64,000 nt of DNA from Arcobacter sp. (GTDB lineage: Bacteria > Acidobacteriota > Terriglobia > Bryobacterales > Bryobacteraceae): assembly GCA_020723085.1 (NCBI GenBank), contig DYJN01000017.1:1-64000 (forward strand), read 5' to 3'. The notes beneath the pieces are model-generated. The model made no database searches. It had not been told where the DNA came from and saw only the letters and a list, made by a program, of their open reading frames with translations. A program made the translations under genes and the position numbers. Of this stretch, positions 1-64,000 are shown in pieces; within the stretch, counting starts at the first letter, position 1; each line of letters starts with the position of its first letter.

Positions 1-34
1 GTCCCGGCGCTCTGGAGGGGATGCGGTAGATTCG

Positions 35-76
35 AGAGGCCCGCGCGCCTCTGGGGGAACGCTTGAGGAAGCGTTC
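35..76. other. Two adjacent DNA/RNA hairpins
   Basis: AGAGGC (35-40) pairs with GCCTCT (47-52), and GAACGCTT (57-64) pairs perfectly with AAGCGTTC (69-76) around a GAGG loop. No U-tract follows on either strand, so this is not a clear terminator. The genes to the left lie outside the window, so its role (terminator, attenuator or chance) cannot be decided. Confidence 0.35.
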
Positions 77-400
77 TACTCAATGAATACCATGCCCCAG
101 GCCACCGATCAAGAGAAAACGTGTCGGCTCAGAAATGTTTCGGCGGGCAGAGCCGGGAGCCTGGGCAGGATGGGCAGAATGATCCTCTTGTATAGGGAAA
201 ATTCGTTTTTCTCCACCAGAGAAACGCACGGAAAGATCGTGCCCATCGTGCCCACGAGGGAGAGGTCCTTATGGCGCAAGGGGATCCCACGGGGGCATGT
301 TTCAGAACGAAGATGCCCACGCTGCCCATGGTTTTGGACTCCAAATGGACTCCACGGGAGGATCCTGGCTGGCGGGGCGTCCGTAAGTGTTTGAAAGGTT
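77..400. other. Non-coding stretch downstream of tRNA-Ala
   Basis: I see no convincing gene here: the short open frames lack ribosome-binding sites and recognisable protein patterns. The base composition is more mixed than in the neighbouring genes. It contains two related blocks built from TGCCCA units, at 240-259 and 314-331, plus single inverted TGGGCA copies near 160-178. It lies immediately 3' of the minus-strand tRNA, a common place for integrated or degraded elements, but no integrase or direct repeat of the tRNA end was seen. Confidence 0.4.
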
Positions 401-476
401 TGGTGGACCTGGAGGGATTCGAACCCTCGACCTCTTCCATGCCATGGAAGCGCGCTCCCAACTGCGCCACAGGCCC
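401..476 (-). tRNA. tRNA-Ala (anticodon GGC)
   Basis: Read on the minus strand, the 76 nt fold into a full cloverleaf. The acceptor stem GGGCCTG pairs with CAGGTCC, including the G3:U70 wobble that is the identity element for alanyl-tRNA synthetase. The D-arm is closed by GCGC/GCGC. The anticodon stem CTTCC/GGAAG encloses loop ATGGCAT, giving anticodon GGC. The T-arm carries GGTTCGAATCC. The 3' CCA (plus-strand TGG at 401-403) is encoded in the DNA. The gene stands alone, divergent from the HD-domain gene. Confidence 0.96.
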
Positions 477-544
477 ACGGGCTGTTCTTAATATAACACG
501 GACCGGTTCCCATCCAGCGGGCGGCTCAGGTAGCATGAAGAGTC

Positions 545-1159
545 ATGATCACGCGAGAGAAGGCTTGGGAGATCGTCTGCGAATTCATTCAGAATGAAGC
601 CTTGCGCCGGCACTCGCTGGCGGTGGAAGCGTGCGTCTCTGCTTACGCGAAGAAGTTCGCGGCGGAAGGGCGGCAAGTGGATCCCGAGCTCTGGACGGTG
701 ACGGCTCTGCTGCACGATTTCGACTGGGAGATCCATCCGCAGGCGCCGGACCATCCGGTGAAGGGCGAACTGATCCTGCGCGAGAGGGGCGTGCCGGAAG
801 TGATCCGGCGGGCGATTCTTTCGCACGCCACTTACACGGGCGTCCCGCGGGAATCGCTGCTTGAGAAGACGCTGTTCGCCTGCGATGAGCTCGCCGGATT
901 TCTCACCGCGGTGGCTTATGTGAAGCCCACGCGATCCATTCACGAGGTGGACGCGCGCAGCGTGAGGAAGAAGATGAAGGACAAGGCTTTCGCGCGCGCG
1001 GTGAACCGCGGGGACATCATCAACAGTGCCGCGGAACTGGGCGTCGATCTGGACGAGCACATCACGTTCTGCATCCGGGCGATGCAGGAACGGGCGGAAG
1101 AACTGGGGCTGAAGGGCAGTTGGGATGACAACGCCCCGCGCGTGCAGACGGCGCCGTAG
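545..1159 (+). CDS. HD-domain (HDIG-type) putative metal-dependent hydrolase
   Basis: A 204-residue single-domain protein. His23 and the His57-Asp58 pair in LLHDFDWE fit the metal-binding signature of the HD phosphohydrolase superfamily, and a later His (LSHATYTG, around residue 97) fits a further ligand. Length and layout match the stand-alone HDIG proteins often annotated as HDIG domain-containing or hydrolase proteins; the substrate of these is generally unknown. GAAGAG lies just before the ATG and could act as a weak Shine-Dalgarno site. It is divergent from tRNA-Ala and followed after 109 nt by a methyltransferase on the same strand; no functional link between the two is evident. The family call is solid, the substrate is not assignable. 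Confidence 0.8.
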   Translation: MITREKAWEIVCEFIQNEALRRHSLAVEACVSAYAKKFAAEGRQVDPELWTVTALLHDFDWEIHPQAPDHPVKGELILRERGVPEVIRRAILSHATYTGVPRESLLEKTLFACDELAGFLTAVAYVKPTRSIHEVDARSVRKKMKDKAFARAVNRGDIINSAAELGVDLDEHITFCIRAMQERAEELGLKGSWDDNAPRVQTAP

Positions 1160-1243
1160 GCCGCCGCCAGCATCAGGGACGGGTTGCACAGCTCCGGGAA
1201 TCCACTCCGGGAGGGCGCGAGAGGGCCGCGCAGGCGCGGACGC

Positions 1244-1249
1244 TACAAT
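1244..1249 (+). promoter_or_regulatory. Putative -10 element TACAAT
   Basis: TACAAT in the context GCTACAAT lies 19 nt before the methyltransferase ATG. The same GCTACA(A/C)T string recurs before several other genes in this window. No convincing -35 box is seen, so this rests on the -10 match and position alone. Confidence 0.35.
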
Positions 1250-1268
1250 GAAGAAGACTGCCTGAAAC

Positions 1269-1946
1269 ATGGAGCGCCACGAATTGGAACGAACGCTCGA
1301 CAAGATGCGCCAGGACTGGGACGAGCGCGCACGCGAGAACGCGCGCTTTTACGTCAACACGGAGAGAACGGACTGGACGGACGAGGAGTTCTTCGAGTCC
1401 GGACGCCGCACGGTGCGCGAGGAGATCCTGACCGACATGATCAACATCTGCCAAGGCAAGGATCCGAAGCAGATGAAAGCGATCGAAATCGGCTGCGGGG
1501 CGGGGCGCGTGACGCGCGCGCTGGCCGAGATCTTCGGCGAAGTCCATGGTGTGGACGTCAGCGGAGAGATGGTGGAGCTGGCGCGCGAGGCGCTCCGCGG
1601 GATGCCGAACGCCCATGTCTATCAAAACAACGGCATGGACCTTGGAGTGATCCCGCCGGGCGAGTACGACTTCGCCTTCTCGAGCATCGTCTTCCAGCAC
1701 ATTCCGAGCCGCGAGATCATCGAGAGCTATGTGCAGGACCTCCACCGGCTGCTCAAGCCGGGGGCGTTGTTCAAGTTTCAGGTGCAGGGCGATCCCAACG
1801 TGGAAACCGACCCCGACGACACATGGCTGGGAGTACCCTTTACGGAGGCGCAGGCGCGGGAGATGGCTGCGCGCTGCGGCTTCGAACTCCGTTACAGCCA
1901 CGGCGCAGGAACGCAGTACTTCTGGCTCTGGTTTTTCCGGAAGTGA
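1269..1946 (+). CDS. Class I SAM-dependent methyltransferase
   Basis: A 225-residue cytosolic protein with a Rossmann-type SAM-binding fold. Motif I is IEIGCGAGRV at residues 72-81, followed by an acidic end of strand 2 (VHGVDVSGEM) that would bind the SAM ribose. A later strand (FAFSSIVFQHI) and the LLKPGALFKFQVQG segment match the post-motif region of methyltransferase type 11/25 families. The N-terminal 45 residues are highly charged and lie outside the core. The substrate cannot be predicted; small-molecule methylation is most usual for this group. There is no strong ribosome-binding site, but a TACAAT -10 candidate sits 19 nt upstream. It converges on the GntR regulator gene. Confidence 0.85.
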   Translation: MERHELERTLDKMRQDWDERARENARFYVNTERTDWTDEEFFESGRRTVREEILTDMINICQGKDPKQMKAIEIGCGAGRVTRALAEIFGEVHGVDVSGEMVELAREALRGMPNAHVYQNNGMDLGVIPPGEYDFAFSSIVFQHIPSREIIESYVQDLHRLLKPGALFKFQVQGDPNVETDPDDTWLGVPFTEAQAREMAARCGFELRYSHGAGTQYFWLWFFRK

Positions 1947-1982
1947 CAGTGGTTCCGCCTGCGCCTCCGGGAGCGCCCGGGC

Positions 1983-2732
1983 TCAGGCTCCGCCGCGGGG
2001 CGCCATGCGCCAGCGGCTGCCGTTGGGCGTGAAGGCGAGCTTCAACAGCTCCTCGAGGGCGTAGCGGATGTGAGCGCGGATGGCCGCATCCGCGCGCAGC
2101 ACGTCGCCGGAACACAGCTCTTCGGCGAGCCCGGAGTGATAGCGGGGCGGGAGCGGGTGAACCTGGGCCGCGGTATCGGAAAGCCAGCTGAACAGCAGGT
2201 CCTGCTCCCGCTCGATGGCCTGCCTCAGAAGCGGGCTGCCGCAAATCTCGGCGATGCGCAGATGGAACCGGACGTGATAGCGCCGGACTGCCAGCCGGTA
2301 TTCGCTGTCCGCCTGGAGTTTTCCCCAGCCCGAATAATACTGATCGAGCTTCTTCGCCATGCGGAGAATTTCCGCCTTCTGGCGGCGCGTCGCACGCTCG
2401 GCGAACAGCCGCGCCGACTGGCTCTCCAGCGCTTCGCGGAGCGTGTAGCGGTCGCGGATCTCCTCACGGCCCGGCTGCCGGACGCGCGTTCCCACACGCG
2501 GGCGGCTTTCGAGCAACCCTTCGTTCACAAGGCGCTGCAACGCTTCCGCCACAGGGAGCAGGCTCATGCCGAATTCGCTGGCCAGCCGCCTCCGGGACAG
2601 CGCCGCTCCGGGGGGATAGACTCCCTTGAGGATCCGGTCCCTGACCAGACGATAGGCGCGCTGCGCCAGTGTGTCATCCGCATGGACCGGCTCGGGCAGC
2701 GGCGACCGCCCGCCGGGAGAACCCGAAGTCAT
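1983..2732 (-). CDS. GntR-family transcriptional regulator (FadR/FCD subfamily)
   Basis: A DNA-binding regulator of about 249 residues. After a short Pro-rich head, the winged helix is recognisable from the AYRLVRDRILKGVYPPGAALS segment and the helix-turn-helix around RRLASEFGMSLLPVAEALQRL. The ensuing VGTRV wing leads to a C-terminal all-helical FCD-type ligand domain (LREALESQSARLFAE onward, with YHVRFHLRIAEICGS). FCD domains usually sense organic acids or sugar acids and control nearby catabolic genes; no obvious target is adjacent. The start is uncertain: ATG at 2732 is used here, but an in-frame TTG at 2744 is possible; neither has a clear Shine-Dalgarno. The gene follows tatC by 21 nt on the same strand, so it may be co-transcribed with it. 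Confidence 0.85.
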   Translation of the reverse strand: MTSGSPGGRSPLPEPVHADDTLAQRAYRLVRDRILKGVYPPGAALSRRRLASEFGMSLLPVAEALQRLVNEGLLESRPRVGTRVRQPGREEIRDRYTLREALESQSARLFAERATRRQKAEILRMAKKLDQYYSGWGKLQADSEYRLAVRRYHVRFHLRIAEICGSPLLRQAIEREQDLLFSWLSDTAAQVHPLPPRYHSGLAEELCSGDVLRADAAIRAHIRYALEELLKLAFTPNGSRWRMAPRGGA

Positions 2733-2753
2733 CGGTGAAGCCAAGGCATTAGT

Positions 2754-3824
2754 TTACTTGACCAGGAAGGGCCACTTCCACACCCAGTGGTAGCCGAAAC
2801 GCATGATGAAGACGCCTGCCGTGGCGGCTGCCAAGACAGCCATCGCCGCCAGCACGATCAGGATGCGGCGCCATGGGAACTGCTGCCCTTCCCGGCGCAG
2901 CACGAGCAGATAGCTGGCGAACACGCCGACGAAATAGAGCAGGATCATCGGCGCGGCGAAGATCGTGAGGTTGATGGCGTCCGGCGTCGGCGTGATGATC
3001 GCCGCCAGCAGCACAATGATGAGGATCGCGTACCGCGAGTGGCGCAGCAGGAACCGCGGCGAGGCGATCCGCAGCAGCGTCAGGAAGAAGATGAGCACCG
3101 GCAGCTCGAAGACGAGCGCCACGCCGAGAATGACGTTGACGAAGAGGTCGAAGTATTCGGTGAGCGAGATGTAGGGCCTCACCCCGAGGTTGCTGCCGAT
3201 CCCCAACAGGAAGACGAGCCCGAACCGGAACGCGACGAAATAGGCGAAGAGTCCGCCGAGGATGAAGAGCCCTGCGGTGCAGAAGATGAATGGAAGCGCC
3301 AGCCGGCGCTCGCGCCGGTACAGTCCCGGCGATATGAACGCCCACGCCTGATAGACGATCCACGGCGAGGCCACGAAAAGGCCCGCCAGGATGGGCAACT
3401 TGACCCAGATGATCGTGAATGCTTCCGTGGGGGTCAGTTGCGCCAGCTCCGGCGGATAGCCGAGCTGCGTCAGGGCGGCCACAGCCGGACCACGGACGGC
3501 ATCCCAGAGCCTGTTGGTAAACAGGATGCAGGCGATGAAGGCGATGCCGAGCCCCATCAGCGCGCGGATGATGCGGAGCCGCAGCTCCTCGAGATGTTCG
3601 AGGAAGCTCATCCGCAGCAGCTCTTCTTCCTCGTCTTCCGGTTCGCTCTTCGCCGGCGGCTCCGCAGCCGCGGGCGGGGCGGGAGGAGGAACGGCAGCCG
3701 GGAGGGACTCCGCGGCGGAAGATTCGGGCGTCTCCGCCGCGCCGGCGGCTTCGGGCACGGAACGCCCTTCGTATTCCGGCCCGCTGTCCGGGCGCGGCTC
3801 CTGCGAGTCAATGTTGTCCGGCAT
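2754..3824 (-). CDS. tatC: Sec-independent protein translocase TatC
   Basis: The core membrane component of the twin-arginine translocase, which recognises RR signal peptides of folded proteins. After a Pro/Ala/Glu-rich cytoplasmic extension of about 85 residues, the family-typical MSFLEHLEELRLRI helix leads into a multi-span membrane region. The conserved NLGVRPYISLTEYFDLF segment and the PTPDAINLTIFAAPM segment are both typical of TatC. A further hydrophobic stretch near the C-terminus (ILIVLAAMAVLAAATAGVFIM) may be an extra span. At 356 residues it is about 100 longer than usual because of both ends. It follows the tatA/B gene by 45 nt. AGGAAA upstream of the ATG is a plausible ribosome-binding site. 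The function call is secure; the role of the long N-terminus is unknown. Confidence 0.95.
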   Translation of the reverse strand: MPDNIDSQEPRPDSGPEYEGRSVPEAAGAAETPESSAAESLPAAVPPPAPPAAAEPPAKSEPEDEEEELLRMSFLEHLEELRLRIIRALMGLGIAFIACILFTNRLWDAVRGPAVAALTQLGYPPELAQLTPTEAFTIIWVKLPILAGLFVASPWIVYQAWAFISPGLYRRERRLALPFIFCTAGLFILGGLFAYFVAFRFGLVFLLGIGSNLGVRPYISLTEYFDLFVNVILGVALVFELPVLIFFLTLLRIASPRFLLRHSRYAILIIVLLAAIITPTPDAINLTIFAAPMILLYFVGVFASYLLVLRREGQQFPWRRILIVLAAMAVLAAATAGVFIMRFGYHWVWKWPFLVK

Positions 3825-3869
3825 CTATGCGTGCGTTTCCTGTCCCGAGCCGCTGTTGCCGCCCGCCGG

Positions 3870-4373
3870 TCAATGGACCGCCGTCTCGCCTTTCGCCGCT
3901 TCCTGTGGCGGCGCGGCTTCGGCAGCCTCCGCCGGCTGCACGGGGGGAGCGGCGTCCGCGGCTGCGGCGGAACCGGCGGCCGCGCCGGCGGCCGGGCCGG
4001 TGGTGTCAGCGTCCTGTGTTGCGGAATCGCTTACCGGATTGGCATCCGTGGTGGAAGGCGTGTCATAGGACTCCGGATACCCGTCGGAGCCGTAGTCGTA
4101 TGACGAGTCGTAACTGTAGTCGTAATTGCTCGAGTAGTCGGAGTCGCTGGCGACCTGCGCCAGCGAGTCGGCCTCTTTCTTGATCTCGGCCGTCTCCCGC
4201 TCGAGGTTCGTCATCTCCCGCTGCCACGTGTCCCGCAGCTCATTGGAAGCCCGGCGGAACTCATTGATCGCCTTGGCGATGTTGCGTCCCACCTCAGGCA
4301 GCTTCTTGGGCCCGAACAGCAGCAGCACCAACACAAAGATGACGAGGGTCTCTTGCCAGCCTAGCGGACCCAT
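3870..4373 (-). CDS. Twin-arginine translocase subunit TatA/TatB family
   Basis: A single-span membrane protein of 167 residues. The N-terminal helix (WQETLVIFVLVLLLFGP) and the hinge FGPKKLPEVGRNIAKA are the diagnostic TatA/B pattern, followed by an amphipathic helix (INEFRRASNELRDTW) continuing as a charged helix. TatA forms the pore and TatB the receptor with TatC; the FGPKKLPE hinge occurs in both, and no second TatA/B gene is visible, so the subtype is left open. The C-terminal half is unusual: a Tyr/Ser/Asp-rich tract (residues about 79-98) then a long Ala/Pro/Glu tail. It is first in a tatA/B-tatC block on the minus strand. Confidence 0.92.
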   Translation of the reverse strand: MGPLGWQETLVIFVLVLLLFGPKKLPEVGRNIAKAINEFRRASNELRDTWQREMTNLERETAEIKKEADSLAQVASDSDYSSNYDYSYDSSYDYGSDGYPESYDTPSTTDANPVSDSATQDADTTGPAAGAAAGSAAAADAAPPVQPAEAAEAAPPQEAAKGETAVH

Positions 4374-4444
4374 CCGGGAAACTCCTTTATTCCAGCCTAC
4401 ACCGATGATAGCGGAGGCAGCGGGAGGGGCTCAACCGCAGCGTC

Positions 4445-5626
4445 TTACAGCGGCAGAACCTCCAGCCGGACGGGGTCGAACCGGATGCGGCGCTTCTCCA
4501 GGCAGCTTTGCACCGCCAGCAGGGGCGGCAGGATCGAGATCGCAGCCAGAGCCACGTCGCCGTTGGGCAGTTTGCGTGACCGGCAACAGTCGAGGAAGTT
4601 CCTCACATGATCCACCGTGATGTCGCCGGGGATCACCTTCTCTTCCGGCTTCGCCCCCTTCCCGGCGGGCGTGAACACGTACTTGTTCCGGTCCACGAAG
4701 AGCCGGCCCCGGTCCCCGTGGAACGTGATCCCGTACTCGCCCGGCAGCGCGTAAGCGTTGGACTGGAACAGCACACTGAAGCCGTCGTACTCGAACAGCG
4801 CATTGCAGGTGTCCGGCGCGGTGCGGCCGTCGTGCAGGTCGTAGTAAATGCCGCCGGCGAAAACCACGGAGCGCGGCGCGCGCTCGCCCATGTACATGTG
4901 CACGACGTCCATCCAGTGATGGCCGAAATCCGTCATCTTTCCGCCGTTGTAGTCGAGGAACGCGCGGAAATTCCAATACTGCGCCGGATCCCACTCGCGG
5001 TATTTCACCGGGCCGAGGAACCGGATCCAGTCCAGGTTCGAAGGCTTCTCCGCGGGCTCGCGGCGCAGCGGCCGCGGAGGTCCGCTGTTCCAGACGGCAT
5101 CGATGTGAGTGATGCGGCCCAGAGCGCCGGAGCGGACGTATTTCTCGAGAGGCTCGAGATAAATGGGGCCGGACCGCTGCTGCAGGCCCACCTGGCAGAT
5201 CCGCTCGTTCACCCTCGCGGCTTTCACCATCTCCGGCGCTTCGGCGCGCGTGCGGCACAGGGGCTTTTCCACATAGACGTCCTTGCCGGCGTTCATCGCG
5301 TCGATGGCGATGCGGGCGTGCCAGTGGTCGGGCGTGCCGATGAGGACGGCGTCTACCTCCTTCAGCGCAAGAAGTTCTTCATGTTTGGAAAAGGTCTTTG
5401 TGCCGGGCGCTTTCGATTGGGCCTCGTCGAGCCGCCGCGAATACACGTCGCACAGGGCCCGGACTTCGCAGTCCTTGAAGAGCTGGAACTTCGTCATCAC
5501 ATGAATGCCGCGCCCTCCGGTTCCGATGACGCCGAGGCCGATGCGGTCATTGGCGCCCAAGATGCGGGAGTAGGAGACGGCCGTGATGGCCGTGGTGCGC
5601 ACTGCGGCGCGGCGGGTGAACGTCAT
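4445..5626 (-). CDS. Tat-exported Gfo/Idh/MocA family oxidoreductase
   Basis: A 393-residue NAD(P)-dependent sugar oxidoreductase-like protein. The N-terminus carries a twin-arginine-type leader (TRRAAVRTTAITAVS), so it is probably exported folded. Then comes the Rossmann domain with GLGVIGTGGRGIHV, the second-strand RALCDVYSRRLDEA and the catalytic-lysine motif VEKPLCRTRAEA. The C-terminal domain (LDYNGGKMTDFGHHWMDVVHMYM) resembles the substrate side of this family. The ATG at 5626 is chosen because AAGGAG lies 8 nt upstream; the frame stays open for another 37 codons, overlapping the divergent promoter region. Tat-exported members of this family are abundant in Acidobacteria and Planctomycetes and mostly lack known substrates. 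It lies 71 nt upstream of tatA/B on the same strand. Confidence 0.88.
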   Translation of the reverse strand: MTFTRRAAVRTTAITAVSYSRILGANDRIGLGVIGTGGRGIHVMTKFQLFKDCEVRALCDVYSRRLDEAQSKAPGTKTFSKHEELLALKEVDAVLIGTPDHWHARIAIDAMNAGKDVYVEKPLCRTRAEAPEMVKAARVNERICQVGLQQRSGPIYLEPLEKYVRSGALGRITHIDAVWNSGPPRPLRREPAEKPSNLDWIRFLGPVKYREWDPAQYWNFRAFLDYNGGKMTDFGHHWMDVVHMYMGERAPRSVVFAGGIYYDLHDGRTAPDTCNALFEYDGFSVLFQSNAYALPGEYGITFHGDRGRLFVDRNKYVFTPAGKGAKPEEKVIPGDITVDHVRNFLDCCRSRKLPNGDVALAAISILPPLLAVQSCLEKRRIRFDPVRLEVLPL

Positions 5627-5732
5627 AGGTTGCGCTCCTTGGCGAAGATCCCGGCGGAACGGGGCCCGCCCGGCGGAAACGCCCATTGTACTCTCCTGCA
5701 GGCGGCCCGGGGCGTCCTCTGCCAGGATCCCG

Positions 5733-5738
5733 TACAAT
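5733..5738 (+). promoter_or_regulatory. Putative -10 element TACAAT, near-leaderless start
   Basis: TACAAT ends 11 nt before the ATG at 5750, so a transcript starting 6-7 nt downstream would have only a few leader bases. No Shine-Dalgarno is present between them and no -35 box was recognised. Confidence 0.4.
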
Positions 5739-5749
5739 CAGAGTCCGGC

Positions 5750-7798
5750 ATGTGGTTGTACGCTTTCACTGTCTTTCTCAGCGCGTTCCTGTTGTTCCAG
5801 GTGCAGCCGATGATCGCCAAGATGATCCTGCCCTGGTTCGGCGGGACGGCAGCGGTGTGGGCGGCATGCCTTCTTTTCTTCCAGGCGGTGCTGCTGGCTG
5901 GATACGCGTACACTCATGGCGCCGTCAGGCGTCTCGCGCCGCGCCGGCAGTGGATGCTGCACACGGCGCTGCTGCTGATCGCTCTCGCGGCGCTTCCGAT
6001 CCTGCCGGACGCGCAGTGGAAACCCGCGACCCCTGAGATGCCCGCGGCGCGGATTCTGGCGCTGCTGGCCGTAACCGTGGGCCTGCCGTATTTCCTTCTG
6101 TCGGCCACGGCGCCGCTCGTGCAGGCATGGTTCGCGCGCGCGCTCCCCGGGCGGAGCCCGTACCGCCTGTACGCGCTGTCCAACCTGGGGTCGATGCTGG
6201 CCCTGCTGACGTACCCGCCGCTACTGGAGCCTCAGCTCACGCTCAAACAGCAGGCGTGGGGCTGGAGCGGCGCCTTCGTCGTGTTCGCCGCGCTGTGCGT
6301 CTCAACGGGCTGGAAGAGCCTGAGGAGCGGCGCTGGACCCGCCGGGCCGGCGGAGGCGCCGGATCCGCCGCCAGCCGCGCCCTCCTGGCGGATGCACATT
6401 CTCTGGGCGGCTTTGGCCATGGGCCCGTCCGTGCTGCTGCTGGCTCTGACCACGCACATGACGACGGATCTCGCGCCCATGCCTTTTCTCTGGGTGCTGC
6501 CGCTGGCGCTCTATCTGCTGACGTTCATTCTCGCCTTTGACGCGCCGCGCTGGTACGCGCGCCCCTACTTCCTCTACGCGCTGCCTCTGGCGGTGGGCGC
6601 GCTGCTCTGGCTGGCGCATCTCGGACCCGAAGCACGGCCCCGCCTGATGCTGCTCCTGCCCGGCTATGCGGTCTGCTTCTTCGTCTGCTGCATGGTCTGC
6701 CATGGCGAACTGGCGCGGCTGAAGCCGGATCCGAAGCATCTGACCGCGTTTTACCTGATGGTGTCCGTGGGCTGCGCGCTGGGCGGGCTGTTCGTGGCGG
6801 TGCTCGCGCCGGCTCTGTTCAACGCGATGTACGAGCTGCCGCTGGCCATCGGGCTGTGCGGGCTGCTGGCGGCGCTCGTGCTGTATCTGGAGCCGCAATG
6901 GCCCTTCCGCAGGGACTGGCTGGGCTGGCCATCCATTCTGTTGATGACCGGGGTGGCCGTGCTGTGGGGTTTTGTCGGCCGCGAGATCCGGGAGATGACC
7001 AGGGGCGCCCTCGTTGTGAAACGCAACTTCTATGGGGAACTGCGGGTCCGCCAGTATAACGGGATTTACGATTGGGACGGCTACCGCACGCTGGTTCACG
7101 GCGCCATCAACCACGGCGAGCAGTTCTCGCACCCCGCGCGCCGGCGGGAGATCGCGACCTACTATTGCGAAGACACGGGGCTGGGCCTGTGGATGGCCTC
7201 CCGGCCGCAGGGCAGTTTTCAGCGGGTGGGCGTTCTCGGACTGGGCGCCGGCACGATTGCCGGATATTCCCGCTTCGGCGACGTCTATCGCTTTTATGAA
7301 TTGAATCCGGAAGTCCCGAAAATTGCGAAGAATTACTTTTGGTATCTGGAACATGCCGAGGGAGTGATCGAAGTCGTCCTCGGCGACGGCAGGCTGTCCA
7401 TGGAACGCGAGACCCCGCAGAATTACGACCTGCTTGTCATGGACGCCTTCAGCAGCGATTCCATTCCGGTGCATCTTCTCACCAAAGAGGCCATGCAACT
7501 GTACTTCCGCCACCTGAAGCCGGACGGCGTGCTGGCAGTGCACATCTCCAACCGCTATGTGGATCTGAAGCCTGTGCTCGAGCGCGAGGCGGCCATTCTC
7601 GGCAAAGCGGCGCTGCTGGTCGAAACGGAAGACAGCGGCGACGGGCGCTGCTTCGGCACGACGTGGGTGATGATGGCGAATCACCCGGGCGTTTTCGCCC
7701 GCGAACCGTATCAAAAGGGCGGCCAAAAGCTGGAAAAAGCCGAATGGATGCGCCCCTGGACCGACGATTACTCCAACCTGTTCCAGGTCATCAAATAG
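5750..7798 (+). CDS. Membrane protein fused to a spermidine synthase-like domain
   Basis: A 682-residue fusion. The first 430 residues or so hold many hydrophobic spans (for example LYAFTVFLSAFLLFQVQPMI and WAACLLFFQAVLLAGYAYTHG), resembling an MFS-type or SpeE-associated integral membrane region. The C-terminal third is a Rossmann-like domain of the spermine/spermidine synthase superfamily: VGVLGLGAGTIAGYSR, the acidic strand FYELNPEV, GDGRLSMER and DLLVMDAFSSDSIPVHLLT, ending with HLKPDGVLAVHISN. Such fusions are common in Acidobacteria and Proteobacteria and are not proven to make polyamines. The frame is open far upstream, but the region before 5750 is antisense to the oxidoreductase gene; the ATG at 5750 begins the first membrane helix. 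Confidence 0.85.
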   Translation: MWLYAFTVFLSAFLLFQVQPMIAKMILPWFGGTAAVWAACLLFFQAVLLAGYAYTHGAVRRLAPRRQWMLHTALLLIALAALPILPDAQWKPATPEMPAARILALLAVTVGLPYFLLSATAPLVQAWFARALPGRSPYRLYALSNLGSMLALLTYPPLLEPQLTLKQQAWGWSGAFVVFAALCVSTGWKSLRSGAGPAGPAEAPDPPPAAPSWRMHILWAALAMGPSVLLLALTTHMTTDLAPMPFLWVLPLALYLLTFILAFDAPRWYARPYFLYALPLAVGALLWLAHLGPEARPRLMLLLPGYAVCFFVCCMVCHGELARLKPDPKHLTAFYLMVSVGCALGGLFVAVLAPALFNAMYELPLAIGLCGLLAALVLYLEPQWPFRRDWLGWPSILLMTGVAVLWGFVGREIREMTRGALVVKRNFYGELRVRQYNGIYDWDGYRTLVHGAINHGEQFSHPARRREIATYYCEDTGLGLWMASRPQGSFQRVGVLGLGAGTIAGYSRFGDVYRFYELNPEVPKIAKNYFWYLEHAEGVIEVVLGDGRLSMERETPQNYDLLVMDAFSSDSIPVHLLTKEAMQLYFRHLKPDGVLAVHISNRYVDLKPVLEREAAILGKAALLVETEDSGDGRCFGTTWVMMANHPGVFAREPYQKGGQKLEKAEWMRPWTDDYSNLFQVIK

Positions 7799-7983
7799 GC
7801 GGGGCGCACTGGAAACGCCGAAGACGTGAAACAGGCGGCCTGCATCGGGGCGGCTCGCGGGCGCTGCTTCCCTGCACCGCGCCGCTTCTTCCGGGCGCTT
7901 CGCGCCCTTCAGATGCGGGACTTCGGGCGCGCCCCGGGCTCGCCGGCATCGGCGCCTGTCCGGCACATCGTTCCCGGCGGCAG

Positions 7984-8280
7984 CTACTGGATGGGTCCGG
8001 CGCCAGCCTGCGGCTCCAGCCGGATTTCGCCAAACGCCGCTTCGTACTGTTGAATGTTGGTGATCAGCACGTTCATCAGCGCCTTGGCCTGCTGGGGGCT
8101 GAGATAGATGCCCTGGAAATTCTGGATGATGACCGTTTCCGGCCCCGTTTGGCGCATCAGCCCGAACGTCAACAGAAAATCCCACAGGCTCATGCGCAGT
8201 TGGACGCTGTTCGAGTAATTCTCGCGGTAATCGGGTCCGTTTTCGATTCGGACCACCGGTTGCGGCTGTGCGGGATGCAT
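7984..8280 (-). CDS. DUF3467 family protein
   Basis: A 98-residue soluble protein. The central part (YRENYSNSVQLRMSLWDFLLTFG, split here by its typical Trp-Asp-Phe motif) followed by IQNFQGIYLSPQQAKALMNVL matches the DUF3467 pattern: a receptor-like strand set, then the conserved I-x-LSP-x-xAK helix. The function of DUF3467 is unknown. It ends with a short Ala/Gly tail and stands alone, flanked by a 185-nt non-coding gap on one side and a divergent gene on the other. Confidence 0.8.
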   Translation of the reverse strand: MHPAQPQPVVRIENGPDYRENYSNSVQLRMSLWDFLLTFGLMRQTGPETVIIQNFQGIYLSPQQAKALMNVLITNIQQYEAAFGEIRLEPQAGAGPIQ

Positions 8281-8358
8281 CGGTGGTTATGGTAGCAAAC
8301 GGCCGCAACCGAGCCCCTTCCCTCCGGAACTTCGCATGGAGAGAATAAGGGTCAGCCC

Positions 8359-8895
8359 ATGCAAGCCGGTTACCGCCCTGAGGACTTCCCGCGCATCGCA
8401 TGGCGGCATGGACCGCTCCGGCTGCCGCTGGGCGAGGACGTCAGCCTGCGGATTCCCGGGGCGATGATCGCAGTCCAGGGCGCCGATATGCGCCGTTTTC
8501 TGGAGGCCTCGGGCAATGAGATCGAGGGGCGCGAACTGGCCGTTGCCGGACCGGAGGACCTGCGGTGGTTTGCGATTTTCAGCCGCGCCCCGGCGGGCAC
8601 GGCGCGCCGCCGCACCGAGTGGACGGAGCATTTCGTCGAACCCGACGGACGCCGCAGCATGCTGCGCACCATCGTGCTTCCAGCGGGTGGCGAACTGCTT
8701 CAGGTCGAAATCCTCAGCGAAGAGGACAACGCCTCCCTCGCCATGCAGGAGTCCGAACTGCTCCTGCGGTCTGTGGAAGCGGAGATGCCGCGCCTCTGGT
8801 GGTGGCCTCCGGCGGCTGCGGCTGCGCTGGCGGCGCTTTGGCTGCTTTTCAGGCGGCGCGCCTCCGTAACGCGGCGGGACTGCGGCGCTGCGTGA
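8359..8895 (+). CDS. Hypothetical C-terminally anchored protein, weak DUF2167 resemblance
   Basis: A 178-residue protein. Its middle (MIAVQGADMRRFLEASGN, then GRELAVAGPEDLRWFAIFS) resembles the N-terminal half of DUF2167 membrane proteins, which have a similar A-D-x-RRFLE...N followed by PEDLDWF. The rest of DUF2167 is missing and replaced by a short beta-rich part (TIVLPAGGELLQVEILS). A C-terminal membrane anchor follows (WWWPPAAAAALAALWLLF) and a positively charged end, implying type-I-like or tail anchoring. There is no signal peptide. The resemblance is by eye and could be wrong; the gene itself is supported by length and codon pattern. Confidence 0.55.
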   Translation: MQAGYRPEDFPRIAWRHGPLRLPLGEDVSLRIPGAMIAVQGADMRRFLEASGNEIEGRELAVAGPEDLRWFAIFSRAPAGTARRRTEWTEHFVEPDGRRSMLRTIVLPAGGELLQVEILSEEDNASLAMQESELLLRSVEAEMPRLWWWPPAAAAALAALWLLFRRRASVTRRDCGAA

Positions 8896-9266
8896 ACGCC
8901 GTTTCCCTTTGGATCATCCACGTGCCTGCCGGTTGTTTCATCTGGCGGCCATGGGATGGACACCTCCGGGGAGTCGTTTCCTTTAACCGGCACGGAGCGG
9001 ATCGGAGCCTGGTGTTTCGTCTGTGCATCCTGACCTGAACGCGAAGAGCAGGCACGAGACTCGAAAGGGACCTTTTGCGATGCCGGCAATGCGCCCCCGC
9101 CTTCATCCAGCGGCCGCGCGCACCTTCCCCGGCAGCCCGTCTTTGAATCAAACTGCCGTGTGGTTCGCAGACAGGATCCGGGAGCTTCCTCTGCACAGCA
9201 TGGAAGGCTGAAGCATTGGGAGACGGATCTGCATCTTTTCGCGGTCGGTTGTGGCCCGGGCGCCGG
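8896..9266. other. Intergenic region, no feature recognised
   Basis: About 370 nt between the convergent hypothetical gene and ridA. I see no RNA gene, repeat or terminator. A 62-codon open frame at 9023-9211 lacks a good ribosome-binding site and recognisable protein features. Confidence 0.5.
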
Positions 9267-9656
9267 CTATCGCGGCCTGTAGGCGATGCAGTCGATCTCG
9301 ACCTTCATCAGCGGGTCGGCGAAGGCCACAGCCACGGTGGTGCGCGCCGGGCGCTGATCGCCGAAGAATTCCCGGTACACCTCGTTCATCGCCGCGAAAT
9401 CATTGCCGTCGCGCAGATAGACGTTGCACTTGACGACGTCGTTCGCGGACGCGCCGGCGGCGGCGAGGATGCGCATCACGTTGGCGAGAGTGATCCTCGT
9501 CTCGTGCCGGATGTCGCCATAGGAGAGCTGGTTGGTGGCCGGGTCGACCGGCCCCTGGCCGGAAACATAGATGAAATCGCCGGCGCGGACCGCGGGCGAA
9601 TAGGGGCCGCGGGGCGCCGGCGAATCGGGCGGGAAGATGCGCTCAAGGGATGCCAT
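9267..9656 (-). CDS. RidA family protein (YjgF/YER057c/UK114)
   Basis: A 129-residue protein that fits the Rid family in length and sequence. RidA homologues hydrolyse reactive enamine/imine intermediates made by PLP enzymes. Diagnostic parts are GPYSPAVRAGDFIYVSGQGP near the N-terminus, the QT-like helix ETRITLANVMRILAAAGAS, VVKCNVYLRD, and the active-site RPARTTVAV with the conserved Arg (about 104) that binds the substrate carboxylate. It is transcribed after the NYN-LOTUS gene, 9 nt away on the same strand, so they may be co-expressed. Whether this is archetypal RidA or a Rid1-7 relative cannot be told by eye, so no symbol is given. Confidence 0.9.
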   Translation of the reverse strand: MASLERIFPPDSPAPRGPYSPAVRAGDFIYVSGQGPVDPATNQLSYGDIRHETRITLANVMRILAAAGASANDVVKCNVYLRDGNDFAAMNEVYREFFGDQRPARTTVAVAFADPLMKVEIDCIAYRPR

Positions 9657-9665
9657 GCAGACATC

Positions 9666-11006
9666 CTATGAGGTTTTCTTCCTCCTTGTGCGGCGGACTT
9701 TTTCGCCGCCCGTGCCGGCGGCCTTCTTGCGCGTGGCGCGCTTCTTGGGCTTGGGCGGCTCTTCGGGCAGCGGGATCTCGCCGGTGGCCGTGGGCTGGCC
9801 GGCGACGATCGGCTGGACGTAATCGAGTTCGCTGTAGTCTTCCTCTTCCTTCTTCTCCTGCTCCGGCGGCGCCGGCGGGTAGAATTCGGCGCCGAGGTTG
9901 ACCACGAGTCCGCCCTCCTCGCGCGGATCCAGCCGCACGACGGTCTTGTCCTGCGCGAAGTTGAGGAACTCGGAGAAGCTCTGGAAGCCGTAGTTGGCGG
10001 GATCGAAATCGGGCGACTCCTCTTTCATCCACGCCAGCAGGTCTTCGGCGTTCTGGCTGTTCTCTTCGAACTCCAAGCGGTGGATCTCGAGCACGTCGCG
10101 CAGCAGCGTGAGCGCCTCCTCGGGGTGCGGCAGCGCCTTTTCGGCCGCGCGGTGCTTGCGCTCGATGAAGTAGCGCCCGCCGGAGCCTTTCACGCGCACC
10201 AGTTCAGCGCGCTTGAGCTTCTCCACAAAATCGGAGAAACTGCGCGCGCCGTAGGCGCTCTCGCTGAAGGTGGAGTCCAGCTGCAGCATGGTGGACTTCA
10301 GCAGCCCGAGCTGCGGCTGGACGTTGCGGCGTTCGAGCACCTGAAGGGCGCGCTCGACGAGCGGCATGGCCAGAGCCAGGTCGAGCGCCTGCGGGCGGTT
10401 CTGCTGCTCCTGCTGCCGCTGCGCCTCGCGCTCCTTGCGGCGCTCCTCGCGCTCCTTCATGCGCTTCTCGCGCCGCTCGCGCCAGCTCTCGCGGGGCTGC
10501 GCCTCGGGCGCGGGCATGGGCTGCACCTCGTCCGGCGCCACGTTCAGGAGCGATTCAAAGCTGATGAATTCGTGGCAGTTCTGCTGGAGGATGGTGGAGG
10601 TGAAGGCGCGCCCGCCCACCACGAACACGGTCTTGCCGTATTCCTTCAGCTTGTTGACCAGCGGGATGAAGTCCGAGTCCCCGCTGACGATGGCGAAGGC
10701 GTTCACATGGTCGTGCGTGAAGGCCATCTCGAGCGCGTCCAGCGCCAGGTTGATGTCGGCTCCGTTCTTGTCGCCGCGGGGCGACGGGATGCGCTGCACC
10801 ATCTGCACGGCGTTTTCGGCCATCTGGCGCGTGGCCGATTCCTGGCGGCCCCAGTTGGCGTAGGCGAATTTGGCGACGAGGTCGCCGCGCTCCTTGAGCG
10901 CGCTGAGCACGAGCGCCACGTCGAATTCGCGGCGGAGCGTGCTTTTGACTCCGATTTCCGTGTTGTCGTAATCGATGAACACGGCGATGTTCAGTTTGTC
11001 CTGCAT
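9666..11006 (-). CDS. NYN-domain protein with two OST-HTH/LOTUS-like domains
   Basis: A 446-residue predicted RNA-processing or RNA-binding protein. Residues 1-150 form a PIN-like NYN domain (LabA/DUF88 type) with acidic residues in AVFIDYDNTEIG and in IVSGDSDFIPLV (Asp110, Asp112), the probable Mg-binding nuclease site. A highly charged Arg/Glu helix (RESWRERREKRMKEREERR) links to an OST-HTH/LOTUS domain (residues about 215-300, YGARSFSDFVEKLK), then a second one (about 305-385, YGFQSFSEFLNFAQD). The C-terminus is a Lys/Arg-rich tail (KPKKRATRKKAAG). Start ATG at 11006 begins the NYN strand; upstream in-frame codons lie in hairpin-rich non-coding DNA. RidA follows 9 nt downstream. Confidence 0.88.
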   Translation of the reverse strand: MQDKLNIAVFIDYDNTEIGVKSTLRREFDVALVLSALKERGDLVAKFAYANWGRQESATRQMAENAVQMVQRIPSPRGDKNGADINLALDALEMAFTHDHVNAFAIVSGDSDFIPLVNKLKEYGKTVFVVGGRAFTSTILQQNCHEFISFESLLNVAPDEVQPMPAPEAQPRESWRERREKRMKEREERRKEREAQRQQEQQNRPQALDLALAMPLVERALQVLERRNVQPQLGLLKSTMLQLDSTFSESAYGARSFSDFVEKLKRAELVRVKGSGGRYFIERKHRAAEKALPHPEEALTLLRDVLEIHRLEFEENSQNAEDLLAWMKEESPDFDPANYGFQSFSEFLNFAQDKTVVRLDPREEGGLVVNLGAEFYPPAPPEQEKKEEEDYSELDYVQPIVAGQPTATGEIPLPEEPPKPKKRATRKKAAGTGGEKVRRTRRKKTS

Positions 11007-11502
11007 GGGGTTGTACAAAATCCTAACAAAATGTTCTGGCGGGAGGCTGCCGCCCGTCCGGGCTGTCCCGGCTGGCGGAACCGGCCGGCGCATGAGAGCG
11101 CGGGCTGCGTCATCGGGCATCCCCCTGCCGCTTCCTCTTTTTGCGGCGCGCCAGCGGGCGCGCCGCCTGCTTCGGCCGGCTCAGTTCCGGCCGCCCGCGC
11201 TGCACAGCGGCCGCCTTCCGCGGCACGCTGCGCCGGCAGCGTGCGGCTTGGCGGACAGTGCAACGCGGCGCCGTTGCGGGCCGCGAAGCGGGTCATCCTT
11301 CCTCGCCTCCAGCGGAAGGGATCGGCGGATTTCGCGGGATCCGGGCGCCGGCGGCGTCAGGCCGGTCAGCCTCCGTCCGTAAAGGGGAGACGGCCCTGCC
11401 ACTTTCAGTATAGATGCTGGCGCGCCCCGCTGGATTCGCCCGCGGTCACCTTCCGCCTGCCTCGTCATCTGCTATGTTGTCGACAGGGGGCGCTGTTCCG
11501 GC
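11007..11502. other. 496-nt intergenic region between NYN gene and copper operon
   Basis: The divergent region holds the hairpin cluster described at 11143-11277 and a minus-strand TATACT at 11407-11412. Toward the copper genes there is a weak TATGTT-like -10 near 11474. Open frames on both strands here have skewed, low-complexity translations (Ala/Arg/Gly/Pro) and no ribosome-binding sites, so I call none of them genes. Confidence 0.5.
11143..11277. other. Cluster of four strong hairpins, candidate structured RNA or leader
   Basis: Within 135 non-coding bases there are four near-perfect inverted repeats: GCGGCGCGCC (11143-11152) with 11157-11166 around AGCG; CGGCCGG (11173-11179) with 11187-11193; CACGCTGC (11224-11231) with 11236-11243 around GCCG; and GCAACG (11260-11265) with 11272-11277. 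None is followed by a U-tract in either direction. A TATACT-like -10 on the minus strand (11407-11412) would transcribe the cluster as a long 5' leader of the NYN-LOTUS gene. High GC content makes chance stems commoner, so this is a candidate only. Confidence 0.35.
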
Positions 11503-11718
11503 ATGAGCAAGCCGTTGAAACTGAGCATTGACGGGATGCATTGCGGCGGCTGCGTCACGCGGCTGTCGAACACTCTGCGCAAGCTGGAAGGCGTCGAACT
11601 GCGCCACGCCGAGGTGGGCTCGGCGGAAGTTTCCTATGACGACCAGCACATCTCCCGGGAAGACATCGCCGCCGCGATCGAGCGGATCGGATTCCAGGTG
11701 ATCGGGACGTCCGAGTGA
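11503..11718 (+). CDS. Heavy-metal-associated (HMA) domain copper chaperone
   Basis: A 71-residue single HMA domain, the ferredoxin-like metallochaperone fold. Cys14 and Cys17 in GMHCGGC bind Cu(I), and the rest ([31 protein letters not shown]) matches the CopZ/Atx1 beta-alpha-beta pattern. It probably delivers copper to the HMA domain or membrane site of the ATPase encoded immediately downstream; the two reading frames overlap by 4 nt, so they are translationally coupled. No metal-sensing regulator is visible next to the pair. CopZ-like is a fair functional name, but metal specificity is inferred from context only. Confidence 0.9.
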
Positions 11719-13844
11719 AGCAGGGCGCGGAAGCGAACATCACGATCCCGGTTCGGGGCATGACCTGCGCGGCGTGCCAGGCGCATGTGCAGAAGGCGCT
11801 CGCATCCGTGCCGGGCGTGCGCTCGGCGAGCGTGAACCTGCTGCTGCACAACGCCACGGTCGTCTACGATGCCGCTTGCATCTCGCCCGCCGACCTGGTG
11901 GAGGCGGTCAACGATTCCGGCTACGAATCCGAACTGCCTCCGCCCGCGCGGTCCGTCGCGGAAGAGCAGCGCCGGCACGACGAAGAAGAGCTGGCGGAAT
12001 TCCGGCGGCTGCGCTTGCGGGCGATCACGGCTCTTGGCTGCGGCGCCGCCGCCATGGCGACGATGCCGTGGCATCATGCGCCGTGGGCGCGCGCGTGGCT
12101 CATCGCGCTGAGCCTGCTGGTGATGGCGTGGGCAGGGAGGCGCTTTTATACGAAAGCCTGGGCCGCGCTCCGGCACGGCACGGCCGACATGAACACGCTG
12201 ATCGCCCTGGGCACGGGCGCTGCGTTCCTGTATTCGCTGGCATCTCCGCACGAGCCGTACTTCGAATCGGTGATCTTCATCATCGCCTTCGTGCTGACGG
12301 GCAACGCGCTGGAGGCGCGCGCGCGGCGGCAGACCTCGGAAGCGCTCGCCGCGCTGGCGCGCCTGGAGCCGGAGACCGCGCGCGTGCTGCGCCGGGGCGC
12401 GGAAGAAGAGATCGCCTTGGCCGAGTTGCACGCGGGAGATCTGGTAGTGGCGCGGCCGGGCGAGCGGATCGCCGCCGATGGAATCGTAGTGGAAGGCTCG
12501 TCCAGCGTGGACGAATCCATGCTCACGGGCGAGCCGCTGCCGGTGGAGAAGACGCCCGGCTCGCGCGTCTCCGGCGGCACGCTGAACGTGGAGGGCCGCC
12601 TGGTCTACCGCGCGGCCGCCGTCGGCGGGGCCACGGAACTGGAGCGCATCCTGCGCCTGCTGCGGGACGCGCAGGCTTCGAAAGCGCCCATCCAGCGTAT
12701 GGCGGACCGGGTGGCGGCCGTGTTCGTGCCCGCGGTGGCGGCCGTAGCGGCGCTGTCCTATCTGATCACGGGATCGTTTCCCGCCGCCGTCGCCGTATTG
12801 ATCGTCGCCTGCCCCTGCGCGATGGGGCTGGCCGTGCCCGCCGCAGTGCTGGCCGCCACGGGACGCGCGGCGCAATGGGGCATTCTGTTCCGAAACGGGG
12901 AGGCGCTCGAACGGCTCGCGCGCATCGACACGGTCGTTTTTGACAAGACGGGCACGCTGACGGAAGGCCGCCCCGAGGTGCGCGAGTTCCGCCCTGCAAC
13001 GGGCATCGATGCCGCAGAGGCCCTGCGGCTGGCCGCCGCCGTGGAGCAGGCGAGCGAGCATCCGCTGGCGCGCGCCGTGGTGCGGCGCGCGGCGCAGGCC
13101 CTGCCCCCGGTGAGCGAATTCCGCGCCATTCCGGGACGCGGCGCCGAGGGCGTGGCGGAAGCGCGCCACGTGCTGATCGGCAGGCGAGATCTGCCGGCCG
13201 GGCGCGGGGTCGAACTGCCCGCGCAGGAGCAACGCGCCGCCGGCGAGACCGAACTGTGGCTGGCCATCGACGGGCGGTTCGCGGGGGTGTTTCTGCTGTC
13301 GGACACGCCGCGCGCGGATGCCCGCGAAGCGGTGGCGGAACTGCGGCGGATGGGCCTGCGGGTGGCCATGCTCACCGGCGACTCGCAAGCTGCCGCGCGC
13401 GCCATCGCCGCGCAGGCGGGAATCGATGCAGTGGAAGCGGGCGTCCTGCCGGAGGGCAAGCTGGCCTACATCGAGCATCTCAAGCAGGAGGGCGCGCGGG
13501 TGGCCATGGCGGGCGACGGGATCAACGACGCCCCGGCGCTGGCCGCGGCCCATGCGGGTATCGCGATGGCCGCCGGGGCGGACGTGGCGTCCGCGGCGAG
13601 CGACATCACGCTCGTCCGGTCCCAACTCAGGCTCGTGCCCGCCGCGCTGCGCCTGGCGCGCCGCTCCGTGCGCGTGATGCGCCAGAACCTGTTCTGGGCG
13701 TTCATCTACAACGTGATCATGATCCCCGTCGCCGCCGCGGGCCACCTGAATCCGATCCTCGCCGCAGCCGCCATGAGCCTGAGTTCGGTCTCGGTGGTGA
13801 CAAACAGTCTGCGGCTGGCGCGTCTCCGCCTGCCGGAAGCGTGA
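11715..13844 (+). CDS. copA: Copper-translocating P1B-type ATPase
   Basis: A 709-residue heavy-metal ATPase that would export Cu(I) from the cytoplasm. In order: an N-terminal HMA domain with GMTCAAC (Cys18, Cys21); membrane helices; the actuator loop with [11 protein letters not shown]; the transmembrane metal site CPC in [15 protein letters not shown], typical of Cu+ (P1B-1) pumps; the phosphorylation site [13 protein letters not shown]; the P1B-specific EHPLA histidine-proline; and the hinge [19 protein letters not shown]. The last membrane helices carry [19 protein letters not shown] and end with [13 protein letters not shown], also typical of CopA. Translation starts at GTG, overlapping the chaperone stop in a GTGA arrangement. 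One HMA domain rather than two is a common variation. Confidence 0.95.
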
Positions 13845-13905
13845 AAGATCCGGCCCCCGCCGCCGGCGTGGCGGAAACCCGTGCCGGCGCCCGCTTCCGC
13901 GGCCT

Positions 13906-15042
13906 TCAGAACGAATACGGGTGCAGCACCATCGTCAGGAACGCGATCAGCACTTCGCCTTCGTTGAAGGCGCAATGACCGTAGCGCGGAACGGGATAGC
14001 GCACGAGCAGGTGGGACTTGCCCGCGGAAGCCACTTTGTTCGCGTACAAGGACTCCTGCCACGCGGGCACCACGGGATCCCACGCAGTGTGCAATGTGAT
14101 CAGCGGGCGGCGCAGCACGCCCGTGGTCTGATACCTGGCCATCTCCGCCATTGCGGCAGGAGCGCCGTCGAAGCGCGCCACCTTGAGGTTCAGCAGCCAG
14201 TCGTTGAACGATCCCGAATACCAGCGCGGATTGTTGTCGAACGGATTGCCGCCGAGTGTGGCTTTCGCGTCGTTGGTGGCGAAGACGTTGTACCAGAGCG
14301 CCGACAGGATGGCGTCGCCCGCATTGGCGAGGTTCAAGCCGATGGGGATCTTCCCGGCGGAGATCAGTTGCAGCGTCTTCAGCGGCTTGCTCTGGAGCTG
14401 TTGTCCGACTGCCAATGCGGCCGTGGGCCAGTTCTCCATGAGGCTGGCGGGAATGTCGATGGCCGACGGCGGGAGCACGCCCGGGAAGAAATAGTCGAAC
14501 AGCACGCGCACGTCGCCGAAATAGTGGATCTGCCTCGGAAAGTCGCCGATGGGCCCGCAGGCGGCCAGCCCGCCGTTGAGCCGTCCGGGATTCTGCTCCA
14601 GAGCCTTGGCCGCGATGAGGCCGCCCTCGGAGACGCCGGTGACGAAAACGCGAGCCGGATCGGCTCCGGTCTTCTGCTGGAAGACCTGGATCAGATCCAT
14701 CGTGTCTTCGATGCCCTGCAGCACGGCCAGACCGTCTTTCGTGTAGCTGGATGCCGCGAACGCAAAGCCGTACTGCGTCACGAGATCGGGGAGCGAAGGT
14801 CCTCCGGGCAGAGCCAGCTGCTTCTTCCACGCATCGGGATCCGCCGTCCCTTCCGGAACCGAGACGTAGCCATGGGCATAGAGAACGAGGCCGCCATTCC
14901 ATGCCGCCTCCGGGGAGCAGATGATGTAGCGCGCGGCTCCCCCGCGGTGCGTTCCTTCTTCACAACCTGCCAGCGCCGGACCGCCGGCGAAAAGCAGCAG
15001 AGCCAGCAGGCATGCCGCGATGCGAACAAGGCCAGACTTCAT
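13906..15042 (-). CDS. Secreted alpha/beta-hydrolase family protein
   Basis: A 378-residue protein with a clear Sec signal peptide (MKSGLVRIAACLLALLLFAG, cleavage likely after ALA). A serine-hydrolase fold follows: an oxyanion region VLYAHGYVS, the nucleophile elbow GVSEGGLIAAKAL (Ser in G-x-S-x-G), and a C-terminal His in YGHCAFNEGE. The acid is probably in LITLHTAWDPVVP. The wide cap between residues about 190 and 280 is not recognised. It may be a polyester- or lipid-active esterase, or a tannase/feruloyl-type enzyme; substrate unassigned. The ATG at 15042 has GGAGG about 8 nt upstream; the frame remains open for 62 codons before it. Confidence 0.78.
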   Translation of the reverse strand: MKSGLVRIAACLLALLLFAGGPALAGCEEGTHRGGAARYIICSPEAAWNGGLVLYAHGYVSVPEGTADPDAWKKQLALPGGPSLPDLVTQYGFAFAASSYTKDGLAVLQGIEDTMDLIQVFQQKTGADPARVFVTGVSEGGLIAAKALEQNPGRLNGGLAACGPIGDFPRQIHYFGDVRVLFDYFFPGVLPPSAIDIPASLMENWPTAALAVGQQLQSKPLKTLQLISAGKIPIGLNLANAGDAILSALWYNVFATNDAKATLGGNPFDNNPRWYSGSFNDWLLNLKVARFDGAPAAMAEMARYQTTGVLRRPLITLHTAWDPVVPAWQESLYANKVASAGKSHLLVRYPVPRYGHCAFNEGEVLIAFLTMVLHPYSF

Positions 15043-15199
15043 GCTTTCCCTCCTCTCTCCTCCGGACGCCGGGCGTCCGTGCGACTGCGCTTTCAAGTCT
15101 AGGTCCTGATGAGGCGCAAAGCACCCCCGGCAAGGTCTGGAAGTACCAGAGCGAAGTACTGCGCCGTCCCGGTACGCGGACGGCGCGCCGGATGCCGGG

Positions 15200-15607
15200 T
15201 CACCACTCGTTGTAGGGCGTGCCCTCAAGAGAACGCGCTGTGGAGCGGGAGTGGACGTCGAAGATGCCGGGTTCGGTCTGGTCCACGCTGGTGACAGCGT
15301 CTTCCATGACGACCTCCCAATCGGCTTGCCCCGTGATGGGATCGATCGGGATCTGGCGGAGGTAGCCTTCGCGGACGAGGTCTTCGAGCGACTGCGGGGC
15401 TTTGGCCTTGTCGTAGGTGTATTCGTCGATCACCGTCCGCAGGGTGAACAGGTTCTGCCGCAGCACGGTCTCCCGGGCGCGCACCACCGACTTCTGGTAC
15501 ATCGGCACCGCCACCGACACCAGCACGGCGATGACCGCCATCACGATCATCAGCTCGATCAGCGTGAAGCCCAGCAGGCGCTTACCACTCGGAATACGGC
15601 GTGCCAT
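15200..15607 (-). CDS. Type II secretion/type IV pilus pseudopilin (GspG-like), second copy
   Basis: A 135-residue prepilin. The leader MARRIPSGKRLLG ends at the prepilin peptidase site G/FTLIE, with Glu at mature position 5, then a hydrophobic helix (LMIVMAVIAVLVSVAVPMYQ). The body (LFTLRTVIDEYTYDKAKAPQSLEDLVREGYLRQIPIDPITG in order) matches the GspG major-pseudopilin pattern. The C-terminus GIFDVHSRS...GTPYNEW closely resembles that of the upstream paralogue. Its start codon lies inside the last codons of that gene in another frame (26-nt overlap), so translation is coupled. It is the third and last gene of the secretin-pseudopilin operon. Confidence 0.9.
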   Translation of the reverse strand: MARRIPSGKRLLGFTLIELMIVMAVIAVLVSVAVPMYQKSVVRARETVLRQNLFTLRTVIDEYTYDKAKAPQSLEDLVREGYLRQIPIDPITGQADWEVVMEDAVTSVDQTEPGIFDVHSRSTARSLEGTPYNEW

Positions 15608-16061
15608 CGGGCGCCCTCTCCATGGATTTCGTGTACACGTCGAAGATGTTCTGCCCGCCCCATGACGTCGAGCGCGGGTCGTCCTGCGTCGACCGCAGCC
15701 CCCAGTCGGTGGAGTTCGTGAACGGGTCGCGCGGCAGGCGGCGCAGGAAGCGGATCTTCCTGCCGGTGGGGTCGTTCGCCAGTTTCACCCCTTCGACGAG
15801 CTGCTCGAGCGACTCCGGGTAGCACTCCGCGCCCAGCTTTTTTTCGATGCCGCCCTTTTCGCAGGTGTCCTTGTAGCGGTCGATGGCGGAGCGGATTTCT
15901 CGCAGGGCGAGACGCAGTTCGCGCTCCTTCTCGCGCCGGACCTTGTAACGAGCCAGTGGCAGCGAGAGCGCGGTAAGCAGCATCATGATCGTAAAGGCGA
16001 CGATCAGTTCCACGAGCGTCAGCCCGAATTCACGCCTGCCGATGCGGTGAGGACGGCTCAT
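15582..16061 (-). CDS. Type II secretion/type IV pilus pseudopilin (GspG-like), first copy
   Basis: A 159-residue prepilin with leader MSRPHRIGRREFG cut before LTLVE, followed by the hydrophobic N-helix (VAFTIMMLLTALSLPLARYK). The globular part has ALREIRSAIDRYKDTCEKG, then ESLEQLVEGV and FLRRLPRDPFTNSTDWGL, matching GspG-type pseudopilins. An extra Cys pair (about 84 and 95, in DTCEKG and AECYPE) could form a disulfide not seen in the downstream copy. The C-terminus NIFDVYTKS...GTPYSEW is shared with the paralogue. Start ATG overlaps the secretin stop as ATGA, so all three genes form one operon on the minus strand. Confidence 0.9.
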   Translation of the reverse strand: MSRPHRIGRREFGLTLVELIVAFTIMMLLTALSLPLARYKVRREKERELRLALREIRSAIDRYKDTCEKGGIEKKLGAECYPESLEQLVEGVKLANDPTGRKIRFLRRLPRDPFTNSTDWGLRSTQDDPRSTSWGGQNIFDVYTKSMERAPDGTPYSEW

Positions 16062-18457
16062 GGAATGCGGATGGCCACCGAGGGCGAGGCGGTGGTGATC
16101 GCTTCGAGGCGCGCGTCGCGCAGGGTGGCGTCTTCGAGTTTGATGGTGGCGTCGCCGCGGGCGACGGCCTGAAACTTCAGATTCAGAAGCACGCCTGAAC
16201 CCGTGATGCCGCCCGAGCCGGGCACGCGGTTCATGTTGACGATGACAAGGCCGGCGGCTTCGTCGCGCGAATCGGAGAAGGTGACCTGCGCGCCGTCGCC
16301 GCTCAGGAACGGACCGCGCTGTACGTCAAGCAGCCGCAGCACCTGCTGGTCGTAACGGATGCGGAGCGGGGTGCTGAACAGTTCGGAAACGTTTTCCACC
16401 TGCAGGCGGACGGTGAACGTGGAGTTCAGTTGCGCCTCGCGCGCAGAAGGCTGGAGCAGGAGCCGCGGACCCTGGGCTGCCGCAGGCTCTTCTGCGGGCG
16501 GCGCGGCAGGCGGCACAGCGGGCGGCACAGCGGGCGTCTCCTTCGCCGGCTGCGTGGCTGGCGCAGCCGCAGGAGGCGCCGTTTGCGGCTTGACAGGCGC
16601 TGCGGTGCCGGGCACGAGCGGCGTGCGCACCGGCTCGCCGGGCTGGCGCGCGGGCGGCGCCTTCTGTTCCTCCTCCGGCTCCCGAGCGAAGCGCACGCGG
16701 TAGATCTGGTCCGCGCCGCTGGCCACGCCGCGGTAGCCGTCCGCCGGGATCTCGGGCGAGCGCACGACGCGAGGAATGAGGGCGACGAGCAGGTCCGAGT
16801 TGGCGTTCTCGAGGTTCTCGCTGGAGAACAGCCGGCCGAGGACCGGGATGTTCATGAGGCCGGGAACGCCGGAGCGCGTACGCGAGACGTTGGCCTGCAT
16901 CAGGCCGCCGATCAGGGTGACTTCGCCTTCGCGGGCGCGGATCAGATGGGCGACGCGGCGCTGCCCGATGACGGGCTGCGAAAGGCCGCCGACATCGATG
17001 CGCTCGCGGATGTTGGAGATTTCCAGTTCCACCTGGAGCGAGATCTCCTCGCCGTGGACGCGCGGCGTGAGATCGATGTTGACGCCGACATCGGCGAACT
17101 GGAACTGCGTCTGCACCAGAGGGGACATTCCCGCGCCGCCCACGGCAAGAGTCGATGCGAAGGAACCCGTGGCATAGGGATAGCGGTCCCCCAGGCGGAG
17201 CGTAGCCTTCTGCCCGTCGACTGCCCGGACTTGCGGCGAAGTGAGCACGCGCGTCTGGCGGTCGCTGAGCAGCGCCTGCACGAGGAAGCTGGGCAGGACG
17301 ACGCTCCAGTCGCCTGAGCCGAGATCCTTGATCTGATTCAAGGGCACCGCCCCGGACGTGCCGCCGGTGAAGGTCACGGGGGACCCCAGCCCCGGTTTGC
17401 CGGCGGACAGGGGCGTCAGGGCGAGATCGCGCGTGCGAGTCCGGTTGGCTTCCATCACCAGCACGTCCACGACGACTTCGGGCTTCGCCCGGTCCAGATC
17501 GAGCAGCACCTTTTCCGCCAGTGCGAGCTGATCCGCCGTGCCCCGCATGACGATCGCATATTGCGAGTTCACGGGAAAGACCTTGCGCACGTCGGTCACG
17601 GTGCGCATGGCGGTCATCACCTCGGTCAGCTCCTGGTTGTTGTACACGTTCTGGAGGTAGAAGACGCGCGTGATGTGTTCTTCGTAATCGCGCCGCTTGG
17701 TGGCGTTGTCCTGGGTGACGAAGATCGTGTTGCTGGAGAGCGGCTTGTAATAGGTCTTGGTGACCAGGCTGACGTAGTTGAGCGCCTCGTCCAGGGTGAG
17801 ATGATTGAGATCCAGGGTGAAGCGGCGGCTGTCCTGCTGGAAGTCGGGGTCGAACAGCACATTGATGCCGGCGAGTTTCCCAATGGTTTCGTACATCACG
17901 CGGGCGGTCTGGTTGACGATCTTGAGCCCGGAGATGCGGCGCGTGGCGGGCTTCAGCTCGGGCATTTCGAGCATGCGGGCGGCGCGCAGCTGCGCCTCGC
18001 GCCGGGCGATCTCCGCTTCGGTCAGTCCCCTTTCCTCTCCAGCGGCGGCTTGCCCGGGCTTTTCCTTCTGCTTCTTCTCGCGCTCGATCATCTGGTTGGT
18101 GCGGCGCAGCTCCTGCTCGGCAATCGTGGAGCTGGGATCCATGGTGAAGGCTTTGCGGAACTCGACGAGAGCCTCTTCGAGCTTGCCCTCGCGCCGCAGT
18201 TTCTGCCCCAGATCGACGTGGCGCTGCGCAGCCACGAAGCGGGCGCGGCGGACGTGGAGCAGATAGGCGGCGTCGGAGGGGTCCGCCGCCAGAGCCCGCT
18301 CGTAGAATTCCAGTGCGGTGTCATACTCGCCGCGGGCTTCGGCTTTCCTGCCCTCCGCCAGGAGCTTGTCCCCTTTGCGGTTGCCGGCTTCGGCGGGCAG
18401 CCCCAGGGCCAGGACGAGGACCGTGAGAATTGCTGCTAAATGATTCATCTTCCGCAT
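16058..18457 (-). CDS. Secretin (GspD/PilQ-like) with TPR head and cohesin-domain tail
   Basis: A 799-residue secreted protein predicted to form an outer-membrane secretin ring. After a signal peptide (HLAAILTVLVLALGLPAEAG) come two TPR units (residues about 30-130), an STN/N1-like segment (INVLFDPDFQQDSRRFTLDL), a NolW/N-domain repeat (ITRVFYLQNVYNNQELTEVM), and the secretin core with GVNIDLTPRVHGEE, VTLIGGLMQ and GVPGLMNIPVLGRLF. A Pro/Ala-rich linker (about 580-660) leads to a C-terminal cohesin-like beta-sandwich (NSTFTVRLQVENVSELFS; FSTPLRIRYDQQVLRLLDV). The operon continues with two pseudopilins. The assembly ATPase and inner-membrane platform are not in this window. Transcription starts divergently from smpB. 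Confidence 0.92.
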   Translation of the reverse strand: MRKMNHLAAILTVLVLALGLPAEAGNRKGDKLLAEGRKAEARGEYDTALEFYERALAADPSDAAYLLHVRRARFVAAQRHVDLGQKLRREGKLEEALVEFRKAFTMDPSSTIAEQELRRTNQMIEREKKQKEKPGQAAAGEERGLTEAEIARREAQLRAARMLEMPELKPATRRISGLKIVNQTARVMYETIGKLAGINVLFDPDFQQDSRRFTLDLNHLTLDEALNYVSLVTKTYYKPLSSNTIFVTQDNATKRRDYEEHITRVFYLQNVYNNQELTEVMTAMRTVTDVRKVFPVNSQYAIVMRGTADQLALAEKVLLDLDRAKPEVVVDVLVMEANRTRTRDLALTPLSAGKPGLGSPVTFTGGTSGAVPLNQIKDLGSGDWSVVLPSFLVQALLSDRQTRVLTSPQVRAVDGQKATLRLGDRYPYATGSFASTLAVGGAGMSPLVQTQFQFADVGVNIDLTPRVHGEEISLQVELEISNIRERIDVGGLSQPVIGQRRVAHLIRAREGEVTLIGGLMQANVSRTRSGVPGLMNIPVLGRLFSSENLENANSDLLVALIPRVVRSPEIPADGYRGVASGADQIYRVRFAREPEEEQKAPPARQPGEPVRTPLVPGTAAPVKPQTAPPAAAPATQPAKETPAVPPAVPPAAPPAEEPAAAQGPRLLLQPSAREAQLNSTFTVRLQVENVSELFSTPLRIRYDQQVLRLLDVQRGPFLSGDGAQVTFSDSRDEAAGLVIVNMNRVPGSGGITGSGVLLNLKFQAVARGDATIKLEDATLRDARLEAITTASPSVAIRIP

Positions 18458-18488
18458 GTTAGGTCCATTTGCCGCACGGCCGGCGTGC

Positions 18489-18494
18489 TACACT
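18489..18494 (+). promoter_or_regulatory. Putative -10 element TACACT upstream of smpB
   Basis: GCTACACT lies in the gap between the divergent secretin and smpB genes, 85 nt before the smpB start. It has the same GCTACA(A/C)T form as -10 candidates elsewhere in the window; no -35 box is clear. Confidence 0.3.
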
Positions 18495-18579
18495 GGGTTC
18501 AGCAGAGGCTCCGTGCGCCGGCGCGCACATACTCCAATTGCTTGACGCCCGGCGCGGCGCTTGCGTGGAGACATTTCCC

Positions 18580-19065
18580 TTGGCGGAGACGAAACCGGCA
18601 GTCAAAATCGTGGCGGAGAACCGCAAGGCGTTCCACGATTACCATGTGCTCGAACGCCTGGAGGCGGGGCTCGTCCTGACGGGAACCGAGATCAAGTCCG
18701 CCCGGCAGGGGAAAGTGCAGCTGCGCGACAGCTACGCGGATGTGATCGACGGAGAAGCCTGGCTGATGAATTCGCATTTCAGCCCGTACTCCCACGGCAA
18801 CATCTGGAATCACGATCCCACCAAGAAGCGGAAGCTGCTGCTGCACCGGGCGGAGATCGGGAAGCTCGCATCGAAAGTCCGGGAAAAAGGGCTGACCCTG
18901 GTGCCGCTGCGGATGTACCTGAAGGACGGGCGGCTGAAGTGCGAGCTTGGCGTCTGCAAAGGCAAGAAGCTCCATGACAAGCGGGAAGCCGAACAGGCGC
19001 GCGAGCGCGACATGGAAGCGCGCAAGGCGATGAGCATGAAAAACGCAAGGAGACTCAGAGACTGA
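18580..19065 (+). CDS. smpB: SsrA-binding protein SmpB
   Basis: A 161-residue RNA-binding protein that pairs with tmRNA to rescue stalled ribosomes (trans-translation). The whole protein matches SmpB: NRKAFHDYHVLERLEAGLVL, GTEIKSARQGKVQLRDSYA, the HFSPYSHGNIWNHDP turn, and the C-terminal basic tail (KGKKLHDKREAEQARERD) that enters the ribosomal channel. I start it at TTG 18580 because GGAG lies 9 nt before it and the resulting length is normal. A GTG at 18565 is the alternative. The frame is open further upstream without protein-like content. It is followed after 2 nt by pepA, so the two are probably co-transcribed. Confidence 0.95.
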   Translation: MAETKPAVKIVAENRKAFHDYHVLERLEAGLVLTGTEIKSARQGKVQLRDSYADVIDGEAWLMNSHFSPYSHGNIWNHDPTKKRKLLLHRAEIGKLASKVREKGLTLVPLRMYLKDGRLKCELGVCKGKKLHDKREAEQARERDMEARKAMSMKNARRLRD

Positions 19066-19067
19066 CC

Positions 19068-20537
19068 ATGGATTTTGCACTCACCACTGCTTGCAGCCGC
19101 GAAATCGAGACGCCGGCGTTTGCCATGCTGTGCTTCAGCGACGAGCCGCCTTCGGAAGAAACCGCCGGCGGCGTGCTGAAGGAGATGTTCGCGAGCGGCG
19201 AGTTCACGGGCAAGGCAAACGAGACAGCCGTCGTGCACCGCCCGGAAGGCATGAAGGCGCAGCGGCTGCTGCTGGTGGGCTGCGGGGAGAAGGCGAAGTT
19301 CACGCCCGCGCAGATGCGGCTGGCGGGCGGCGTGATGGCGCGCGCATTGCAGACAAGGTCCATCCAGCAGGCGGCGATCCGGCTGAAGCGCTTGACCTGC
19401 CAGCCGGCGATGTTGCGCGCTCTGGTGGAGGGGCTCATCACGGGCGGCTTTGAGCCGGACCAGTACAAGACCGAGAAAAAGAACGGCGGGAAGCTCCTCG
19501 AGAAGGTCGAGATCTCGTCCATCGAGATCACCCCGGAGATGGAAGCGGCGCTCGAGGCGGCGCGCATCGTAGGCGAAGCGCAGAACTGGACGCGCGCGCT
19601 GGTCAACGAGCCGGGCAACGCGCTGACGCCGCGCCTGATGGCGGAGCGCGCCCGGACGATGGCGGAAGAGTGCGGGCTCGAGTGCGGCATCCTGGACGAG
19701 GCGCGGATGCGGCAGCTCGGCTTCCGCACGCTGCTGGGCGTGGCGCAGGGCTCGGCGGAGCCGCCGGTGATGATCGTGCTCCGGTACGCGCCGGAGCAGG
19801 CGGCGGCGGATCATCTGGCGCTGGTCGGCAAGGGCGTGACGTTCGACACGGGCGGCATCTCCATCAAGCCGAGCGACGGCATGGAGAAGATGAAATACGA
19901 CATGGCCGGCGCGGCGGCGGTGATGGGAACGATGCGCGCGCTGGCGCGGCTGAAGCCGCCCGTGAAAGTGACGGCATTCGCGCCCTGCGTCGAGAACATG
20001 CCCGGTCCGCGGGCGCAAAGGCCGGGCGACATCGTCAAAACATTTCAGGGCAAAACTGTCGAGGTGCTCAATACCGACGCCGAAGGCCGCCTGATCCTGG
20101 CCGATGCCTTGACTTACGCCGCGCGCGAGGGCTGCACGCATCTGGTGGACGCAGCCACTCTGACGGGGGCCATCGCCGTGGCGCTCGGCAATCTCTATGC
20201 GGGCGCGTTTTCGAACCACGAGGGCTGGCAGCAGCGCGTGCTGGAGGCGGCGAAGGCGGCGGGCGAGCGGATCTGGCCGTTCCCGATGGACGCCGACTAC
20301 CGCGAGCTGCTGAAGTCCGCCTTCGCGGACCTGGCCAACATCGGCGGGCGCTGGGGCGGTTCGATCTCGGCGGCGAAGTTCCTGGAGGAGTTCGTCGAGG
20401 AGAAGCCCTGGGTGCATCTCGACATCGCGGGCGTGGCGTGGCTCGAAGAAGCCAAGCCCTGGATGGCGAAGGGGCCGACGGGCTTCCCCGTGCGCACTCT
20501 GGTGGAGCTGGCCCGGAACTGGAAGCCCGGCGCCTGA
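19068..20537 (+). CDS. pepA: Leucyl aminopeptidase, peptidase family M17
   Basis: A 489-residue cytosolic metallo-aminopeptidase that releases N-terminal residues from peptides; the family is hexameric with two metal ions. The C-terminal catalytic domain shows VGKGVTFDTGGISIKP (Lys and Asp metal ligands), KYDMAGAAAVMGTM, the family signature NTDAEGRLILADAL (Asn335 to Leu348, with Asp and Glu ligands and the catalytic Arg), and LVDAATLTGAI. The N-terminal domain is more divergent, as usual. Length is typical. It starts 2 nt after smpB; a GGAG lies 15 nt upstream. The adjacent Tricorn-like protease and the M28 peptidase elsewhere in the window could supply its peptides, though this is inference. 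Confidence 0.95.
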   Translation: MDFALTTACSREIETPAFAMLCFSDEPPSEETAGGVLKEMFASGEFTGKANETAVVHRPEGMKAQRLLLVGCGEKAKFTPAQMRLAGGVMARALQTRSIQQAAIRLKRLTCQPAMLRALVEGLITGGFEPDQYKTEKKNGGKLLEKVEISSIEITPEMEAALEAARIVGEAQNWTRALVNEPGNALTPRLMAERARTMAEECGLECGILDEARMRQLGFRTLLGVAQGSAEPPVMIVLRYAPEQAAADHLALVGKGVTFDTGGISIKPSDGMEKMKYDMAGAAAVMGTMRALARLKPPVKVTAFAPCVENMPGPRAQRPGDIVKTFQGKTVEVLNTDAEGRLILADALTYAAREGCTHLVDAATLTGAIAVALGNLYAGAFSNHEGWQQRVLEAAKAAGERIWPFPMDADYRELLKSAFADLANIGGRWGGSISAAKFLEEFVEEKPWVHLDIAGVAWLEEAKPWMAKGPTGFPVRTLVELARNWKPGA

Positions 20538-20567
20538 CTGACACCCTGAGCCGCCGCCCGACTCCGC

Positions 20568-21356
20568 ATGCCCGCCCCGCAACCGCCCATCATCGAATTC
20601 GAGAACGTCACCATTCACCGCGACGGCACGCCGGCGCTGCGCGGCGTCTCCTTCCGGATCGCGCGCGGCGAACACACGGCGATCCTGGGACCGAACGGAA
20701 GCGGCAAATCGACGCTGATCAAGGCCCTGACGCGCGAGCTGTATCCGCGCTACCCGGAGCGCTCGCGCCTGCGGCTGTGGGGCAAGGAGACATGGCGCCT
20801 GTTTGAACTGCGGCCGCTGCTGGGGATCGTGACCAACGATCTGGTGAACGAGTGCACGCGGCCCTGCTCCGCGCTGGAGACGGCGCTCAGCGGGTTCTTT
20901 TCCAGCATCGGCATCTGGCCCAACCACCGTGTGACGCCCGAGATGGAGCGGCGCGCGATGGAGGCGCTGCGGTTCTTCGATCTGGACCATCTGGCTTCGC
21001 GCCCGCTCACGGAGATGTCGTCGGGAGAAGTGCGGCGGGCGGTGTTCGCGCGGGCGCTCGTCCATGATCCGCAGGCGCTGGTGCTCGATGAGCCGGCCAA
21101 TTCGCTGGATGTGCGCGGGCAGCATGAGGTGCGCGAGGCGATGAGCCGGCTGGCTCGCTCCGGCGTGACCGTGATCCTGGTGACGCATCAGCTCTCCGAC
21201 GTGATTCCCGAAATCGGGCGGTCCATTCTGTTGCAGCAGGGGCGGATCGTCTTTGACGGTCCAAAGAAAAGCGCGCTGAACCCGGAGAGGCTCAGCGCGC
21301 TGTTTGGCGTGCCTGTCCGCGTCGAAGAGGCGGACGGGCTGTATCACATGTGGTGA
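20568..21356 (+). CDS. ABC transporter ATP-binding protein
   Basis: A 262-residue soluble ATPase of the ABC superfamily. Walker A is GPNGSGKST (41-49), the Q-loop region lies near LFELRPLLGIVTNDL, the signature is a degenerate MSSGEVRRAVFARAL (SSGEV in place of LSGGQ), Walker B is ALVLDEPANSLD, and the H-switch is VILVTHQLSD. No permease or binding-protein gene is adjacent. It resembles the ModF/YlmA-like single-domain group, whose partner is often unknown. A gap of 30 nt separates it from pepA on the same strand, and it ends 4 nt before the convergent Tricorn-like gene. Confidence 0.85.
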   Translation: MPAPQPPIIEFENVTIHRDGTPALRGVSFRIARGEHTAILGPNGSGKSTLIKALTRELYPRYPERSRLRLWGKETWRLFELRPLLGIVTNDLVNECTRPCSALETALSGFFSSIGIWPNHRVTPEMERRAMEALRFFDLDHLASRPLTEMSSGEVRRAVFARALVHDPQALVLDEPANSLDVRGQHEVREAMSRLARSGVTVILVTHQLSDVIPEIGRSILLQQGRIVFDGPKKSALNPERLSALFGVPVRVEEADGLYHMW

Positions 21357-21360
21357 GGCG

Positions 21361-24300
21361 CTACTTCGCGCCCAGTTCCTTCAGCATTTCCGCCACCGCC
21401 GCTTCCAGCTGGCGGTCTCTGCCGTTCAGGTTGTCGTCGGGCGCGTTTTCCACCTCGATGTCGGGCTTCACGCCCAGGTTCTCCATGTTGGTGCGCTTCG
21501 CGTCGGCAAGGAACACGCCCACGCCGGGCGTGCGGACGGTGGAGCCGTCGATGAGCGAGTAGCTCCCCGTGCCGATGACGGCGCCCATGGTTTGGGTGCC
21601 GAGCGTCTTGCCCAGCCCCAAGGCGCGGAAGCCCGCCGGGAACATCTCGGCGTTCGAGGCGGAGCGCCAGTTCTGGAGCACGATTTTCCTGCCGAAATAC
21701 CCAGCGAAGGGCCGCCCCGTGGGCTCGGCGCCGCGGGGCTGCCAGACCTGGTATTCGCGCTGCACGAGAATGGCCAGCAACTGCTGCTCGATGTTGCCGC
21801 CGCCGTTCCACCGCTGGTCGATAATGAGCGCCGGTTTACTGCGGAATTCGCGCAATTCCTTTTCGAATTTCCGCAGCGACGTCTGGTCCATGGCGCGGAT
21901 GTGGAGGTAGCCCACCCTGCCGCCGGACAGCTTGTCCACCATGCCGCGGCGGTCTTTCACCCACTTCTCATAGCGCAGAGTGGCGTACTGCGCCGTGGAG
22001 ACGGGCTCGATCTCGGCTTCCCACGCGCCGTCTTCGGAAGGCTTGTCGTTCAGCTTCAGCTTCATCTTCCGGTTCAGGCGCTGGTTGTGCAGGAACTTCC
22101 ACAGGTTGTCCTTCGTGGTGACCGGCTTGCCGTCCACCGCCAGCAGGTAGTCGCCCGCCCGCGCCTTCACCCAGTCCTTGTCGGCGGGTCCGTTCTCATA
22201 CACATGAGCCACGCGGTACCGCCCTGCGGCATCGTCTGGGACGAACTCGATGCCCGGGTGCTGGGTCTGCACGGCGCCCTCGCGTCCGCCGGGCGGCGGC
22301 GCCGCGCCGGTGTGCGATGCGTTCAGTTCGCCGATCATCTCGTTGACGATGTTGAGCAGCTCCTGCCGGTCCCCCGCGAATTCCACCAGCGGCTGGTACT
22401 TGGCGCGCACGGCGTCCCAGTCGTAGCCGTGCATCTTCGGGTCGTAGAAGCGGTACTTCATCGTGCGCCAGGCGTCCTCGAACATCTGCTGCCATTGGCG
22501 CTGATGGTCGATGCGGACGCGCACGGTGAAGTTGATGCGGCGGCGCGCCGCTCCGCCCGCTCCAGACGGGGCGCCGGAAGCGGCCGATTGCATGCCCGCG
22601 GCCATCCTGCCGCCTGAGCCGCCCGCGGGCGCCGCGGGCAGGCCCACGGAGTAGATGCCATCGCCTTCCCTGAAGAAGAGCGTGCGGCCGTTGCGTGTGA
22701 CGGCCACTTGCGTGATGCCGCCGAAGCCGCCCATGCCTGGCCGGGGCGGACCGCCATCCCCTCTGCCTGCCGGCGGGTTGCCGGCGGTCACGCGCGTCTG
22801 CCGCCGCCCGTTGTCCTGAATCGTGTAGACGACGGGAGTGCCGCGCATGCCCGTGCCCTCCGTGGTCACGAACACCAGCGTCCGTCCCCCGGGAACCACT
22901 TCGTACGTGCGCACGCCGCCCGCCACGCGCGTCACCTGCCACGTGCGGCGCTTCAGGCCGTCCCAGTCGATCTGAATCTCCCTGGGAGGCTGGCTCTGCT
23001 GCTGCCGCCGCATGGCCGCCGCCGGACCTCCGGTCTCGTCGGCGGGCTCCTCCGGGGCATTGGGGTCCTTGTCGAGCCTTTCGAGATACGTCACCCAGAT
23101 CTGCGAACCCGCCAGGTCCGCCGCCCCGCCGAAGCCGCCCATGGCAGTGGTCTCCATGCGGATGAAATACAGCTTGCGGCCGTCGCTCGAAAAGCGCGGC
23201 AGCCGGTCCGGATAAGAGTCGAACGTCACGCGCCGCGGCTCGGCGCCGCCCGCTGCGGGCGCAAGCCAAATATCCGTCTGACGGGCTTCGTCGGCCATTG
23301 TGAAGGCCACCCATTTCCCGTCGGGAGACATGACGGGCGAGCTGATGTTGCCGTACTTCGAAGCGGCAAGCTGAAGAGTCCGGCCGCCCAGCGTGTGGCG
23401 GAACAGGCGATTGTCGGAGGTGGTGAAGAGGATGTCTTTCGAATCCGGCGACCAGCGGATCTCCAGCTTGAGCGTGTCCAGATCGGTCACCTTCTGCGCC
23501 GTGCCGCCACTGGCGGGGACCACCCAGACCTCTTCGCGCCCGCTCTGGTCGCTGACATAGGCGATGTGCTTGCCGTCGGGCGACCACTGCGGTTCGCGGT
23601 CCCGCGCCGCGCCTTCGGTGAGCTGCACGAGGTCGCCTTCCTCCACGGGTGCGGTGAAGAGCTCCCCATACGTGCTGAAGACCACGCGCTGCCCCGCCGG
23701 CTGGATATGGAACTGGTCAGCGCGGGACTGGAATGTGCGGATCTCTTCCGGGTCGAGCTGCGTCTCGGCCTCGATGTCGAGTTTGATGGGCGCAGCCCTG
23801 CGGCTGGCCACATCCAGCTTCCAGACGCCGAAGTCATGCTCGAACACGATGGTCTTGCCGTCGGCGGAGATCGACGGCCAGCGCACGTCGCCGCTGGTGA
23901 ACTGCGTGATTTTCTCTGCCTTGCCGCCCTTTTCGGGCACGCGCCAGATGTTGGTCAGCCCGCCGCCATCGCGGTCGCTCACAAAGTAAATGAAGCCGTC
24001 GCGGCCCCACATGGGCCAGGAGTCCATGCCGTTGAAGTCCGTCAGCTTGGCCGCCTTCTTCGCCGCCGGATCGAGCACGAAGACGTCCGTCTGGTAGGAG
24101 CCGCGATAATACTTGCGCCAATAAACCTGGCCGCGCTGATTGTAAGCGATGCGCTTGCCGCCGGGGGAAAAGCTCCCGGCCAGGCCGGTATCGGTTCCGG
24201 CCGGCCGCTCGGCGCCGGTTTCGGCATCCACCAGCCAGAGCTTGGCGAGGAAGTCATCGCCGCGCATGGAGGAGAACAGCACGGCTTTGCCGTCAGGCGT

Positions 24301-24654
24301 CCAGCCGAGGACATTGTCATCGGCAGAGTGGAAGGTGAGCTGCTTCGGCGTTCCGCCGGCGGCCGGAATCACATAGACGTCCAGGTTGCCTTTGCGGTCG
24401 GAGGAGAAGGCGATCCAGCGCCCGTCGGGCGAAAAGCGCGGGTAGGCGTCCCGCGCCGGATGGGCCGTCAGGCGGGTGACGTTCTTTCCCGTGTCGTCCG
24501 CGGTCCAGATGTCCGCCAGATACGTAAAAGCGACGCGGCCGGCGTGGTAAGCCGGGTAGCGCACGAGCTTCGCCTCCCGGGCGGCGGAAGGCAACAGGAA
24601 GGCCGCTGCGAGCGCACAGCGGGCGATGATGGTCAGCAACGTGGTCCTGTGCAT
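21361..24654 (-). CDS. Secreted Tricorn-like S41 peptidase
   Basis: A 1097-residue exported protease. A signal peptide (TLLTIIARCALAAAFLLPSA) precedes a long beta-propeller region made of WD40-like/TolB-like units, visible as repeated PRFSPDGRWIAFSS-type strings at about residues 70, 330 and 440. Near residue 775 a Ser-His pair (NASHTG) matches the catalytic SH of Tricorn. A PDZ-like domain (KARAGDYLLAVDGKPVTT) and the S41 tail-specific core follow, with the nucleophile region NWRSASNAEMFPAG and GSYSLIDGSTVRTPGVGVF. It likely degrades peptides in the periplasm or outside the cell. It is 4 nt from the convergent ABC gene and has no operon partner. Confidence 0.9.
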   Translation of the reverse strand: MHRTTLLTIIARCALAAAFLLPSAAREAKLVRYPAYHAGRVAFTYLADIWTADDTGKNVTRLTAHPARDAYPRFSPDGRWIAFSSDRKGNLDVYVIPAAGGTPKQLTFHSADDNVLGWTPDGKAVLFSSMRGDDFLAKLWLVDAETGAERPAGTDTGLAGSFSPGGKRIAYNQRGQVYWRKYYRGSYQTDVFVLDPAAKKAAKLTDFNGMDSWPMWGRDGFIYFVSDRDGGGLTNIWRVPEKGGKAEKITQFTSGDVRWPSISADGKTIVFEHDFGVWKLDVASRRAAPIKLDIEAETQLDPEEIRTFQSRADQFHIQPAGQRVVFSTYGELFTAPVEEGDLVQLTEGAARDREPQWSPDGKHIAYVSDQSGREEVWVVPASGGTAQKVTDLDTLKLEIRWSPDSKDILFTTSDNRLFRHTLGGRTLQLAASKYGNISSPVMSPDGKWVAFTMADEARQTDIWLAPAAGGAEPRRVTFDSYPDRLPRFSSDGRKLYFIRMETTAMGGFGGAADLAGSQIWVTYLERLDKDPNAPEEPADETGGPAAAMRRQQQSQPPREIQIDWDGLKRRTWQVTRVAGGVRTYEVVPGGRTLVFVTTEGTGMRGTPVVYTIQDNGRRQTRVTAGNPPAGRGDGGPPRPGMGGFGGITQVAVTRNGRTLFFREGDGIYSVGLPAAPAGGSGGRMAAGMQSAASGAPSGAGGAARRRINFTVRVRIDHQRQWQQMFEDAWRTMKYRFYDPKMHGYDWDAVRAKYQPLVEFAGDRQELLNIVNEMIGELNASHTGAAPPPGGREGAVQTQHPGIEFVPDDAAGRYRVAHVYENGPADKDWVKARAGDYLLAVDGKPVTTKDNLWKFLHNQRLNRKMKLKLNDKPSEDGAWEAEIEPVSTAQYATLRYEKWVKDRRGMVDKLSGGRVGYLHIRAMDQTSLRKFEKELREFRSKPALIIDQRWNGGGNIEQQLLAILVQREYQVWQPRGAEPTGRPFAGYFGRKIVLQNWRSASNAEMFPAGFRALGLGKTLGTQTMGAVIGTGSYSLIDGSTVRTPGVGVFLADAKRTNMENLGVKPDIEVENAPDDNLNGRDRQLEAAVAEMLKELGAK

Positions 24655-24915
24655 GGACGGAAATCCCCTTTGTGTCGCGTGGTCACGCTCCTGTGATCAT
24701 GGCGCACACCGGCGGCGGGCAGGTTACAGCGGATCCGCCGCCCGCCTCTTGGCGGCGGGGGGCTTCGGATCGGCGGCCGCGCCCCCCGCGCACGGCGGCT
24801 CCACTTGCACAGCGGGTCCCGTTGGCCCCATCATAGTGTCTAATACGCGCTGACCGGCGCACGCACTGTCGGAGAGGCTTGAGCCGGGGGAACTCCGCCA
24901 GGGAGCCGATCGATC

Positions 24916-26133
24916 ATGAACCTGAGCCATATGGCCCGGACGATCCGGGAGTCAGTCACACTGAAACTCAACCAGACCGCCGCGCAGCTTCGCGAGAAGG
25001 GCGAACCGGTCATCCACCTTGGCGGAGGCGAGCCAAAGTCGAAGACACCCATCGACGCCGTCATCGCCTGCACTTCGGTGCTCAACTCGGGCGACATCAA
25101 GTATACGCCGCCCGATGGCATTCCAGCCCTGAAGCGCGCCATCATCCGCTACACCGAAGAGCATTATGGCCGGAGCGTCCGCCCGGAGAATGTGGTCGCT
25201 TCCAACGGCGCCAAGCAGGCCATTATGGCGGCGCTGATCGCGATCCTCGATCCCAACGACGAGGTGATTTATCCGGCGCCTTACTGGGTGAGCTATCCGG
25301 AGATGATCAAGCTCGCCGGGGGCGTGCCGGTGGCGGTACGGGCCGAGGACGGCTCCTTCTGCCCCACGGTGGACGAGATCGCCGCAGCCGTGGGCGCGTA
25401 CACCAAGGCCATCATCCTCAACAGCCCGAACAATCCTTCCGGCGTGATGTACTCGCGCGATTTCGTCGAGGGCATCGTCGATCTGTGCCGGCGCAAGTCG
25501 CTGTTCCTGATCATGGACGACACTTACAACCGGCTGGTGTTCGACGGCCGCGCGCCGATCAACGTTTACGACTTCGCCAAAGAGGACATCGACACGTCGC
25601 GCGTGATCGTCATGAACTGCGTTTCGAAGATGTATGCGATGACGGGTTTCCGCATCGGCTGGGCGGTGGCGGCGCGCGAGCTGGCCACGGCGATGGCCAC
25701 CATCCAGGGTCAGCAGACCTCGGGTCCGGCGACGCCGTCGCAATGGGCTGCCGCCGGAGCGCTGAACGGAATCCAGAGCTCGATCGACGCTCTCCGCATG
25801 ACGCTCGAAAACAACCGCAGCGTGCTGATGGAACGTCTGGCCGCTTTCCCCGGCATCCGGGTGACGCGGCCGGACGGCGCATTCTACACGTTCCCGGACT
25901 TCTCCCACTACATGAAGGACTCGAAGAAGCTGGCTGAGTTCCTCCTGGACAAGGTCCGGGTGGTCACGGTGCCGGGCGTCGAGTTCGGGATGGAGGGCCA
26001 CCTGCGGATCAGCTTCTGCGGAACCATCAAAGACATCACGGAGGGCATCGAGAGGATCCGGTGGGCGCTGGATCCGACTTCGCCCAACGAGATCTACATC
26101 GGAACGCGCCGCCTGGTGCGCGATTGGATGTGA
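24916..26133 (+). CDS. Aspartate aminotransferase-like PLP enzyme (class I/II)
   Basis: A 405-residue fold-type I aminotransferase. It would interconvert aspartate and 2-oxoglutarate with oxaloacetate and glutamate; other amino acids remain possible. Evidence: GGGEPKSKTP near the N-terminus, the YTPPDGIPALKRAI helix, the substrate-loop NSPNNPSGVMY, the MDDTYNRLVF strand with the Asp that holds the PLP ring nitrogen, and the Schiff-base lysine Lys238 in CVSKMYAMTGFRIGW. The C-terminal Arg in LRISFCG binds the substrate carboxylate. The arrangement is closest to the AspAT Ib group. It is the first gene of an operon with pckA, 21 nt downstream, which makes oxaloacetate production a sensible role. 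Confidence 0.88.
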   Translation: MNLSHMARTIRESVTLKLNQTAAQLREKGEPVIHLGGGEPKSKTPIDAVIACTSVLNSGDIKYTPPDGIPALKRAIIRYTEEHYGRSVRPENVVASNGAKQAIMAALIAILDPNDEVIYPAPYWVSYPEMIKLAGGVPVAVRAEDGSFCPTVDEIAAAVGAYTKAIILNSPNNPSGVMYSRDFVEGIVDLCRRKSLFLIMDDTYNRLVFDGRAPINVYDFAKEDIDTSRVIVMNCVSKMYAMTGFRIGWAVAARELATAMATIQGQQTSGPATPSQWAAAGALNGIQSSIDALRMTLENNRSVLMERLAAFPGIRVTRPDGAFYTFPDFSHYMKDSKKLAEFLLDKVRVVTVPGVEFGMEGHLRISFCGTIKDITEGIERIRWALDPTSPNEIYIGTRRLVRDWM

Positions 26134-26154
26134 TGCCCGAGCGTGGAGCACCCG

Positions 26155-27801
26155 ATGAACGTCTACACTGATATCCCCTCGCCTGCGTCCTCGCAGGCGG
26201 CGCTGGCCACCCCGTCCTACGGGCTCGAAAATCATGGTTTCCAAAACGTGCGGCGCGTCTACTGGAACCTGCCTGAGCCGGCGCTCTATGAAGAGGCCGT
26301 GTTCCGCGGCGAAGGCTGGATCGCGGCCAACGGCCCTCTCATCGTCCACACAGGCAAGCACACCGCGCGCGCTGCGGCGGACAAGTTCATCGTCCGCGAG
26401 CCGTCGAGCGAAGACTACATATGGTGGGGCCAGTACAACCGCCCGTTTACGCCGGAAGCCTTCAACACGCTGCTGAACCGCGTGCTGGCTTACTTCCAGG
26501 GACGCGACGTGTTCGTGCAGGATTGTTACGGCGGCGCGGATCCGAACTACCGGCTGCCCGTGCGGATCATCACCGAGCATGCCTGGCAGTCGCTGTTCGC
26601 CCGCATCATGCTCATCAAGCCGGCCAATCTGGACGCCTGCAAGAACCACGTGCCTGAGTTCACCGTCATCACAGCGCCGGAGTTCCTGGCAAGCCCGCTG
26701 ATCGACAACTCGCGCACGGGGACGGCTATCGTCCTGAATCTGGCGCAGCGCATGGCGGTCATCGCCGGCACCTGCTATGGCGGCGAGATCAAGAAGACCG
26801 TGTTCACCGTGCTCAACGCCTTGCTGCCATTCGACGGCGTACTGCCCATGCACTGCTCGGCCAACGTCGGGCCGGATGGCAGCGCGGCTGTCTTCTTCGG
26901 CCTTTCAGGCACAGGCAAAACGACGCTGTCTGCCGATCCTGAGCGCGGGCTGGTGGGCGACGACGAGCACGGCTGGTCGCCCGACGGCATCTTCAACTTC
27001 GAAGATGGCTGCTACGCCAAGGTGATCCGTCTCTCGGCCACGGCGGAGCCGCAGATTTACGCCTGCACGCGGCGCTTCGGAACCATTCTCGAAAACGTCG
27101 TTTACGACCCGCGCACGCGGCTGCTCGACCTGAATGACGACCGGCTCACGGAGAATACGCGCGCGGCCTATCCGCTCTCCTTCATCGAAAACGCCGTTCC
27201 CGAGAAACGCTGCGGCCACCCGAAGAACGTGATCTTTCTCACCTGCGACGCCAACGGCGTGCTGCCGCCGATCGCCCGCCTGACGCCGGACCAGGCCGTC
27301 TACCATTTCATGAGCGGATACACGAGCAAGATCGCGGGCACGGAGGTCGGCCTCGGCACCGAGCCGGAGATGACCTTCTCGGCCTGCTTCGGCGGCCCGT
27401 TCATGGTGCGCCACCCGTACGAGTACGCCATGATGCTGAAGGCCAACGTCTTGAAGTACTGCGCCACAGTGTGGCTGGTAAACACCGGCTGGACCGGCGG
27501 GCCTTTCGGCATCGGCAAGCGGATCTCCATCCAGCACACGCGAGCGCTGCTGCACGCGGCTCTGGCCGGGCAGTTCGAGGGCGCCGAATTCCACACCGAC
27601 CCCGTGTTCGGCTTCGAAGTGCCGAAGCACCTGGAAGGCGTGCCGGACTCGCTGCTCGATCCGGCTTCCACATGGTCGAACCGCGACGAGTACATGGCCC
27701 GCTACCGTTCGCTCGCTTCGCGTTTCATCGAGAACTTCCAGTACCTGACCAAGGAAGAGCACATCCCGGATTCGCTCGCCGATCACGGGCCCAGGCTTTG
27801 A
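26155..27801 (+). CDS. pckA: Phosphoenolpyruvate carboxykinase (ATP)
   Basis: A 548-residue gluconeogenic enzyme that converts oxaloacetate and ATP into PEP, CO2 and ADP. Seen in sequence: the HTGKHTARAAADKF and GRDVFVQDCYGGADPNYRLPVR regions of the N-terminal domain; the kinase-1a loop GLSGTGKTTLS (about residue 250); the adjacent metal-binding DPERGLVGDDEHGW; and the FTCDANGVLPPIARL-type segment with ENAVPEKRCGHPKNV. The GTG at 26143 is in frame, but GGAG at 26145-26148 fits the ATG at 26155, so I start there. It lies 21 nt after the aspartate aminotransferase and before a convergent outer-membrane gene, with a hairpin at its stop. Confidence 0.96.
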   Translation: MNVYTDIPSPASSQAALATPSYGLENHGFQNVRRVYWNLPEPALYEEAVFRGEGWIAANGPLIVHTGKHTARAAADKFIVREPSSEDYIWWGQYNRPFTPEAFNTLLNRVLAYFQGRDVFVQDCYGGADPNYRLPVRIITEHAWQSLFARIMLIKPANLDACKNHVPEFTVITAPEFLASPLIDNSRTGTAIVLNLAQRMAVIAGTCYGGEIKKTVFTVLNALLPFDGVLPMHCSANVGPDGSAAVFFGLSGTGKTTLSADPERGLVGDDEHGWSPDGIFNFEDGCYAKVIRLSATAEPQIYACTRRFGTILENVVYDPRTRLLDLNDDRLTENTRAAYPLSFIENAVPEKRCGHPKNVIFLTCDANGVLPPIARLTPDQAVYHFMSGYTSKIAGTEVGLGTEPEMTFSACFGGPFMVRHPYEYAMMLKANVLKYCATVWLVNTGWTGGPFGIGKRISIQHTRALLHAALAGQFEGAEFHTDPVFGFEVPKHLEGVPDSLLDPASTWSNRDEYMARYRSLASRFIENFQYLTKEEHIPDSLADHGPRL

Positions 27802-27815
27802 CCGGCTCAGCCGGT
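27801..27815. terminator. Possible hairpin terminator between pckA and DUF481 gene
   Basis: ACCGGC (27801-27806) and GCCGGT (27810-27815) form a 6-bp stem with a 3-nt loop, followed on the plus strand by GTTTC. It lies between convergent genes and overlaps the last base of the pckA stop. The short T-run makes it a weak candidate. Confidence 0.4.
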
Positions 27816-27818
27816 GTT

Positions 27819-28895
27819 TCATCGCTGCGTCTGGTCGAAGCTGACCCTCACGCCCATCGTGATGGCGACGTCGTTCTTCTTCTTGCCCGGGAGGGGATTG
27901 GACAGGTACCGGTCGTTGACACCCACGGTCCACTCAAGCCACTTCATCACGGGCACGGCGGCATTGGCGTCGAAGTTGAAGCGGTACTCGCCGCGGTCGG
28001 TCAGGTTCGGGAAGAAGCCGGCGCGCTCGAAAAGCTTCAGCCGGCTGAGCAGTTGCAAGGTCAGCTCCTGCCCGGCGGCGGCCTCGCCGGAGTGGCGCAC
28101 CAGCGGGCCTTCCTCCCGGCTGAATTTCTCTCGGTTCCAGTTGCCGCCGCCGCTCAGCTCGAGCGAACCGCGGCGGCTCACCCACGGCTTGTAGCCGACG
28201 CCGCCGCCGAAAACGCTGCGCAGATCGAGCGACAGGAACCGGTCGTAGTCGTATGAGTTGATGCCGTACAGGAACAGCCGGCCATTGGCGCGGCGGTCGG
28301 CGCGGATGGAGCCGCTGATGCGGTTGGCGGTGGCGCCGAAGGGTTCCGTGGTGCTCTGGGTGGCGTAGATCTGCGAGAAGTTCAGGGCGAGCACATTCTT
28401 GCCCGCCTCGCGCACAGCGTTGGCCGACGTGCTGAGCGTCGTGGTCCTGGCGTTGCCGCTCGTGTTGGCGATGGAAAATGTCAGCGAGCCGCGCCAGAAA
28501 TCGTTGAAGCGGGGGTGCTTCCAGCGCTCCTCCTCGCGCTCGAAGGCCTTCTGCGCGGCCTCATTGCGCACCGCCGTGATCTCGGCCGGCGAGACGGTCT
28601 TCACCAGCCCGTCGGGCTGCACCAGGCGCACGGTCCTTCCAGAGGTTTCCACCTTGGAGACGATGACCGCGCCCTCGGCCAGCGTGACATACATCGGCGC
28701 TTCGACACGGACCTCAGCCACGGCTGAGCGGTCGATTTTCAGTTCTCCTGCGTAAGGCGTTTTGATGACCACGGTTTTCGCGTCGGCGGAAATGACCTGC
28801 CCGCTGACGCGGTCGCCGTTGGCGAGCAGCACCACGCCGGCGCGCACGGCGCCCATCGCGAAGAACAGGACAGGAAGAATACGGATGGCCAGCAT
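27819..28895 (-). CDS. DUF481 family outer-membrane protein
   Basis: A 358-residue exported protein (signal MLAIRILPVLFFAMGAVRA). The N-terminal part has a repeated small beta unit (LLANGDRVSGQVISADAKTVVIKTPYAGEL) typical of the periplasmic head attached to DUF481 proteins. The C-terminal two thirds (FWRGSLTFSIANTSGNARTTT onward) alternate hydrophobic and polar residues, as in YdiY-type DUF481 beta-barrels, ending GVRVSFDQ. Function is unknown; the family is often called a putative salt-induced outer-membrane protein. GGAG is about 8 nt before the ATG. It is monocistronic and converges on pckA. Confidence 0.85.
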   Translation of the reverse strand: MLAIRILPVLFFAMGAVRAGVVLLANGDRVSGQVISADAKTVVIKTPYAGELKIDRSAVAEVRVEAPMYVTLAEGAVIVSKVETSGRTVRLVQPDGLVKTVSPAEITAVRNEAAQKAFEREEERWKHPRFNDFWRGSLTFSIANTSGNARTTTLSTSANAVREAGKNVLALNFSQIYATQSTTEPFGATANRISGSIRADRRANGRLFLYGINSYDYDRFLSLDLRSVFGGGVGYKPWVSRRGSLELSGGGNWNREKFSREEGPLVRHSGEAAAGQELTLQLLSRLKLFERAGFFPNLTDRGEYRFNFDANAAVPVMKWLEWTVGVNDRYLSNPLPGKKKNDVAITMGVRVSFDQTQR

Positions 28896-29014
28896 CAGAA
28901 TGCTCCGGGGAAAAGTACGGACTCCCGCCCTTCAGATTCAGGCAGAGTCTCCACTGCCGGGACGTGCAAAGCGTCCGGCGCGTCCCTCCCATTCTACCGG
29001 CGCCTGCGCCGGGA

Positions 29015-29893
29015 TCAGCGCACGTCGGAAGCGGTGACGGTGAAACGCAGCCGCAGCGGCGCGCCGGGCCGGAGCGTGTAGCCGTTCGAATCCGCCGTCC
29101 GGCCGGGGAACGACGCTCCCACGAAGCCGTAATGCCGCAGACACCACTGGTACGGCAGGCCCGGATCGCTCTCGTGCGGCGTGATGCGGAGCACGGCTTT
29201 GCGGCCCTGGTAAACGGCCTCGAGTTCCGCCCAGCGGTGCGGCTTCAGGTCCTCGTCTTTCGTCACCGGCCCCTCGCCCGACCGGATCAGGGTGCCTTCG
29301 CGGGGCGCGAAGCGGGCGCTGAAGCCGCCGTAGCTCTTGCCCTGTTCCTGCGAACCGCGCAGCGTCACGGGCTCCTTCAGGGCTTCCCATTCGAGCGCGA
29401 CGTCGATGCGGCGCTCATTCCCCTGCGCGGGATGCACAAGGATCTCGACGATCTCGCGCACGATGCGCTCGTCCTTCACATACCAGCCGTTTTCGGCCAC
29501 AAGCTGCGCGGCGCCTTCGCGCGGATCGCGGCGGATCCAGCCTACGAAGCGGTGCTCGACGCCGCGGTACATCCACAGGTTGAACTTGCCCGATGGCGTC
29601 TCCACCGCCGGCCACGCCCAGAACAGCCCGTGGTGATGGTAGTGGTCTTTGGGAAAGTCGTCGAGCATGGAGACGCCCCCCGGCGTATACAGCGGGAAGA
29701 TATAGCAGCAGCGGCGGCGGTTCTCCGGCACGCCCGCGGGAAGTTGCGGGCCGTAGTTGTACACGAGCGCCGGGCGTCCCGCATCCAGCACTTCGATGCG
29801 CTGTCCGGGCAGCTCGCGCCATTCCATCTGCGCGGCGGCGGGAAGCGCGGCCAAAACAAACAGCAGCAATCCTGTTTTATCCTTGCGAATCAC
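29015..29893 (-). CDS. PmoA family (DUF6807) secreted protein
   Basis: A roughly 292-residue exported protein with signal MIRKDKTGLLLFVLAALPAA. The strong family marker is the His-rich DDFPKDHYHHHGLFWAW motif in the middle, with the downstream LVAENGWYVKDERIVREI and the C-terminal YQWCLRHYGFVGASFPG region. The PmoA family occurs beside sugar-acid operons and is thought to be linked to carbohydrate or hydroxy-acid metabolism; no reaction is established. Start choice: GTG 29893 has AGGAG about 10 nt upstream and makes a clean signal peptide; ATG 29911 and 29926 are alternatives. It overlaps the dehydratase gene by 17 nt and is the last of a three-gene operon. Confidence 0.78.
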   Translation of the reverse strand: MIRKDKTGLLLFVLAALPAAAQMEWRELPGQRIEVLDAGRPALVYNYGPQLPAGVPENRRRCCYIFPLYTPGGVSMLDDFPKDHYHHHGLFWAWPAVETPSGKFNLWMYRGVEHRFVGWIRRDPREGAAQLVAENGWYVKDERIVREIVEILVHPAQGNERRIDVALEWEALKEPVTLRGSQEQGKSYGGFSARFAPREGTLIRSGEGPVTKDEDLKPHRWAELEAVYQGRKAVLRITPHESDPGLPYQWCLRHYGFVGASFPGRTADSNGYTLRPGAPLRLRFTVTASDVR

Positions 29894-31034
29894 GGCGGAG
29901 CTTCTCCTCATCCACATCCACGCCAAGGCCGGGCCCCCGCGGCACGCGCAGAGCGCCTTCTTCCAGGCGGAACGGCGCCTTCAGCCACGACCCGGCGAGA
30001 AACTGCAGCCCGTTCAGCGCAGCCGGATGCTTCAGCCCGTACGCGCCGTACAGCACGAGCGATGCGGCCAGCGAGACATCGGGGTCCGTCAGCCCGCTGC
30101 CCAGAAACATCAGCTTGCGCCGCTCGAGATACTCCACCTGCCGCCGCGCGTCCCACAGTCCGGCGGTGCGCGCGGGCTTCATCGCCACTCCGTCCAGGAT
30201 GCCGAGCTTGTGGAACTCTTCGAGATCGGCGACGCTGACGACACCCTCGTCGAGCAGCAGCGGCAGCGCGCCCTGCTTCTTCAGCTCCCGGAGCCCGCTC
30301 AGGCGGTTCGGCGGCAGCGGCTGCTCGATGACGTCGACGCCCGCGTCGCGCAGTTTCGGGAGCACATCGAGCGCCGTAGGCAGGTCGTAGCCGCCATTGG
30401 CATCCGCCCAGAGGAAGCACCCGGGCGCGAATTTCCTCACCCTCCGCGCCAGTTCCACGTCGAGCTTCGGGTCCGGCGCGACCTTGATGTTGAAGTGCCG
30501 GTAGCCTTGCCGCCGCCCCGCCTCCAGCAGGTCTTCGGCCTCCTGGATCGACCGCACGTTCACGGTCCAGCTCAGCGTGATGCGGCTGAGCGGCTTGCGG
30601 CGCCACAATTCGGCGATGTTCTTCCCTGCCAGCTTGCCGGCGATGTCGTGCAGCGCCATGTCGATGCCGGACTTCGCGATCGGCATGCCGGTGGAGAACG
30701 AGGGGGCGATGGCGCGGTTCATGCGCCGGTGCGCTTCCTCGATGTCGGTCGGATTCAGGCCGATCAGCGGCGGCGCCAGATACTGCCGGATCGTGCCCGC
30801 CGCCGACTCCAGCGTTTCGTAACTCCAGGTGGGGATCGGGACGCTCTGACCCCAGCCAACCGTGCCGTCCTCGCAGGTGATCTTCACGAAAACCGCCGGG
30901 CGCTCGGGTTTCGAGAAGAAACGGAAATAGCCCGTCACCGGATAGCGCACCGGCAGCGCCTCGATCGAGCGCACGGCGGGGGCGCTTTTCTGCAGCATCA
31001 TCGCGGAAGCACCGAGAAGATCACGCCGGGTCAT
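29877..31034 (-). CDS. Enolase-superfamily (mandelate racemase/MLE) dehydratase-like enzyme
   Basis: A 385-residue Mg-dependent sugar-acid dehydratase or racemase-type protein with a twin-arginine-like leader (MTRRDLLGASAMMLQ). The N-terminal capping domain (AVFVKITCEDGTVGWGQSVP, then LNPTDIEEAHRRM) is followed by the TIM barrel with AKSGIDMALHDIAGK. Metal ligands are seen as Asp in WADANGGY, Glu in VIEQPL and Asp/Glu in LLDEGVVS, and a catalytic Lys in AMKPART. At the usual K-x-K site the sequence reads NIK (FNIKVAP), so the first lysine is absent. It could be a galactonate- or related dehydratase; the substrate is not assigned. Its start overlaps the Gfo/Idh stop (ATGA), and PmoA overlaps its end. 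Confidence 0.83.
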   Translation of the reverse strand: MTRRDLLGASAMMLQKSAPAVRSIEALPVRYPVTGYFRFFSKPERPAVFVKITCEDGTVGWGQSVPIPTWSYETLESAAGTIRQYLAPPLIGLNPTDIEEAHRRMNRAIAPSFSTGMPIAKSGIDMALHDIAGKLAGKNIAELWRRKPLSRITLSWTVNVRSIQEAEDLLEAGRRQGYRHFNIKVAPDPKLDVELARRVRKFAPGCFLWADANGGYDLPTALDVLPKLRDAGVDVIEQPLPPNRLSGLRELKKQGALPLLLDEGVVSVADLEEFHKLGILDGVAMKPARTAGLWDARRQVEYLERRKLMFLGSGLTDPDVSLAASLVLYGAYGLKHPAALNGLQFLAGSWLKAPFRLEEGALRVPRGPGLGVDVDEEKLRRDSQG

Positions 31035-32218
31035 GTCAGTTCCCGCTTTGCCGGATCGTATCCCACGCGCCGGCCGGTTTGCAGGCTCACCGCGGCCATG
31101 CAGGTGGCCACGGCGTGCGAGTAGCCGGCTTCGACGCTGGCGCGCGGCGTCGCGCGTGTGCGCATGCAGCGCAGGAAGTTCGCCATGTGGGACTCGACCT
31201 GCGGCGGTAGCGGGAGGGTATAGGGCTGCATCACGCGGTCCGGATCGCGGCTTCCATCGCCTGAAACGCGGTTGGCCTCGGCGTCCAGCATGCCCTTGAT
31301 TCCGAACCAGAGATTGCGGCCTCCGGCGGAATTCGTCAGGCTCATCGCAAAGGTAACCAGGCAGTCGGTGTACTCAAGCATCGCCTGGAAGACGTCGCTC
31401 GTCTGCCTGCCGTCCTTCCAGTAATAGACGCCGCCCATGGCCATCGCGCCCTTGGGGAACGGGTCGTTCAGATACCACGCGGCGAGGTCGATCAGGTGCG
31501 TCATCCAGAGCCCCGGGATGCCGTTGGTCGTGTCGCGGAACAGCTGCCACTCGCGCAGTTTGCGGGGATCGAAACCGCCCTGGATGCGCCCGCCGAAGCG
31601 GAACGCCTCCCAGTCCACGTCCTGCGGCTGGATCATGTGGTAGTCGCGGCGCCAGCGCGGCTCGAAGAAGTGGTATTCCATCGACACGCGCGTGACCTTG
31701 CCGATGACGCCTTTCTGGACGGCCTCGGCGGCGGCCATGAACTTGGCCTCGCTGCGCCGCTGCGTGCCCACCTGCACGACCCGGTTCGAGCCCTTCACGG
31801 CATCGTAGGCCATGCGCGCCTCTTCGAACGTCGTGGCAAACGGCTTCTCGACGTAAGCGTCCTTGCCCGCCTGCACAGCGTCGGCGAGGATCTTCGGATG
31901 CGTGAAATCCGGAGTGGCGATCAGCACCGCGTCAATGTCCTTGCGCGCCAGCAGCTCCTGATACCGCGTCGTTTGGAACGGCGCCTGCCCGAAGGCCTTT
32001 TCGACGTCCTGGGCCCTGGCCTCGCGGTTGACGCGCCAGACGTCGCAGAGTGCCGTAATGGCGGCATTCTCGCCTGACCTGGCGACTTCGCGCAGCAGGT
32101 CGCGCCCGCGCCCGCCGCATCCGATCAATCCAAGGCGGATGCGGTCGTTTGGGGAGGGTTGAGCCAGCGCTGCCGCGGCAGCCGAGCTCATCAGAAATGT
32201 CCGGCGAGTAGGATCCAT
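31031..32218 (-). CDS. Tat-exported Gfo/Idh/MocA oxidoreductase
   Basis: A 395-residue NAD(P)-linked oxidoreductase-like protein, first in a three-gene minus-strand operon. The N-terminus MDPTRRTFLMSSAAAAALA is a good twin-arginine signal. The Rossmann motif RLGLIGCGGRGRDLL and AALCDVWRVN-type second strand follow, then VLIATPDFTHPKI and the conserved lysine motif YVEKPFATTFEEARM. The C-terminal part (LWMTHLIDLAAWYLNDPFP) is as in related exported Gfo/Idh proteins. ATG 32218 is chosen for its AAAGGAA about 8 nt upstream; the upstream extension lacks a leader. Coupling with an enolase-superfamily enzyme suggests it oxidises the same sugar or sugar derivative, but this is inference. Confidence 0.87.
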   Translation of the reverse strand: MDPTRRTFLMSSAAAAALAQPSPNDRIRLGLIGCGGRGRDLLREVARSGENAAITALCDVWRVNREARAQDVEKAFGQAPFQTTRYQELLARKDIDAVLIATPDFTHPKILADAVQAGKDAYVEKPFATTFEEARMAYDAVKGSNRVVQVGTQRRSEAKFMAAAEAVQKGVIGKVTRVSMEYHFFEPRWRRDYHMIQPQDVDWEAFRFGGRIQGGFDPRKLREWQLFRDTTNGIPGLWMTHLIDLAAWYLNDPFPKGAMAMGGVYYWKDGRQTSDVFQAMLEYTDCLVTFAMSLTNSAGGRNLWFGIKGMLDAEANRVSGDGSRDPDRVMQPYTLPLPPQVESHMANFLRCMRTRATPRASVEAGYSHAVATCMAAVSLQTGRRVGYDPAKRELT

Positions 32219-32329
32219 AGTGCGTTCCTTTGCTACCGGAACATCATATCTCCGCCAAAAGAGCCTATGGCGGCGCGGCGCCACCGTCAGAGGCGGGGGA
32301 GCGGCTGATCTCCGCAGACGCTGCGGGAC

Positions 32330-32947
32330 TCAGGACTCTTCCCACTGCCGCTCGAGCAGGCGGGCATATTCGGCCGACGCGTAAAGTTCAAAGCGGAACT
32401 GCGCGGGGGGCAGCGTGGGGAAGGTCTGCAAGGACTGCCGCGCCTGCCAAAGCTGATCGGCGAAACGGTAGTAGTGCCGGATGAAGGAGGGCGTGACGAA
32501 ATCGAAGTCGGGCGGCTGGGCGAAGGCCGCCTGAATGCCGAGAGCACGGGAGAAGATGGACTTGTAGTCGGACACGCCCCACTTGGCGAGCTTGGCAAGG
32601 ACCTTCTCGGGAGGATGTTCCACCAGCAGATCGGCGAAGCTGGCCTGGCTGACCTTTGCGGCCGAAAGGTGGGGGTCCCGGGCCGCCATCTCCGCACACT
32701 GGCCCAGCCAGCGCTCCAGGTCGCGCCCCACATAGAACAGCATCTTCACTTCCGTGAGCCGCCCGGAAAGAAGGCGCCGCAGCAGTTCATCCTCGGTGAG
32801 GCCGCCCATCGGCAGGATGCCTTCCAGCATCAGGTGAGCGCGGCTGCTCTCCACAAGCTGATCCGGCCCGGCGGGGTCGGAGAACGGATGCAGGATCACC
32901 GGCGGGAGGTCCCACACCGCGCCTTCGGGCAATGTTGCTTGTGCCAT
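32330..32947 (-). CDS. Hypothetical protein, no family recognised
   Basis: A 205-residue protein with no signal peptide or membrane span. It is rich in helices, with Leu-rich and acidic stretches (TEDELLRRLLSGRLTEVKML; GRDLERWLGQCAEMAARD) and an aromatic C-terminal region (FIRHYYRFADQLWQARQSLQ; FRFELYASAEYARLLERQW). I do not recognise a domain. It follows the M28 peptidase by 56 nt on the same strand, so it may belong to the DsbA-M28 transcription unit. The start has GAGTGAGG just upstream of ATG. Its regular codon use supports a real gene. Confidence 0.65.
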   Translation of the reverse strand: MAQATLPEGAVWDLPPVILHPFSDPAGPDQLVESSRAHLMLEGILPMGGLTEDELLRRLLSGRLTEVKMLFYVGRDLERWLGQCAEMAARDPHLSAAKVSQASFADLLVEHPPEKVLAKLAKWGVSDYKSIFSRALGIQAAFAQPPDFDFVTPSFIRHYYRFADQLWQARQSLQTFPTLPPAQFRFELYASAEYARLLERQWEES

Positions 32948-33003
32948 GCCTCACTCTTCTCATCGGCAGGGCTGCGCCGGGACGTTAGCCATCGAGCCGC
33001 ATC

Positions 33004-34836
33004 TCAACGCATCTGACCCCGGCTGCGGAGCGTGGCCTTCGTCTCATATACCTGGCCATCCCGCCGGTACTTCACGGCTACCGTCTCGCCCGGCTTCTTC
33101 GCGCGCAGGGCGTACGTGAAATCGTACAAGTTCGAGATCGGCTTGCCGTCGAACTCGACGATCACGTCGCCGCCCTTCAGTCCGGCTGCCTCGGCGGGCG
33201 AGCCTTTCATCACGTCTGAAAGCCGGAAGCCGTCCTTCGATTGGCCCATGTCCGGCACCGATCCGAACCAGGCTCCAGAACCGGCGCTGCCTGCCATCGC
33301 CGGCTGCTGCGGCATCTGCACTCTCACATATTGGGGGCGCGGTTCGGCGCCCGCCAGCCGCTCCGCCACGCGCGCCACCACCTCCAGCAGCTGCGCCGCC
33401 GCGGCGGCGTTGATCTTGTCCCAGGTGTCCGACGGCTTGTGATAGTCGGCGTGCAATCCCGAGAAGAAGAAGAGCACCGGAACCTGCTTGTTCACAAACG
33501 AGAAGTGGTCGCTCGACCCGTAGCCCCCCTGGTCGGAAAAGTCGAACTGGAGCGGCGAGCCCGCTCTGGACTCCTCCAGGATCTTCTTCAACGAGTCGCC
33601 CGTGCCAGTGCCGCCCACGTAGACCTTGCCGTTCTGGATGCGTCCGATCATGTCCATGTTGATCATGGCGGCGGTCTTCTCCAGCGGAAGCAGCGGATGG
33701 TTGACGTAGAAGCTCGATCCGATCAGCCCCAGCTCTTCGCCGGAGAAGGCCAGAAACAGGATGCCCCGCTTCTGTTTCGGCCGCCCGGCGAAGTAAGCGG
33801 CCAGCTCGAGCAGCCCCGCCGTTCCCGACGCGTTGTCGTCGGCCCCGGGGTGGATGGCCTTGCCGGCCTGGTCCGGCGCCATCGAGCTCTGCTCGCCCAA
33901 GCCGAGATGATCGAAATGCGCGCCGATGATGATGGACTCGTCCGTCTCGCCGGGCAGGTAGGCGGCCACGTTCGGCGAACTGCTGCGGCGGCGGACGACG
34001 TCGGCTGTCACTTCCACGCGGAGCCCGGCCAGCGCGGCGGGTCTCGGCTTCAGCGTGCGGTCGGTCTCTTCCATCCATTCCTTCAGGCTGAGCCCCGACC
34101 GCTCCAGCCACCTCTCCGCCACGGCGGCGCGCACCTGCACGAACGGAATGTCAGCCGAGGTCGGGCCGACGCGCCCCGAGAAGCGGTCCAGACGGTCTTC
34201 GTCGCCTGAGTGGTTCGGCAGGTCGTTCACCATCAGGACCGCCGCCGCGCCGTGGAACTTGGCGTTGACGGCCTTGTTCTGCACCTGCGCGTGGGATGTG
34301 TAGACGCGGCCGGCGAACGGGCTCTTCTCGTCGAACTCCTGCGGCTCATGGCGCAGAACCAGAACGATCTTTCCCTTGGCGTCGATGCCGGCGTAATCGT
34401 CATAGCCGTACTCCGGGGCGGTGATGCCGTAGCCGGCGAAGACCACCTCGCCGGCGGCGCGGCCGTTGCCGGAAAAGTTCAGCGGCTGGAAGTCCTGGCC
34501 GGCAACGAGGGCGCGGGGCTTACCGCCGCCGTTGGATTCGGCCAGCCGGTTTCCCTTCCCGAGACTGGCGCTGACGGTGACCTCGAACCGCTGGAAGTAA
34601 TCCCGTTGTCCCGGCGCAGGCTTCAGCCCCAGTTCGCGGAAGCGGGCGGCGATCCAGCGGGCGGCCTTCTCATTCTCCGGCGTGCCGGTCAGCCTTCCCT
34701 TGAGCGAAGGCGCGGCGAGGAATTTCACGCTCTCGCGGTAGCTCTGCTCGCTGATGACGCCGGGCCGGAGAGCGGCGCCAGCCAGCGCAGCGGCAAGCAG
34801 CCCCGCTGTGAGGATCGAAGCAAGTCTGCGGGTCAT
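33004..34836 (-). CDS. Secreted M28 family metallopeptidase with PA and PDZ domains
   Basis: A 610-residue exported aminopeptidase-like protein. A signal peptide (RLASILTAGLLAAALAGAAL) precedes a PA-like insert (FAGYGITAPEYGYDDYAGID; LRHEPQEF). The di-zinc M28 core shows SIIIGAHFDHLGLG, HPGADDNASGTAGLLELA (bridging Asp), AFSGEELGLIGSSFYV with the catalytic Glu pair, INMDMIG, and DHFSFVNKQVPVLFF with a His ligand. A C-terminal PDZ domain (SPAEAAGLKGGDVIVEFDGKP) may guide substrates. It is transcribed 15 nt after the DsbA-like gene and probably acts in the periplasm or outside. Specificity (leucine or broader) is not evident. Confidence 0.92.
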   Translation of the reverse strand: MTRRLASILTAGLLAAALAGAALRPGVISEQSYRESVKFLAAPSLKGRLTGTPENEKAARWIAARFRELGLKPAPGQRDYFQRFEVTVSASLGKGNRLAESNGGGKPRALVAGQDFQPLNFSGNGRAAGEVVFAGYGITAPEYGYDDYAGIDAKGKIVLVLRHEPQEFDEKSPFAGRVYTSHAQVQNKAVNAKFHGAAAVLMVNDLPNHSGDEDRLDRFSGRVGPTSADIPFVQVRAAVAERWLERSGLSLKEWMEETDRTLKPRPAALAGLRVEVTADVVRRRSSSPNVAAYLPGETDESIIIGAHFDHLGLGEQSSMAPDQAGKAIHPGADDNASGTAGLLELAAYFAGRPKQKRGILFLAFSGEELGLIGSSFYVNHPLLPLEKTAAMINMDMIGRIQNGKVYVGGTGTGDSLKKILEESRAGSPLQFDFSDQGGYGSSDHFSFVNKQVPVLFFFSGLHADYHKPSDTWDKINAAAAAQLLEVVARVAERLAGAEPRPQYVRVQMPQQPAMAGSAGSGAWFGSVPDMGQSKDGFRLSDVMKGSPAEAAGLKGGDVIVEFDGKPISNLYDFTYALRAKKPGETVAVKYRRDGQVYETKATLRSRGQMR

Positions 34837-34851
34837 GTTCTTGTGGATCCT

Positions 34852-35796
34852 TTATTCTTTCGGCAGCACGGGAGGCGTCATGCCGCAGCATTCTGAGGCG
34901 GACTCCGCCTTCTTTGCGAACTCCAGTTCGAGGTCGAGGATCGCCTTCAGCTGCGGCCAGGGAATATTGCCGGTGAGCGCCCTGCCGTTGACGTACAGCG
35001 TGGGAGTGGACTGGATGCGCAACCGGCGGGCTTCCGCGACGCTGGCGGCCACCTCCGACGCGGCTTCAGAACTGTCGAGACAGGCCGTGAAGGACTTCTC
35101 ATCGCCTCCGGCCGATTTCAGCCACTCGAGCGCTCTGGCGCGGAAGGTGTCCGGCTTGATCTCGGACTGCTTGTCGAAAATCCAGTCGTGGTATTTCCAG
35201 AAGAGATCGTTGCTCTGGCGGAGAGCGCAACGGCCGGCGATCGCCGCAGGCCGGGCCCAGGGATGGATCTGATCGAGGGGCAGATCGCGGAACACAAGAC
35301 GGAATTGGCCCGGATAGGCCTTGGGAAGATTCTCGCGCAGCGAGCGGGCTTCTTCCCGGCAGTAGTTGCACTGGAAATCGCTGAAGACCACGAGTTGAAG
35401 CCGGGGCTTTCCGGCTTGGTCAGCGCCGAAGGCGGGTTGGCCTTCGATGCGGATGCGGGCAGCATCGGCGGCATACGGCGGCTGGTCAGTTCGGAACAGC
35501 GAGCCGCGGACGATGTGCTTGCCATCGGCGCTGACCAGGAACCGCTCTTCCACGCTGGCCTGCTGATACCGCGCGGCGACACGGAGTTCATACAGGCCGG
35601 GCAGGCTGGACGGCCGGGGATCGGACAGCGTCACCTGGATCTGAGGTCCCCAAAGCATGAGGTGACGGAGGAAGTTCTCGATCCGGGCCTTCTCGAATGC
35701 AGGCGCAGGCGCCTGCGCCAGCAGGACTCCCGCGGACAGCAAAAGACCGGGTAATGCCAGTAACTGAATGAGCCGCCTCCCTTGTGCTTTTCTCAT
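34852..35796 (-). CDS. Exported DsbA-like thioredoxin-fold protein
   Basis: A roughly 314-residue exported protein. The signal peptide RLIQLLALPGLLLSAGVLLA precedes an N-terminal beta-rich domain (about residues 30-120, with EERFLVSADGKHIVRGSLF), then a thioredoxin/DsbA-type domain with a C-x-x-C site Cys-Asn-Tyr-Cys (CNYC) in FSDFQCNYCREEARSL. Later parts (FRDLPLDQIHPWARPAAIAG; RIQSTPTLYVNGRALTG, with the cis-Pro TPT) are as in DSBA/Disulfide isomerase proteins. The arrangement resembles periplasmic thiol-disulfide oxidoreductases. ATG at 35796 begins the leader; the frame remains open upstream. A paired Cys-Cys occurs at the C-terminus (SECCGM). Downstream is the M28 peptidase. Confidence 0.85.
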   Translation of the reverse strand: MRKAQGRRLIQLLALPGLLLSAGVLLAQAPAPAFEKARIENFLRHLMLWGPQIQVTLSDPRPSSLPGLYELRVAARYQQASVEERFLVSADGKHIVRGSLFRTDQPPYAADAARIRIEGQPAFGADQAGKPRLQLVVFSDFQCNYCREEARSLRENLPKAYPGQFRLVFRDLPLDQIHPWARPAAIAGRCALRQSNDLFWKYHDWIFDKQSEIKPDTFRARALEWLKSAGGDEKSFTACLDSSEAASEVAASVAEARRLRIQSTPTLYVNGRALTGNIPWPQLKAILDLELEFAKKAESASECCGMTPPVLPKE

Positions 35797-35982
35797 CTCA
35801 TTGTACGGCGTCCGAATTCCTGGCCGGGGGCGCGCGACGGCAATCCCGGCCGCCCCGGAGGAGCGGCGGAGGAACCGCCGGCTCAGGTTCAGCCCTCCTG
35901 TGCGGCCAGCCCGTCGCCAATACCCCCGGTTCCGCGGCATGGATATGCAGAGGGCGCTGGAGTCCGACGAAGGTGAAGCAGG

Positions 35983-36906
35983 ATGTGGTTCTCACATAGC
36001 AAGCTGAGGATCCCGGCGATCTTCGCCCTCTTGGCGATTGTTCTTTGCGTGTCGCCGCCGGCGGCTCGGAGTCTGGAGCAAGTGAGCGAAATTCCGGTCC
36101 GCAACTGGCCCGCCCCCGCGTATTGGATGCCTGCCCAGCCGGCGGATGTGGCCGGAGGATCAGGCGGCGTGGACGGTAAGTTTTCCCGGCAGCCCGGCGC
36201 AGTGCCAAGATTCGGCAGTGTCACTCCCATAACGGGGCCGCTCATCTTTGTCGGCATTACGCCGTGCCGCCTTGTCGACACACGCAGCGCCATGGGGTTC
36301 CCCGCACCATTCGGCGCCCCCTCGCTTCAGCCCAGAGTGGTTCGCACCTTTCCCCTGAAATCCCACCCGAACTGCATCATTCCCCCAGAGGCCAAGGCCT
36401 TTTCGCTGAATCTCCTCGCCATCTGCCCAGGGCCGATGCCGTGGCTGTCGGCGTGGCCGGATGGCTACCCGTATCCGAACACGTCATTTCTGAACGCAAC
36501 GACGGCGGGTCTTTACAATAACGCTGTGATTCTGGCCGCAGGTGTGAATGGAGGCATTGACGTCTGGGTGGAAAGTCAGGTGGATCTCATCGTCGACCTG
36601 AACGGGTACTACGTAGAAGCATCATCCGCCAGCCGGACGCTTGGCGGCGTGATTCAATCCAGCGGTACTGCCCAGAGCCTGCCTGCGGGCTGGACTTCCA
36701 GCCGGACGGGGACGGGACAATATGTGATCAGCTTTCCCGCCAACACGCTTCCCGCGGGATCGAGTCCTGCTCCAGTGCTGACTCCCATCGGGTCCATCGC
36801 GACGCTCCAGGGAGCGTCCGTGGTCCGGCTCGCCGATGGCTCGGGCACGCTCACCGCTGTCTGGTCCAACGACATCACATTCAGCTTCGTGCTGGCCGTC
36901 AACTGA
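35983..36906 (+). CDS. Orphan secreted protein with the LVDTR/DLNGYY repeat-type domain
   Basis: A 307-residue exported protein; signal RIPAIFALLAIVLCVSPPAA. The central part resembles an unnamed cell-surface domain often seen in Acidobacteria and Actinobacteria: ITPCRLVDTRS, then CIIPPEAKAFSLNLLAICP (Cys pair), FLNATTAGLYNNAVILAAG, and VDLIVDLNGYYVEA. The domain usually occurs in extracellular or surface proteins of unknown function. The last 90 residues (SSRTGTGQYVISFP; FSFVLAVN) form a separate beta-rich part. It stands alone between divergent and convergent neighbours and is followed by a hairpin terminator. Confidence 0.7.
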   Translation: MWFSHSKLRIPAIFALLAIVLCVSPPAARSLEQVSEIPVRNWPAPAYWMPAQPADVAGGSGGVDGKFSRQPGAVPRFGSVTPITGPLIFVGITPCRLVDTRSAMGFPAPFGAPSLQPRVVRTFPLKSHPNCIIPPEAKAFSLNLLAICPGPMPWLSAWPDGYPYPNTSFLNATTAGLYNNAVILAAGVNGGIDVWVESQVDLIVDLNGYYVEASSASRTLGGVIQSSGTAQSLPAGWTSSRTGTGQYVISFPANTLPAGSSPAPVLTPIGSIATLQGASVVRLADGSGTLTAVWSNDITFSFVLAVN

Positions 36907-36930
36907 CACGGCTGGGATCCCGGAATCAGG

Positions 36931-36970
36931 AAAAGGCCGGAGGCCGCCTGACGCAGCCTCCAGCCTTCTT
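36931..36970. terminator. Bidirectional intrinsic terminator
   Basis: AAGGCCGGAGGC (36933-36944) pairs with GCCTCCAGCCTT (36956-36967) with one mismatch, making a 12-bp stem. On the minus strand the stem is followed by TTTT; on the plus strand CTTCC follows, a weaker tract. It lies between the convergent orphan secreted protein and the ARPP-1 gene, so it can stop both. Confidence 0.75.
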
Positions 36971-36993
36971 CCTCCGAGGCATGCTGATCCCTG

Positions 36994-38076
36994 TCAGGCT
37001 TCCTCTTCCGGCTCAGGACGGGAAGGCGGGCGCGTGTGACGCGCGCTGCGCCGCCGGATCAATTCGTCCAGCCGGTCCAGCCTCTTGCGCTGCCGTGGCT
37101 GCCCGGGCCCGTCCACGGAGAAGGCGCAGAAATGGACGAACCGCTCCTGCGCCCAGAGCGCCGCAACCGTGAGCTTTTCATTCAGCAGCCGGACGTCGTG
37201 CCCCATGCCAATCGCCGGTTCGATAATCAGCTGCCCGTCCGCGAGACCAGCCAGCCAGCGGCGCAGGGTCTCTGGCGGGCTGCCCCGTTCTGCGGCCTTG
37301 CCTCCGCTCTCGGCGGCGCCCCCTTTGGCCGTGCCCGCCCGCTGTTGCGCCAGCGCATCCAAGGCGTAGCTGTGGATCAGCCTCTCGTGGTTCTTCCCCA
37401 TCGTCCGAGGATGATCAAACACGTCAAGACCCACAGGCCGCCCTCCAATCAGAAACGCCGCTCCCGTCTGCCCCTCCCGAAACGGCATGGCCCGGACGAA
37501 TTCCTCCACGTCCGTCATCCGTTTCTCATAGATCGCATGCATCGCCCCTGTCGGGGAGGACGCGTCCAGCGCTGCCGCGCGCTCGCCGATTGCGTCCCAG
37601 ACCTCCCCCTGGTTCGACCGCCGGCTCCGTTGCAATCGCATCGATGCCGTCACAGCCGCGGAACTGCGCGCCCGAACCCCGCTGAACGCCATGTGACTCG
37701 ATGGGACGAACTCCGTCGAGACCATGTGCCATCTGCCAGCTTCCACGCAGGAAACCGGAATCACCATCTTGCTCCTGGGGGCGGCGAGGATCGTCAGATT
37801 GACCATGCGGTTTTGTTTCGCCCCCACCAGTTCCTCGCCTTCCAGAATCAGCACCGGACGGTCCGCCATGTTCTCAAACAGCAATTCGGGCACGGTGCCG
37901 CCGCCCAATTCCGTCACTTTCGCCAGCTTCGCCTCCATCGCCTCCGTCAACAGCAGGTAATCCGGCTCGGGCGGCTCCGCGCCGCCTATTACGGGCACCA
38001 ACGTCAGATTTTCGAATTCCATCGCCTCGCCGAAAGCCAGTCCTTCGGCAAACTCCTTCAGTGTCAGCACAGGCAT
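36994..38076 (-). CDS. ARPP-1 domain protein
   Basis: A 360-residue cytosolic protein. The strong pattern is the ARPP-1 domain (ARG and Rhodanese-Phosphatase-superfamily-associated): YLLLTEAMEAKLAKVTELGG, VPELLFENMADRPVLILEGEELVGAKQNRMVN, MVIPVSCVEAGRW and FVRAMPFREGQTGAAFLIGG. Published work on this domain links it to ADP-ribosylglycohydrolase and rhodanese/phosphatase associations and suggests a role in conflict or signalling systems, without a proven reaction. The C-terminus is very basic (RLDELIRRRSARHTRPPSR). It lies 126 nt downstream of a 93-residue gene, with a strong hairpin between. The terminator beyond its stop ends the unit. Confidence 0.85.
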   Translation of the reverse strand: MPVLTLKEFAEGLAFGEAMEFENLTLVPVIGGAEPPEPDYLLLTEAMEAKLAKVTELGGGTVPELLFENMADRPVLILEGEELVGAKQNRMVNLTILAAPRSKMVIPVSCVEAGRWHMVSTEFVPSSHMAFSGVRARSSAAVTASMRLQRSRRSNQGEVWDAIGERAAALDASSPTGAMHAIYEKRMTDVEEFVRAMPFREGQTGAAFLIGGRPVGLDVFDHPRTMGKNHERLIHSYALDALAQQRAGTAKGGAAESGGKAAERGSPPETLRRWLAGLADGQLIIEPAIGMGHDVRLLNEKLTVAALWAQERFVHFCAFSVDGPGQPRQRKRLDRLDELIRRRSARHTRPPSRPEPEEEA

Positions 38077-38119
38077 CTCCTTTGACTCTGCCCGCCCCTC
38101 GCGAGGCGGATCCTGTGGC

Positions 38120-38148
38120 GCCGGGCCGCGGTCACCTCGCGGCCCGGC
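38120..38148 (-). other. 11-bp hairpin between the 93-residue gene and the ARPP-1 gene
   Basis: GCCGGGCCGCG (38120-38130) pairs perfectly with 38138-38148 around a GTCACCT loop. A second shorter palindrome (CCTCGCGAGG) lies just nearer the ARPP-1 start. No T-run follows on the minus strand, so an RNA-processing, stabilising or attenuating element is possible. Confidence 0.45.
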
Positions 38149-38202
38149 CTCCCTCCGGCGGACGCGCCCGCCGCAAGATGGCAGGCGGTCGGAGACCGGA
38201 AC

Positions 38203-38484
38203 TCAGTGAACCTCCTGAACCAGCTCCAGCAAAGACCTTTCCGTGTCCAGCCCCAGGTCCAGGTATGCCTTCGGCTGGAAGATGAGCGGCAGGACATCCT
38301 CCACCATCGGACCGTCCTCATACCGCATCTTGGCCAGTTGCCGCCCGATCCGCCCGAGCGCGTTTTCGATCACCCGATCCGCCTCGTCGTCGATTGTTTC
38401 CCGAATAAACCGCATCTCGAGGGCAACCTTGGCGAACGCCCTCAAGTACGCCGCCTCGCGGGCCTTCAGTTGAACTCCGGCCAT
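38203..38484 (-). CDS. Small hypothetical protein upstream of ARPP-1
   Basis: A 93-residue soluble, acidic protein that I do not recognise. Predicted helices are REAAYLRAFAKVALEMRFIR, then DDEADRVIENALGRIGRQLAK and ERSLLELVQEV, so it is probably all-alpha. ATG 38484 has a good AAGGAG about 6 nt upstream, supporting a real gene. It is transcribed just before the ARPP-1 gene on the same strand, 126 nt apart, so it is a candidate partner. Confidence 0.65.
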   Translation of the reverse strand: MAGVQLKAREAAYLRAFAKVALEMRFIRETIDDEADRVIENALGRIGRQLAKMRYEDGPMVEDVLPLIFQPKAYLDLGLDTERSLLELVQEVH

Positions 38485-38882
38485 TCACGCTCCTTTCGGT
38501 GGGATGATCCAGTATTGTCTGCCCACCGGCTCACAGCCTGATCCACTCCCGAAAAAAAGCAGCTGCCGTTTGTCAAGCAGAGCCTCGCGGTCACATTAGA
38601 GCGGCACAACCTGCAGCGGCAAAGCAGCTAACCGGCGGCGGTTTTCATAGCGGGAGACAATTCCCCGTGTTCGCACGGCAGCCGGGACCCAAACCACGTC
38701 CCGCGGCTGAAGTTCCGGCCCAGCCGGCCGCGGTTGCATGCGCCTGCGCCACCCATTCAGAATTCCCGGATCCACCCGCGCCTTCGGCCGTCTTGCGGCG
38801 CCGGTTTGACTCCCTGGCAGGCCGGCAATACAACAAATAAAGCTCCTCAGGCATGTAAATCCGTCGAACCGTGGAGGCAGGA
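38485..38882. other. 398-nt divergent intergenic region
   Basis: It separates the 93-residue gene (minus) from the beta-helix gene (plus). A TTGACA-like box on the minus strand sits at 38569-38574 but has no matched -10. An AT-rich island at about 38826-38860, before the plus-strand gene, may be its promoter. No RNA gene or repeat was recognised. Confidence 0.45.
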
Positions 38883-40823
38883 ATGAGGAAACTCACACTT
38901 CTCGTGGCTGCCGTTCTACTCCCTGCTGCCGCCAATGACGCCGTGGAAGCCGGCAGGTTCACTATCCAGCACCCGACGCTCCATAACCTCGGCTTTCATT
39001 GGGCGATCACGGGAGACGCAAACCGAAACGCTACCGTCGAAGTGCGCTTCCGCCGCGCAGGCGAGTCTGCCTGGCGGGAGGGGCTGCCCTTGCTGCGGAT
39101 CGGCGGCGAACGCATCTTCCGCCGCCGTGAACACCTCGACTACACTGTCCCGCACGCCTTCGCCGGCAGCATCCTGAGTCTCGAACCCGGCACGGATTAC
39201 GAATGCCGTTTCGAAATGCGGGATCCGGACGGGGTCCGGGGGCAGGCTGTCCGGACGGTCCATGTCCGTACCCGCAGCGAACCTCAGACTCCGCCCGGCG
39301 GACCCGTCCTTCATGTTTACCCGCCCGGACATGAGGGCCCGCGCCAGCAGCCCTCCTTCTCCAGTCTCCTGGAGGCTTATTACGGCGCGGGTCTTGGCGA
39401 TTGGAGCACAGTCTGGGAACGTCCAGCGCAGCCGGGCGACACCATCGTTCTCCACGCCGGGCTGTACCGCCCGGAGCGGCTGAATTACGTGGATCCGATG
39501 ATGGCCCCGTTCGACGGCACGCAGTGGCTCACGCTGAAGGCGACGCCCGAGAAGCCCATCACGATCCGCGCCGCCGGAGATGGCGAGGTGATTCTGGACG
39601 GCGGCGGCAACGATCGCCTCTTTGATGTCTCCGCCACGAGTTGGCATATCTTCGAAGGGCTCACCTTCCGCAACACCGGTGTCGCTCTGTTCGCCGGCAT
39701 GAAGCGCCACTCCGGCGCCGTGGGGCTGACGGTTCGCAACTGCCGCTTCGAAGGAGTCGGATTCGGAGTCTGGACGGAGTCGGCCCAATCCCGGGATTTC
39801 TATATCGCCGACAATCTATTTCTGGGCCGCGACGACCGCTTCCGCCTCATCGGTTGGACGGGACCGATGTGGGCCAGCGCCGGCCCCTATGGCTCCCATC
39901 CGCTGGTCAGCTATTACGCTGTCAAGGTCTACGGCCCTGGCCACGTGATTGCGCACAACGCCATCGCCTACTTCCACGACGGCATCGGCATCTCCACGTA
40001 TGGGACGCCTGAGCAGGATCCCGAACTCCAGGCATCCTCCATCGACATCTACGGCAACGACATCCACATGGTGAACGACGACTTCATCGAGACCGACGGC
40101 GGCGTCCACAACATCCGCGTCTTCTCCAACCGCGGTGTGAATGCGGCCCAGGGCGGTTACAGCGCCCAGCCCGTCTTCGGCGGCCCGGCCTACTTCTACC
40201 GCAACCTGCTCTATCATGTCCCCACCGGCGCCGCCTTCAAGTTCTCCGCCAAGCCCGCCGGGCTGTTCGTCTGGCACAACACGATCATTGCCGAGCAGAC
40301 GGTCCGCGACCCATATTCCAACGCCCACTTCCGCAACAACCTGTTCCTCGGCCGCGACACCCCCAGCCGGGGCGTCATGACCTGGGCCAACGCCACCCCG
40401 CAGTTCAGCTCTGATTACAACGGCTTCCGCCCCAACTCGGGGGTTGCCGCGCAATTCCTCTGGCTGGCCCCCGGCCCTGGCAAAACCTCTTACGAGCCCG
40501 CGAAGGACCAATGGCGCACATATGCAAGCCTGGCCGAGTTCCGCGCCGCCACCGGTCACGAACAGCACGGCATAGAGGTCGATTACGACGTCTTCCTCAA
40601 CCTCGGGCCGCCTGATCCCGCCCGCCGGCACGCCGTTTACCATGCCGTCGATCTCGACTTCCGCCTCCGCCCCGGGTCCGCCGCCGTCGACGCCGGCGTC
40701 CGAATTCCCACGGTGAACGATTCCTACACCGGTAAAGCGCCCGACCTCGGCGCCATCGAGTCCGGCTCGGACCCGCCGCGCTTCGGCCCCCGGCGGCTCG
40801 CCGGGCAGCCGTTCTACCGCTGA
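38883..40823 (+). CDS. Secreted right-handed parallel beta-helix protein
   Basis: A 646-residue exported protein with signal MRKLTLLVAAVLLPAAA. An N-terminal beta domain (TVEVRFRRAGESAWREGLPL; YECRFEMRDPDGVRG) of fibronectin-III-like appearance is followed by a long stretch of PbH1-like repeats: PITIRAAGDGEVILDGGGN, HIFEGLTFRNTGVALFAG, HNAIAYFHDGIGISTYG and IDIYGNDIHMVNDDFIETDGG, ending with DLGAIESG, as in many polysaccharide-active beta-helix proteins. It may be a polysaccharide lyase or hydrolase; no family-specific catalytic residues were identified. ATG 38883 has GGAGG about 7 nt upstream. It is monocistronic. Confidence 0.8.
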   Translation: MRKLTLLVAAVLLPAAANDAVEAGRFTIQHPTLHNLGFHWAITGDANRNATVEVRFRRAGESAWREGLPLLRIGGERIFRRREHLDYTVPHAFAGSILSLEPGTDYECRFEMRDPDGVRGQAVRTVHVRTRSEPQTPPGGPVLHVYPPGHEGPRQQPSFSSLLEAYYGAGLGDWSTVWERPAQPGDTIVLHAGLYRPERLNYVDPMMAPFDGTQWLTLKATPEKPITIRAAGDGEVILDGGGNDRLFDVSATSWHIFEGLTFRNTGVALFAGMKRHSGAVGLTVRNCRFEGVGFGVWTESAQSRDFYIADNLFLGRDDRFRLIGWTGPMWASAGPYGSHPLVSYYAVKVYGPGHVIAHNAIAYFHDGIGISTYGTPEQDPELQASSIDIYGNDIHMVNDDFIETDGGVHNIRVFSNRGVNAAQGGYSAQPVFGGPAYFYRNLLYHVPTGAAFKFSAKPAGLFVWHNTIIAEQTVRDPYSNAHFRNNLFLGRDTPSRGVMTWANATPQFSSDYNGFRPNSGVAAQFLWLAPGPGKTSYEPAKDQWRTYASLAEFRAATGHEQHGIEVDYDVFLNLGPPDPARRHAVYHAVDLDFRLRPGSAAVDAGVRIPTVNDSYTGKAPDLGAIESGSDPPRFGPRRLAGQPFYR

Positions 40824-40898
40824 GCCTTGGGATCGCCCCTGCCCGGCGCCGCCCCTGCCCCGCCGTTCCGCCGCCGGAGCAGGGTCTGAGCCTCAGGC

Positions 40899-40904
40899 TA
40901 CAAT
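40899..40904 (+). promoter_or_regulatory. Putative -10 element TACAAT before fabI
   Basis: GCTACAAT ends 9 nt before the fabI ATG. GGAGAG (40905-40910) lies between them and is itself a Shine-Dalgarno match, but an mRNA starting from this -10 would begin within or after it. No -35 box was found. Confidence 0.42.
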
Positions 40905-40913
40905 GGAGAGTTC

Positions 40914-41684
40914 ATGCCGCAGTTGCTGAAAGAGAGAACGGCCCTGGTTCTCGGCCTCGCCAACCGCTGGTCTCTCGCCTACGCCATTGCACGGGCGTTC
41001 CGGCGCGAGGGAGCGCAGCTCATTCTCACCTATCAGGGCGACCGCCAGCAGGAAACCGTTGAGGAGCTGGCCCGCGAGCTCGGCGCCTCCCGCGTCATGT
41101 CTTGTGACGTCACACAGGAAGCCGACATGGAGCGCCTCTCCGAGATGCTCCGCGCCGAGGGCGACGAATTGCACGCTGTCGTCCACTCGATCGCCTTTGC
41201 CAACAAGGACGACCTCGCCCGCCCCTTCTACATGACTTCGCGCGACGGCTTCCTCCTCGCTCACGAAATCTCCTGCTACTCGCTGGTCGCGGTGGCGCGG
41301 GCTGTGGCTCCGGTGATGCGTCAGGGAGGCTCGATCACCACTCTTACCTACCTCGGCAGCCAGCGGGTGCTGCCCAACTACAACGTCATGGGCGTGGCCA
41401 AAGCCGCCCTGGAGGCGAGCGTGCGCTACCTCGCCGCTGAATTGGGACCGCAGCAGATCCGCGTCAACGCCATCAGCGCCGGTCCCATAAAAACCGCCTC
41501 TGCCCGCGGGATCAAAGACTTCTCCCAGATCCTCGAAGCCGCGTCTGAAAAAGCCCCCCTCCGCCGCCCCACGGAGCCCGACGAGGTCGCCGACACTGCC
41601 GTTTTCCTCGCCTCCCACCTTGGACGGGGCGTCACCGGAAACATCGTGTACGTCGATTCCGGCTATCAGATCATGGGAATCTGA
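40914..41684 (+). CDS. fabI: Enoyl-[acyl-carrier-protein] reductase (NADH), FabI
   Basis: A 256-residue short-chain dehydrogenase-fold enzyme that performs the last step of each fatty-acid elongation cycle. It matches FabI closely: LVLGLANRWSLAYAIARAF (cofactor loop), VHSIAFA, LTYLGSQRVLPNYNVMGVAK with catalytic Tyr156 and Lys163 at the positions used in E. coli FabI, ISAGPIKTASARGI and FLASHLGRGVTGNIVYVDSGY. Triclosan-binding residues were not examined. It is monocistronic, about 13 kb from acpP-fabF. A GCTACAAT -10 candidate sits 9 nt upstream. Confidence 0.95.
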   Translation: MPQLLKERTALVLGLANRWSLAYAIARAFRREGAQLILTYQGDRQQETVEELARELGASRVMSCDVTQEADMERLSEMLRAEGDELHAVVHSIAFANKDDLARPFYMTSRDGFLLAHEISCYSLVAVARAVAPVMRQGGSITTLTYLGSQRVLPNYNVMGVAKAALEASVRYLAAELGPQQIRVNAISAGPIKTASARGIKDFSQILEAASEKAPLRRPTEPDEVADTAVFLASHLGRGVTGNIVYVDSGYQIMGI

Positions 41685-41855
41685 GGCTGCGTCCGCCGCG
41701 CGCTGGCAGGATGCTGAAATTCCTCGCTTGGTCAATAGAACGAAGCCGTAAGCCCTTGATCCTACGTGCCTCAATCACACTGAATCGAGCAAATTTCAGC
41801 GACCTGCTAGAGCTTGGCCCGGTCCAGTGGCCGCTCCGGCCGCCGGGAAGGAAAA

Positions 41856-41881
41856 ACGCCCCCGTGCAAAGACGGGGGCGT
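41856..41881 (-). terminator. Intrinsic terminator
   Basis: ACGCCCCCGT (41856-41865) pairs perfectly with ACGGGGGCGT (41872-41881) around GCAAAG. Read on the minus strand, the stem is followed by a run of five T, so it ends transcription of the small secreted gene at 41917-42237. On the plus strand ATCATTTT follows, so fabI transcripts could also be affected. Confidence 0.85.
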
Positions 41882-41916
41882 ATCATTTTGGGAGGGAATG
41901 TGAATTCTTTCCCGGC

Positions 41917-42237
41917 TCAATTAAAGACGACCTTCATCGTCGTCCCGCCCAGCCGGATCTCCTGAACCTTCATCTTGCCGTTTTCATCGGCATAGCGCAC
42001 GGAAGTCGAGCTGAATTTCGATTCGCTCTGTTCGACTTTCACGGCGGCCTCCACCTTCTCTTTCCCTTTCTGGATGATGGCCTTGCCGTCTTCGAGAGTG
42101 AGCTTATAATCGCCGGGCTTCAACTCTTTGCCCGCCACTTGAGACGGCTGGAAAAGAGTCACGTTATAAGTGGCAGCGGATGCGGCAAGCAGTCCGATGG
42201 TAAGAAAAACAGCCAGAAACTTCGCGGTTTTGGTCAT
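41917..42237 (-). CDS. Small exported protein, family not named
   Basis: A 106-residue secreted protein with a clear signal peptide (KFLAVFLTIGLLAASAA). The mature part is a small beta-rich domain (YNVTLFQPSQVAGKELKPGD; KLTLEDGKAIIQKGKEKVEA; VQEIRLGGTTMKVVF). I recognise similar short proteins from Acidobacteria but know no function. ATG 42237 has GAGGAG about 8 nt upstream; the GTG nine bases earlier is in frame and less likely. It has its own promoter (42258-42285) and terminator (41856-41881), so it is a single-gene unit. Confidence 0.75.
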   Translation of the reverse strand: MTKTAKFLAVFLTIGLLAASAATYNVTLFQPSQVAGKELKPGDYKLTLEDGKAIIQKGKEKVEAAVKVEQSESKFSSTSVRYADENGKMKVQEIRLGGTTMKVVFN

Positions 42238-42257
42238 CGTGCACACTCCTCGATTTC

Positions 42258-42285
42258 AGTATAGTTCGATCCCATTCGTTTGGAA
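42258..42285 (-). promoter_or_regulatory. Promoter of the small exported protein gene
   Basis: On the minus strand TTCCAA (42280-42285) is separated by 16 nt from TATACT (42258-42263), a good -10 and a weak -35. The ATG follows 20 nt after the -10, with GAGGAG between, which is a normal leader. Confidence 0.55.
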
Positions 42286-42420
42286 CAGGGCAGCCACATT
42301 AAATTTCCAACTTTCTGGTGGTGCTACCTGTTCTTGCTAACATTTTCCTACTACGCACGGTTCGCGCCGTGGTGTTGTTCGTCTCTCATGATTCAATACG
42401 GTTGAGCCGCCCCAAGGGTT

Positions 42421-43383
42421 CTAAGACTGGCTGTAAACTTTGCTGAGAAACGCCTCCGCGTGGTCAATGGCACGGGCCGCCACTCGTGGATCGTCGCCAA
42501 ATCCTTCAAACCAAACGACTGCGGGCTCCCGGCGGAACCAGGTCATCTGGCGCTTGGCATACTGCCGCGTGGCAACGGCAGCCATCTCCGCCGCTTCCTT
42601 CGGTTGGAGGCGCCCTTGCACGCAAGCCAGCGCCTCCTTGTAGCCGATGGATTCGAACGCCTTGGCTGTAGCGGGCACGCCCCGAGCCAGAAGTCCGGCC
42701 ACCTCCTCGATCAACCCCTGCTCGAACATCCGCAGGGTCCGCACGTGGATCCTGTCGACCAGCGCCTTGCGCGCCGGCCGCAGTCCCAGCTTCAGAGTCC
42801 GATACCCTTCGAGGGGTTTCCGCCCGGTCGCGAACACTTCAGAGGCAGGCCGTCGCGATTCCAGACAGATTTCCAGGGCGCGCACCGTTTTCTGCACGTC
42901 GTTCGGGTGGATCGATGCCGCCGTGCGCGGATCCAGCCGGCGCAGGATCCGGTGCAGGCTCCCCGGGCGCCTGTTTTCTCTGCTCAGCAGCCGCGCCCGC
43001 AGCGCCTCGTCCCGCACAGGCGCTTCGGCAAGCCCTTCCAGCAGCGCCTTCAGATAGAACCCGGTGCCTCCGGCGACTACTGGCACGCGTCCCCTCCCGC
43101 TTACTTTGCTCAGCGCCACCCGCGCCGCACGGGCATATGCCCCCGCGCTGTAGACCTCCCACGGCTCGAGGACGTCGTACAGGTGGTGGGGCACGCCAGC
43201 CCGCTCCGTAAGAGGAGTTTTGGCCGTGCCGATGTCCATGCCCCGGTACAGCTGGAGTGAATCGCAGTTGATGATCTCGCCCCCGAGCCGCCGCGCCACC
43301 TCCAGCGCCAGGCTGCTTTTTCCGGAGCAGGTCGGCCCCAGGATGACCAGCAGGGGGAGTTCGCCTTGCGTGGAATTCCTCAT
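42421..43383 (-). CDS. miaA: tRNA dimethylallyltransferase
   Basis: A 320-residue enzyme that adds a dimethylallyl group to adenosine 37 of tRNAs reading UNN codons. It has the P-loop ILGPTCSGKSS (Lys22), the DSLQLYRGMDIGTAKTP region with the catalytic Asp, the GVPHHLYDVLEPWE segment, VAGGTGFYLKALLEG, and the GYKEALACVQG tail motif. The domain order and length match the family. The ATG at 43383 is chosen by homology to the usual N-terminus; no clear ribosome-binding site is visible, and the frame remains open for 17 more codons. It lies next to a divergent TPR gene and is apparently monocistronic. Confidence 0.93.
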   Translation of the reverse strand: MRNSTQGELPLLVILGPTCSGKSSLALEVARRLGGEIINCDSLQLYRGMDIGTAKTPLTERAGVPHHLYDVLEPWEVYSAGAYARAARVALSKVSGRGRVPVVAGGTGFYLKALLEGLAEAPVRDEALRARLLSRENRRPGSLHRILRRLDPRTAASIHPNDVQKTVRALEICLESRRPASEVFATGRKPLEGYRTLKLGLRPARKALVDRIHVRTLRMFEQGLIEEVAGLLARGVPATAKAFESIGYKEALACVQGRLQPKEAAEMAAVATRQYAKRQMTWFRREPAVVWFEGFGDDPRVAARAIDHAEAFLSKVYSQS

Positions 43384-43508
43384 GAGACGCCCGGAAAACC
43401 GCCGCGGACGGGAACCGCGGCGCGCCTGATGCACATCAGCTATAGTTAGGATAACAGCGGCCTCTGCGGCTGCCGCCCGCCCGACGGCGGCTCGGCATCC
43501 GGGCCGGG

Positions 43509-45554
43509 ATGGCGACGATGAACATTTCCACCCTCGTTTGTTTCTTGTTGGCAGCTCTTGCGGCGCCCTTGGGCGCCCAGCCGCAACAGTCCGCCCGGCA
43601 GGGCGCGCCGGACAGGGCTTCGGCGTATTATCACGCCGCGCTCGGCCACCTTTACGCCGAGTTGGCCGCCCAGTTCGGCGGGCGCGGCGAGTACATCCAG
43701 AAGGCCATCGAGAGCTACCGGCTTGCCGTCCAGTTCGACCCAGAAGCCTCGTTCCTGGCCGAAGAGCTCGCCGAGTTATACGTCCAGAGCGGACAGATCC
43801 GCTCCGCCGTCAGCGAGCTGGAAGAAGCCCTGCGCCGCAATCCCGGCGACGTGAACGCCCGCCGCATCCTGGGCCGCCTCTACACCGCCCGCATCCGCGA
43901 AGGCCAGTCCGCGCGCATGAACGAGGACATGCTGAAACAGGCCGTCGCCCAATATGAGAAAGTCACCGAACTGGCGCCCCGCGACAAGGAAGCCTGGCTC
44001 ATGCTCGGCCGGCTCTACAAACTCCTGCAGAACTCCCCGTCCTCGGAGCGGGCGTTCAAGAAGGTGCTCGAGATCGACGGGAACAATGAAGACGCCCTGA
44101 CCGGGCTGGCGATGGTCTACTCTGACCTCGGCGACACCGCATCGGCCAGCCAGATGCTGAAGCGCGTGGCCGAAAAGAATCCGAGCACGCGCACGCTGCT
44201 GGCGCTCGCCTCCGCTTACGAACGGCTCCGCCAGTACCGCGAGGCGGCGGAAACTTACCGACGGGCCCTCGAGCTCACCCCGGACAACCTCGACCTGAAG
44301 CGAGCCTGGGCCCAGTCCCTGTTTGCCGCCGAGGACTATGAGAAGGCGCAGGCTGCGTTCGAAGAACTGCTGTCTGCCGAGTCCAACGATCTCCTCGCCC
44401 TCCTGCGGCTCTCGCAGATCCACCGCCAGAAGCAGGATTTTGCGAAGGCTGAAGAATACGCCCGGCGGGCGGCGAAGCTCGATCCCGCGAACCTCGAAGT
44501 GCAGTACAACGAGGTGAGCCTGCTGGAAGCTCAGGGCAAGCTGCCGGAAGCCATCGCCCGGCTGAAGGAGATCCTCGCGTCCATCGAGCGGCGCCCCGGC
44601 TCTTTCGGTGAGAGAACGAACCGCGTGATCCTGCTCGAGCGGCTCGGGATGCTCCACCGCATGGCTGAACAGACCGCCGACGCCGTGGCTGCATTCCGCG
44701 AAATGGCCCAGGTGGACCCGGATTCCGCCGCCCGCGCCGAGGCTCAGATCATGGACGCTCTGCGGGCGGCCAAGGACTTCGCCGCCGCCGAAAAGGAAGC
44801 CCGGGCGGCTTTGCAGAAATTCCCCAACGACCGGCTGATCAAGAGCCTCGCCGCCTCTGTTTTTGCGGATCTTGGCCGTTACCGGGAAGCCGAATCTCTT
44901 CTGAAGTCTTCCTTCGACGGCAAGAACGACCGCGAAACGTGGGTTTCTCTCGCGCAGGTGTACGAAAAGCAGAAGAATTTCGCTGAAATGGCCCGCGCCC
45001 TTGACGAAGCCGGCAAGTTGTCCTCCACTCAGGAAGAGAAAGAAGTCGTGCACTTCATGCGAGGCGCCATGTACGAGCGGCAGAAGAAATACGACCTCGC
45101 CGAGGCGGAATTCCGCAAGGTTCTCGAAATCAATCCCAAGTCGGCTTCCGCTCTTAATTACCTCGGCTATATGCTCGCCGACCGGAATGTGCGCCTGCAG
45201 GAAGCGCTCGAAATGATCCGCAAGGCGGTGGCGCTCGAACCCAACAACAGCGCGTTTCTGGACTCCCTCGGCTGGGCTTACTACCGGCTCAACCGGCTGG
45301 AGGAAGCCGCAGAGTACCTCCAGAAGTCACTGGCGCGCAGCTCGCGCGATCCCACCGTGCACGATCACATGGGCGACGTCTACTACAGCCTGAGCCGCAT
45401 CAAGGAAGCCGTGCAGCACTGGGAGCGTTCTCTCCAGGAATGGCAGTCGAGTCCTCCGGGCGACATCGACCAGGAGGAGGTGGCCAGCATCCGGAAGAAG
45501 CTCGAGAACGCGCGCATCCGCCTCGCGCGCGAAGCCGCCAGGCAGAAGAATTGA
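43509..45554 (+). CDS. Exported TPR-repeat protein
   Basis: A 681-residue protein with a signal peptide (ISTLVCFLLAALAAPLGA) and a solenoid of tetratricopeptide repeats from about residue 35 to 650. TPR units are evident in AEELAELYVQSGQIRSAVSELEEALRRNP, EAWLMLGRLYKLLQNSPSSE, LLALASAYERLRQYREAAETYRRALELTPD and SLGWAYYRLNRLEEAAEYLQ (quoted in parts). Such proteins act as protein-protein scaffolds in outer-membrane or secretion assemblies. No partner gene lies beside it: miaA is divergent and a DUF1080 gene converges. It may act in assembly of envelope complexes. ATG 43509 is used; a second in-frame ATG at 43518 is possible. Confidence 0.85.
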   Translation: MATMNISTLVCFLLAALAAPLGAQPQQSARQGAPDRASAYYHAALGHLYAELAAQFGGRGEYIQKAIESYRLAVQFDPEASFLAEELAELYVQSGQIRSAVSELEEALRRNPGDVNARRILGRLYTARIREGQSARMNEDMLKQAVAQYEKVTELAPRDKEAWLMLGRLYKLLQNSPSSERAFKKVLEIDGNNEDALTGLAMVYSDLGDTASASQMLKRVAEKNPSTRTLLALASAYERLRQYREAAETYRRALELTPDNLDLKRAWAQSLFAAEDYEKAQAAFEELLSAESNDLLALLRLSQIHRQKQDFAKAEEYARRAAKLDPANLEVQYNEVSLLEAQGKLPEAIARLKEILASIERRPGSFGERTNRVILLERLGMLHRMAEQTADAVAAFREMAQVDPDSAARAEAQIMDALRAAKDFAAAEKEARAALQKFPNDRLIKSLAASVFADLGRYREAESLLKSSFDGKNDRETWVSLAQVYEKQKNFAEMARALDEAGKLSSTQEEKEVVHFMRGAMYERQKKYDLAEAEFRKVLEINPKSASALNYLGYMLADRNVRLQEALEMIRKAVALEPNNSAFLDSLGWAYYRLNRLEEAAEYLQKSLARSSRDPTVHDHMGDVYYSLSRIKEAVQHWERSLQEWQSSPPGDIDQEEVASIRKKLENARIRLAREAARQKN

Positions 45555-45600
45555 CGCGGTGCGCCCGTGCGCGCCGCCTTCGATTGCCGGTCTTCCCTTC

Positions 45601-46209
45601 TTATTTCTTCGGCAGCCTCTTGTAATAGAGATTGCGGTAATAGGTGGTCGACTTCGGGTCGTGCCCCTGCAACGCCAGCCAGCCCTTCTGATAGGTGTTC
45701 TTCTCGTCGGCGTAATCCGTGATCACCTTGCCGTTCACCTGAATCACAATGTGGTTGCCCCGCACGATGATGTGCTGCGTGCCCCACTCGTTCGGCTTCG
45801 TCGGGCTCACGAAATTCTTGTGGAAGTTATACAGGCTGCCAGTCTTCACGGGATCGGTGTGGGTGGCGTTGACCTGCGCTTCGTAGCCCTTGGGCCAGCC
45901 TGGCCCGAACGCCGCCCGGAAGTACATCCCCGAGTTGCTGCCGTCTGTCGTCTTGAAGTCGGCTTTGAACTCGCAGTCCTCGCACTCTTCCACCATCCAG
46001 AACAGGTGGCTGCGGAAGCCCGTGGTCTTGATCGCGGGCTGCCCGTCTTCAACGACCACTTCCCACGCCTGAGGGTTTTCGTTGGCCTTCCAGCCGTCGA
46101 GGTTCTTGCCGTTGAACATCGGCGTCCACTCGCCGGTCTTGATCTGCTGGCCGGATAGCGCGCACGAGGCGGCCAGGGCCATCACCATGAGTCCGGGAAA
46201 TCTCTTCAT
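45601..46209 (-). CDS. DUF1080 (3-keto-disaccharide hydrolase-like) secreted protein
   Basis: A roughly 202-residue exported protein with signal KRFPGLMVMALAASCALSG. The mature part has the DUF1080 concanavalin-like fold: WTPMFNGKNLDGWKANEN, a LWMVEECEDCEFKADFK-type strand (three Cys in CEDC and SC), GSNSGMYFRAAFGP, the DYADEKNTYQKGWLALQGH turn and STTYYRNLYYKRLP. Some DUF1080 members hydrolyse 3-keto-disaccharides; most act in carbohydrate breakdown. The ATG at 46209 is preferred over one at 46218 because the putative TAGAAT -10 overlaps the latter. It diverges from the phosphofructokinase gene. Confidence 0.85.
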   Translation of the reverse strand: MKRFPGLMVMALAASCALSGQQIKTGEWTPMFNGKNLDGWKANENPQAWEVVVEDGQPAIKTTGFRSHLFWMVEECEDCEFKADFKTTDGSNSGMYFRAAFGPGWPKGYEAQVNATHTDPVKTGSLYNFHKNFVSPTKPNEWGTQHIIVRGNHIVIQVNGKVITDYADEKNTYQKGWLALQGHDPKSTTYYRNLYYKRLPKK

Positions 46210-46216
46210 ACCCGCC

Positions 46217-46222
46217 ATTCTA
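46217..46222 (-). promoter_or_regulatory. Putative -10 element TAGAAT, leaderless-type
   Basis: On the minus strand TAGAAT ends 7 nt before the ATG at 46209. A transcript starting at the usual distance would begin at or next to the start codon, and no Shine-Dalgarno site lies between. It is back to back with the +strand TACACT at 46263-46268. Confidence 0.4.
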
Positions 46223-46262
46223 CCCGGCGGGCGGCGGCCGGTACCGGCCTCCGGCAGTGCGC

Positions 46263-46268
46263 TACACT
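46263..46268 (+). promoter_or_regulatory. Putative -10 element TACACT, leaderless-type
   Basis: GCTACACT ends 9 nt before the phosphofructokinase ATG at 46278. There is no Shine-Dalgarno site between, which would make the transcript nearly leaderless. No -35 box was recognised. Confidence 0.42.
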
Positions 46269-46277
46269 GGCCTGCAC

Positions 46278-47585
46278 ATGGACGCGAGAATCGCTTATAT
46301 CGAGCGCCTCGGCGACGCGCGCATTCCTTCCCCTCTGCCTTCGCGCGACATCGATCCCGAGCACCCCAACCCGTTCGTCGCCGACAGCCATTACATCCCG
46401 CTGCACATCACCCGCTACGAAGGCCTCGACCGGCCGGGCAACGTGCTGTTCGAGAAAGCCGGTCCGCGCGAGAAGATCTTCTTCGATCCCGAGCGCAGCG
46501 CCGCGGCCGTCGTCACCTGCGGCGGGCTCTGCCCGGGCCTGAACAACGTCATCCGCAGCCTCGTGTTCAGCCTCCGCGCGCAGTACGGCGTCACGCGCAT
46601 CCACGGCATCCGCTACGGCTATCACGGCCTCAATCCCGCCAACGGCTTCCCGCCTCTCGAACTCTCGCCGGAGCTCGTGAGCGACATCCACGAAGTCGGC
46701 GGGACCATTCTTGGCACATCGCGCGGCCCGGAAGACCCGCAGGTCATGGTGCGGTTCCTGCGCGATCTGGGTGTCAATATGCTCTTCCCCATCGGCGGCG
46801 ACGGCACGCAGCGGGGCGCTCACAAGATTCACGTGGCCGCCTCCGAACTCGGATACCCGCTTTCCGTCGTCGGCATCCCAAAGACCATCGACAACGACAT
46901 CCTCTACGTCAGCCGCACGTTCGGCTACGGGACGGCGGTGAACGCCGCGCGGCACGTCATCGACGTCGCCCACACGGAAGCGCGCGCCGTGCTGAACGGG
47001 GTTGGACTCGTCAAGCTGATGGGCCGCGATTCGGGCTTCATCGCCGCCGGAGCGACGCTCGCGAGCGGCGAAGTGAACTACTGCCTGATCCCCGAACAGC
47101 CCTTCGAGCTCGGCGGCGAGCGGGGCCTGCTGGCAGTGCTGGAAGAGCGGCTGCGGCGGAAACGCCACGCGGTGATCGTTGTTGCCGAGGGCGCCGGCCA
47201 GCACCTCATCCCCCGCGATTCGGTCGAAAAAGACGCCTCCGGCAACATCAAGCACGCCGACATCGGCCTGTTCCTCAAAGACCGCATCACCGCCCATTTC
47301 CGTTCCAAATCCATCCCCGTCAACGTCCGCTATATCGACCCCAGCTACATGATCCGCGGCCTGCCCGCTGATACCGAGGACTCGATCCTCTGCGACGGGC
47401 TGGCCCGCAACGCGGTGCACGCCGCGATGACAGGGCGCAGCGGGCTCATCATCGGCCTCGTGCACAACCGCATGGTGCATGTCCCCTCCCACATGATCAC
47501 CGCGGGCCGCAAAACCGTCAGCCTCGACGGCGAACTCTGGAAATCCGTGCTCGCCGTCACCGGCCAGCCGGCGGGATGGAAATGA
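46278..47585 (+). CDS. 6-phosphofructokinase (ATP-type, PFK family)
   Basis: A 435-residue glycolytic kinase that phosphorylates fructose 6-phosphate. Motifs: CGGLCPGLNNVIRSLV (phosphate loop), GGDGTQRGAHKI (nucleotide site), GIPKTIDNDI, the TFGYGTAVNAARHVIDVAH helix, KLMGRDSGFIA and VIVVAEGAGQ. The Gly in GGDGT favours ATP over PPi, while the Lys in PKTIDND is shared with plant and trypanosome long ATP-PFKs and PPi-dependent forms, so donor choice is inferred. Length is greater than E. coli PfkA, fitting this long subgroup. ATG 46278 is used; an in-frame GTG at 46257 precedes the promoter-like element. It is monocistronic. Confidence 0.88.
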   Translation: MDARIAYIERLGDARIPSPLPSRDIDPEHPNPFVADSHYIPLHITRYEGLDRPGNVLFEKAGPREKIFFDPERSAAAVVTCGGLCPGLNNVIRSLVFSLRAQYGVTRIHGIRYGYHGLNPANGFPPLELSPELVSDIHEVGGTILGTSRGPEDPQVMVRFLRDLGVNMLFPIGGDGTQRGAHKIHVAASELGYPLSVVGIPKTIDNDILYVSRTFGYGTAVNAARHVIDVAHTEARAVLNGVGLVKLMGRDSGFIAAGATLASGEVNYCLIPEQPFELGGERGLLAVLEERLRRKRHAVIVVAEGAGQHLIPRDSVEKDASGNIKHADIGLFLKDRITAHFRSKSIPVNVRYIDPSYMIRGLPADTEDSILCDGLARNAVHAAMTGRSGLIIGLVHNRMVHVPSHMITAGRKTVSLDGELWKSVLAVTGQPAGWK

Positions 47586-47612
47586 CCCGGAGACGCCGCC
47601 GCGCGCTGCGAT

Positions 47613-47618
47613 AGACTC
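47613..47618 (+). promoter_or_regulatory. Putative -10 element TAGACT, leaderless-type
   Basis: TAGACT ends 6 nt before the ATG of the rhamnosidase-like gene at 47625, without any Shine-Dalgarno site. It lies 28 nt after the phosphofructokinase stop, so this gene may have its own promoter. No -35 box was recognised. Confidence 0.38.
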
Positions 47619-47624
47619 GACTCC

Positions 47625-49934
47625 ATGCATCGCCGTGCATTCCTGCTGCAGACGGCCGCCTTCGGCGTGGCGCAAGCCGTGGAGATCGATCTGTCGAAAC
47701 AGCCCTGGACCGCCCGCTGGATCCATCCGCCCGGCGAAGAGAACCTGCAGGGCTACGGCGTCTATCTGTTCCGCCGCGCGGTGGAACTGGCATCCAAGCC
47801 GCAGAAGTGCCTCATCCATGCCACCGCCGACAGCCGTTACGAGCTCTTCGTCAACGGCGCGCGCGTCCTCCGGGGCCCGGCTCGCGGGGATCTGTACCAC
47901 TGGCGTTACGAGACCGCCGACATCGCCCCGCACCTGAGGGCGGGGAAGAATGTGGTCGCCGCCATCGTCTGGAACGACGGGCCGCACGCCGCCATCGCGC
48001 AGTGGTCGCACCGCACCGCGTTTCTCCTCCAGGCCGCGGATACGGACCACGCAGCGTTCAATACAGGCCAAGGCTGGCGCTGCCTGAAGTGCGCCGCCTA
48101 CAGCCCCATTCCAGTGCCCAACTACCAGCCCACCGGCTACTACGCCATCGGCCCGATGGAGCGCTTCCACGCCGCACAGTACCCCTGGGGCTGGCAGTCG
48201 GCGGAGTTCGATGACCAGAGCTGGGCTCCGGCGCGCGCCGGTCTCGCCGCCGCCTCGCGCTGGCAGCGCGACGCGCCCACGCGATGGATGCTGGTTCCGC
48301 GCCCCATTCCGCTGATGGAGGAGCGCGCTGAGAGGTTTGCCCGCCTCCGCAAGGCGGAGGGCATCGCGGCGCCCCCGGACTTCCCCGCCCGCCCGGCGCG
48401 CCTCGCCATCCCGCCGCGTACGAAGGGCTGGCTGCTGCTCGACCAGAATCATCTCACCTGCGCGTTTCCGGAACTCGAATTCGAGGGCGGCGCCGGTTCA
48501 TCGATCACGGTGCGCTACGCCGAAGCGCTCTGGCAGCAGCTGAAGCCGCGCCGCATGAAGGGCCATCGCGACGAGGTCGAAGGCAAGGAGTTCATCGGCT
48601 ACGGCGACACGATCCTGCCCGACGGCGCGCGGCGGCTGTGGCGCCCGCTTTTCTGGCGCACGTACCGCTATGTGCGGATCGACATCGAGACCGGGGATCA
48701 GCCGCTCGCCATCAGCGACATCCGCGGCGTGGCCACCGGGTATCCGTTCCAGGTCAAGGCGCGGTTCGAGTCCGGCGATCCTCTCCACCAGAAAATCCTC
48801 GAAACGGGCTGGCGCACCGCCCGCCTCTGCGCGCACGAGACCTACATGGACTGCCCGTACTACGAGCAGCTTCAGTATGCCGGCGACACGCGCATTCAGG
48901 CGCTTGTCTCTCTCTACATGACCGGCGACGCGCGCCTGATGCGCAACGCCATCGAGCAGATCGACTCCTCGCGCACGGCGGAAGGCGCCACCTATTCGCG
49001 CGCTCCCAGCACGCTCCAACAGTACATCCCGCCGTTCTCGCTGTGGTGGATCGGCATGGTGCACGACTACTGGCGCTATGTGGACGATCCGGGCTTCGTG
49101 AAAGACATGCTCGGCGGCGTGCGCGCCGTGCTCGGCTTCTATGAACGCTGCCTGCGCCCGGACGGGCTTCTCGGTCCGATGCCGTGGTGGAACTACGTCG
49201 ACTGGGTGGAGGGCTGGCGGAACGGGCGCCCGCCCTGCGAGCCCGGCATCATGCCCGCCTCGATCCATCTGCAGCTCCTGCTGGCGCTTCAGTACGCCGC
49301 CGATCTCGAGCAGGCGCTCGGCATCGAGCCCCTCGCGGCGCGCTGCCGCGGTCAGGCTGCGCGCCTGGCGAAGGCCATCCAGCGTTTCTGGAGCGAAGAC
49401 CGCCGCCTCTACAGCGAGGACCTCGCCCACAGCCACTTCTCGCAGCACGCCAACGCCCTTGCCGTCCTGGCGTCTCTTCCCGCGTCGCAACAGGAAGCGC
49501 GCGATCTCATGCTGCGCGTCGAACCCGCGCAGAACATGGCCAAGTGCTCCGTCTATTTCCGCTACTACCTGGACCGGGCCATGGCGCAGGCGGGGCTGGG
49601 AGACCGTTATCTGAGCCGGCTGGCCACCTGGGAGTTCATGCTGAAGGAAGGGCTGACCACATGGGCGGAACAGGACAGCCCGTACACGCGCTCGGACTGC
49701 CATGCCTGGGGCTCGAGCCCGAACATCGAGTTCTTCCGGACCGTGCTGGGCGTGGATTCCGCCGGTCCGGGCTGGTCGAAAGTCATCGTCAAGCCGCACC
49801 TCGGACCGCTGCGGAGAGCTTCCGGCGCGGTTCCTCACCCCAAAGGCGCCGTCGAGGTGAGAGTGGAACGGAAGGGAACCGGTTACCGGATCGATGTGCG
49901 CGCGCCGGAGGGCGTCGAAGTGATCCGCGGCTGA
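47625..49934 (+). CDS. Alpha-L-rhamnosidase-like glycoside hydrolase (GH78-like)
   Basis: A 769-residue glycoside hydrolase with a short hydrophobic/Tat-poor leader (AFLLQTAAFGVAQA). The N-terminal beta domains have ATADSRYELFVNGARVLRGPA, a family-typical carbohydrate-binding sandwich. The catalytic (alpha/alpha)6 barrel contains HETYMDCPYYEQLQYAGDTR, a close match to the GH78 D-CPY-E-x-x-x-x-GD motif, then SLWWIGMVHDYWRYVDDPGF and MPWWNYVDWVEGW with the acidic residues used as acid/base. The C-terminal beta sandwich (GSSPNIEFFRTVLG; GWSKVIVKPHLG) ends the chain. It would remove rhamnose from plant or microbial glycans; sugar specificity is inferred. Confidence 0.82.
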   Translation: MHRRAFLLQTAAFGVAQAVEIDLSKQPWTARWIHPPGEENLQGYGVYLFRRAVELASKPQKCLIHATADSRYELFVNGARVLRGPARGDLYHWRYETADIAPHLRAGKNVVAAIVWNDGPHAAIAQWSHRTAFLLQAADTDHAAFNTGQGWRCLKCAAYSPIPVPNYQPTGYYAIGPMERFHAAQYPWGWQSAEFDDQSWAPARAGLAAASRWQRDAPTRWMLVPRPIPLMEERAERFARLRKAEGIAAPPDFPARPARLAIPPRTKGWLLLDQNHLTCAFPELEFEGGAGSSITVRYAEALWQQLKPRRMKGHRDEVEGKEFIGYGDTILPDGARRLWRPLFWRTYRYVRIDIETGDQPLAISDIRGVATGYPFQVKARFESGDPLHQKILETGWRTARLCAHETYMDCPYYEQLQYAGDTRIQALVSLYMTGDARLMRNAIEQIDSSRTAEGATYSRAPSTLQQYIPPFSLWWIGMVHDYWRYVDDPGFVKDMLGGVRAVLGFYERCLRPDGLLGPMPWWNYVDWVEGWRNGRPPCEPGIMPASIHLQLLLALQYAADLEQALGIEPLAARCRGQAARLAKAIQRFWSEDRRLYSEDLAHSHFSQHANALAVLASLPASQQEARDLMLRVEPAQNMAKCSVYFRYYLDRAMAQAGLGDRYLSRLATWEFMLKEGLTTWAEQDSPYTRSDCHAWGSSPNIEFFRTVLGVDSAGPGWSKVIVKPHLGPLRRASGAVPHPKGAVEVRVERKGTGYRIDVRAPEGVEVIRG

Positions 49935-49952
49935 AATGAGCCTTGCGGCGCA

Positions 49953-51266
49953 TTACAGCAGGCGGAAGTTCACTTCCACGTTGGCCATTACGGGCACGGG
50001 CTTGCCGTCTTTGTAGCCGGGGCGGAAGCGCCACTTTGTCACGGCTTCAATGGCCTTCTCGTCCAGCCCCATGCCCAAAGGCCGGATCACCCGCACATTG
50101 GTCACTTTGCCGGACTCATCGACGACGATCGCCAGCACCACCGTGCCCTGAAACTTGGCCTTGCGCGCCTCTTCCGAGTACTCCGGCTCGACCTTGTAAA
50201 TCGGCACCGGCGCGCTGACGCCGCCGCCGATGCGGAACGCTCCGCCGCCGAAGCCTCCGCCGGAACCCGGTCCTACACCCGGTCCGCGGCCTGACCCCAC
50301 ACCACCGCCTGAGCCGGAGCCGATGCCGCCGCCGGAACCCGGCCCGTTCGAGGGCGGTCCCACCTGCCCGAACGGATCGCCGAAGTTCGGCATATTCACG
50401 TTGGGCAGCGGCATGTTCGGATCCGCGATGATTGTGGGCTCCATGACCAGCCGGGGATTCTGGTTATGAGCCACCACTGTCGGAGGCGTGAACTGCTTGA
50501 GATCCGCACGGGGCAGGCGTCCCTTGCTCGCCGGCAGCGGCGAACGATCTCCGCCGCCGCCTCCGCCACCCGCCGTCTTCGGCGCTGGAGGCAGGTCCGG
50601 CATATAGGGCGAGATCTCCACCGGCGCCACCAATTGGATCGTGTTCTTGACCGCCTGCTGCACCTGCTTGTTGGCGCCCACCGTAAACGCCAGCGCCACG
50701 AGTCCGATATGAATCAGCAGCGAAAGGAACTGCGATCGGCCGCGGTACGGATCCGGCGCAAACAGCTCTTTCACCTGCACCGGCTTCGCGGTCACCTCCA
50801 GCGGCGGCAGCTTCGCCGGGAAGATCAGATCCTTGATATTGCGCGCGAGGTTGACATACCAGGGGCGCTCCGCCTTTTCGAACTCCGCCAGGGCGGATCC
50901 CTTCAGCTCTTCCTTCGTCAGCGGGCGCACCGTCGTCTGGAGCGGCGGCTCCTTCGTGAACAGATACTTCAGGTTCTCCCGAAAGGTCTGCCAGAAGCTC
51001 TGCTTCACCTGGAAATGCGCTAGCTGCTGAAGCTCAGGATCTTTGCTGTTGATCAGCTCTTCTTCCGTCAACGGGCGGAATGTCACCATGAGCGGCGGCT
51101 GCCGTTTCATCGCCGAGAGGTCGCGCAGAGTGCGGAACAGGTTGATGAACCAAGGCTTCCGCTCTTCCTGCAGCGTCAGAATGTTCGCCAGCGGCGCAGC
51201 TTCGGGGCGCGCGTCTCGCCGCTCGACCGTTTCCACTGGACTGGGCTTGGGGACGTGCGCCTGCAT
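49953..51266 (-). CDS. TonB-family energy transducer with three N-terminal repeats
   Basis: A 437-residue membrane protein. Its first 170 residues contain three related units: KPWFINLFRTLRDL...PPLMVTFRPLTEEEL (37-71), KQSFWQTFRENLKYL...PPLQTTVRPLTKEEL (88-121) and RPWYVNLARNIKDL...PPLEVTAKPVQVKEL (134-168). A membrane helix (QFLSLLIHIGLVALAFTVGA, about 180-198) follows, then a long Gly/Pro-rich linker and the C-terminal TonB domain (APVPIYKVEPEYSEEARKAK; VRVIRPLGMGLDEKAIEAV). The start is uncertain: ATG 51266 is used; GTG 51332 is in frame. Only single units of this kind are usual ahead of TonB in Acidobacteria as far as I recall. No ExbB/ExbD gene is near. Confidence 0.87.
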   Translation of the reverse strand: MQAHVPKPSPVETVERRDARPEAAPLANILTLQEERKPWFINLFRTLRDLSAMKRQPPLMVTFRPLTEEELINSKDPELQQLAHFQVKQSFWQTFRENLKYLFTKEPPLQTTVRPLTKEELKGSALAEFEKAERPWYVNLARNIKDLIFPAKLPPLEVTAKPVQVKELFAPDPYRGRSQFLSLLIHIGLVALAFTVGANKQVQQAVKNTIQLVAPVEISPYMPDLPPAPKTAGGGGGGGDRSPLPASKGRLPRADLKQFTPPTVVAHNQNPRLVMEPTIIADPNMPLPNVNMPNFGDPFGQVGPPSNGPGSGGGIGSGSGGGVGSGRGPGVGPGSGGGFGGGAFRIGGGVSAPVPIYKVEPEYSEEARKAKFQGTVVLAIVVDESGKVTNVRVIRPLGMGLDEKAIEAVTKWRFRPGYKDGKPVPVMANVEVNFRLL

Positions 51267-51386
51267 GATGACTTCAAACGCCTTGTTTCTCTCCGGCGGC
51301 CCGGCGATGGGCCTCTGCCAGCTTAGACGCACCCTTCTGGTGAAAGTTGCACGAAAGCAGGCTTCACCACCGAGCTATTCCCAAAA

Positions 51387-51392
51387 ATTGTA
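51387..51392 (-). promoter_or_regulatory. Putative -10 element TACAAT for the TonB gene
   Basis: On the minus strand GCTACAAT lies about 120 nt before the ATG chosen for the TonB gene, or about 54 nt before the GTG alternative. It is the same string seen before several plus-strand genes; the -35 is not recognisable. Confidence 0.33.
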
Positions 51393-51480
51393 GCACGCGG
51401 CTATTCAGGAGGCGATCCTATCCGGATTTTGGTAACGATGCCGCGCAAGCCGCCCGGCTGGAAGTGCGGCCTCATCCGCG

Positions 51481-52290
51481 CTAGTCTCGGCTCTCCCGCG
51501 CCGCCGGATCCAGGGCGCGGTTCAGCATCGAAGCCAGCCGCAGCCCGGCAAGACGGATCTGCCGTTCGATCACTTCGTAGGTTCGTTTCGCATATTCGTC
51601 GTCGAGCAGCGCGGGGCGCTCGGGCGGCAGCGCCGCGTAAGCGACTTCGCCCGAAGCGCGCTGAGAATCCCACACCCACTGCTCCGGACCGCCTGCCGCG
51701 GCAAGCCTCAGTTCTTCCGGCTCGGCTTGGCGGAGCAGGCGGTCGCGCGCGCCTTCGCGCTGCAGCATCTCGGCAAACAGCGGCGTGTCCCAGATGGAAT
51801 GCAGGTTCGTAGGCCTGCCCCGGAACACGACAGGCACGTCGTTGCCTCCGCGATCCCGCCGGTCGCCGCAATGCAGCGGCTGGTGCAGGTCTCCGACAAA
51901 ATGCACCAGGAAGCGCAGAGCTTCTTCCCGCTCTGCTGCGGACAACCGCCGGTCCTCCAGTTTCGCCGCGAAACGCTGCACCGCGGTGATAATGCACTCG
52001 CCGTTCGGGCAGTAGGGGCGCCAGTCGCCGCGCGGCGCCTCCACCGGGATGTTGATGTAGTGCCAGGGCGCCGTCTCGCGCCTCTGCGGGCGTACTTCAT
52101 CGGCCCATGGCGATACGGAAATCAGGGTCTCGCCCTCGGGCAGGAGTTTCGTCACCTCTGCCCGGGCTGCCTCCGTCATGTGTTTCCAGGCGATCTCCGC
52201 CACCAGCCGGTGCCCGTCCGGTCCCCAGGGCCAGGCCGGCGCCGCGGCCAGGAGCGCCGCAAGGCACAGATTCATCATGCGCGCGAACAT
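51481..52290 (-). CDS. Secreted S1/P1-type zinc nuclease
   Basis: A 269-residue exported nuclease; signal MMNLCLAALLAAAPAWP leaves Trp-Gly at the mature end (WGPDGH). In the S1/P1 family this Trp begins the zinc cluster. Further metal ligands are visible as His in DGHRLV, Asp in SPWADEV, His in PWHYINI, HFVGDLHQPLHCGD and GGNDVPV. The structural Cys residues (NGEC and HCGD) are present. It would degrade single-stranded RNA and DNA outside the cell and supply phosphate or nucleosides. A CATACT -10 candidate lies 8 nt upstream of its ATG. It has no operon partner. Confidence 0.93.
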   Translation of the reverse strand: MFARMMNLCLAALLAAAPAWPWGPDGHRLVAEIAWKHMTEAARAEVTKLLPEGETLISVSPWADEVRPQRRETAPWHYINIPVEAPRGDWRPYCPNGECIITAVQRFAAKLEDRRLSAAEREEALRFLVHFVGDLHQPLHCGDRRDRGGNDVPVVFRGRPTNLHSIWDTPLFAEMLQREGARDRLLRQAEPEELRLAAAGGPEQWVWDSQRASGEVAYAALPPERPALLDDEYAKRTYEVIERQIRLAGLRLASMLNRALDPAARESRD

Positions 52291-52298
52291 GAACTTTC

Positions 52299-52304
52299 AG
52301 TATG
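52299..52304 (-). promoter_or_regulatory. Putative -10 element CATACT, leaderless-type
   Basis: On the minus strand CATACT ends 8 nt before the S1/P1 nuclease ATG at 52290; the sequence between lacks a Shine-Dalgarno site. The first base departs from consensus, so confidence is limited. Confidence 0.3.
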
Positions 52305-52378
52305 GCAGTCTGTAAGTGATGTTCTCAAGCCCCTTTTTCCAGCGGGGCGAGGCAGGACAGCATCCAGAAGAGCGTCGG

Positions 52379-53167
52379 ATGGAGTCTCAATCATATTCCC
52401 GCGCCCGCACGGCCGCCTCCCTCATGGCTCTGGCAGCCATGGGGCCGCTGGTCGCAGTGGCTTTTGTCTACCAGCTTCCATCCACTTTCTTCCCCCATGT
52501 GGAAGGACCTGAGTGGCTGGACTGGCTCGCTTTTGCGGTTCTCTACATGGCCTACGCCACCGCGAGCCTGCCGTTTGACGTGTGGGCGGGTTACTGGCTT
52601 CCCTGCAGGCATCAGCGCGCATGCAGGCTGCTGCCCGTTTATCTGGGCACGCTGTTCCGCGCCGAATCCGCGCAATTCGCGGTGATGACTCTGTCCGCCC
52701 TGGCGCTTCTGGAAGCGGGGCGCCGCTGGGGCGCGCCCGGCGCGGCAGCTGCCTACGCTGCCGCCCAGGCAGGGCTCGTGCTCCTGCGCCCGCACCTGGC
52801 CCGGTATCTGGGCGCGGAGCCGCAGCCGCTCCCGGCACGCCACTGGCTGCCCGCGGCGGCTTGGAATTTGGCCAGTTTCGCGCTTCTGCTGCAGTTGCCC
52901 TGGTGCGGCGCGGCCACCGTTCACCATCTGGTGGAAACCCTGCTCGGCTGCGCCCTGCTATCCCTGCCGGGCTACTGGCTGTTGTGCAGGCTGAGCCGCG
53001 GCGCAGGGGGCGCCATGCTCTTCCTGTCCTGGGCGGGGTTCGGCCTGTTTTCCCGCGCCACGCCGGACCGCCTGGGTCTGCCGGAACGCTGGCTGGCGGC
53101 GGAAGCCGGCGAGCCGGTTCACCGGTTCAGAAACGAGCTGGACGCTTCCCAGATCATCTCCACCTGA
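52379..53167 (+). CDS. Polytopic membrane protein, family not recognised
   Basis: A roughly 262-residue integral membrane protein. About six hydrophobic spans are seen, for example TAASLMALAAMGPLVAVAFVY, WLDWLAFAVLYMAYATASL, SAQFAVMTLSALALLEAG and ETLLGCALLSLPGYWLLCRL. Between the first two spans there is an aromatic loop (YQLPSTFFPHVEGPEW). I recognise no family; the layout could fit an exosortase-, sterol-reductase- or isoprenyl-modifying-type protein, but nothing decides this. The ATG at 52379 is preferred; in-frame upstream codons lack a leader pattern. Its 3' end overlaps the convergent esterase gene by 49 nt. Confidence 0.6.
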   Translation: MESQSYSRARTAASLMALAAMGPLVAVAFVYQLPSTFFPHVEGPEWLDWLAFAVLYMAYATASLPFDVWAGYWLPCRHQRACRLLPVYLGTLFRAESAQFAVMTLSALALLEAGRRWGAPGAAAAYAAAQAGLVLLRPHLARYLGAEPQPLPARHWLPAAAWNLASFALLLQLPWCGAATVHHLVETLLGCALLSLPGYWLLCRLSRGAGGAMLFLSWAGFGLFSRATPDRLGLPERWLAAEAGEPVHRFRNELDASQIIST

Positions 53168-53745
53168 TCCCGCAGCTCGTGATCGGAATCAGCCTCCGCC
53201 AGTTCGCAGCAGGTGCGTGTCCGCGCAAACTTCCGGGAGACCTGCACCGGCACCACGGCGTCCCGCGTGCCATGGATGATGAGGCATGGCTGCGTGATGG
53301 CAGGTTCCTCTTCGTAGCGGCGGGCGTCTTCGAAGAACTGCCAGCCCAGATCCGCCGGCGCGCCCAGCGCGTAGTGCATCACAGCAAGCGACCCTTTCCG
53401 CTCCCATTCCTTCACTGCTTCTGCGCCCAGAGACTCCTCATACAGCCGTGAGAACCCGAACGCGGGCGCCAGGAGGACCAGCTTCTGCGCCTCGCCATGC
53501 CGCGCCGCATACAGCGCCGCCAGATAGCCGCCCAGGCTCGATCCGATGAGATTCACGGGCTCGCCCGCGGCGCACCGTTCCACGGTGGAGAGCTGTTCTG
53601 TCAGCGTCAGATGCCGGAAGTCTGCTCCGTTCAGGTCCGGGATTTCCAGCCGCCAGCCCTGTTCAGCGAACCGCCGGGCGAGGTATTGCGCCTTGAAAGA
53701 ATGGGGCGAAGAGGCAAAGCCGTGCAGATAGAGGGTCCGAATCAT
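53119..53745 (-). CDS. YqiA/UPF0227-like alpha/beta-hydrolase (esterase)
   Basis: A 208-residue small cytosolic serine hydrolase. It shows the YqiA pattern: TLYLHGFASSPHSFKAQYL at the N-terminus, the nucleophile elbow LIGSSLGGYLAALYA (Ser in G-S-S-L-G), the acidic site IIHGTRDAVVPV, and the catalytic His in ADSDHELRD. Some YqiA proteins act as esterases or thioesterases. The ATG at 53745 is chosen by family start; no clear ribosome-binding site lies upstream. It overlaps the convergent membrane gene by 49 nt and diverges from acpP. Confidence 0.82.
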   Translation of the reverse strand: MIRTLYLHGFASSPHSFKAQYLARRFAEQGWRLEIPDLNGADFRHLTLTEQLSTVERCAAGEPVNLIGSSLGGYLAALYAARHGEAQKLVLLAPAFGFSRLYEESLGAEAVKEWERKGSLAVMHYALGAPADLGWQFFEDARRYEEEPAITQPCLIIHGTRDAVVPVQVSRKFARTRTCCELAEADSDHELRDQVEMIWEASSSFLNR

Positions 53746-53761
53746 GCTACAAAGGAAGCTT

Positions 53762-53781
53762 AGCGGACCTGTGCGTCCGCT
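53762..53781. other. Hairpin between esterase and acpP promoters
   Basis: AGCGGAC (53762-53768) pairs with GTCCGCT (53775-53781) around CTGTGC. It lies between the divergent esterase gene and the acpP -35 box, so it could be an operator or a structure in the esterase leader. No protein partner is known. Confidence 0.25.
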
Positions 53782-53801
53782 GAAGACAGGCCAAAGCTTC
53801 G

Positions 53802-53830
53802 TTGCATTCGCTCTGCCGCCCCGGTAGAAT
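53802..53830 (+). promoter_or_regulatory. Promoter of acpP
   Basis: TTGCAT (53802-53807) and TAGAAT (53825-53830) are separated by 17 nt, a good sigma-70-type promoter. The leader would be about 23 nt and includes the Shine-Dalgarno GGGAGG (53850-53855) 4 nt before the acpP ATG. It probably drives acpP and may read on to fabF. Confidence 0.62.
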
Positions 53831-53859
53831 CGGAGCTTTGTGGACTTTCGGGAGGTTTC

Positions 53860-54096
53860 ATGTCCGTTCGCGACAAAGTAAAGCAGATCATTATGGAACA
53901 GCTCGGCGTGGAAGAGGAGCAGGTTGAGGATTCCGCCTCGATCATCGACGACCTCGGCGCGGACTCGCTCGATACCGTCGAGCTTGTCATGGCCTTCGAA
54001 GAAGCGTTCGACATCGAAATCCCGGACGGCGACGCCGAGAAGATCACGACCGTCAAGGACGCCGTCGACTATATCGAGGCCAAGAAGAAGGAATAG
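53860..54096 (+). CDS. acpP: Acyl carrier protein
   Basis: A 78-residue acidic protein that carries growing acyl chains on a 4'-phosphopantetheine arm. The attachment serine is in [18 protein letters not shown], the classic motif, with the acidic recognition helix and [10 protein letters not shown] following. It is the first of acpP-fabF-etfB-etfA on the plus strand. A sigma-70-like promoter lies at 53802-53830, and GGGAGG precedes the ATG. The C-terminus ends in Lys-Lys-Glu. Length and sequence are typical of primary metabolism ACP rather than a polyketide carrier. Confidence 0.97.
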
Positions 54097-54156
54097 GGGC
54101 GCTGCCCCTGATCCGCCGCCCAAGGCGGACTTCGTTCCATCGACAGGAGAATCCCA

Positions 54157-55398
54157 TTGGCACGCAGGGTGGTTGTCACCGGTGTCGGCGTCATTTCGGC
54201 GCTCGGGCTTAGCGCGGCCGAAACCTGGCAGGCGATCCTCGAGTCCCGATGCGGGATCGGTCCGATCACGCAGTTCGACTGCGAGAAGTTTTCCTGCCGG
54301 ATCGCAGCCGAGGTGAAGGGTTTCGATCCTCTTCGGTACTTCGAGAAGAAGGAACTGAAGAAGGTCGGCCGTTTCATCCAGTTCGCGGTCGCCGCTTCGG
54401 ACGAGGCGATGAAGTCGAGCGGGCTTCAGGTGACCCCGGCTGTCGCCGAGAGGGTGGGCGTGTACATCGGCAGCGGCATCGGCGCATTCGAAGTCATCGA
54501 GCGCGAGCACCGCACGCTGCTCGAGAAGGGTCCGGACCGCATCAGCCCCTTCTTCATCCCGGCTTCGATCGTGAACCTGGCCTCGGGCAACGTCAGCATC
54601 CGCGCGGGCGCCAAGGGCCCCAACTCGGCTACCGCCACAGCCTGCACGACGAGCGCCCACTGCGTCGGCGATTCGTTCCGCCTCATCCAGCACGGCTACG
54701 CCGACGCGATGATCTGCGGCGGCGCCGAGGCATGCATTACGCCCATGGGGATTGGCGGCTTCGCCGCCATGCGCGCGCTTTCGACGCGCAACGACGAGCC
54801 AGCCCGGGCATCGCGCCCGTGGGACCGCGACCGCGACGGCTTCGTTGTCGGCGAGGGCGCGGGCATCCTTATCCTTGAAGAACTGGAGTTCGCCCGCAGC
54901 CGCGGCGCCGCAATCCTGGCCGAAGTCGTGGGCTACGGCATGAGCGGAGATGCCTACCACATCACCGCTCCCTGCGAGGACGGCGATGGCGCTTACCGCG
55001 TCATGCGCGACGCCATGCGCGACGCGGGCATCAAGCCGGATCAGGTCGACTACGTCAACGCCCACGGCACTTCCACGCTGGTCGGCGACGTGGTCGAATG
55101 CATCGCCCTGAAGCGCACCTTCGGGGAGCACGCCTTCAGGATCGCAATCAGTTCCACGAAGTCCATGACCGGACATGTTCTCGGGGGCGCCGGCGGACTG
55201 GAGGCGGCGTTCACCGTCTTCGCCATCCGCGATCAGATCGCCCCTCCGACCATCAACCTGGACAACCCCGACGAGCGGTGTGATCTGGATTTCGTGCCTC
55301 ACAAGGCCAAGCCCATGAAGATCGAGTATGCGCTGTCGAACTCGTTCGGCTTCGGCGGCACCAATGGCAGCCTCATCTTCAAGCGGTACTCGGATTAG
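54157..55398 (+). CDS. fabF: Beta-ketoacyl-ACP synthase II
   Basis: A 413-residue condensing enzyme of fatty-acid elongation. It has the Cys-His-His triad: TATACTTSAHCVGDSF (nucleophile Cys), NAHGTSTLVGD and SMTGHVLGGAGGLEA. The thiolase-fold segment YIGSGIGAFEVIE and NSFGFGGTNGSL at the C-terminus are also typical. It starts at TTG 54157, supported by AGGAGA 6 nt upstream; an ATG start in the same frame is not available near the right length. It is 60 nt after acpP and therefore probably co-transcribed with it. Confidence 0.96.
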   Translation: MARRVVVTGVGVISALGLSAAETWQAILESRCGIGPITQFDCEKFSCRIAAEVKGFDPLRYFEKKELKKVGRFIQFAVAASDEAMKSSGLQVTPAVAERVGVYIGSGIGAFEVIEREHRTLLEKGPDRISPFFIPASIVNLASGNVSIRAGAKGPNSATATACTTSAHCVGDSFRLIQHGYADAMICGGAEACITPMGIGGFAAMRALSTRNDEPARASRPWDRDRDGFVVGEGAGILILEELEFARSRGAAILAEVVGYGMSGDAYHITAPCEDGDGAYRVMRDAMRDAGIKPDQVDYVNAHGTSTLVGDVVECIALKRTFGEHAFRIAISSTKSMTGHVLGGAGGLEAAFTVFAIRDQIAPPTINLDNPDERCDLDFVPHKAKPMKIEYALSNSFGFGGTNGSLIFKRYSD

Positions 55399-55455
55399 CC
55401 GCGCGCGTTGGCGGCGGCGGACAGGGCCGGCTCCGGCCGGCGGGAGTCGGAATCG

Positions 55456-56229
55456 ATGAAGATCCTTGTCGCTCTGAAACAGGTGCCGGCGAGAGACCTG
55501 ACCGTGGAGGCGGATGGCGCCCGCGCCTGGATCGATGAGTCCGCGCTCAGCCACGAGATCAATGAGCCGGACGCCTACGCCCTGGAGGCGGCGCTGCAAC
55601 TGAAAGAATCTTCCGGCGGCGAAGTGGTGGCCGTCTCCGCCGGTCCCGCGCGCGTGCAGACGGCCCTGCGCGAGGCCCTCGCCAAAGGCGCTGACCGCGC
55701 CATCCACATTGCCGTTGAAGGAGAAGCGGCGCGCGGCACGGACCCGTCCGTCACGGCAATGCTGCTGGAAGCTGCCGTCCGCGGGGAGCAGCCGCAGCTC
55801 GTGCTGACCGGCCTGCAATCCGAAGACACGGGAAGCGGGCAGACAGGCGTGATCCTGGCCTCCCGGCTCGGCTGGCCGCATGCCACGCTCGTCGTGGCCA
55901 TCGAACCCGGCCCGGACTCCGTGCGCGTGAAGCGCGAACTCGAGGCGGGCTGGTTTCAGTACGTCACGATTCCCTGGCCCGCCGTGCTCGCCGTTCAGAG
56001 CGGCATCAGCCGCCTCCGCTACGCCACGCTCATGGGGATCAAGCGGGCCAAAACAAAAGAGATCCGTTCTGTGGCGCCGCCCCCGGAGGCCGCGGCGCAG
56101 CCTAACATCCGGCTGAAGGGACTTGCCGAACCCCGCCGCCTGCGGCAGACGCAGTTCCTGGCAGGCTCTCCCGCCGAACAGGCGGCGCAACTGGTGGAGA
56201 AACTCCGTTTCGAGGCGCGGGTGCTATGA
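55456..56229 (+). CDS. etfB: Electron transfer flavoprotein subunit beta
   Basis: A 257-residue adenine-nucleotide-binding subunit of the ETF heterodimer, which passes electrons from acyl-CoA or other dehydrogenases to the quinone pool. It shows KILVALKQVPARDLTVEADG at the N-terminus, INEPDAYALEAALQLKE, LREALAKGADRAIHI, and LVLTGLQSEDTGSGQTGVILA, the AMP-binding loop. The C-terminal arm (RRLRQTQFLAG) would contact EtfA. ATG 55456 is supported by GGGAG about 9 nt upstream. It is coupled to etfA by a 4-nt ATGA overlap and follows fabF by 57 nt. Confidence 0.95.
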   Translation: MKILVALKQVPARDLTVEADGARAWIDESALSHEINEPDAYALEAALQLKESSGGEVVAVSAGPARVQTALREALAKGADRAIHIAVEGEAARGTDPSVTAMLLEAAVRGEQPQLVLTGLQSEDTGSGQTGVILASRLGWPHATLVVAIEPGPDSVRVKRELEAGWFQYVTIPWPAVLAVQSGISRLRYATLMGIKRAKTKEIRSVAPPPEAAAQPNIRLKGLAEPRRLRQTQFLAGSPAEQAAQLVEKLRFEARVL

Positions 56230-57197
56230 GCGGGATTCTGGTTGTCCTGGAGCGGCAGGGCGGCGCCTGGCACAAGATGTCATTTGAAGCGCTGGCTGGC
56301 GCGCTCGAACTCGGCCGCGCCACCGGCCTCTCCGTATCGGTCTGCGTGCCCGCATCCGGCGCCCGTGAAGCGGCAGCGGAAGCCGCCGTGGCGGGAGTGG
56401 ACGGGGTGACGGTCCTCGAACACGAAGCGCTGGAGGCGTACGCGGCCGACGCCTGGGTGGAGGCGCTGGCAGAGTGGATCGCCGGGGTCCGGCCGGACTA
56501 CGTCGTCTTCCCCCATACTTACCAGACGCGCGATTTCGCTCCCGCCCTCGCCGCCCGGTTCGGCCGCACGCTGATGGCCGATTCCACGGGCTTCTTTGTG
56601 GAAGGCGGGCTGCCGGTGTTCGAGCGGCCCCTGTTCCAAGGCAAACACATCGGCCGGTTTGTGTTTGAAACGCCCGCGCCGAATTTTGTTTCCTTTCAGG
56701 CCGGCGCCTTCCGCGGCGTTCCGCCCGCCGGAGGCGCCGCGCCCGTGGCCGTGAAGCGGCCCTCTCTGGACGCGGCCCGCATCCGGCAGCGGCCAGAGCC
56801 GCCGTTCCGCGAGACGGCGCAGGCCGTTGATCTGTCCGCAGCCGAGCGCATCGTCGCCGTGGGCCGCGGCATTCAGGACGAGGGCAACCTGGAGCTCGCA
56901 CGGCAGCTCGCCGCCGCCTTCGGCGCCGAACTCGCCGCTTCCCGCCCCATCATCGACAGCGGCTGGCTGCCGGCGGACCGTCAGGTCGGCAGCTCCGGGC
57001 AGACGGTCGCGCCCAGGCTTTACATAGCTCTGGGCATTTCTGGCGCCCTTCAGCACATCGTCGGCATGAAGGGCGCGGGCTGCATCGTCGCCATCAACCG
57101 CGACGCCAAGGCGCCGATCTTCGAGATCGCCGACTATGCCCTGATCGGCGATCTGTTCGAGATCGCTCCAGCACTGATCGGCGCCCTTTCGTCCTGA
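56226..57197 (+). CDS. etfA: Electron transfer flavoprotein subunit alpha
   Basis: A 323-residue FAD-binding subunit. The C-terminal FAD domain has AVGRGIQDEGNLELARQLAA, SRPIIDSGWLPADRQVGSSG (with the conserved Arg and Ser), QTVAPRLYIALGISGALQHI, and MKGAGCIVAINRDAKAPIFE; the N-terminal domain follows the EtfB-like fold (YVVFPHTYQTRDFAPALAAR). No ETF-ubiquinone oxidoreductase gene follows: downstream is non-coding DNA and a cyclophilin on the other strand, so its electron acceptor must be elsewhere. Start ATG overlaps the EtfB stop. Confidence 0.95.
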   Translation: MSGILVVLERQGGAWHKMSFEALAGALELGRATGLSVSVCVPASGAREAAAEAAVAGVDGVTVLEHEALEAYAADAWVEALAEWIAGVRPDYVVFPHTYQTRDFAPALAARFGRTLMADSTGFFVEGGLPVFERPLFQGKHIGRFVFETPAPNFVSFQAGAFRGVPPAGGAAPVAVKRPSLDAARIRQRPEPPFRETAQAVDLSAAERIVAVGRGIQDEGNLELARQLAAAFGAELAASRPIIDSGWLPADRQVGSSGQTVAPRLYIALGISGALQHIVGMKGAGCIVAINRDAKAPIFEIADYALIGDLFEIAPALIGALSS

Positions 57198-57507
57198 TGA
57201 AAATAGCGGCGGCGGGCCAGAACGCCGGCCTGCATCCGGAAGCAGGAACATGGGGCAAGCCGGCGGCAGCAGCGAGGACGCCCCCTGCAAGCCTGCAGAG
57301 ATCTGCTGGACAGCGTGGCGCGGGCACAGTGCAGCGTTTCGCCAGAATCAGGCATCGCGGGATGCAGGCGCCGCCCGAGAACGGCGGGAGAGGGCTCGGG
57401 AGGGGCGGTGAGAAGCCGCGCCGCCGCGGCGCAGCAGAAATCCGTCCGGGAAAAAGGCGCCGCCCGAGCCGCCTCGCGCTTCCGCGCACGCCGGCCCGTG
57501 GTCTGGA
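57198..57507. other. 310-nt convergent intergenic region
   Basis: The gap lies between etfA and the cyclophilin gene. Several open frames cross it, but their translations are Arg/Ala/Gly-rich with no recognisable pattern. A short GC-rich palindrome lies at 57419-57433, and no clear terminator with a T-run was seen. Confidence 0.5.
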
Positions 57508-58035
57508 TCACTCGGAGATGGATGCCTTCAGGATGCCGTCAAGCAGGGGAAAACTCGCATCCAGGTACCGGTTGCCATGCGTTCGGATCTGCCCCTGATT
57601 GGGCTGCTCGCCATAGCCCGCGTAGATGGAATCGACCACATCCATTCCTTCCACGACTTCACCGAACGGCGCAAAGCCCTGACTGTCCAGGAACGTATTG
57701 TCGCCGAGGTTGATGAAGAGCTGCGTCGTGCGCGTGTTGGGTCCCGCGGTGGCGAAGGTGAGCCGCCCGCGGCGGTTGGACTCTTTCACCGGGTCGTCCG
57801 GGATCGGACTCGAAACCAGCTTCGCCGTCACCGCCGGATCCGCCGCAAGACCGAACTGAACGACAAATTTGGGAACCACGCGGAAAAACTTGGCCCCATC
57901 GTAGAAGCCCGCTTCCACCAGCATGCGGAACTGCGCGGCGCCCAGCGGCGCCCATTCGGGGTTCACCTGGACGGCAAAGCCGCCCTTGCTTGTTTCAAAC
58001 TTCACGCGGAAGGGTTTTGCCATGAGTGTCTTCAT
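57508..58035 (-). CDS. Cyclophilin-type peptidyl-prolyl cis-trans isomerase
   Basis: A roughly 175-residue cytosolic protein-folding catalyst. It shows the cyclophilin pattern: FETSKGGFAVQVNPEWAPLG, FRMLVEAGFYDGAKFFRVVP, the FVVQFG strand, RRGRLTFATAGPNTRTTQLF with the conserved loop, INLGDNTFLDSQGFAPFGEV and EGMDVVDSIYAGYG. The FFRVVPKFVVQFG segment carries the catalytic Arg region. ATG 58035 is used; ATG 58023 is a close alternative and neither has a strong ribosome-binding site. No signal peptide is present. The frame is open upstream over the promoter region of the Hyf-like operon. Confidence 0.9.
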   Translation of the reverse strand: MKTLMAKPFRVKFETSKGGFAVQVNPEWAPLGAAQFRMLVEAGFYDGAKFFRVVPKFVVQFGLAADPAVTAKLVSSPIPDDPVKESNRRGRLTFATAGPNTRTTQLFINLGDNTFLDSQGFAPFGEVVEGMDVVDSIYAGYGEQPNQGQIRTHGNRYLDASFPLLDGILKASISE

Positions 58036-58119
58036 TGTCGCAGGTTCGGCCCGCCGCAAGGCAGCGCGAGGGGGGACGCGGCCGGAGGAGGGCGGCCGCG
58101 GGACGAAGCGGCAAGAGGC

Positions 58120-58149
58120 TTGATTTAAAGAATATTCGAATGATAGAAT
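58120..58149 (+). promoter_or_regulatory. Promoter of the Hyf-like operon
   Basis: TTGATT (58120-58125) and TAGAAT (58144-58149), 18 nt apart, lie in an AT-rich island that stands out from the GC-rich surroundings. The transcript would start near 58156, so the ATG at 58150 would not be in it; this supports the later ATG at 58171 as the true start. Confidence 0.6.
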
Positions 58150-58170
58150 ATGCTTTGTAGCTCTTCCTGT

Positions 58171-60228
58171 ATGGACCCTGCCCACGCTGCTCCAACGGCC
58201 TACGGTCTGGCGCTTTCTCTGTTCCTGGCCGGCTGGCTTCTCAGCCTCGTGCTCCATGTCTGGCGCGGGACGAGCCTGCGGCTGGCCGGCTTTGTGCACT
58301 GGTTCGCCCTGGCCGGCTCAGCGGCCGCAGCCGCAGCCGGCGCGGCCGCACTGGTCCAGGATGGATCCTGGCGCTGGGCCGCGCCCGCTTCCGCCGCCGG
58401 GTTCTCCGTCTCCGTGCGGCTGGATCCGCTGTCTGCGTTTTTCCTGCTGGCGCTGGCGGCGCTGGCGCTGCCGGTGTCGGCCTACAGCCTGGGTTACATC
58501 CGGCACGGCGCCTACGGGCGCAGCCCGGTGCTGCGGAGCGGCCTGCTGAATCTGCTGCTGGCGGCGCTGGCGCTGATCTTCACGGCCAATCATGTGATTC
58601 TGTTTCTGGTCGCCTGGGAAGCGGGCGTAGCCGCCAGTTACTTTCTGGTCACCGCATCGCACGAGCAGGAAGAGACGCGCCACGGCGGGTGGATGTTCCT
58701 GCTGATGTCGCGGGCGGGCGCGGGCATGATCTACATCGGGCTTCTGATGCTGAGCGTGTCGGCCGGATCACTGGACTTCGACCGGCTTTCCGGCGCCGGC
58801 AGCGCCATGCCGGGCGCGGCCTCGGCCGCCGCGTTTCTGCTGCTGTTTTTCGGCTTCGGCGTCAAGGCGGGCGTGATCCCGTTGCATGCCTGGCTGCCCG
58901 CCGCCCATCCGGTGGCGCCGAGCAACGTCTCCTCGCTGCTGTCCGGCATCGTGATCAAGACGGGCATCTACGGCATCGCACGCGTCTGTTTCGATTTTTA
59001 CAGCGCCCTGCCTCCCTGGGCGGGCATGGTGGTGCTGGCCGCCGGGGTCATCTCCGGGCTTCTCGGGGTGCTGTACGCGCTGATGGAACACGATCTGAAG
59101 CGGTTGCTGGCCTTCCACAGCATCGAGAACATCGGCATCATCCTGATGGGCTTCGGCGGCGGCATGCTGCTGCGGTCGTATGGATATCCCAAACTGGCGG
59201 CGCTGGCGCTGGCGGCCGGACTCTTCCACACGCTGAACCACGCGATGTTCAAAGGGCTGCTGTTCCTGGGCGCAGGCGCTGTCGTGCATGAGACAGGCAC
59301 GCGGAACATGGAAGAGATGGGCGGCCTGATCCGCAGGATGCCGCGTACGGCGCTCTACTTCCTGGTGGGAGCCGTGGCCATCTCGGGCCTTCCGCCGCTG
59401 AACGGTTTCGTCAGCGAGTGGCTGACCTATCAGGTTCTTCTGGCAGGATTCGGAACCACAGCCGAGGTGACGCGGGTCGCCTTCCCTGCCGCCGGCGCCA
59501 TGCTGGCGCTCACCGCGGCGCTGGCCGCGGCATGCTTCGTGAAAGCATACGGCATTACGTTCCTGGCGCTGCCCCGCTCGGAGCACGCGCGCGAGGCGGC
59601 TGAATGCGCGCCGTCAATGCGCGCGGGGATGGCATGGCTCGCGCTGGCCTGCATTCTGCTGGGTCTGGGCGCGCCGTGGTTTATGCAGGTCTTCGACGGC
59701 GTCACGATGCAACTGCTGAAGACGCGGATTTCGCTGGCCGCCGTATCGCTCTCCACTGCTTCCATCCAGGCTCCGCCGCCGAGGACCGGCGCCGCTTCTC
59801 CGCTGGCGCTCGGCCTGCTGCTGGCCGCGTTCGGCCTCGTGCCGTGGATTCTGTGGCTGCTCCGGCGCCGGCGCGTGACCACCGCCGCGGGGCCCGTCTG
59901 GGACTGCGGCCTGCCGGCCCTCAGCGCCTCCAACGAATACACGGCCACAGGATTTTCAAAGTCGATCCGCATGATCTTCAGCGTTATTTTCCGGCCGAGG
60001 CGGGAGATCCAGCCGCGGTTCGAGGCCTCCCCCTATTTCCCCAGCGAGATCCGTTTCGAGTCCGAGGTCCGTCCCGCTCCGGGCGCTTCACTGCACTCCG
60101 CCGTGCAGGAGGCGCTGCTGCGCCTCGCGCTGCGGATGCGGCAGATTCAGGCCGGCAGCATCCACGCGTATCTGGCCTACATTTTCGTGACGCTCCTTCT
60201 GCTGCTCCTTTTCGGGGTGCGATCATGA
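58171..60228 (+). CDS. hyfB: Hydrogenase-4 component B-like proton-translocating subunit
   Basis: A 685-residue polytopic protein of the NuoL/M/N (Mrp-antiporter) family, about the length of HyfB. It has VKAGVIPLHAWLPAAHPVAP with a conserved Lys in a membrane helix, LLSGIVIKTGIYGIARVC with a second Lys, the HSIENIGIILMGFGGGML helix, NHAMFKGLLFLGAGAVVHET and a discontinuous-helix region. This subunit would pump or conduct protons in a group 4 hydrogenase or related complex. Start: ATG 58171 rather than 58150, as a promoter -10 ends at 58149. Its stop overlaps the HyfC start in ATGA. Gene order is B-C-E-F-G. Confidence 0.88.
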   Translation: MDPAHAAPTAYGLALSLFLAGWLLSLVLHVWRGTSLRLAGFVHWFALAGSAAAAAAGAAALVQDGSWRWAAPASAAGFSVSVRLDPLSAFFLLALAALALPVSAYSLGYIRHGAYGRSPVLRSGLLNLLLAALALIFTANHVILFLVAWEAGVAASYFLVTASHEQEETRHGGWMFLLMSRAGAGMIYIGLLMLSVSAGSLDFDRLSGAGSAMPGAASAAAFLLLFFGFGVKAGVIPLHAWLPAAHPVAPSNVSSLLSGIVIKTGIYGIARVCFDFYSALPPWAGMVVLAAGVISGLLGVLYALMEHDLKRLLAFHSIENIGIILMGFGGGMLLRSYGYPKLAALALAAGLFHTLNHAMFKGLLFLGAGAVVHETGTRNMEEMGGLIRRMPRTALYFLVGAVAISGLPPLNGFVSEWLTYQVLLAGFGTTAEVTRVAFPAAGAMLALTAALAAACFVKAYGITFLALPRSEHAREAAECAPSMRAGMAWLALACILLGLGAPWFMQVFDGVTMQLLKTRISLAAVSLSTASIQAPPPRTGAASPLALGLLLAAFGLVPWILWLLRRRRVTTAAGPVWDCGLPALSASNEYTATGFSKSIRMIFSVIFRPRREIQPRFEASPYFPSEIRFESEVRPAPGASLHSAVQEALLRLALRMRQIQAGSIHAYLAYIFVTLLLLLLFGVRS

Positions 60229-61175
60229 CCGCCACCGTGCTCCACGCCGTTCTGCAAGGCCTGCTGCTCCTGCTGCTGAGCCCGCTGCTGTCAGGCCTGA
60301 TCCGGACCGCCAAGGCGCGGCTGCAGACCCGCCGCGGCCCGTCGCCCCTGCAGCCTTACCGCGATCTGGGGAAGCTGCTGCGCAAGGGAATGGTGATTCC
60401 GGAAACGGCCTCGCCCGTCTTCGCCGCCGCGCCCTTTGTGGTGTTCTCGACGACGCTTCTCGCTGGCCTGCTGGCGCCCACCGTCTTCGCCGCAGCGCCG
60501 CTGAGCCAGTTTGGCGGCGTTCTGGCGCTCGTTTACCTGCTGGGACTCGGCCGGTTCTTCCTCGCGCTCGCCGCGCTCGACACGGGCAGCGCGTTCGGAG
60601 GAATGGGCTCAAGCCGGGAAATGACGATCGCCGCGCTGGCCGAGCCCGCGTTGATGCTTGCCGTGTTCACCGTGGCCCTGACCGCCGGCTCCACGGACCC
60701 GTCGAGGATGGCGCAGGCAGCCATCGGCCAGAGCTGGCGTTTTCTGGCGCCCTCGCAGATGCTGGCATTCACGGCCCTGTTTGTCGTGCTGCTCGCCGAG
60801 ACCGGCCGCATCCCGGTGGACAACCCCGCCACGCATCTCGAGCTCACCATGATCCACGAGGCGATGATCCTCGAATACTCCGGTCCGTGGCTGGCTCTCA
60901 TCGAATGGAGCGCGTCGATCAAGCAGATGGTGCTCCTGACGCTGCTGGCGAACCTGTTCATTCCCTTCACGCTGGCCTCGGCGCCGGGCGTGCCGGCGAT
61001 TCTTTCCGCAGCCGCCCTCTATCTGCTCAAACTGCTGCTGCTGGCGGCTGCCGTGGTGCTGGTGGAGACGACGAACGCGAAGATGCGCCTGTTCCGCGTG
61101 CCCGAGCTGCTGTCGGTGGCTTTTGTGCTCGGCGCTCTCGCGCTGATTTCCACATTCCTGTTTGGAGGCCGCTAG
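60225..61175 (+). CDS. hyfC: Hydrogenase-4 component C-like (NuoH-type) membrane subunit
   Basis: A 316-residue membrane protein related to NuoH and HycD, which connects the hydrophilic arm to the proton pumps. It shows LLSPLLSGLIRTAKARLQTR, RGPSPLQPYRDLGKLLRKG, the AGTGGSTD-type helix GSREMTIAALAEPAL (in part), and the loop ETGRIPVDNPATHLELTMIH that carries the charged residues of the quinone-like channel. The loop AMILEYSGPWLALIEWSASI follows. Length matches E. coli HyfC (about 315). Start ATG overlaps HyfB stop. A GAGGGA ribosome-binding site for the next gene follows directly at its end. Confidence 0.92.
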   Translation: MTATVLHAVLQGLLLLLLSPLLSGLIRTAKARLQTRRGPSPLQPYRDLGKLLRKGMVIPETASPVFAAAPFVVFSTTLLAGLLAPTVFAAAPLSQFGGVLALVYLLGLGRFFLALAALDTGSAFGGMGSSREMTIAALAEPALMLAVFTVALTAGSTDPSRMAQAAIGQSWRFLAPSQMLAFTALFVVLLAETGRIPVDNPATHLELTMIHEAMILEYSGPWLALIEWSASIKQMVLLTLLANLFIPFTLASAPGVPAILSAAALYLLKLLLLAAAVVLVETTNAKMRLFRVPELLSVAFVLGALALISTFLFGGR

Positions 61176-61185
61176 AGGGACCGCC

Positions 61186-61872
61186 ATGCCACTGCTATCC
61201 GACCCGATTTTCGGACAGACCATGATCACGCTGATGGCGGCCATCGTGCTCGTGCTCCAGATCACGCTGGTCGCCCAGAAATCGCTGGTCTCCAGCATCT
61301 ATGTCTTCGCCCTGCAATCGTTCCTTCTGGCGGCGATCGCGGGCACGATCGCATGGTTTACCGGCGCCGGCCACATCTACATGGCTGCCGTGCTCACGTT
61401 CCTGCTGAAGTCCCTGCTGCTGCCGGCCATCCTTATCCGGCTGGTGGAGCAGATCCGGATCGAACACGAGATGAAGCCGTTGCTCAACGTGCCCGTTTCG
61501 GTGGTGATCTCCGGCATGCTGACGCTGCTGGCCTATGTGGTAGCGGAGCCGCTCCAGCAGCAGATGAGCTTCGGCAGCCCCTCCTCGCTGGGCCACAATA
61601 CGCTGCCCGTGGCGGTAGCGCTGTTCCTGATCGGGTTTTTCCTGATCGCGAACCGCCGCAAGGCGCTGTCGCAGGTGCTGGCGCTGCTGTCGCTGGAAAA
61701 CGGGCTCTTCCTGGCCGCGATTTCGCTCACCTATGGCATGCCTTTGATCGTGGAACTGGGCGTTTTCTTCGACGTTTTGGTGGCCGTGCTTGTGCTGACG
61801 ATCCTGGTGGGGCGGATCCGCGAGGCGTTCGACTCAATGGATGTGACGCGGCTGAGCCGGCTGCGGGGGTAA
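61186..61872 (+). CDS. hyfE: Hydrogenase-4 component E-like membrane subunit
   Basis: A 228-residue protein of about six membrane spans, of the HyfE family, whose C-terminal part is related to NuoK. It includes QITLVAQKSLVSSIYVFALQ, LTFLLKSLLLPAILIRLVEQ, PLLNVPVSVVISGMLTLLAYV and LALLSLENGLFLAAISLTYG with the conserved Glu in LSLENG; the tail is GRIREAFDSMDVTRLSRLRG. It begins 10 nt after HyfC with GAGGGA just upstream. The subunit is present in Hyf (hydrogenase-4) complexes but absent from hydrogenase-3 (Hyc), so it separates this complex from the Hyc type. Confidence 0.88.
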   Translation: MPLLSDPIFGQTMITLMAAIVLVLQITLVAQKSLVSSIYVFALQSFLLAAIAGTIAWFTGAGHIYMAAVLTFLLKSLLLPAILIRLVEQIRIEHEMKPLLNVPVSVVISGMLTLLAYVVAEPLQQQMSFGSPSSLGHNTLPVAVALFLIGFFLIANRRKALSQVLALLSLENGLFLAAISLTYGMPLIVELGVFFDVLVAVLVLTILVGRIREAFDSMDVTRLSRLRG

Positions 61873-61881
61873 GGGGGATCG

Positions 61882-63363
61882 ATGGCTCTCGCGTGGCTTC
61901 TGGCAATTCCGCTGGCTGGCGCGGCAGCGACAGGCGCTGCCCGGCGGCGCGCCTGGATGGAGTTCATCTACTGCCTGGGGGCAGGCGCCGCGCTGGCGGC
62001 ATCGGCCTTTCTGGCGGCGGCGGTGCTCTCCGGCGGACCGGTGAGTTTCCTGAATGGGTTTCTCTATGCTGACGCGCTCTCGGCGCTGGTGACGCTGCTG
62101 ACGTGTGCGGTGTGGGCCTTCTCGGCTCCGTATACCGTTGGGTATCTGCGGGGCGCGCAGCCTGCGGGCGCGCCCGCGCGGCTCGGCATCCGCGAGCTGC
62201 GCCTTTATTACGCGCTCTCGCACCTGTTCGTGTTCACGCTGCTGGGCGTTTCCCTGACCGGCAACCTGGGAATCATGTGGGTGGCGCTGGAGGGAGCGAC
62301 GCTGGCCTCCGTGTTCCTGGTGGCCTTTTACGGGAAACCCACATCGCTGGAAGCGGCCTGGAAGTACGCCATCATCGGCGGCGTCGGCCTGTCCATGGCG
62401 CTGTTCGGAACTATTCTGACCTACTACGCCGCCTTTGAAGGCACGGGCATGGAGACCTGGGAGGCCCTGAACTGGCCGTTCCTGATCGCCGCCGCGCCGA
62501 GCTTCAACCCGCTGGTGATGCGTCTGGCCTTCATCCTCGTGCTTCTCGGCTACGGCGCCAAAGCGGGGCTGGCGCCGATGCACACATGGAAGCCCGACGC
62601 CTACAGCGAGGCGCCGGCGCCGGCGGCGGCGATGATGGCGACGGCGATGCTGAACTGCGCGCTGTACGGTCTGGGACGGTTCTTCCTGCTTTCCGCACGC
62701 GCCACCGGTCCTGGGATGCCGTCGAAGCTCCTGATCGTGTTCGGCATCCTCTCGATCGCCATCGCCACGCCATTCATCCTGGTGCAGAAGTCTTACCGGC
62801 GCCTGCTGGCCTACTCCTCGATCGAGCATTGCGGCATCATCACGCTCAGCATCGGCTTCGGCGGTCCGCTCGGATCCCTGGGCGCGGTCCTGCATATGGC
62901 CTTTCATTCCCTGGCCAAGCCGCTGCTGTTCTTCTCCGCCGGCAACGCTCAGCAGCATACGGGCGACGATTCGCTCAGAAACACCGCCGGCGGGCTGGTT
63001 CACGCGCTTCCCTGGAGCGGCGCGGCGCTGTTCGCCGCCGTGCTGGCCGTCACCGGCACGCCGCCGTTTCCCCTGTTCCTCAGCGAGTTCACCATGCTCC
63101 GCGCCGGCTTCGCCCAAGGGCATGCGTGGGCGTCGATCACCGCCGTCATCCTGCTGGTTCTGATCTTCTCGGGCATGTTCGGGCACGCCGCCCGGCTGCT
63201 GCTGGGACCGGTGCCGGATCTTCCGGCGGGAGATCGCAACCGGTGGACCGTATATCCGCTCGCCGTTCTGAGCGTGGTGTTGCTCGTGCTGGCTTTCTGG
63301 ATCCCCGCTCCGCTCTCTTCCCTGCTCGCGCAGGCTGCCAGCCTGCTGGAGGTGAAACCATGA
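61882..63363 (+). CDS. hyfF: Hydrogenase-4 component F-like proton-translocating subunit
   Basis: A 493-residue polytopic protein, a second NuoL/M/N-type subunit. Key parts: YALSHLFVFTLLGVSLTGNL, MWVALEGATLASVFLVAFYG with the acidic Glu of the first pump helix, LGYGAKAGLAPMHTWKPDAY with a Lys pair, EAPAPAAAMMATAMLNCALY, LAYSSIEHCGIITLSIGFGG and HSLAKPLLFFSAGNAQQHTG. The YGAKAGLAPMHTW and SIEHCG signatures match HyfF. It is 9 nt downstream of HyfE and overlaps the large-subunit gene by 4 nt (ATGA). It is slightly shorter than the E. coli protein. Confidence 0.92.
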   Translation: MALAWLLAIPLAGAAATGAARRRAWMEFIYCLGAGAALAASAFLAAAVLSGGPVSFLNGFLYADALSALVTLLTCAVWAFSAPYTVGYLRGAQPAGAPARLGIRELRLYYALSHLFVFTLLGVSLTGNLGIMWVALEGATLASVFLVAFYGKPTSLEAAWKYAIIGGVGLSMALFGTILTYYAAFEGTGMETWEALNWPFLIAAAPSFNPLVMRLAFILVLLGYGAKAGLAPMHTWKPDAYSEAPAPAAAMMATAMLNCALYGLGRFFLLSARATGPGMPSKLLIVFGILSIAIATPFILVQKSYRRLLAYSSIEHCGIITLSIGFGGPLGSLGAVLHMAFHSLAKPLLFFSAGNAQQHTGDDSLRNTAGGLVHALPWSGAALFAAVLAVTGTPPFPLFLSEFTMLRAGFAQGHAWASITAVILLVLIFSGMFGHAARLLLGPVPDLPAGDRNRWTVYPLAVLSVVLLVLAFWIPAPLSSLLAQAASLLEVKP

Positions 63364-64000
63364 GCCGTCCCGGATCCGCCGCTTTCGATTCGCTCATGGC
63401 GGAGGTCCGTCCGCTTGCCGCTTCCGCATGCGAGAAGACGCCTTGGGAAGTCCGGGCGTTTCTTCCGGGCGCAGATGACAGGCAGGAGATCGCCGCGGCG
63501 CTGCTCGACAGGGGATGCCGCTTCGCCTCTGTCTTTGCAGAGGACCGCCGCGCGCAGGAGCGCGCCTACTATCTCTATGATGTGGTCGAACACCGGGACG
63601 ACCACCGCTATCTGGTCATCCGCTACCGGGTGGCGCCGGAACAGCCCCGGTTCCCCTCCATCTCCCTGCAGGCGCCTGCCGCCAACTGGATGGAGCGAGA
63701 GACTCAGGACTGGTTCGGAATCGAGGCGGAGGGCCACCCCAACCCGCGCCGCGTGGCGCTGCATGACCACTGGCCCGGCGTCCACCCGCTTCTGAAGGAC
63801 TTTCCCATCGACGCGGTGCTGCCTCCGCTGGAGGGCGACCCTCACATCTTCCGCCAGACGATCGGCGAAGGCGTGTTTTACGTCCCCGTCGGGCCGGTGC
63901 ATGCAGGCATCATCGAGCCGGGCCATTTCCATTTCGCAGTGGCCGGCGAACCGGTGATTTACCTCCAGCTCCGCTTGTTTTACACGCATAAAGGCGTGGA
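63360..64000 (+). CDS. hyfG: Hydrogenase-4 large subunit-like (HyfG), truncated by the window end
   Basis: The first 213 residues of a HyfG/HycE-type protein, a NuoC-NuoD fusion. The NuoC-like part contains ERETQDWFGIEAEGHPNPRR and VALHDHWPGVHPLLKDFP. The large-subunit part begins FYVPVGPVHAGIIEPGHFHF and continues to LRLFYTHKGVE. The next expected element, the first Cys-x-x-Cys that holds the Ni-Fe centre, lies beyond the window, so hydrogenase activity cannot be judged. It would be followed by small-subunit and iron-sulfur genes. Start ATG overlaps the HyfF stop. Confidence 0.85.
   Translation, partial: MSRPGSAAFDSLMAEVRPLAASACEKTPWEVRAFLPGADDRQEIAAALLDRGCRFASVFAEDRRAQERAYYLYDVVEHRDDHRYLVIRYRVAPEQPRFPSISLQAPAANWMERETQDWFGIEAEGHPNPRRVALHDHWPGVHPLLKDFPIDAVLPPLEGDPHIFRQTIGEGVFYVPVGPVHAGIIEPGHFHFAVAGEPVIYLQLRLFYTHKGV

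Follow-up and report, generated by a model that had tools for sequence, protein, structure and literature searches.

An operon for a putative Ehr complex without [NiFe] ligands, and for its ArsR-type regulator, in an acidobacterial genome

The operon and its surroundings

The stretch of DNA analyzed here (the window) comprises the first 64,000 of the 69,802 bases of contig C90, part of an acidobacterial genome of 4.19 Mb in 181 contigs. An operon related to those of group 4 [NiFe] hydrogenases runs off the end of this window on the forward strand; a preliminary description had given its gene order as hyfB-C-E-F-G, and this order is confirmed by family matches that lie far beyond chance. The first gene encodes a HyfB-like antiporter subunit with an ND3-like C-terminal extension (58171 to 60228, with an alternative ATG at 58150; NCBIfam hydrogenase 4 subunit B, E = 6e-196). 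It is followed by the genes for a HyfC/NuoH (ND1)-like membrane anchor (60225 to 61175; Pfam NADHdh, E = 5e-41), a small HyfE-like membrane subunit with a NuoK-like C-terminal half (61186 to 61872; NCBIfam hydrogenase 4 membrane subunit, E = 2e-33), a HyfF-like antiporter subunit (61882 to 63363; NCBIfam hydrogenase 4 subunit F, E = 1e-123), and a 529-residue EhrL/HyfG-like large subunit that joins a NuoC- to a NuoD-like part (63360 to 64949, cut at 64000 by the end of the window; Complex1_49kDa, E = 1e-43). Since contig C90 extends 5.8 kb past the window, the remainder of the operon can be read there, and the question of whether it specifies a hydrogenase or an energy-converting-hydrogenase-related (Ehr) complex can be answered. 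This remainder consists of a 293-residue fusion of a HyfH-like with a HyfI/NuoB-like subunit (64953 to 65834 of C90) and of an ArsR/SmtB-family regulator with a GTG start codon (65846 to 66208; NCBIfam HTH_metalloreg, 85 bits against a cut-off of 55). Downstream of the regulatory gene, on the opposite strand, lies a gene that reads as ferrochelatase-like.

The genes for B, C, E, F, G and HI adjoin one another, so that the small, the ND1-like and the antiporter-like subunits are co-encoded, and all seven frames of the operon are open and unbroken. The 4-nt overlaps that had been described for the operon as a whole exist (as ATGA) at the B/C and F/G junctions, while the remaining junctions are gaps of 3 to 11 nt. 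The absence of hyfA and hyfD, correctly noted before, is a property of the class: nearly all complete related loci are made up of B-C-E-F-G plus I or HI, and lack D. From its gene content, the operon is predicted to encode a complete six-subunit Ehr complex together with its own ArsR-type regulator.

The AT-rich promoter region seen earlier is real as well, and it contains the only ATTC-N8-GAAT of the 64-kb window (58134 to 58149, forward strand; chance alone would give 0.59 matches over this length). This element, the core of AATATTCGAATGATAGAATATGC, is a candidate ArsR-type operator at the head of the operon, and the alternative ATG of the hyfB-like gene follows it immediately. Further upstream, a fabF-like gene and then etfB- and etfA-like genes occupy positions 54157 to 57197. 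The etfBA pair (55408 to 57197) adjoins the operon and was considered as an electron donor; as it is not among the recurrent neighbors of related operons, we do not link it to the Ehr genes.

The vacated [NiFe] site and the affiliation of the complex

The preliminary description had proposed that the nature of the complex be judged from the C-x-x-C pairs of the large subunit past position 64000, the cysteines of HyfI, the hyp maturation genes, and a tree with group 4 hydrogenases. The window does stop ahead of the place of the first of these motifs, its last complete codon being that for large-subunit residue 213; what follows there (residues 230 to 240) is S-G-D-T and not C-x-x-C, and at the second site N-L-S-Y-S-G stands where D-P-C-x-x-C is expected. 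Whether aligned with E. coli HycE or, in a multiple alignment, with HyfG of the same species, the protein has S233, T236, S523 and G526 at the positions of the four [NiFe] cysteines, none of which is retained. It ends with SYSGTDR, at the point where group 4 large subunits end after processing, and has no C-terminal maturation peptide of the HycE/HyfG type. The replacements are themselves conserved: 19 diverse sequences from the phylum carry S/A-G-D at the first site, a minority of them having Cys at its first position, and N-K-S-F-N-x-S-Y-x-G at the second, and a wider set of relatives exhibits the same motifs with few departures.

A whole-genome search detected no HypC, only a 39-residue fragment of HypD, and no [NiFe] large subunit above its cut-off. 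This search covered HypC and HypD; remains of HypE and HypF were read on contig C55, where a shattered hyp cluster (about 33,050 to 34,300; L123 in our numbering of loci) consists of the start of HypF (about 20 residues), the end of HypD, a truncated HypE, and a HycI-type protease, with HypF and HypE named by reading the sequence and by acylphosphatase and AIRS domain matches. Full-length HypD proteins are present in several other genomes of the same family. Taken together with the shattered cluster, this indicates that the lineage probably once had a [NiFe] hydrogenase and has since lost it, an event that has no direct bearing on the Ehr operon.

The broken hyp genes would also be in keeping with the operon being the decayed remnant of a hydrogenase, for which a stop codon soon after position 64000 had been named as the sign. 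The large-subunit frame continues to 64949 and the operon beyond it, all seven frames are intact, and the replaced motifs are invariant or almost so across phyla. Furthermore, dN/dS among the close relatives L038, L039, L041 and L042 amounts to 0.06 to 0.10 for the large subunit and 0.08 to 0.13 for HyfF (some other comparisons, saturated or fragmentary, were left out), values that point to purifying selection on this branch. We therefore give the idea of a decayed remnant practically no credence. An ordinary group 4 [NiFe] hydrogenase of the hydrogenase-4 or formate hydrogenlyase (FHL) type would fit the gene content and order, and also the structural model: the fold nearest to the AlphaFold model of the large subunit (pTM 0.83, mean pLDDT 78.5, with low confidence at residues 145 to 209 and at the C-terminus) is that of HycE in FHL (7z0s_E, TM 0.82), followed by NuoCD of complex I. 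Against this stand the loss of all four cysteines, the broken maturation set, and the missing maturation peptide, and this explanation can in our view be set aside with near certainty. Of the two possibilities raised at the outset, the Ni-Fe-less one was thus the right one, and the operon almost certainly belongs to the Ehr type. Lacking the [NiFe] site, the predicted complex would be expected neither to produce nor to consume H2.

Ehr complexes, for which Marreiros et al. (2013) is reportedly the source cited, form an already known, functionally uncharacterized family. Members have been reported from Nitrospira (PMC10284858), Saganbacteria (PMC6349859), CPR bacteria (PMC7304191) and Sulfobacillus (PMC4378227), in each case as a group 4-like complex of unknown function that is devoid of the CxxC motifs or of Ni-Fe ligands. 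The operon studied here shares with them the group-4-like subunit set, the antiporter subunits, and a large subunit without either CxxC motif; what sets its branch apart is the fusion of ferredoxin and small subunit, with one ferredoxin cluster left in it, and the inclusion of an ArsR gene among those of the operon. In a maximum-likelihood tree of large subunits that was calculated without the motif columns and assessed by SH-aLRT support, its nearest neighbors are Acidobacteriota (L038, L039, L041) and a member of the Verrucomicrobiota (L043), and all of these fall into a large clade, separate from E. coli HyfG and HycE, that also contains Nitrospira moscoviensis, Rokubacteria, Omnitrophota, Saganbacteria, Bacillota, Pseudomonadota, Actinomycetota and CPR members. 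The earlier label "Hyf-like" consequently holds for gene content and order but not for the descent of the large subunit. With E. coli Hyf and Hyc, the operon has homologous B, C, E, F, G, H and I genes in nearly the same order in common; unlike these systems, it lacks hyfA, hyfD, the Ni-Fe ligands, the C-terminal processing peptide and an FdhF-type partner, and its HyfH and HyfI are fused.

Within the clade, a subgroup from Thermincola, Desulfotomaculum, and some Acidobacteriota and Myxococcota (L059, L063, L064, L066, L069, L071, L073, L077, L083, L018 to L020) still possesses all four Ni-Fe cysteines, with a variant second motif, NKSFELCY[SA]C, in which Glu-Leu replaces Asp-Pro. Desulfosporosinus (L076) displays an intermediate state (ISGIC...ELSYAC). 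The tree requires more than one change in the state of the Ni-Fe ligands.

Electron carriers, ion paths and the likely mode of action

The fused small subunit carries the full set of four ligands for a proximal cluster of the hydrogenase type (C163, C166, C230, C260); the tandem cysteines of cluster N2 of complex I are not found in it, their place being taken by C163-x-x-C166. In its ferredoxin domain the first cysteine triplet is gone, and C50, C73, C76 and C79 remain, which by the standard 2[4Fe-4S] ferredoxin topology we take to form one complete cluster, expected to be the one nearer the proximal cluster; C83 survives from among the ligands of the lost cluster. Sister loci L039 to L044 have the same four ferredoxin ligands and no complete outer cluster. 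Two ferredoxin clusters occur in L045 and in most Ni-Fe-bearing relatives, and the ferredoxin domain is entirely missing in most Ehr members. The proximal cysteines are complete in all scorable relatives outside a Patescibacteria-type branch (see below), except in the unclear rows L061, L065 and L102. Because the remaining wire, though shortened from the outside, is conserved in the branch under study, its clusters favor a redox role.

The membrane arm is equally well preserved. In the HyfB-like subunit, E150, K232, K263, K310, H357, K361, E416 and C579 are 98 to 100% conserved in 59 relatives, and the same degree of conservation, up to invariance, applies to E137, K161, K227, H234, H342 and K346 of the HyfF-like subunit in 73 relatives and to the E-channel residues E140, E192, D199, E206 and E217 of the ND1-like subunit. 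K75 and E171 of the HyfE-like subunit are conserved in relatives as well, and the conservation of ion-path residues and E-channel acids overall ranges from 0.9 to 1.00 across 59 to 73 relatives. K232 corresponds to the lysine of TMH7, which is a leucine in HycC of FHL (PMC9474812), and C579, the equivalent of HycC C537, represents the retained ND3-loop cysteine. Mapped onto HycE with an offset of 12 between PDB chain and protein numbering, the large subunit keeps His181 and Glu186 of the beta1-beta2 loop and the canopy Arg470. The canopy Asp of hydrogenases and complex I, which is apparently strictly conserved (PMC9474812), is replaced by Asn521 in this protein and by Asn in almost every other Ehr member.

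In these features the operon resembles Pyrococcus MBS and complex I, in which the Ni-Fe cysteines are gone while the chamber and the three-loop coupling region are kept (PMC7684303, PMC9474812). MBS and complex I moreover reduce hydrophobic substrates in that same chamber (PMC7684303), and this precedent, together with the ferredoxin ligands kept in this branch and its neighbors and the retained coupling and ion-path residues, inclines us towards viewing the complex as a redox-driven ion pump. Donor, acceptor, direction and ion are what we infer in the following scheme. An electron donor would feed the remaining ferredoxin cluster, and the electrons would pass via the proximal cluster to an acceptor in the former Ni-Fe pocket that is hydrophobic and most likely a quinone; movement of the surrounding loops would then, through the loop region and the E-channel, drive H+ (or Na+) via the two antiporter-like subunits.

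Several observations weigh against a redox pump. The head-group pair that marks a complex I-type quinone site was sought and rejected, as His38 and Tyr87 of T. thermophilus Nqo4 align with Ile185 and Gly234; in this respect, as in the lack of a NuoEFG module, the complex is unlike complex I. The replacement of the canopy Asp counts in the same direction, as do the absence of the ferredoxin domain from most relatives and the existence of Patescibacteria relatives whose membrane arm is kept although hardly any cluster ligands are left. Neighbor analysis of related operons revealed no conserved redox partner gene, and a formate dehydrogenase or NuoEF partner of the Saganbacteria style was likewise discarded, being absent from the part of the contig that was read and from the recurrent neighbors of close relatives.

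MBS, which is also devoid of Ni-Fe ligands and quinone residues and has retained a large chamber (PMC7684303), provides a model for a different enzyme, a reductase that would act on polysulfide or another small substrate of this kind independently of quinone. The proximal cluster of MBS is held by three cysteines; the complex studied here, differing in this from both MBS and complex I, keeps all four, with the CxxC spacing of HycG, so that an open iron site with chemistry of the MBS type is not to be expected. In addition, the host genome is of an aerobic type with COX1 genes, and we consider such a reductase improbable.

The main rival to the redox-driven pump is a redox-independent ion transporter, either an Mrp-like antiporter or a regulated channel, in which the clusters would be structural or regulatory leftovers that erode from the outside in. 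The family does present such a series, from two ferredoxin clusters through one to none, and finally to the loss of the proximal cluster. In CPR Daviesbacteria, Levybacteria, Staskawiczbacteria and Magasanikbacteria, and in two further loci, three of the four proximal ligands have been lost, D or T standing instead, and none of the four is left in L100 and in L107 (a MAG labeled Methanosarcina); small subunits of this Patescibacteria type, short of three to four proximal cysteines, are encoded at L072, L086, L093, L094, L096, L098, L100, L107 and L149 to L159. Such a protein is the sole NuoB-type protein found in four of eight genomes tested, and a fresh sample of 380 genomes of Patescibacteria yielded 14 matches, 11 of which, all with the full stretch, have lost three to four ligands (the others being one partial match and two four-Cys proteins of another type). 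The membrane arm persists with almost no cluster ligands, the ion-path residues being kept almost without exception in the eight original loci. At three loci (L086:1-2693, L096:1-4723, L100:2-4489) the Ehr operon comes immediately after ATP synthase genes that share its strand, while at L072 such genes are nearby on the opposite strand (all four named by reading of the sequences). These loci, and the lack of a conserved redox partner gene in the neighbor analysis, speak for redox-independent transport; the conservation of all eight ligands of two clusters in the branch under study, and of the proximal ligands in the great majority of the family, speaks against it, and we hold it to be rather unlikely for the complex at hand.

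Judged by the ligand pattern, the Patescibacteria-type branch either functions without electrons or has a different metal site, held by Asp and other residues. Tentatively, and with more doubt than conviction, one may regard this branch as a complex I relative without electron transfer that has at times been appended to the ATP synthase operon, and the acidobacterial complex as an intermediate on the way from a hydrogenase to a pure ion transporter. A search of open-licence PMC literature returned no cofactor-free relative of complex I; as far as that literature goes, the graded erosion of cofactors with loss of the proximal cluster in Patescibacteria, the ATP synthase neighborhood there, and the candidate ArsR operator are new. 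The graded losses offer a natural test of whether redox chemistry and ion movement are separable in the complex I superfamily, and a precise account of the remaining cofactors, the unchanging residues and the accompanying regulator makes the function of Ehr complexes testable.

The ArsR-type regulator, distribution and annotation

The ArsR protein probably silences the operon through the ATTC-N8-GAAT element until a signal appears. At L040 and L042, arsR heads the Ehr operon, with ATATTC-N8-GAATAT directly before it, and ArsR genes stand beside the Ehr operon in Rokubacteria (L060, L065, L074) and Chloroflexi (L112, L090) as well. The operon has its gene set in common with M. tuberculosis Rv0081-Rv0087, annotated as formate hydrogenlyase, at whose head stands Rv0081, an ArsR-type regulator. 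Rv0081 controls Rv0082-Rv0087, a locus that bears the annotation of a hydrogenase complex and has been linked to hypoxia (PMC6901956). The plasmid pRZP3 of Rhodococcus sp. ZPP (L118, 6161 to 13449) bears an Ehr operon with SGDT and NKSFNLSYAG as the Ehr motifs of its large subunit, and likeness to this operon suggests that the mycobacterial loci annotated as formate hydrogenlyase may be of the Ehr type too. The order I-B-C-E-F-G of the Rhodococcus locus recurs in the Rokubacteria loci with an ArsR gene; the order B-C-E-F-G-HI-ArsR found here differs from that of the mycobacterial and Rhodococcus loci.

The preliminary description had considered such an operon unexpected in an aerobic-looking acidobacterium. 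The host does have three COX1-type oxidase genes, yet homologs (E ≤ 1e-70) turned up in roughly one in four of the 297 genomes sampled from the phylum, a tally of our own that may include some matches to other types of group 4. Many aerobes have homologs too, among them Nitrospira, Cupriavidus, Rhodococcus and Azospirillum, so that the surprise is not supported. Ehr complexes are widespread in respiring bacteria and are often annotated as hydrogenase or formate hydrogenlyase; their operons are a warning against inferring H2 metabolism from them.

A match is also present in 85 plasmid records, many of them from soil aerobes. On a Variovorax plasmid (L122, 1 to 14003), two Ehr-type operons lie within about 14 kb, one of them followed by a gene for a 4Fe-4S-binding protein and the other with a small subunit that lacks the ferredoxin domain. 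A tandem pair of HyfB-like antiporter genes precedes the Ehr operon at L041:2457-6745 and L045:1962-6430.
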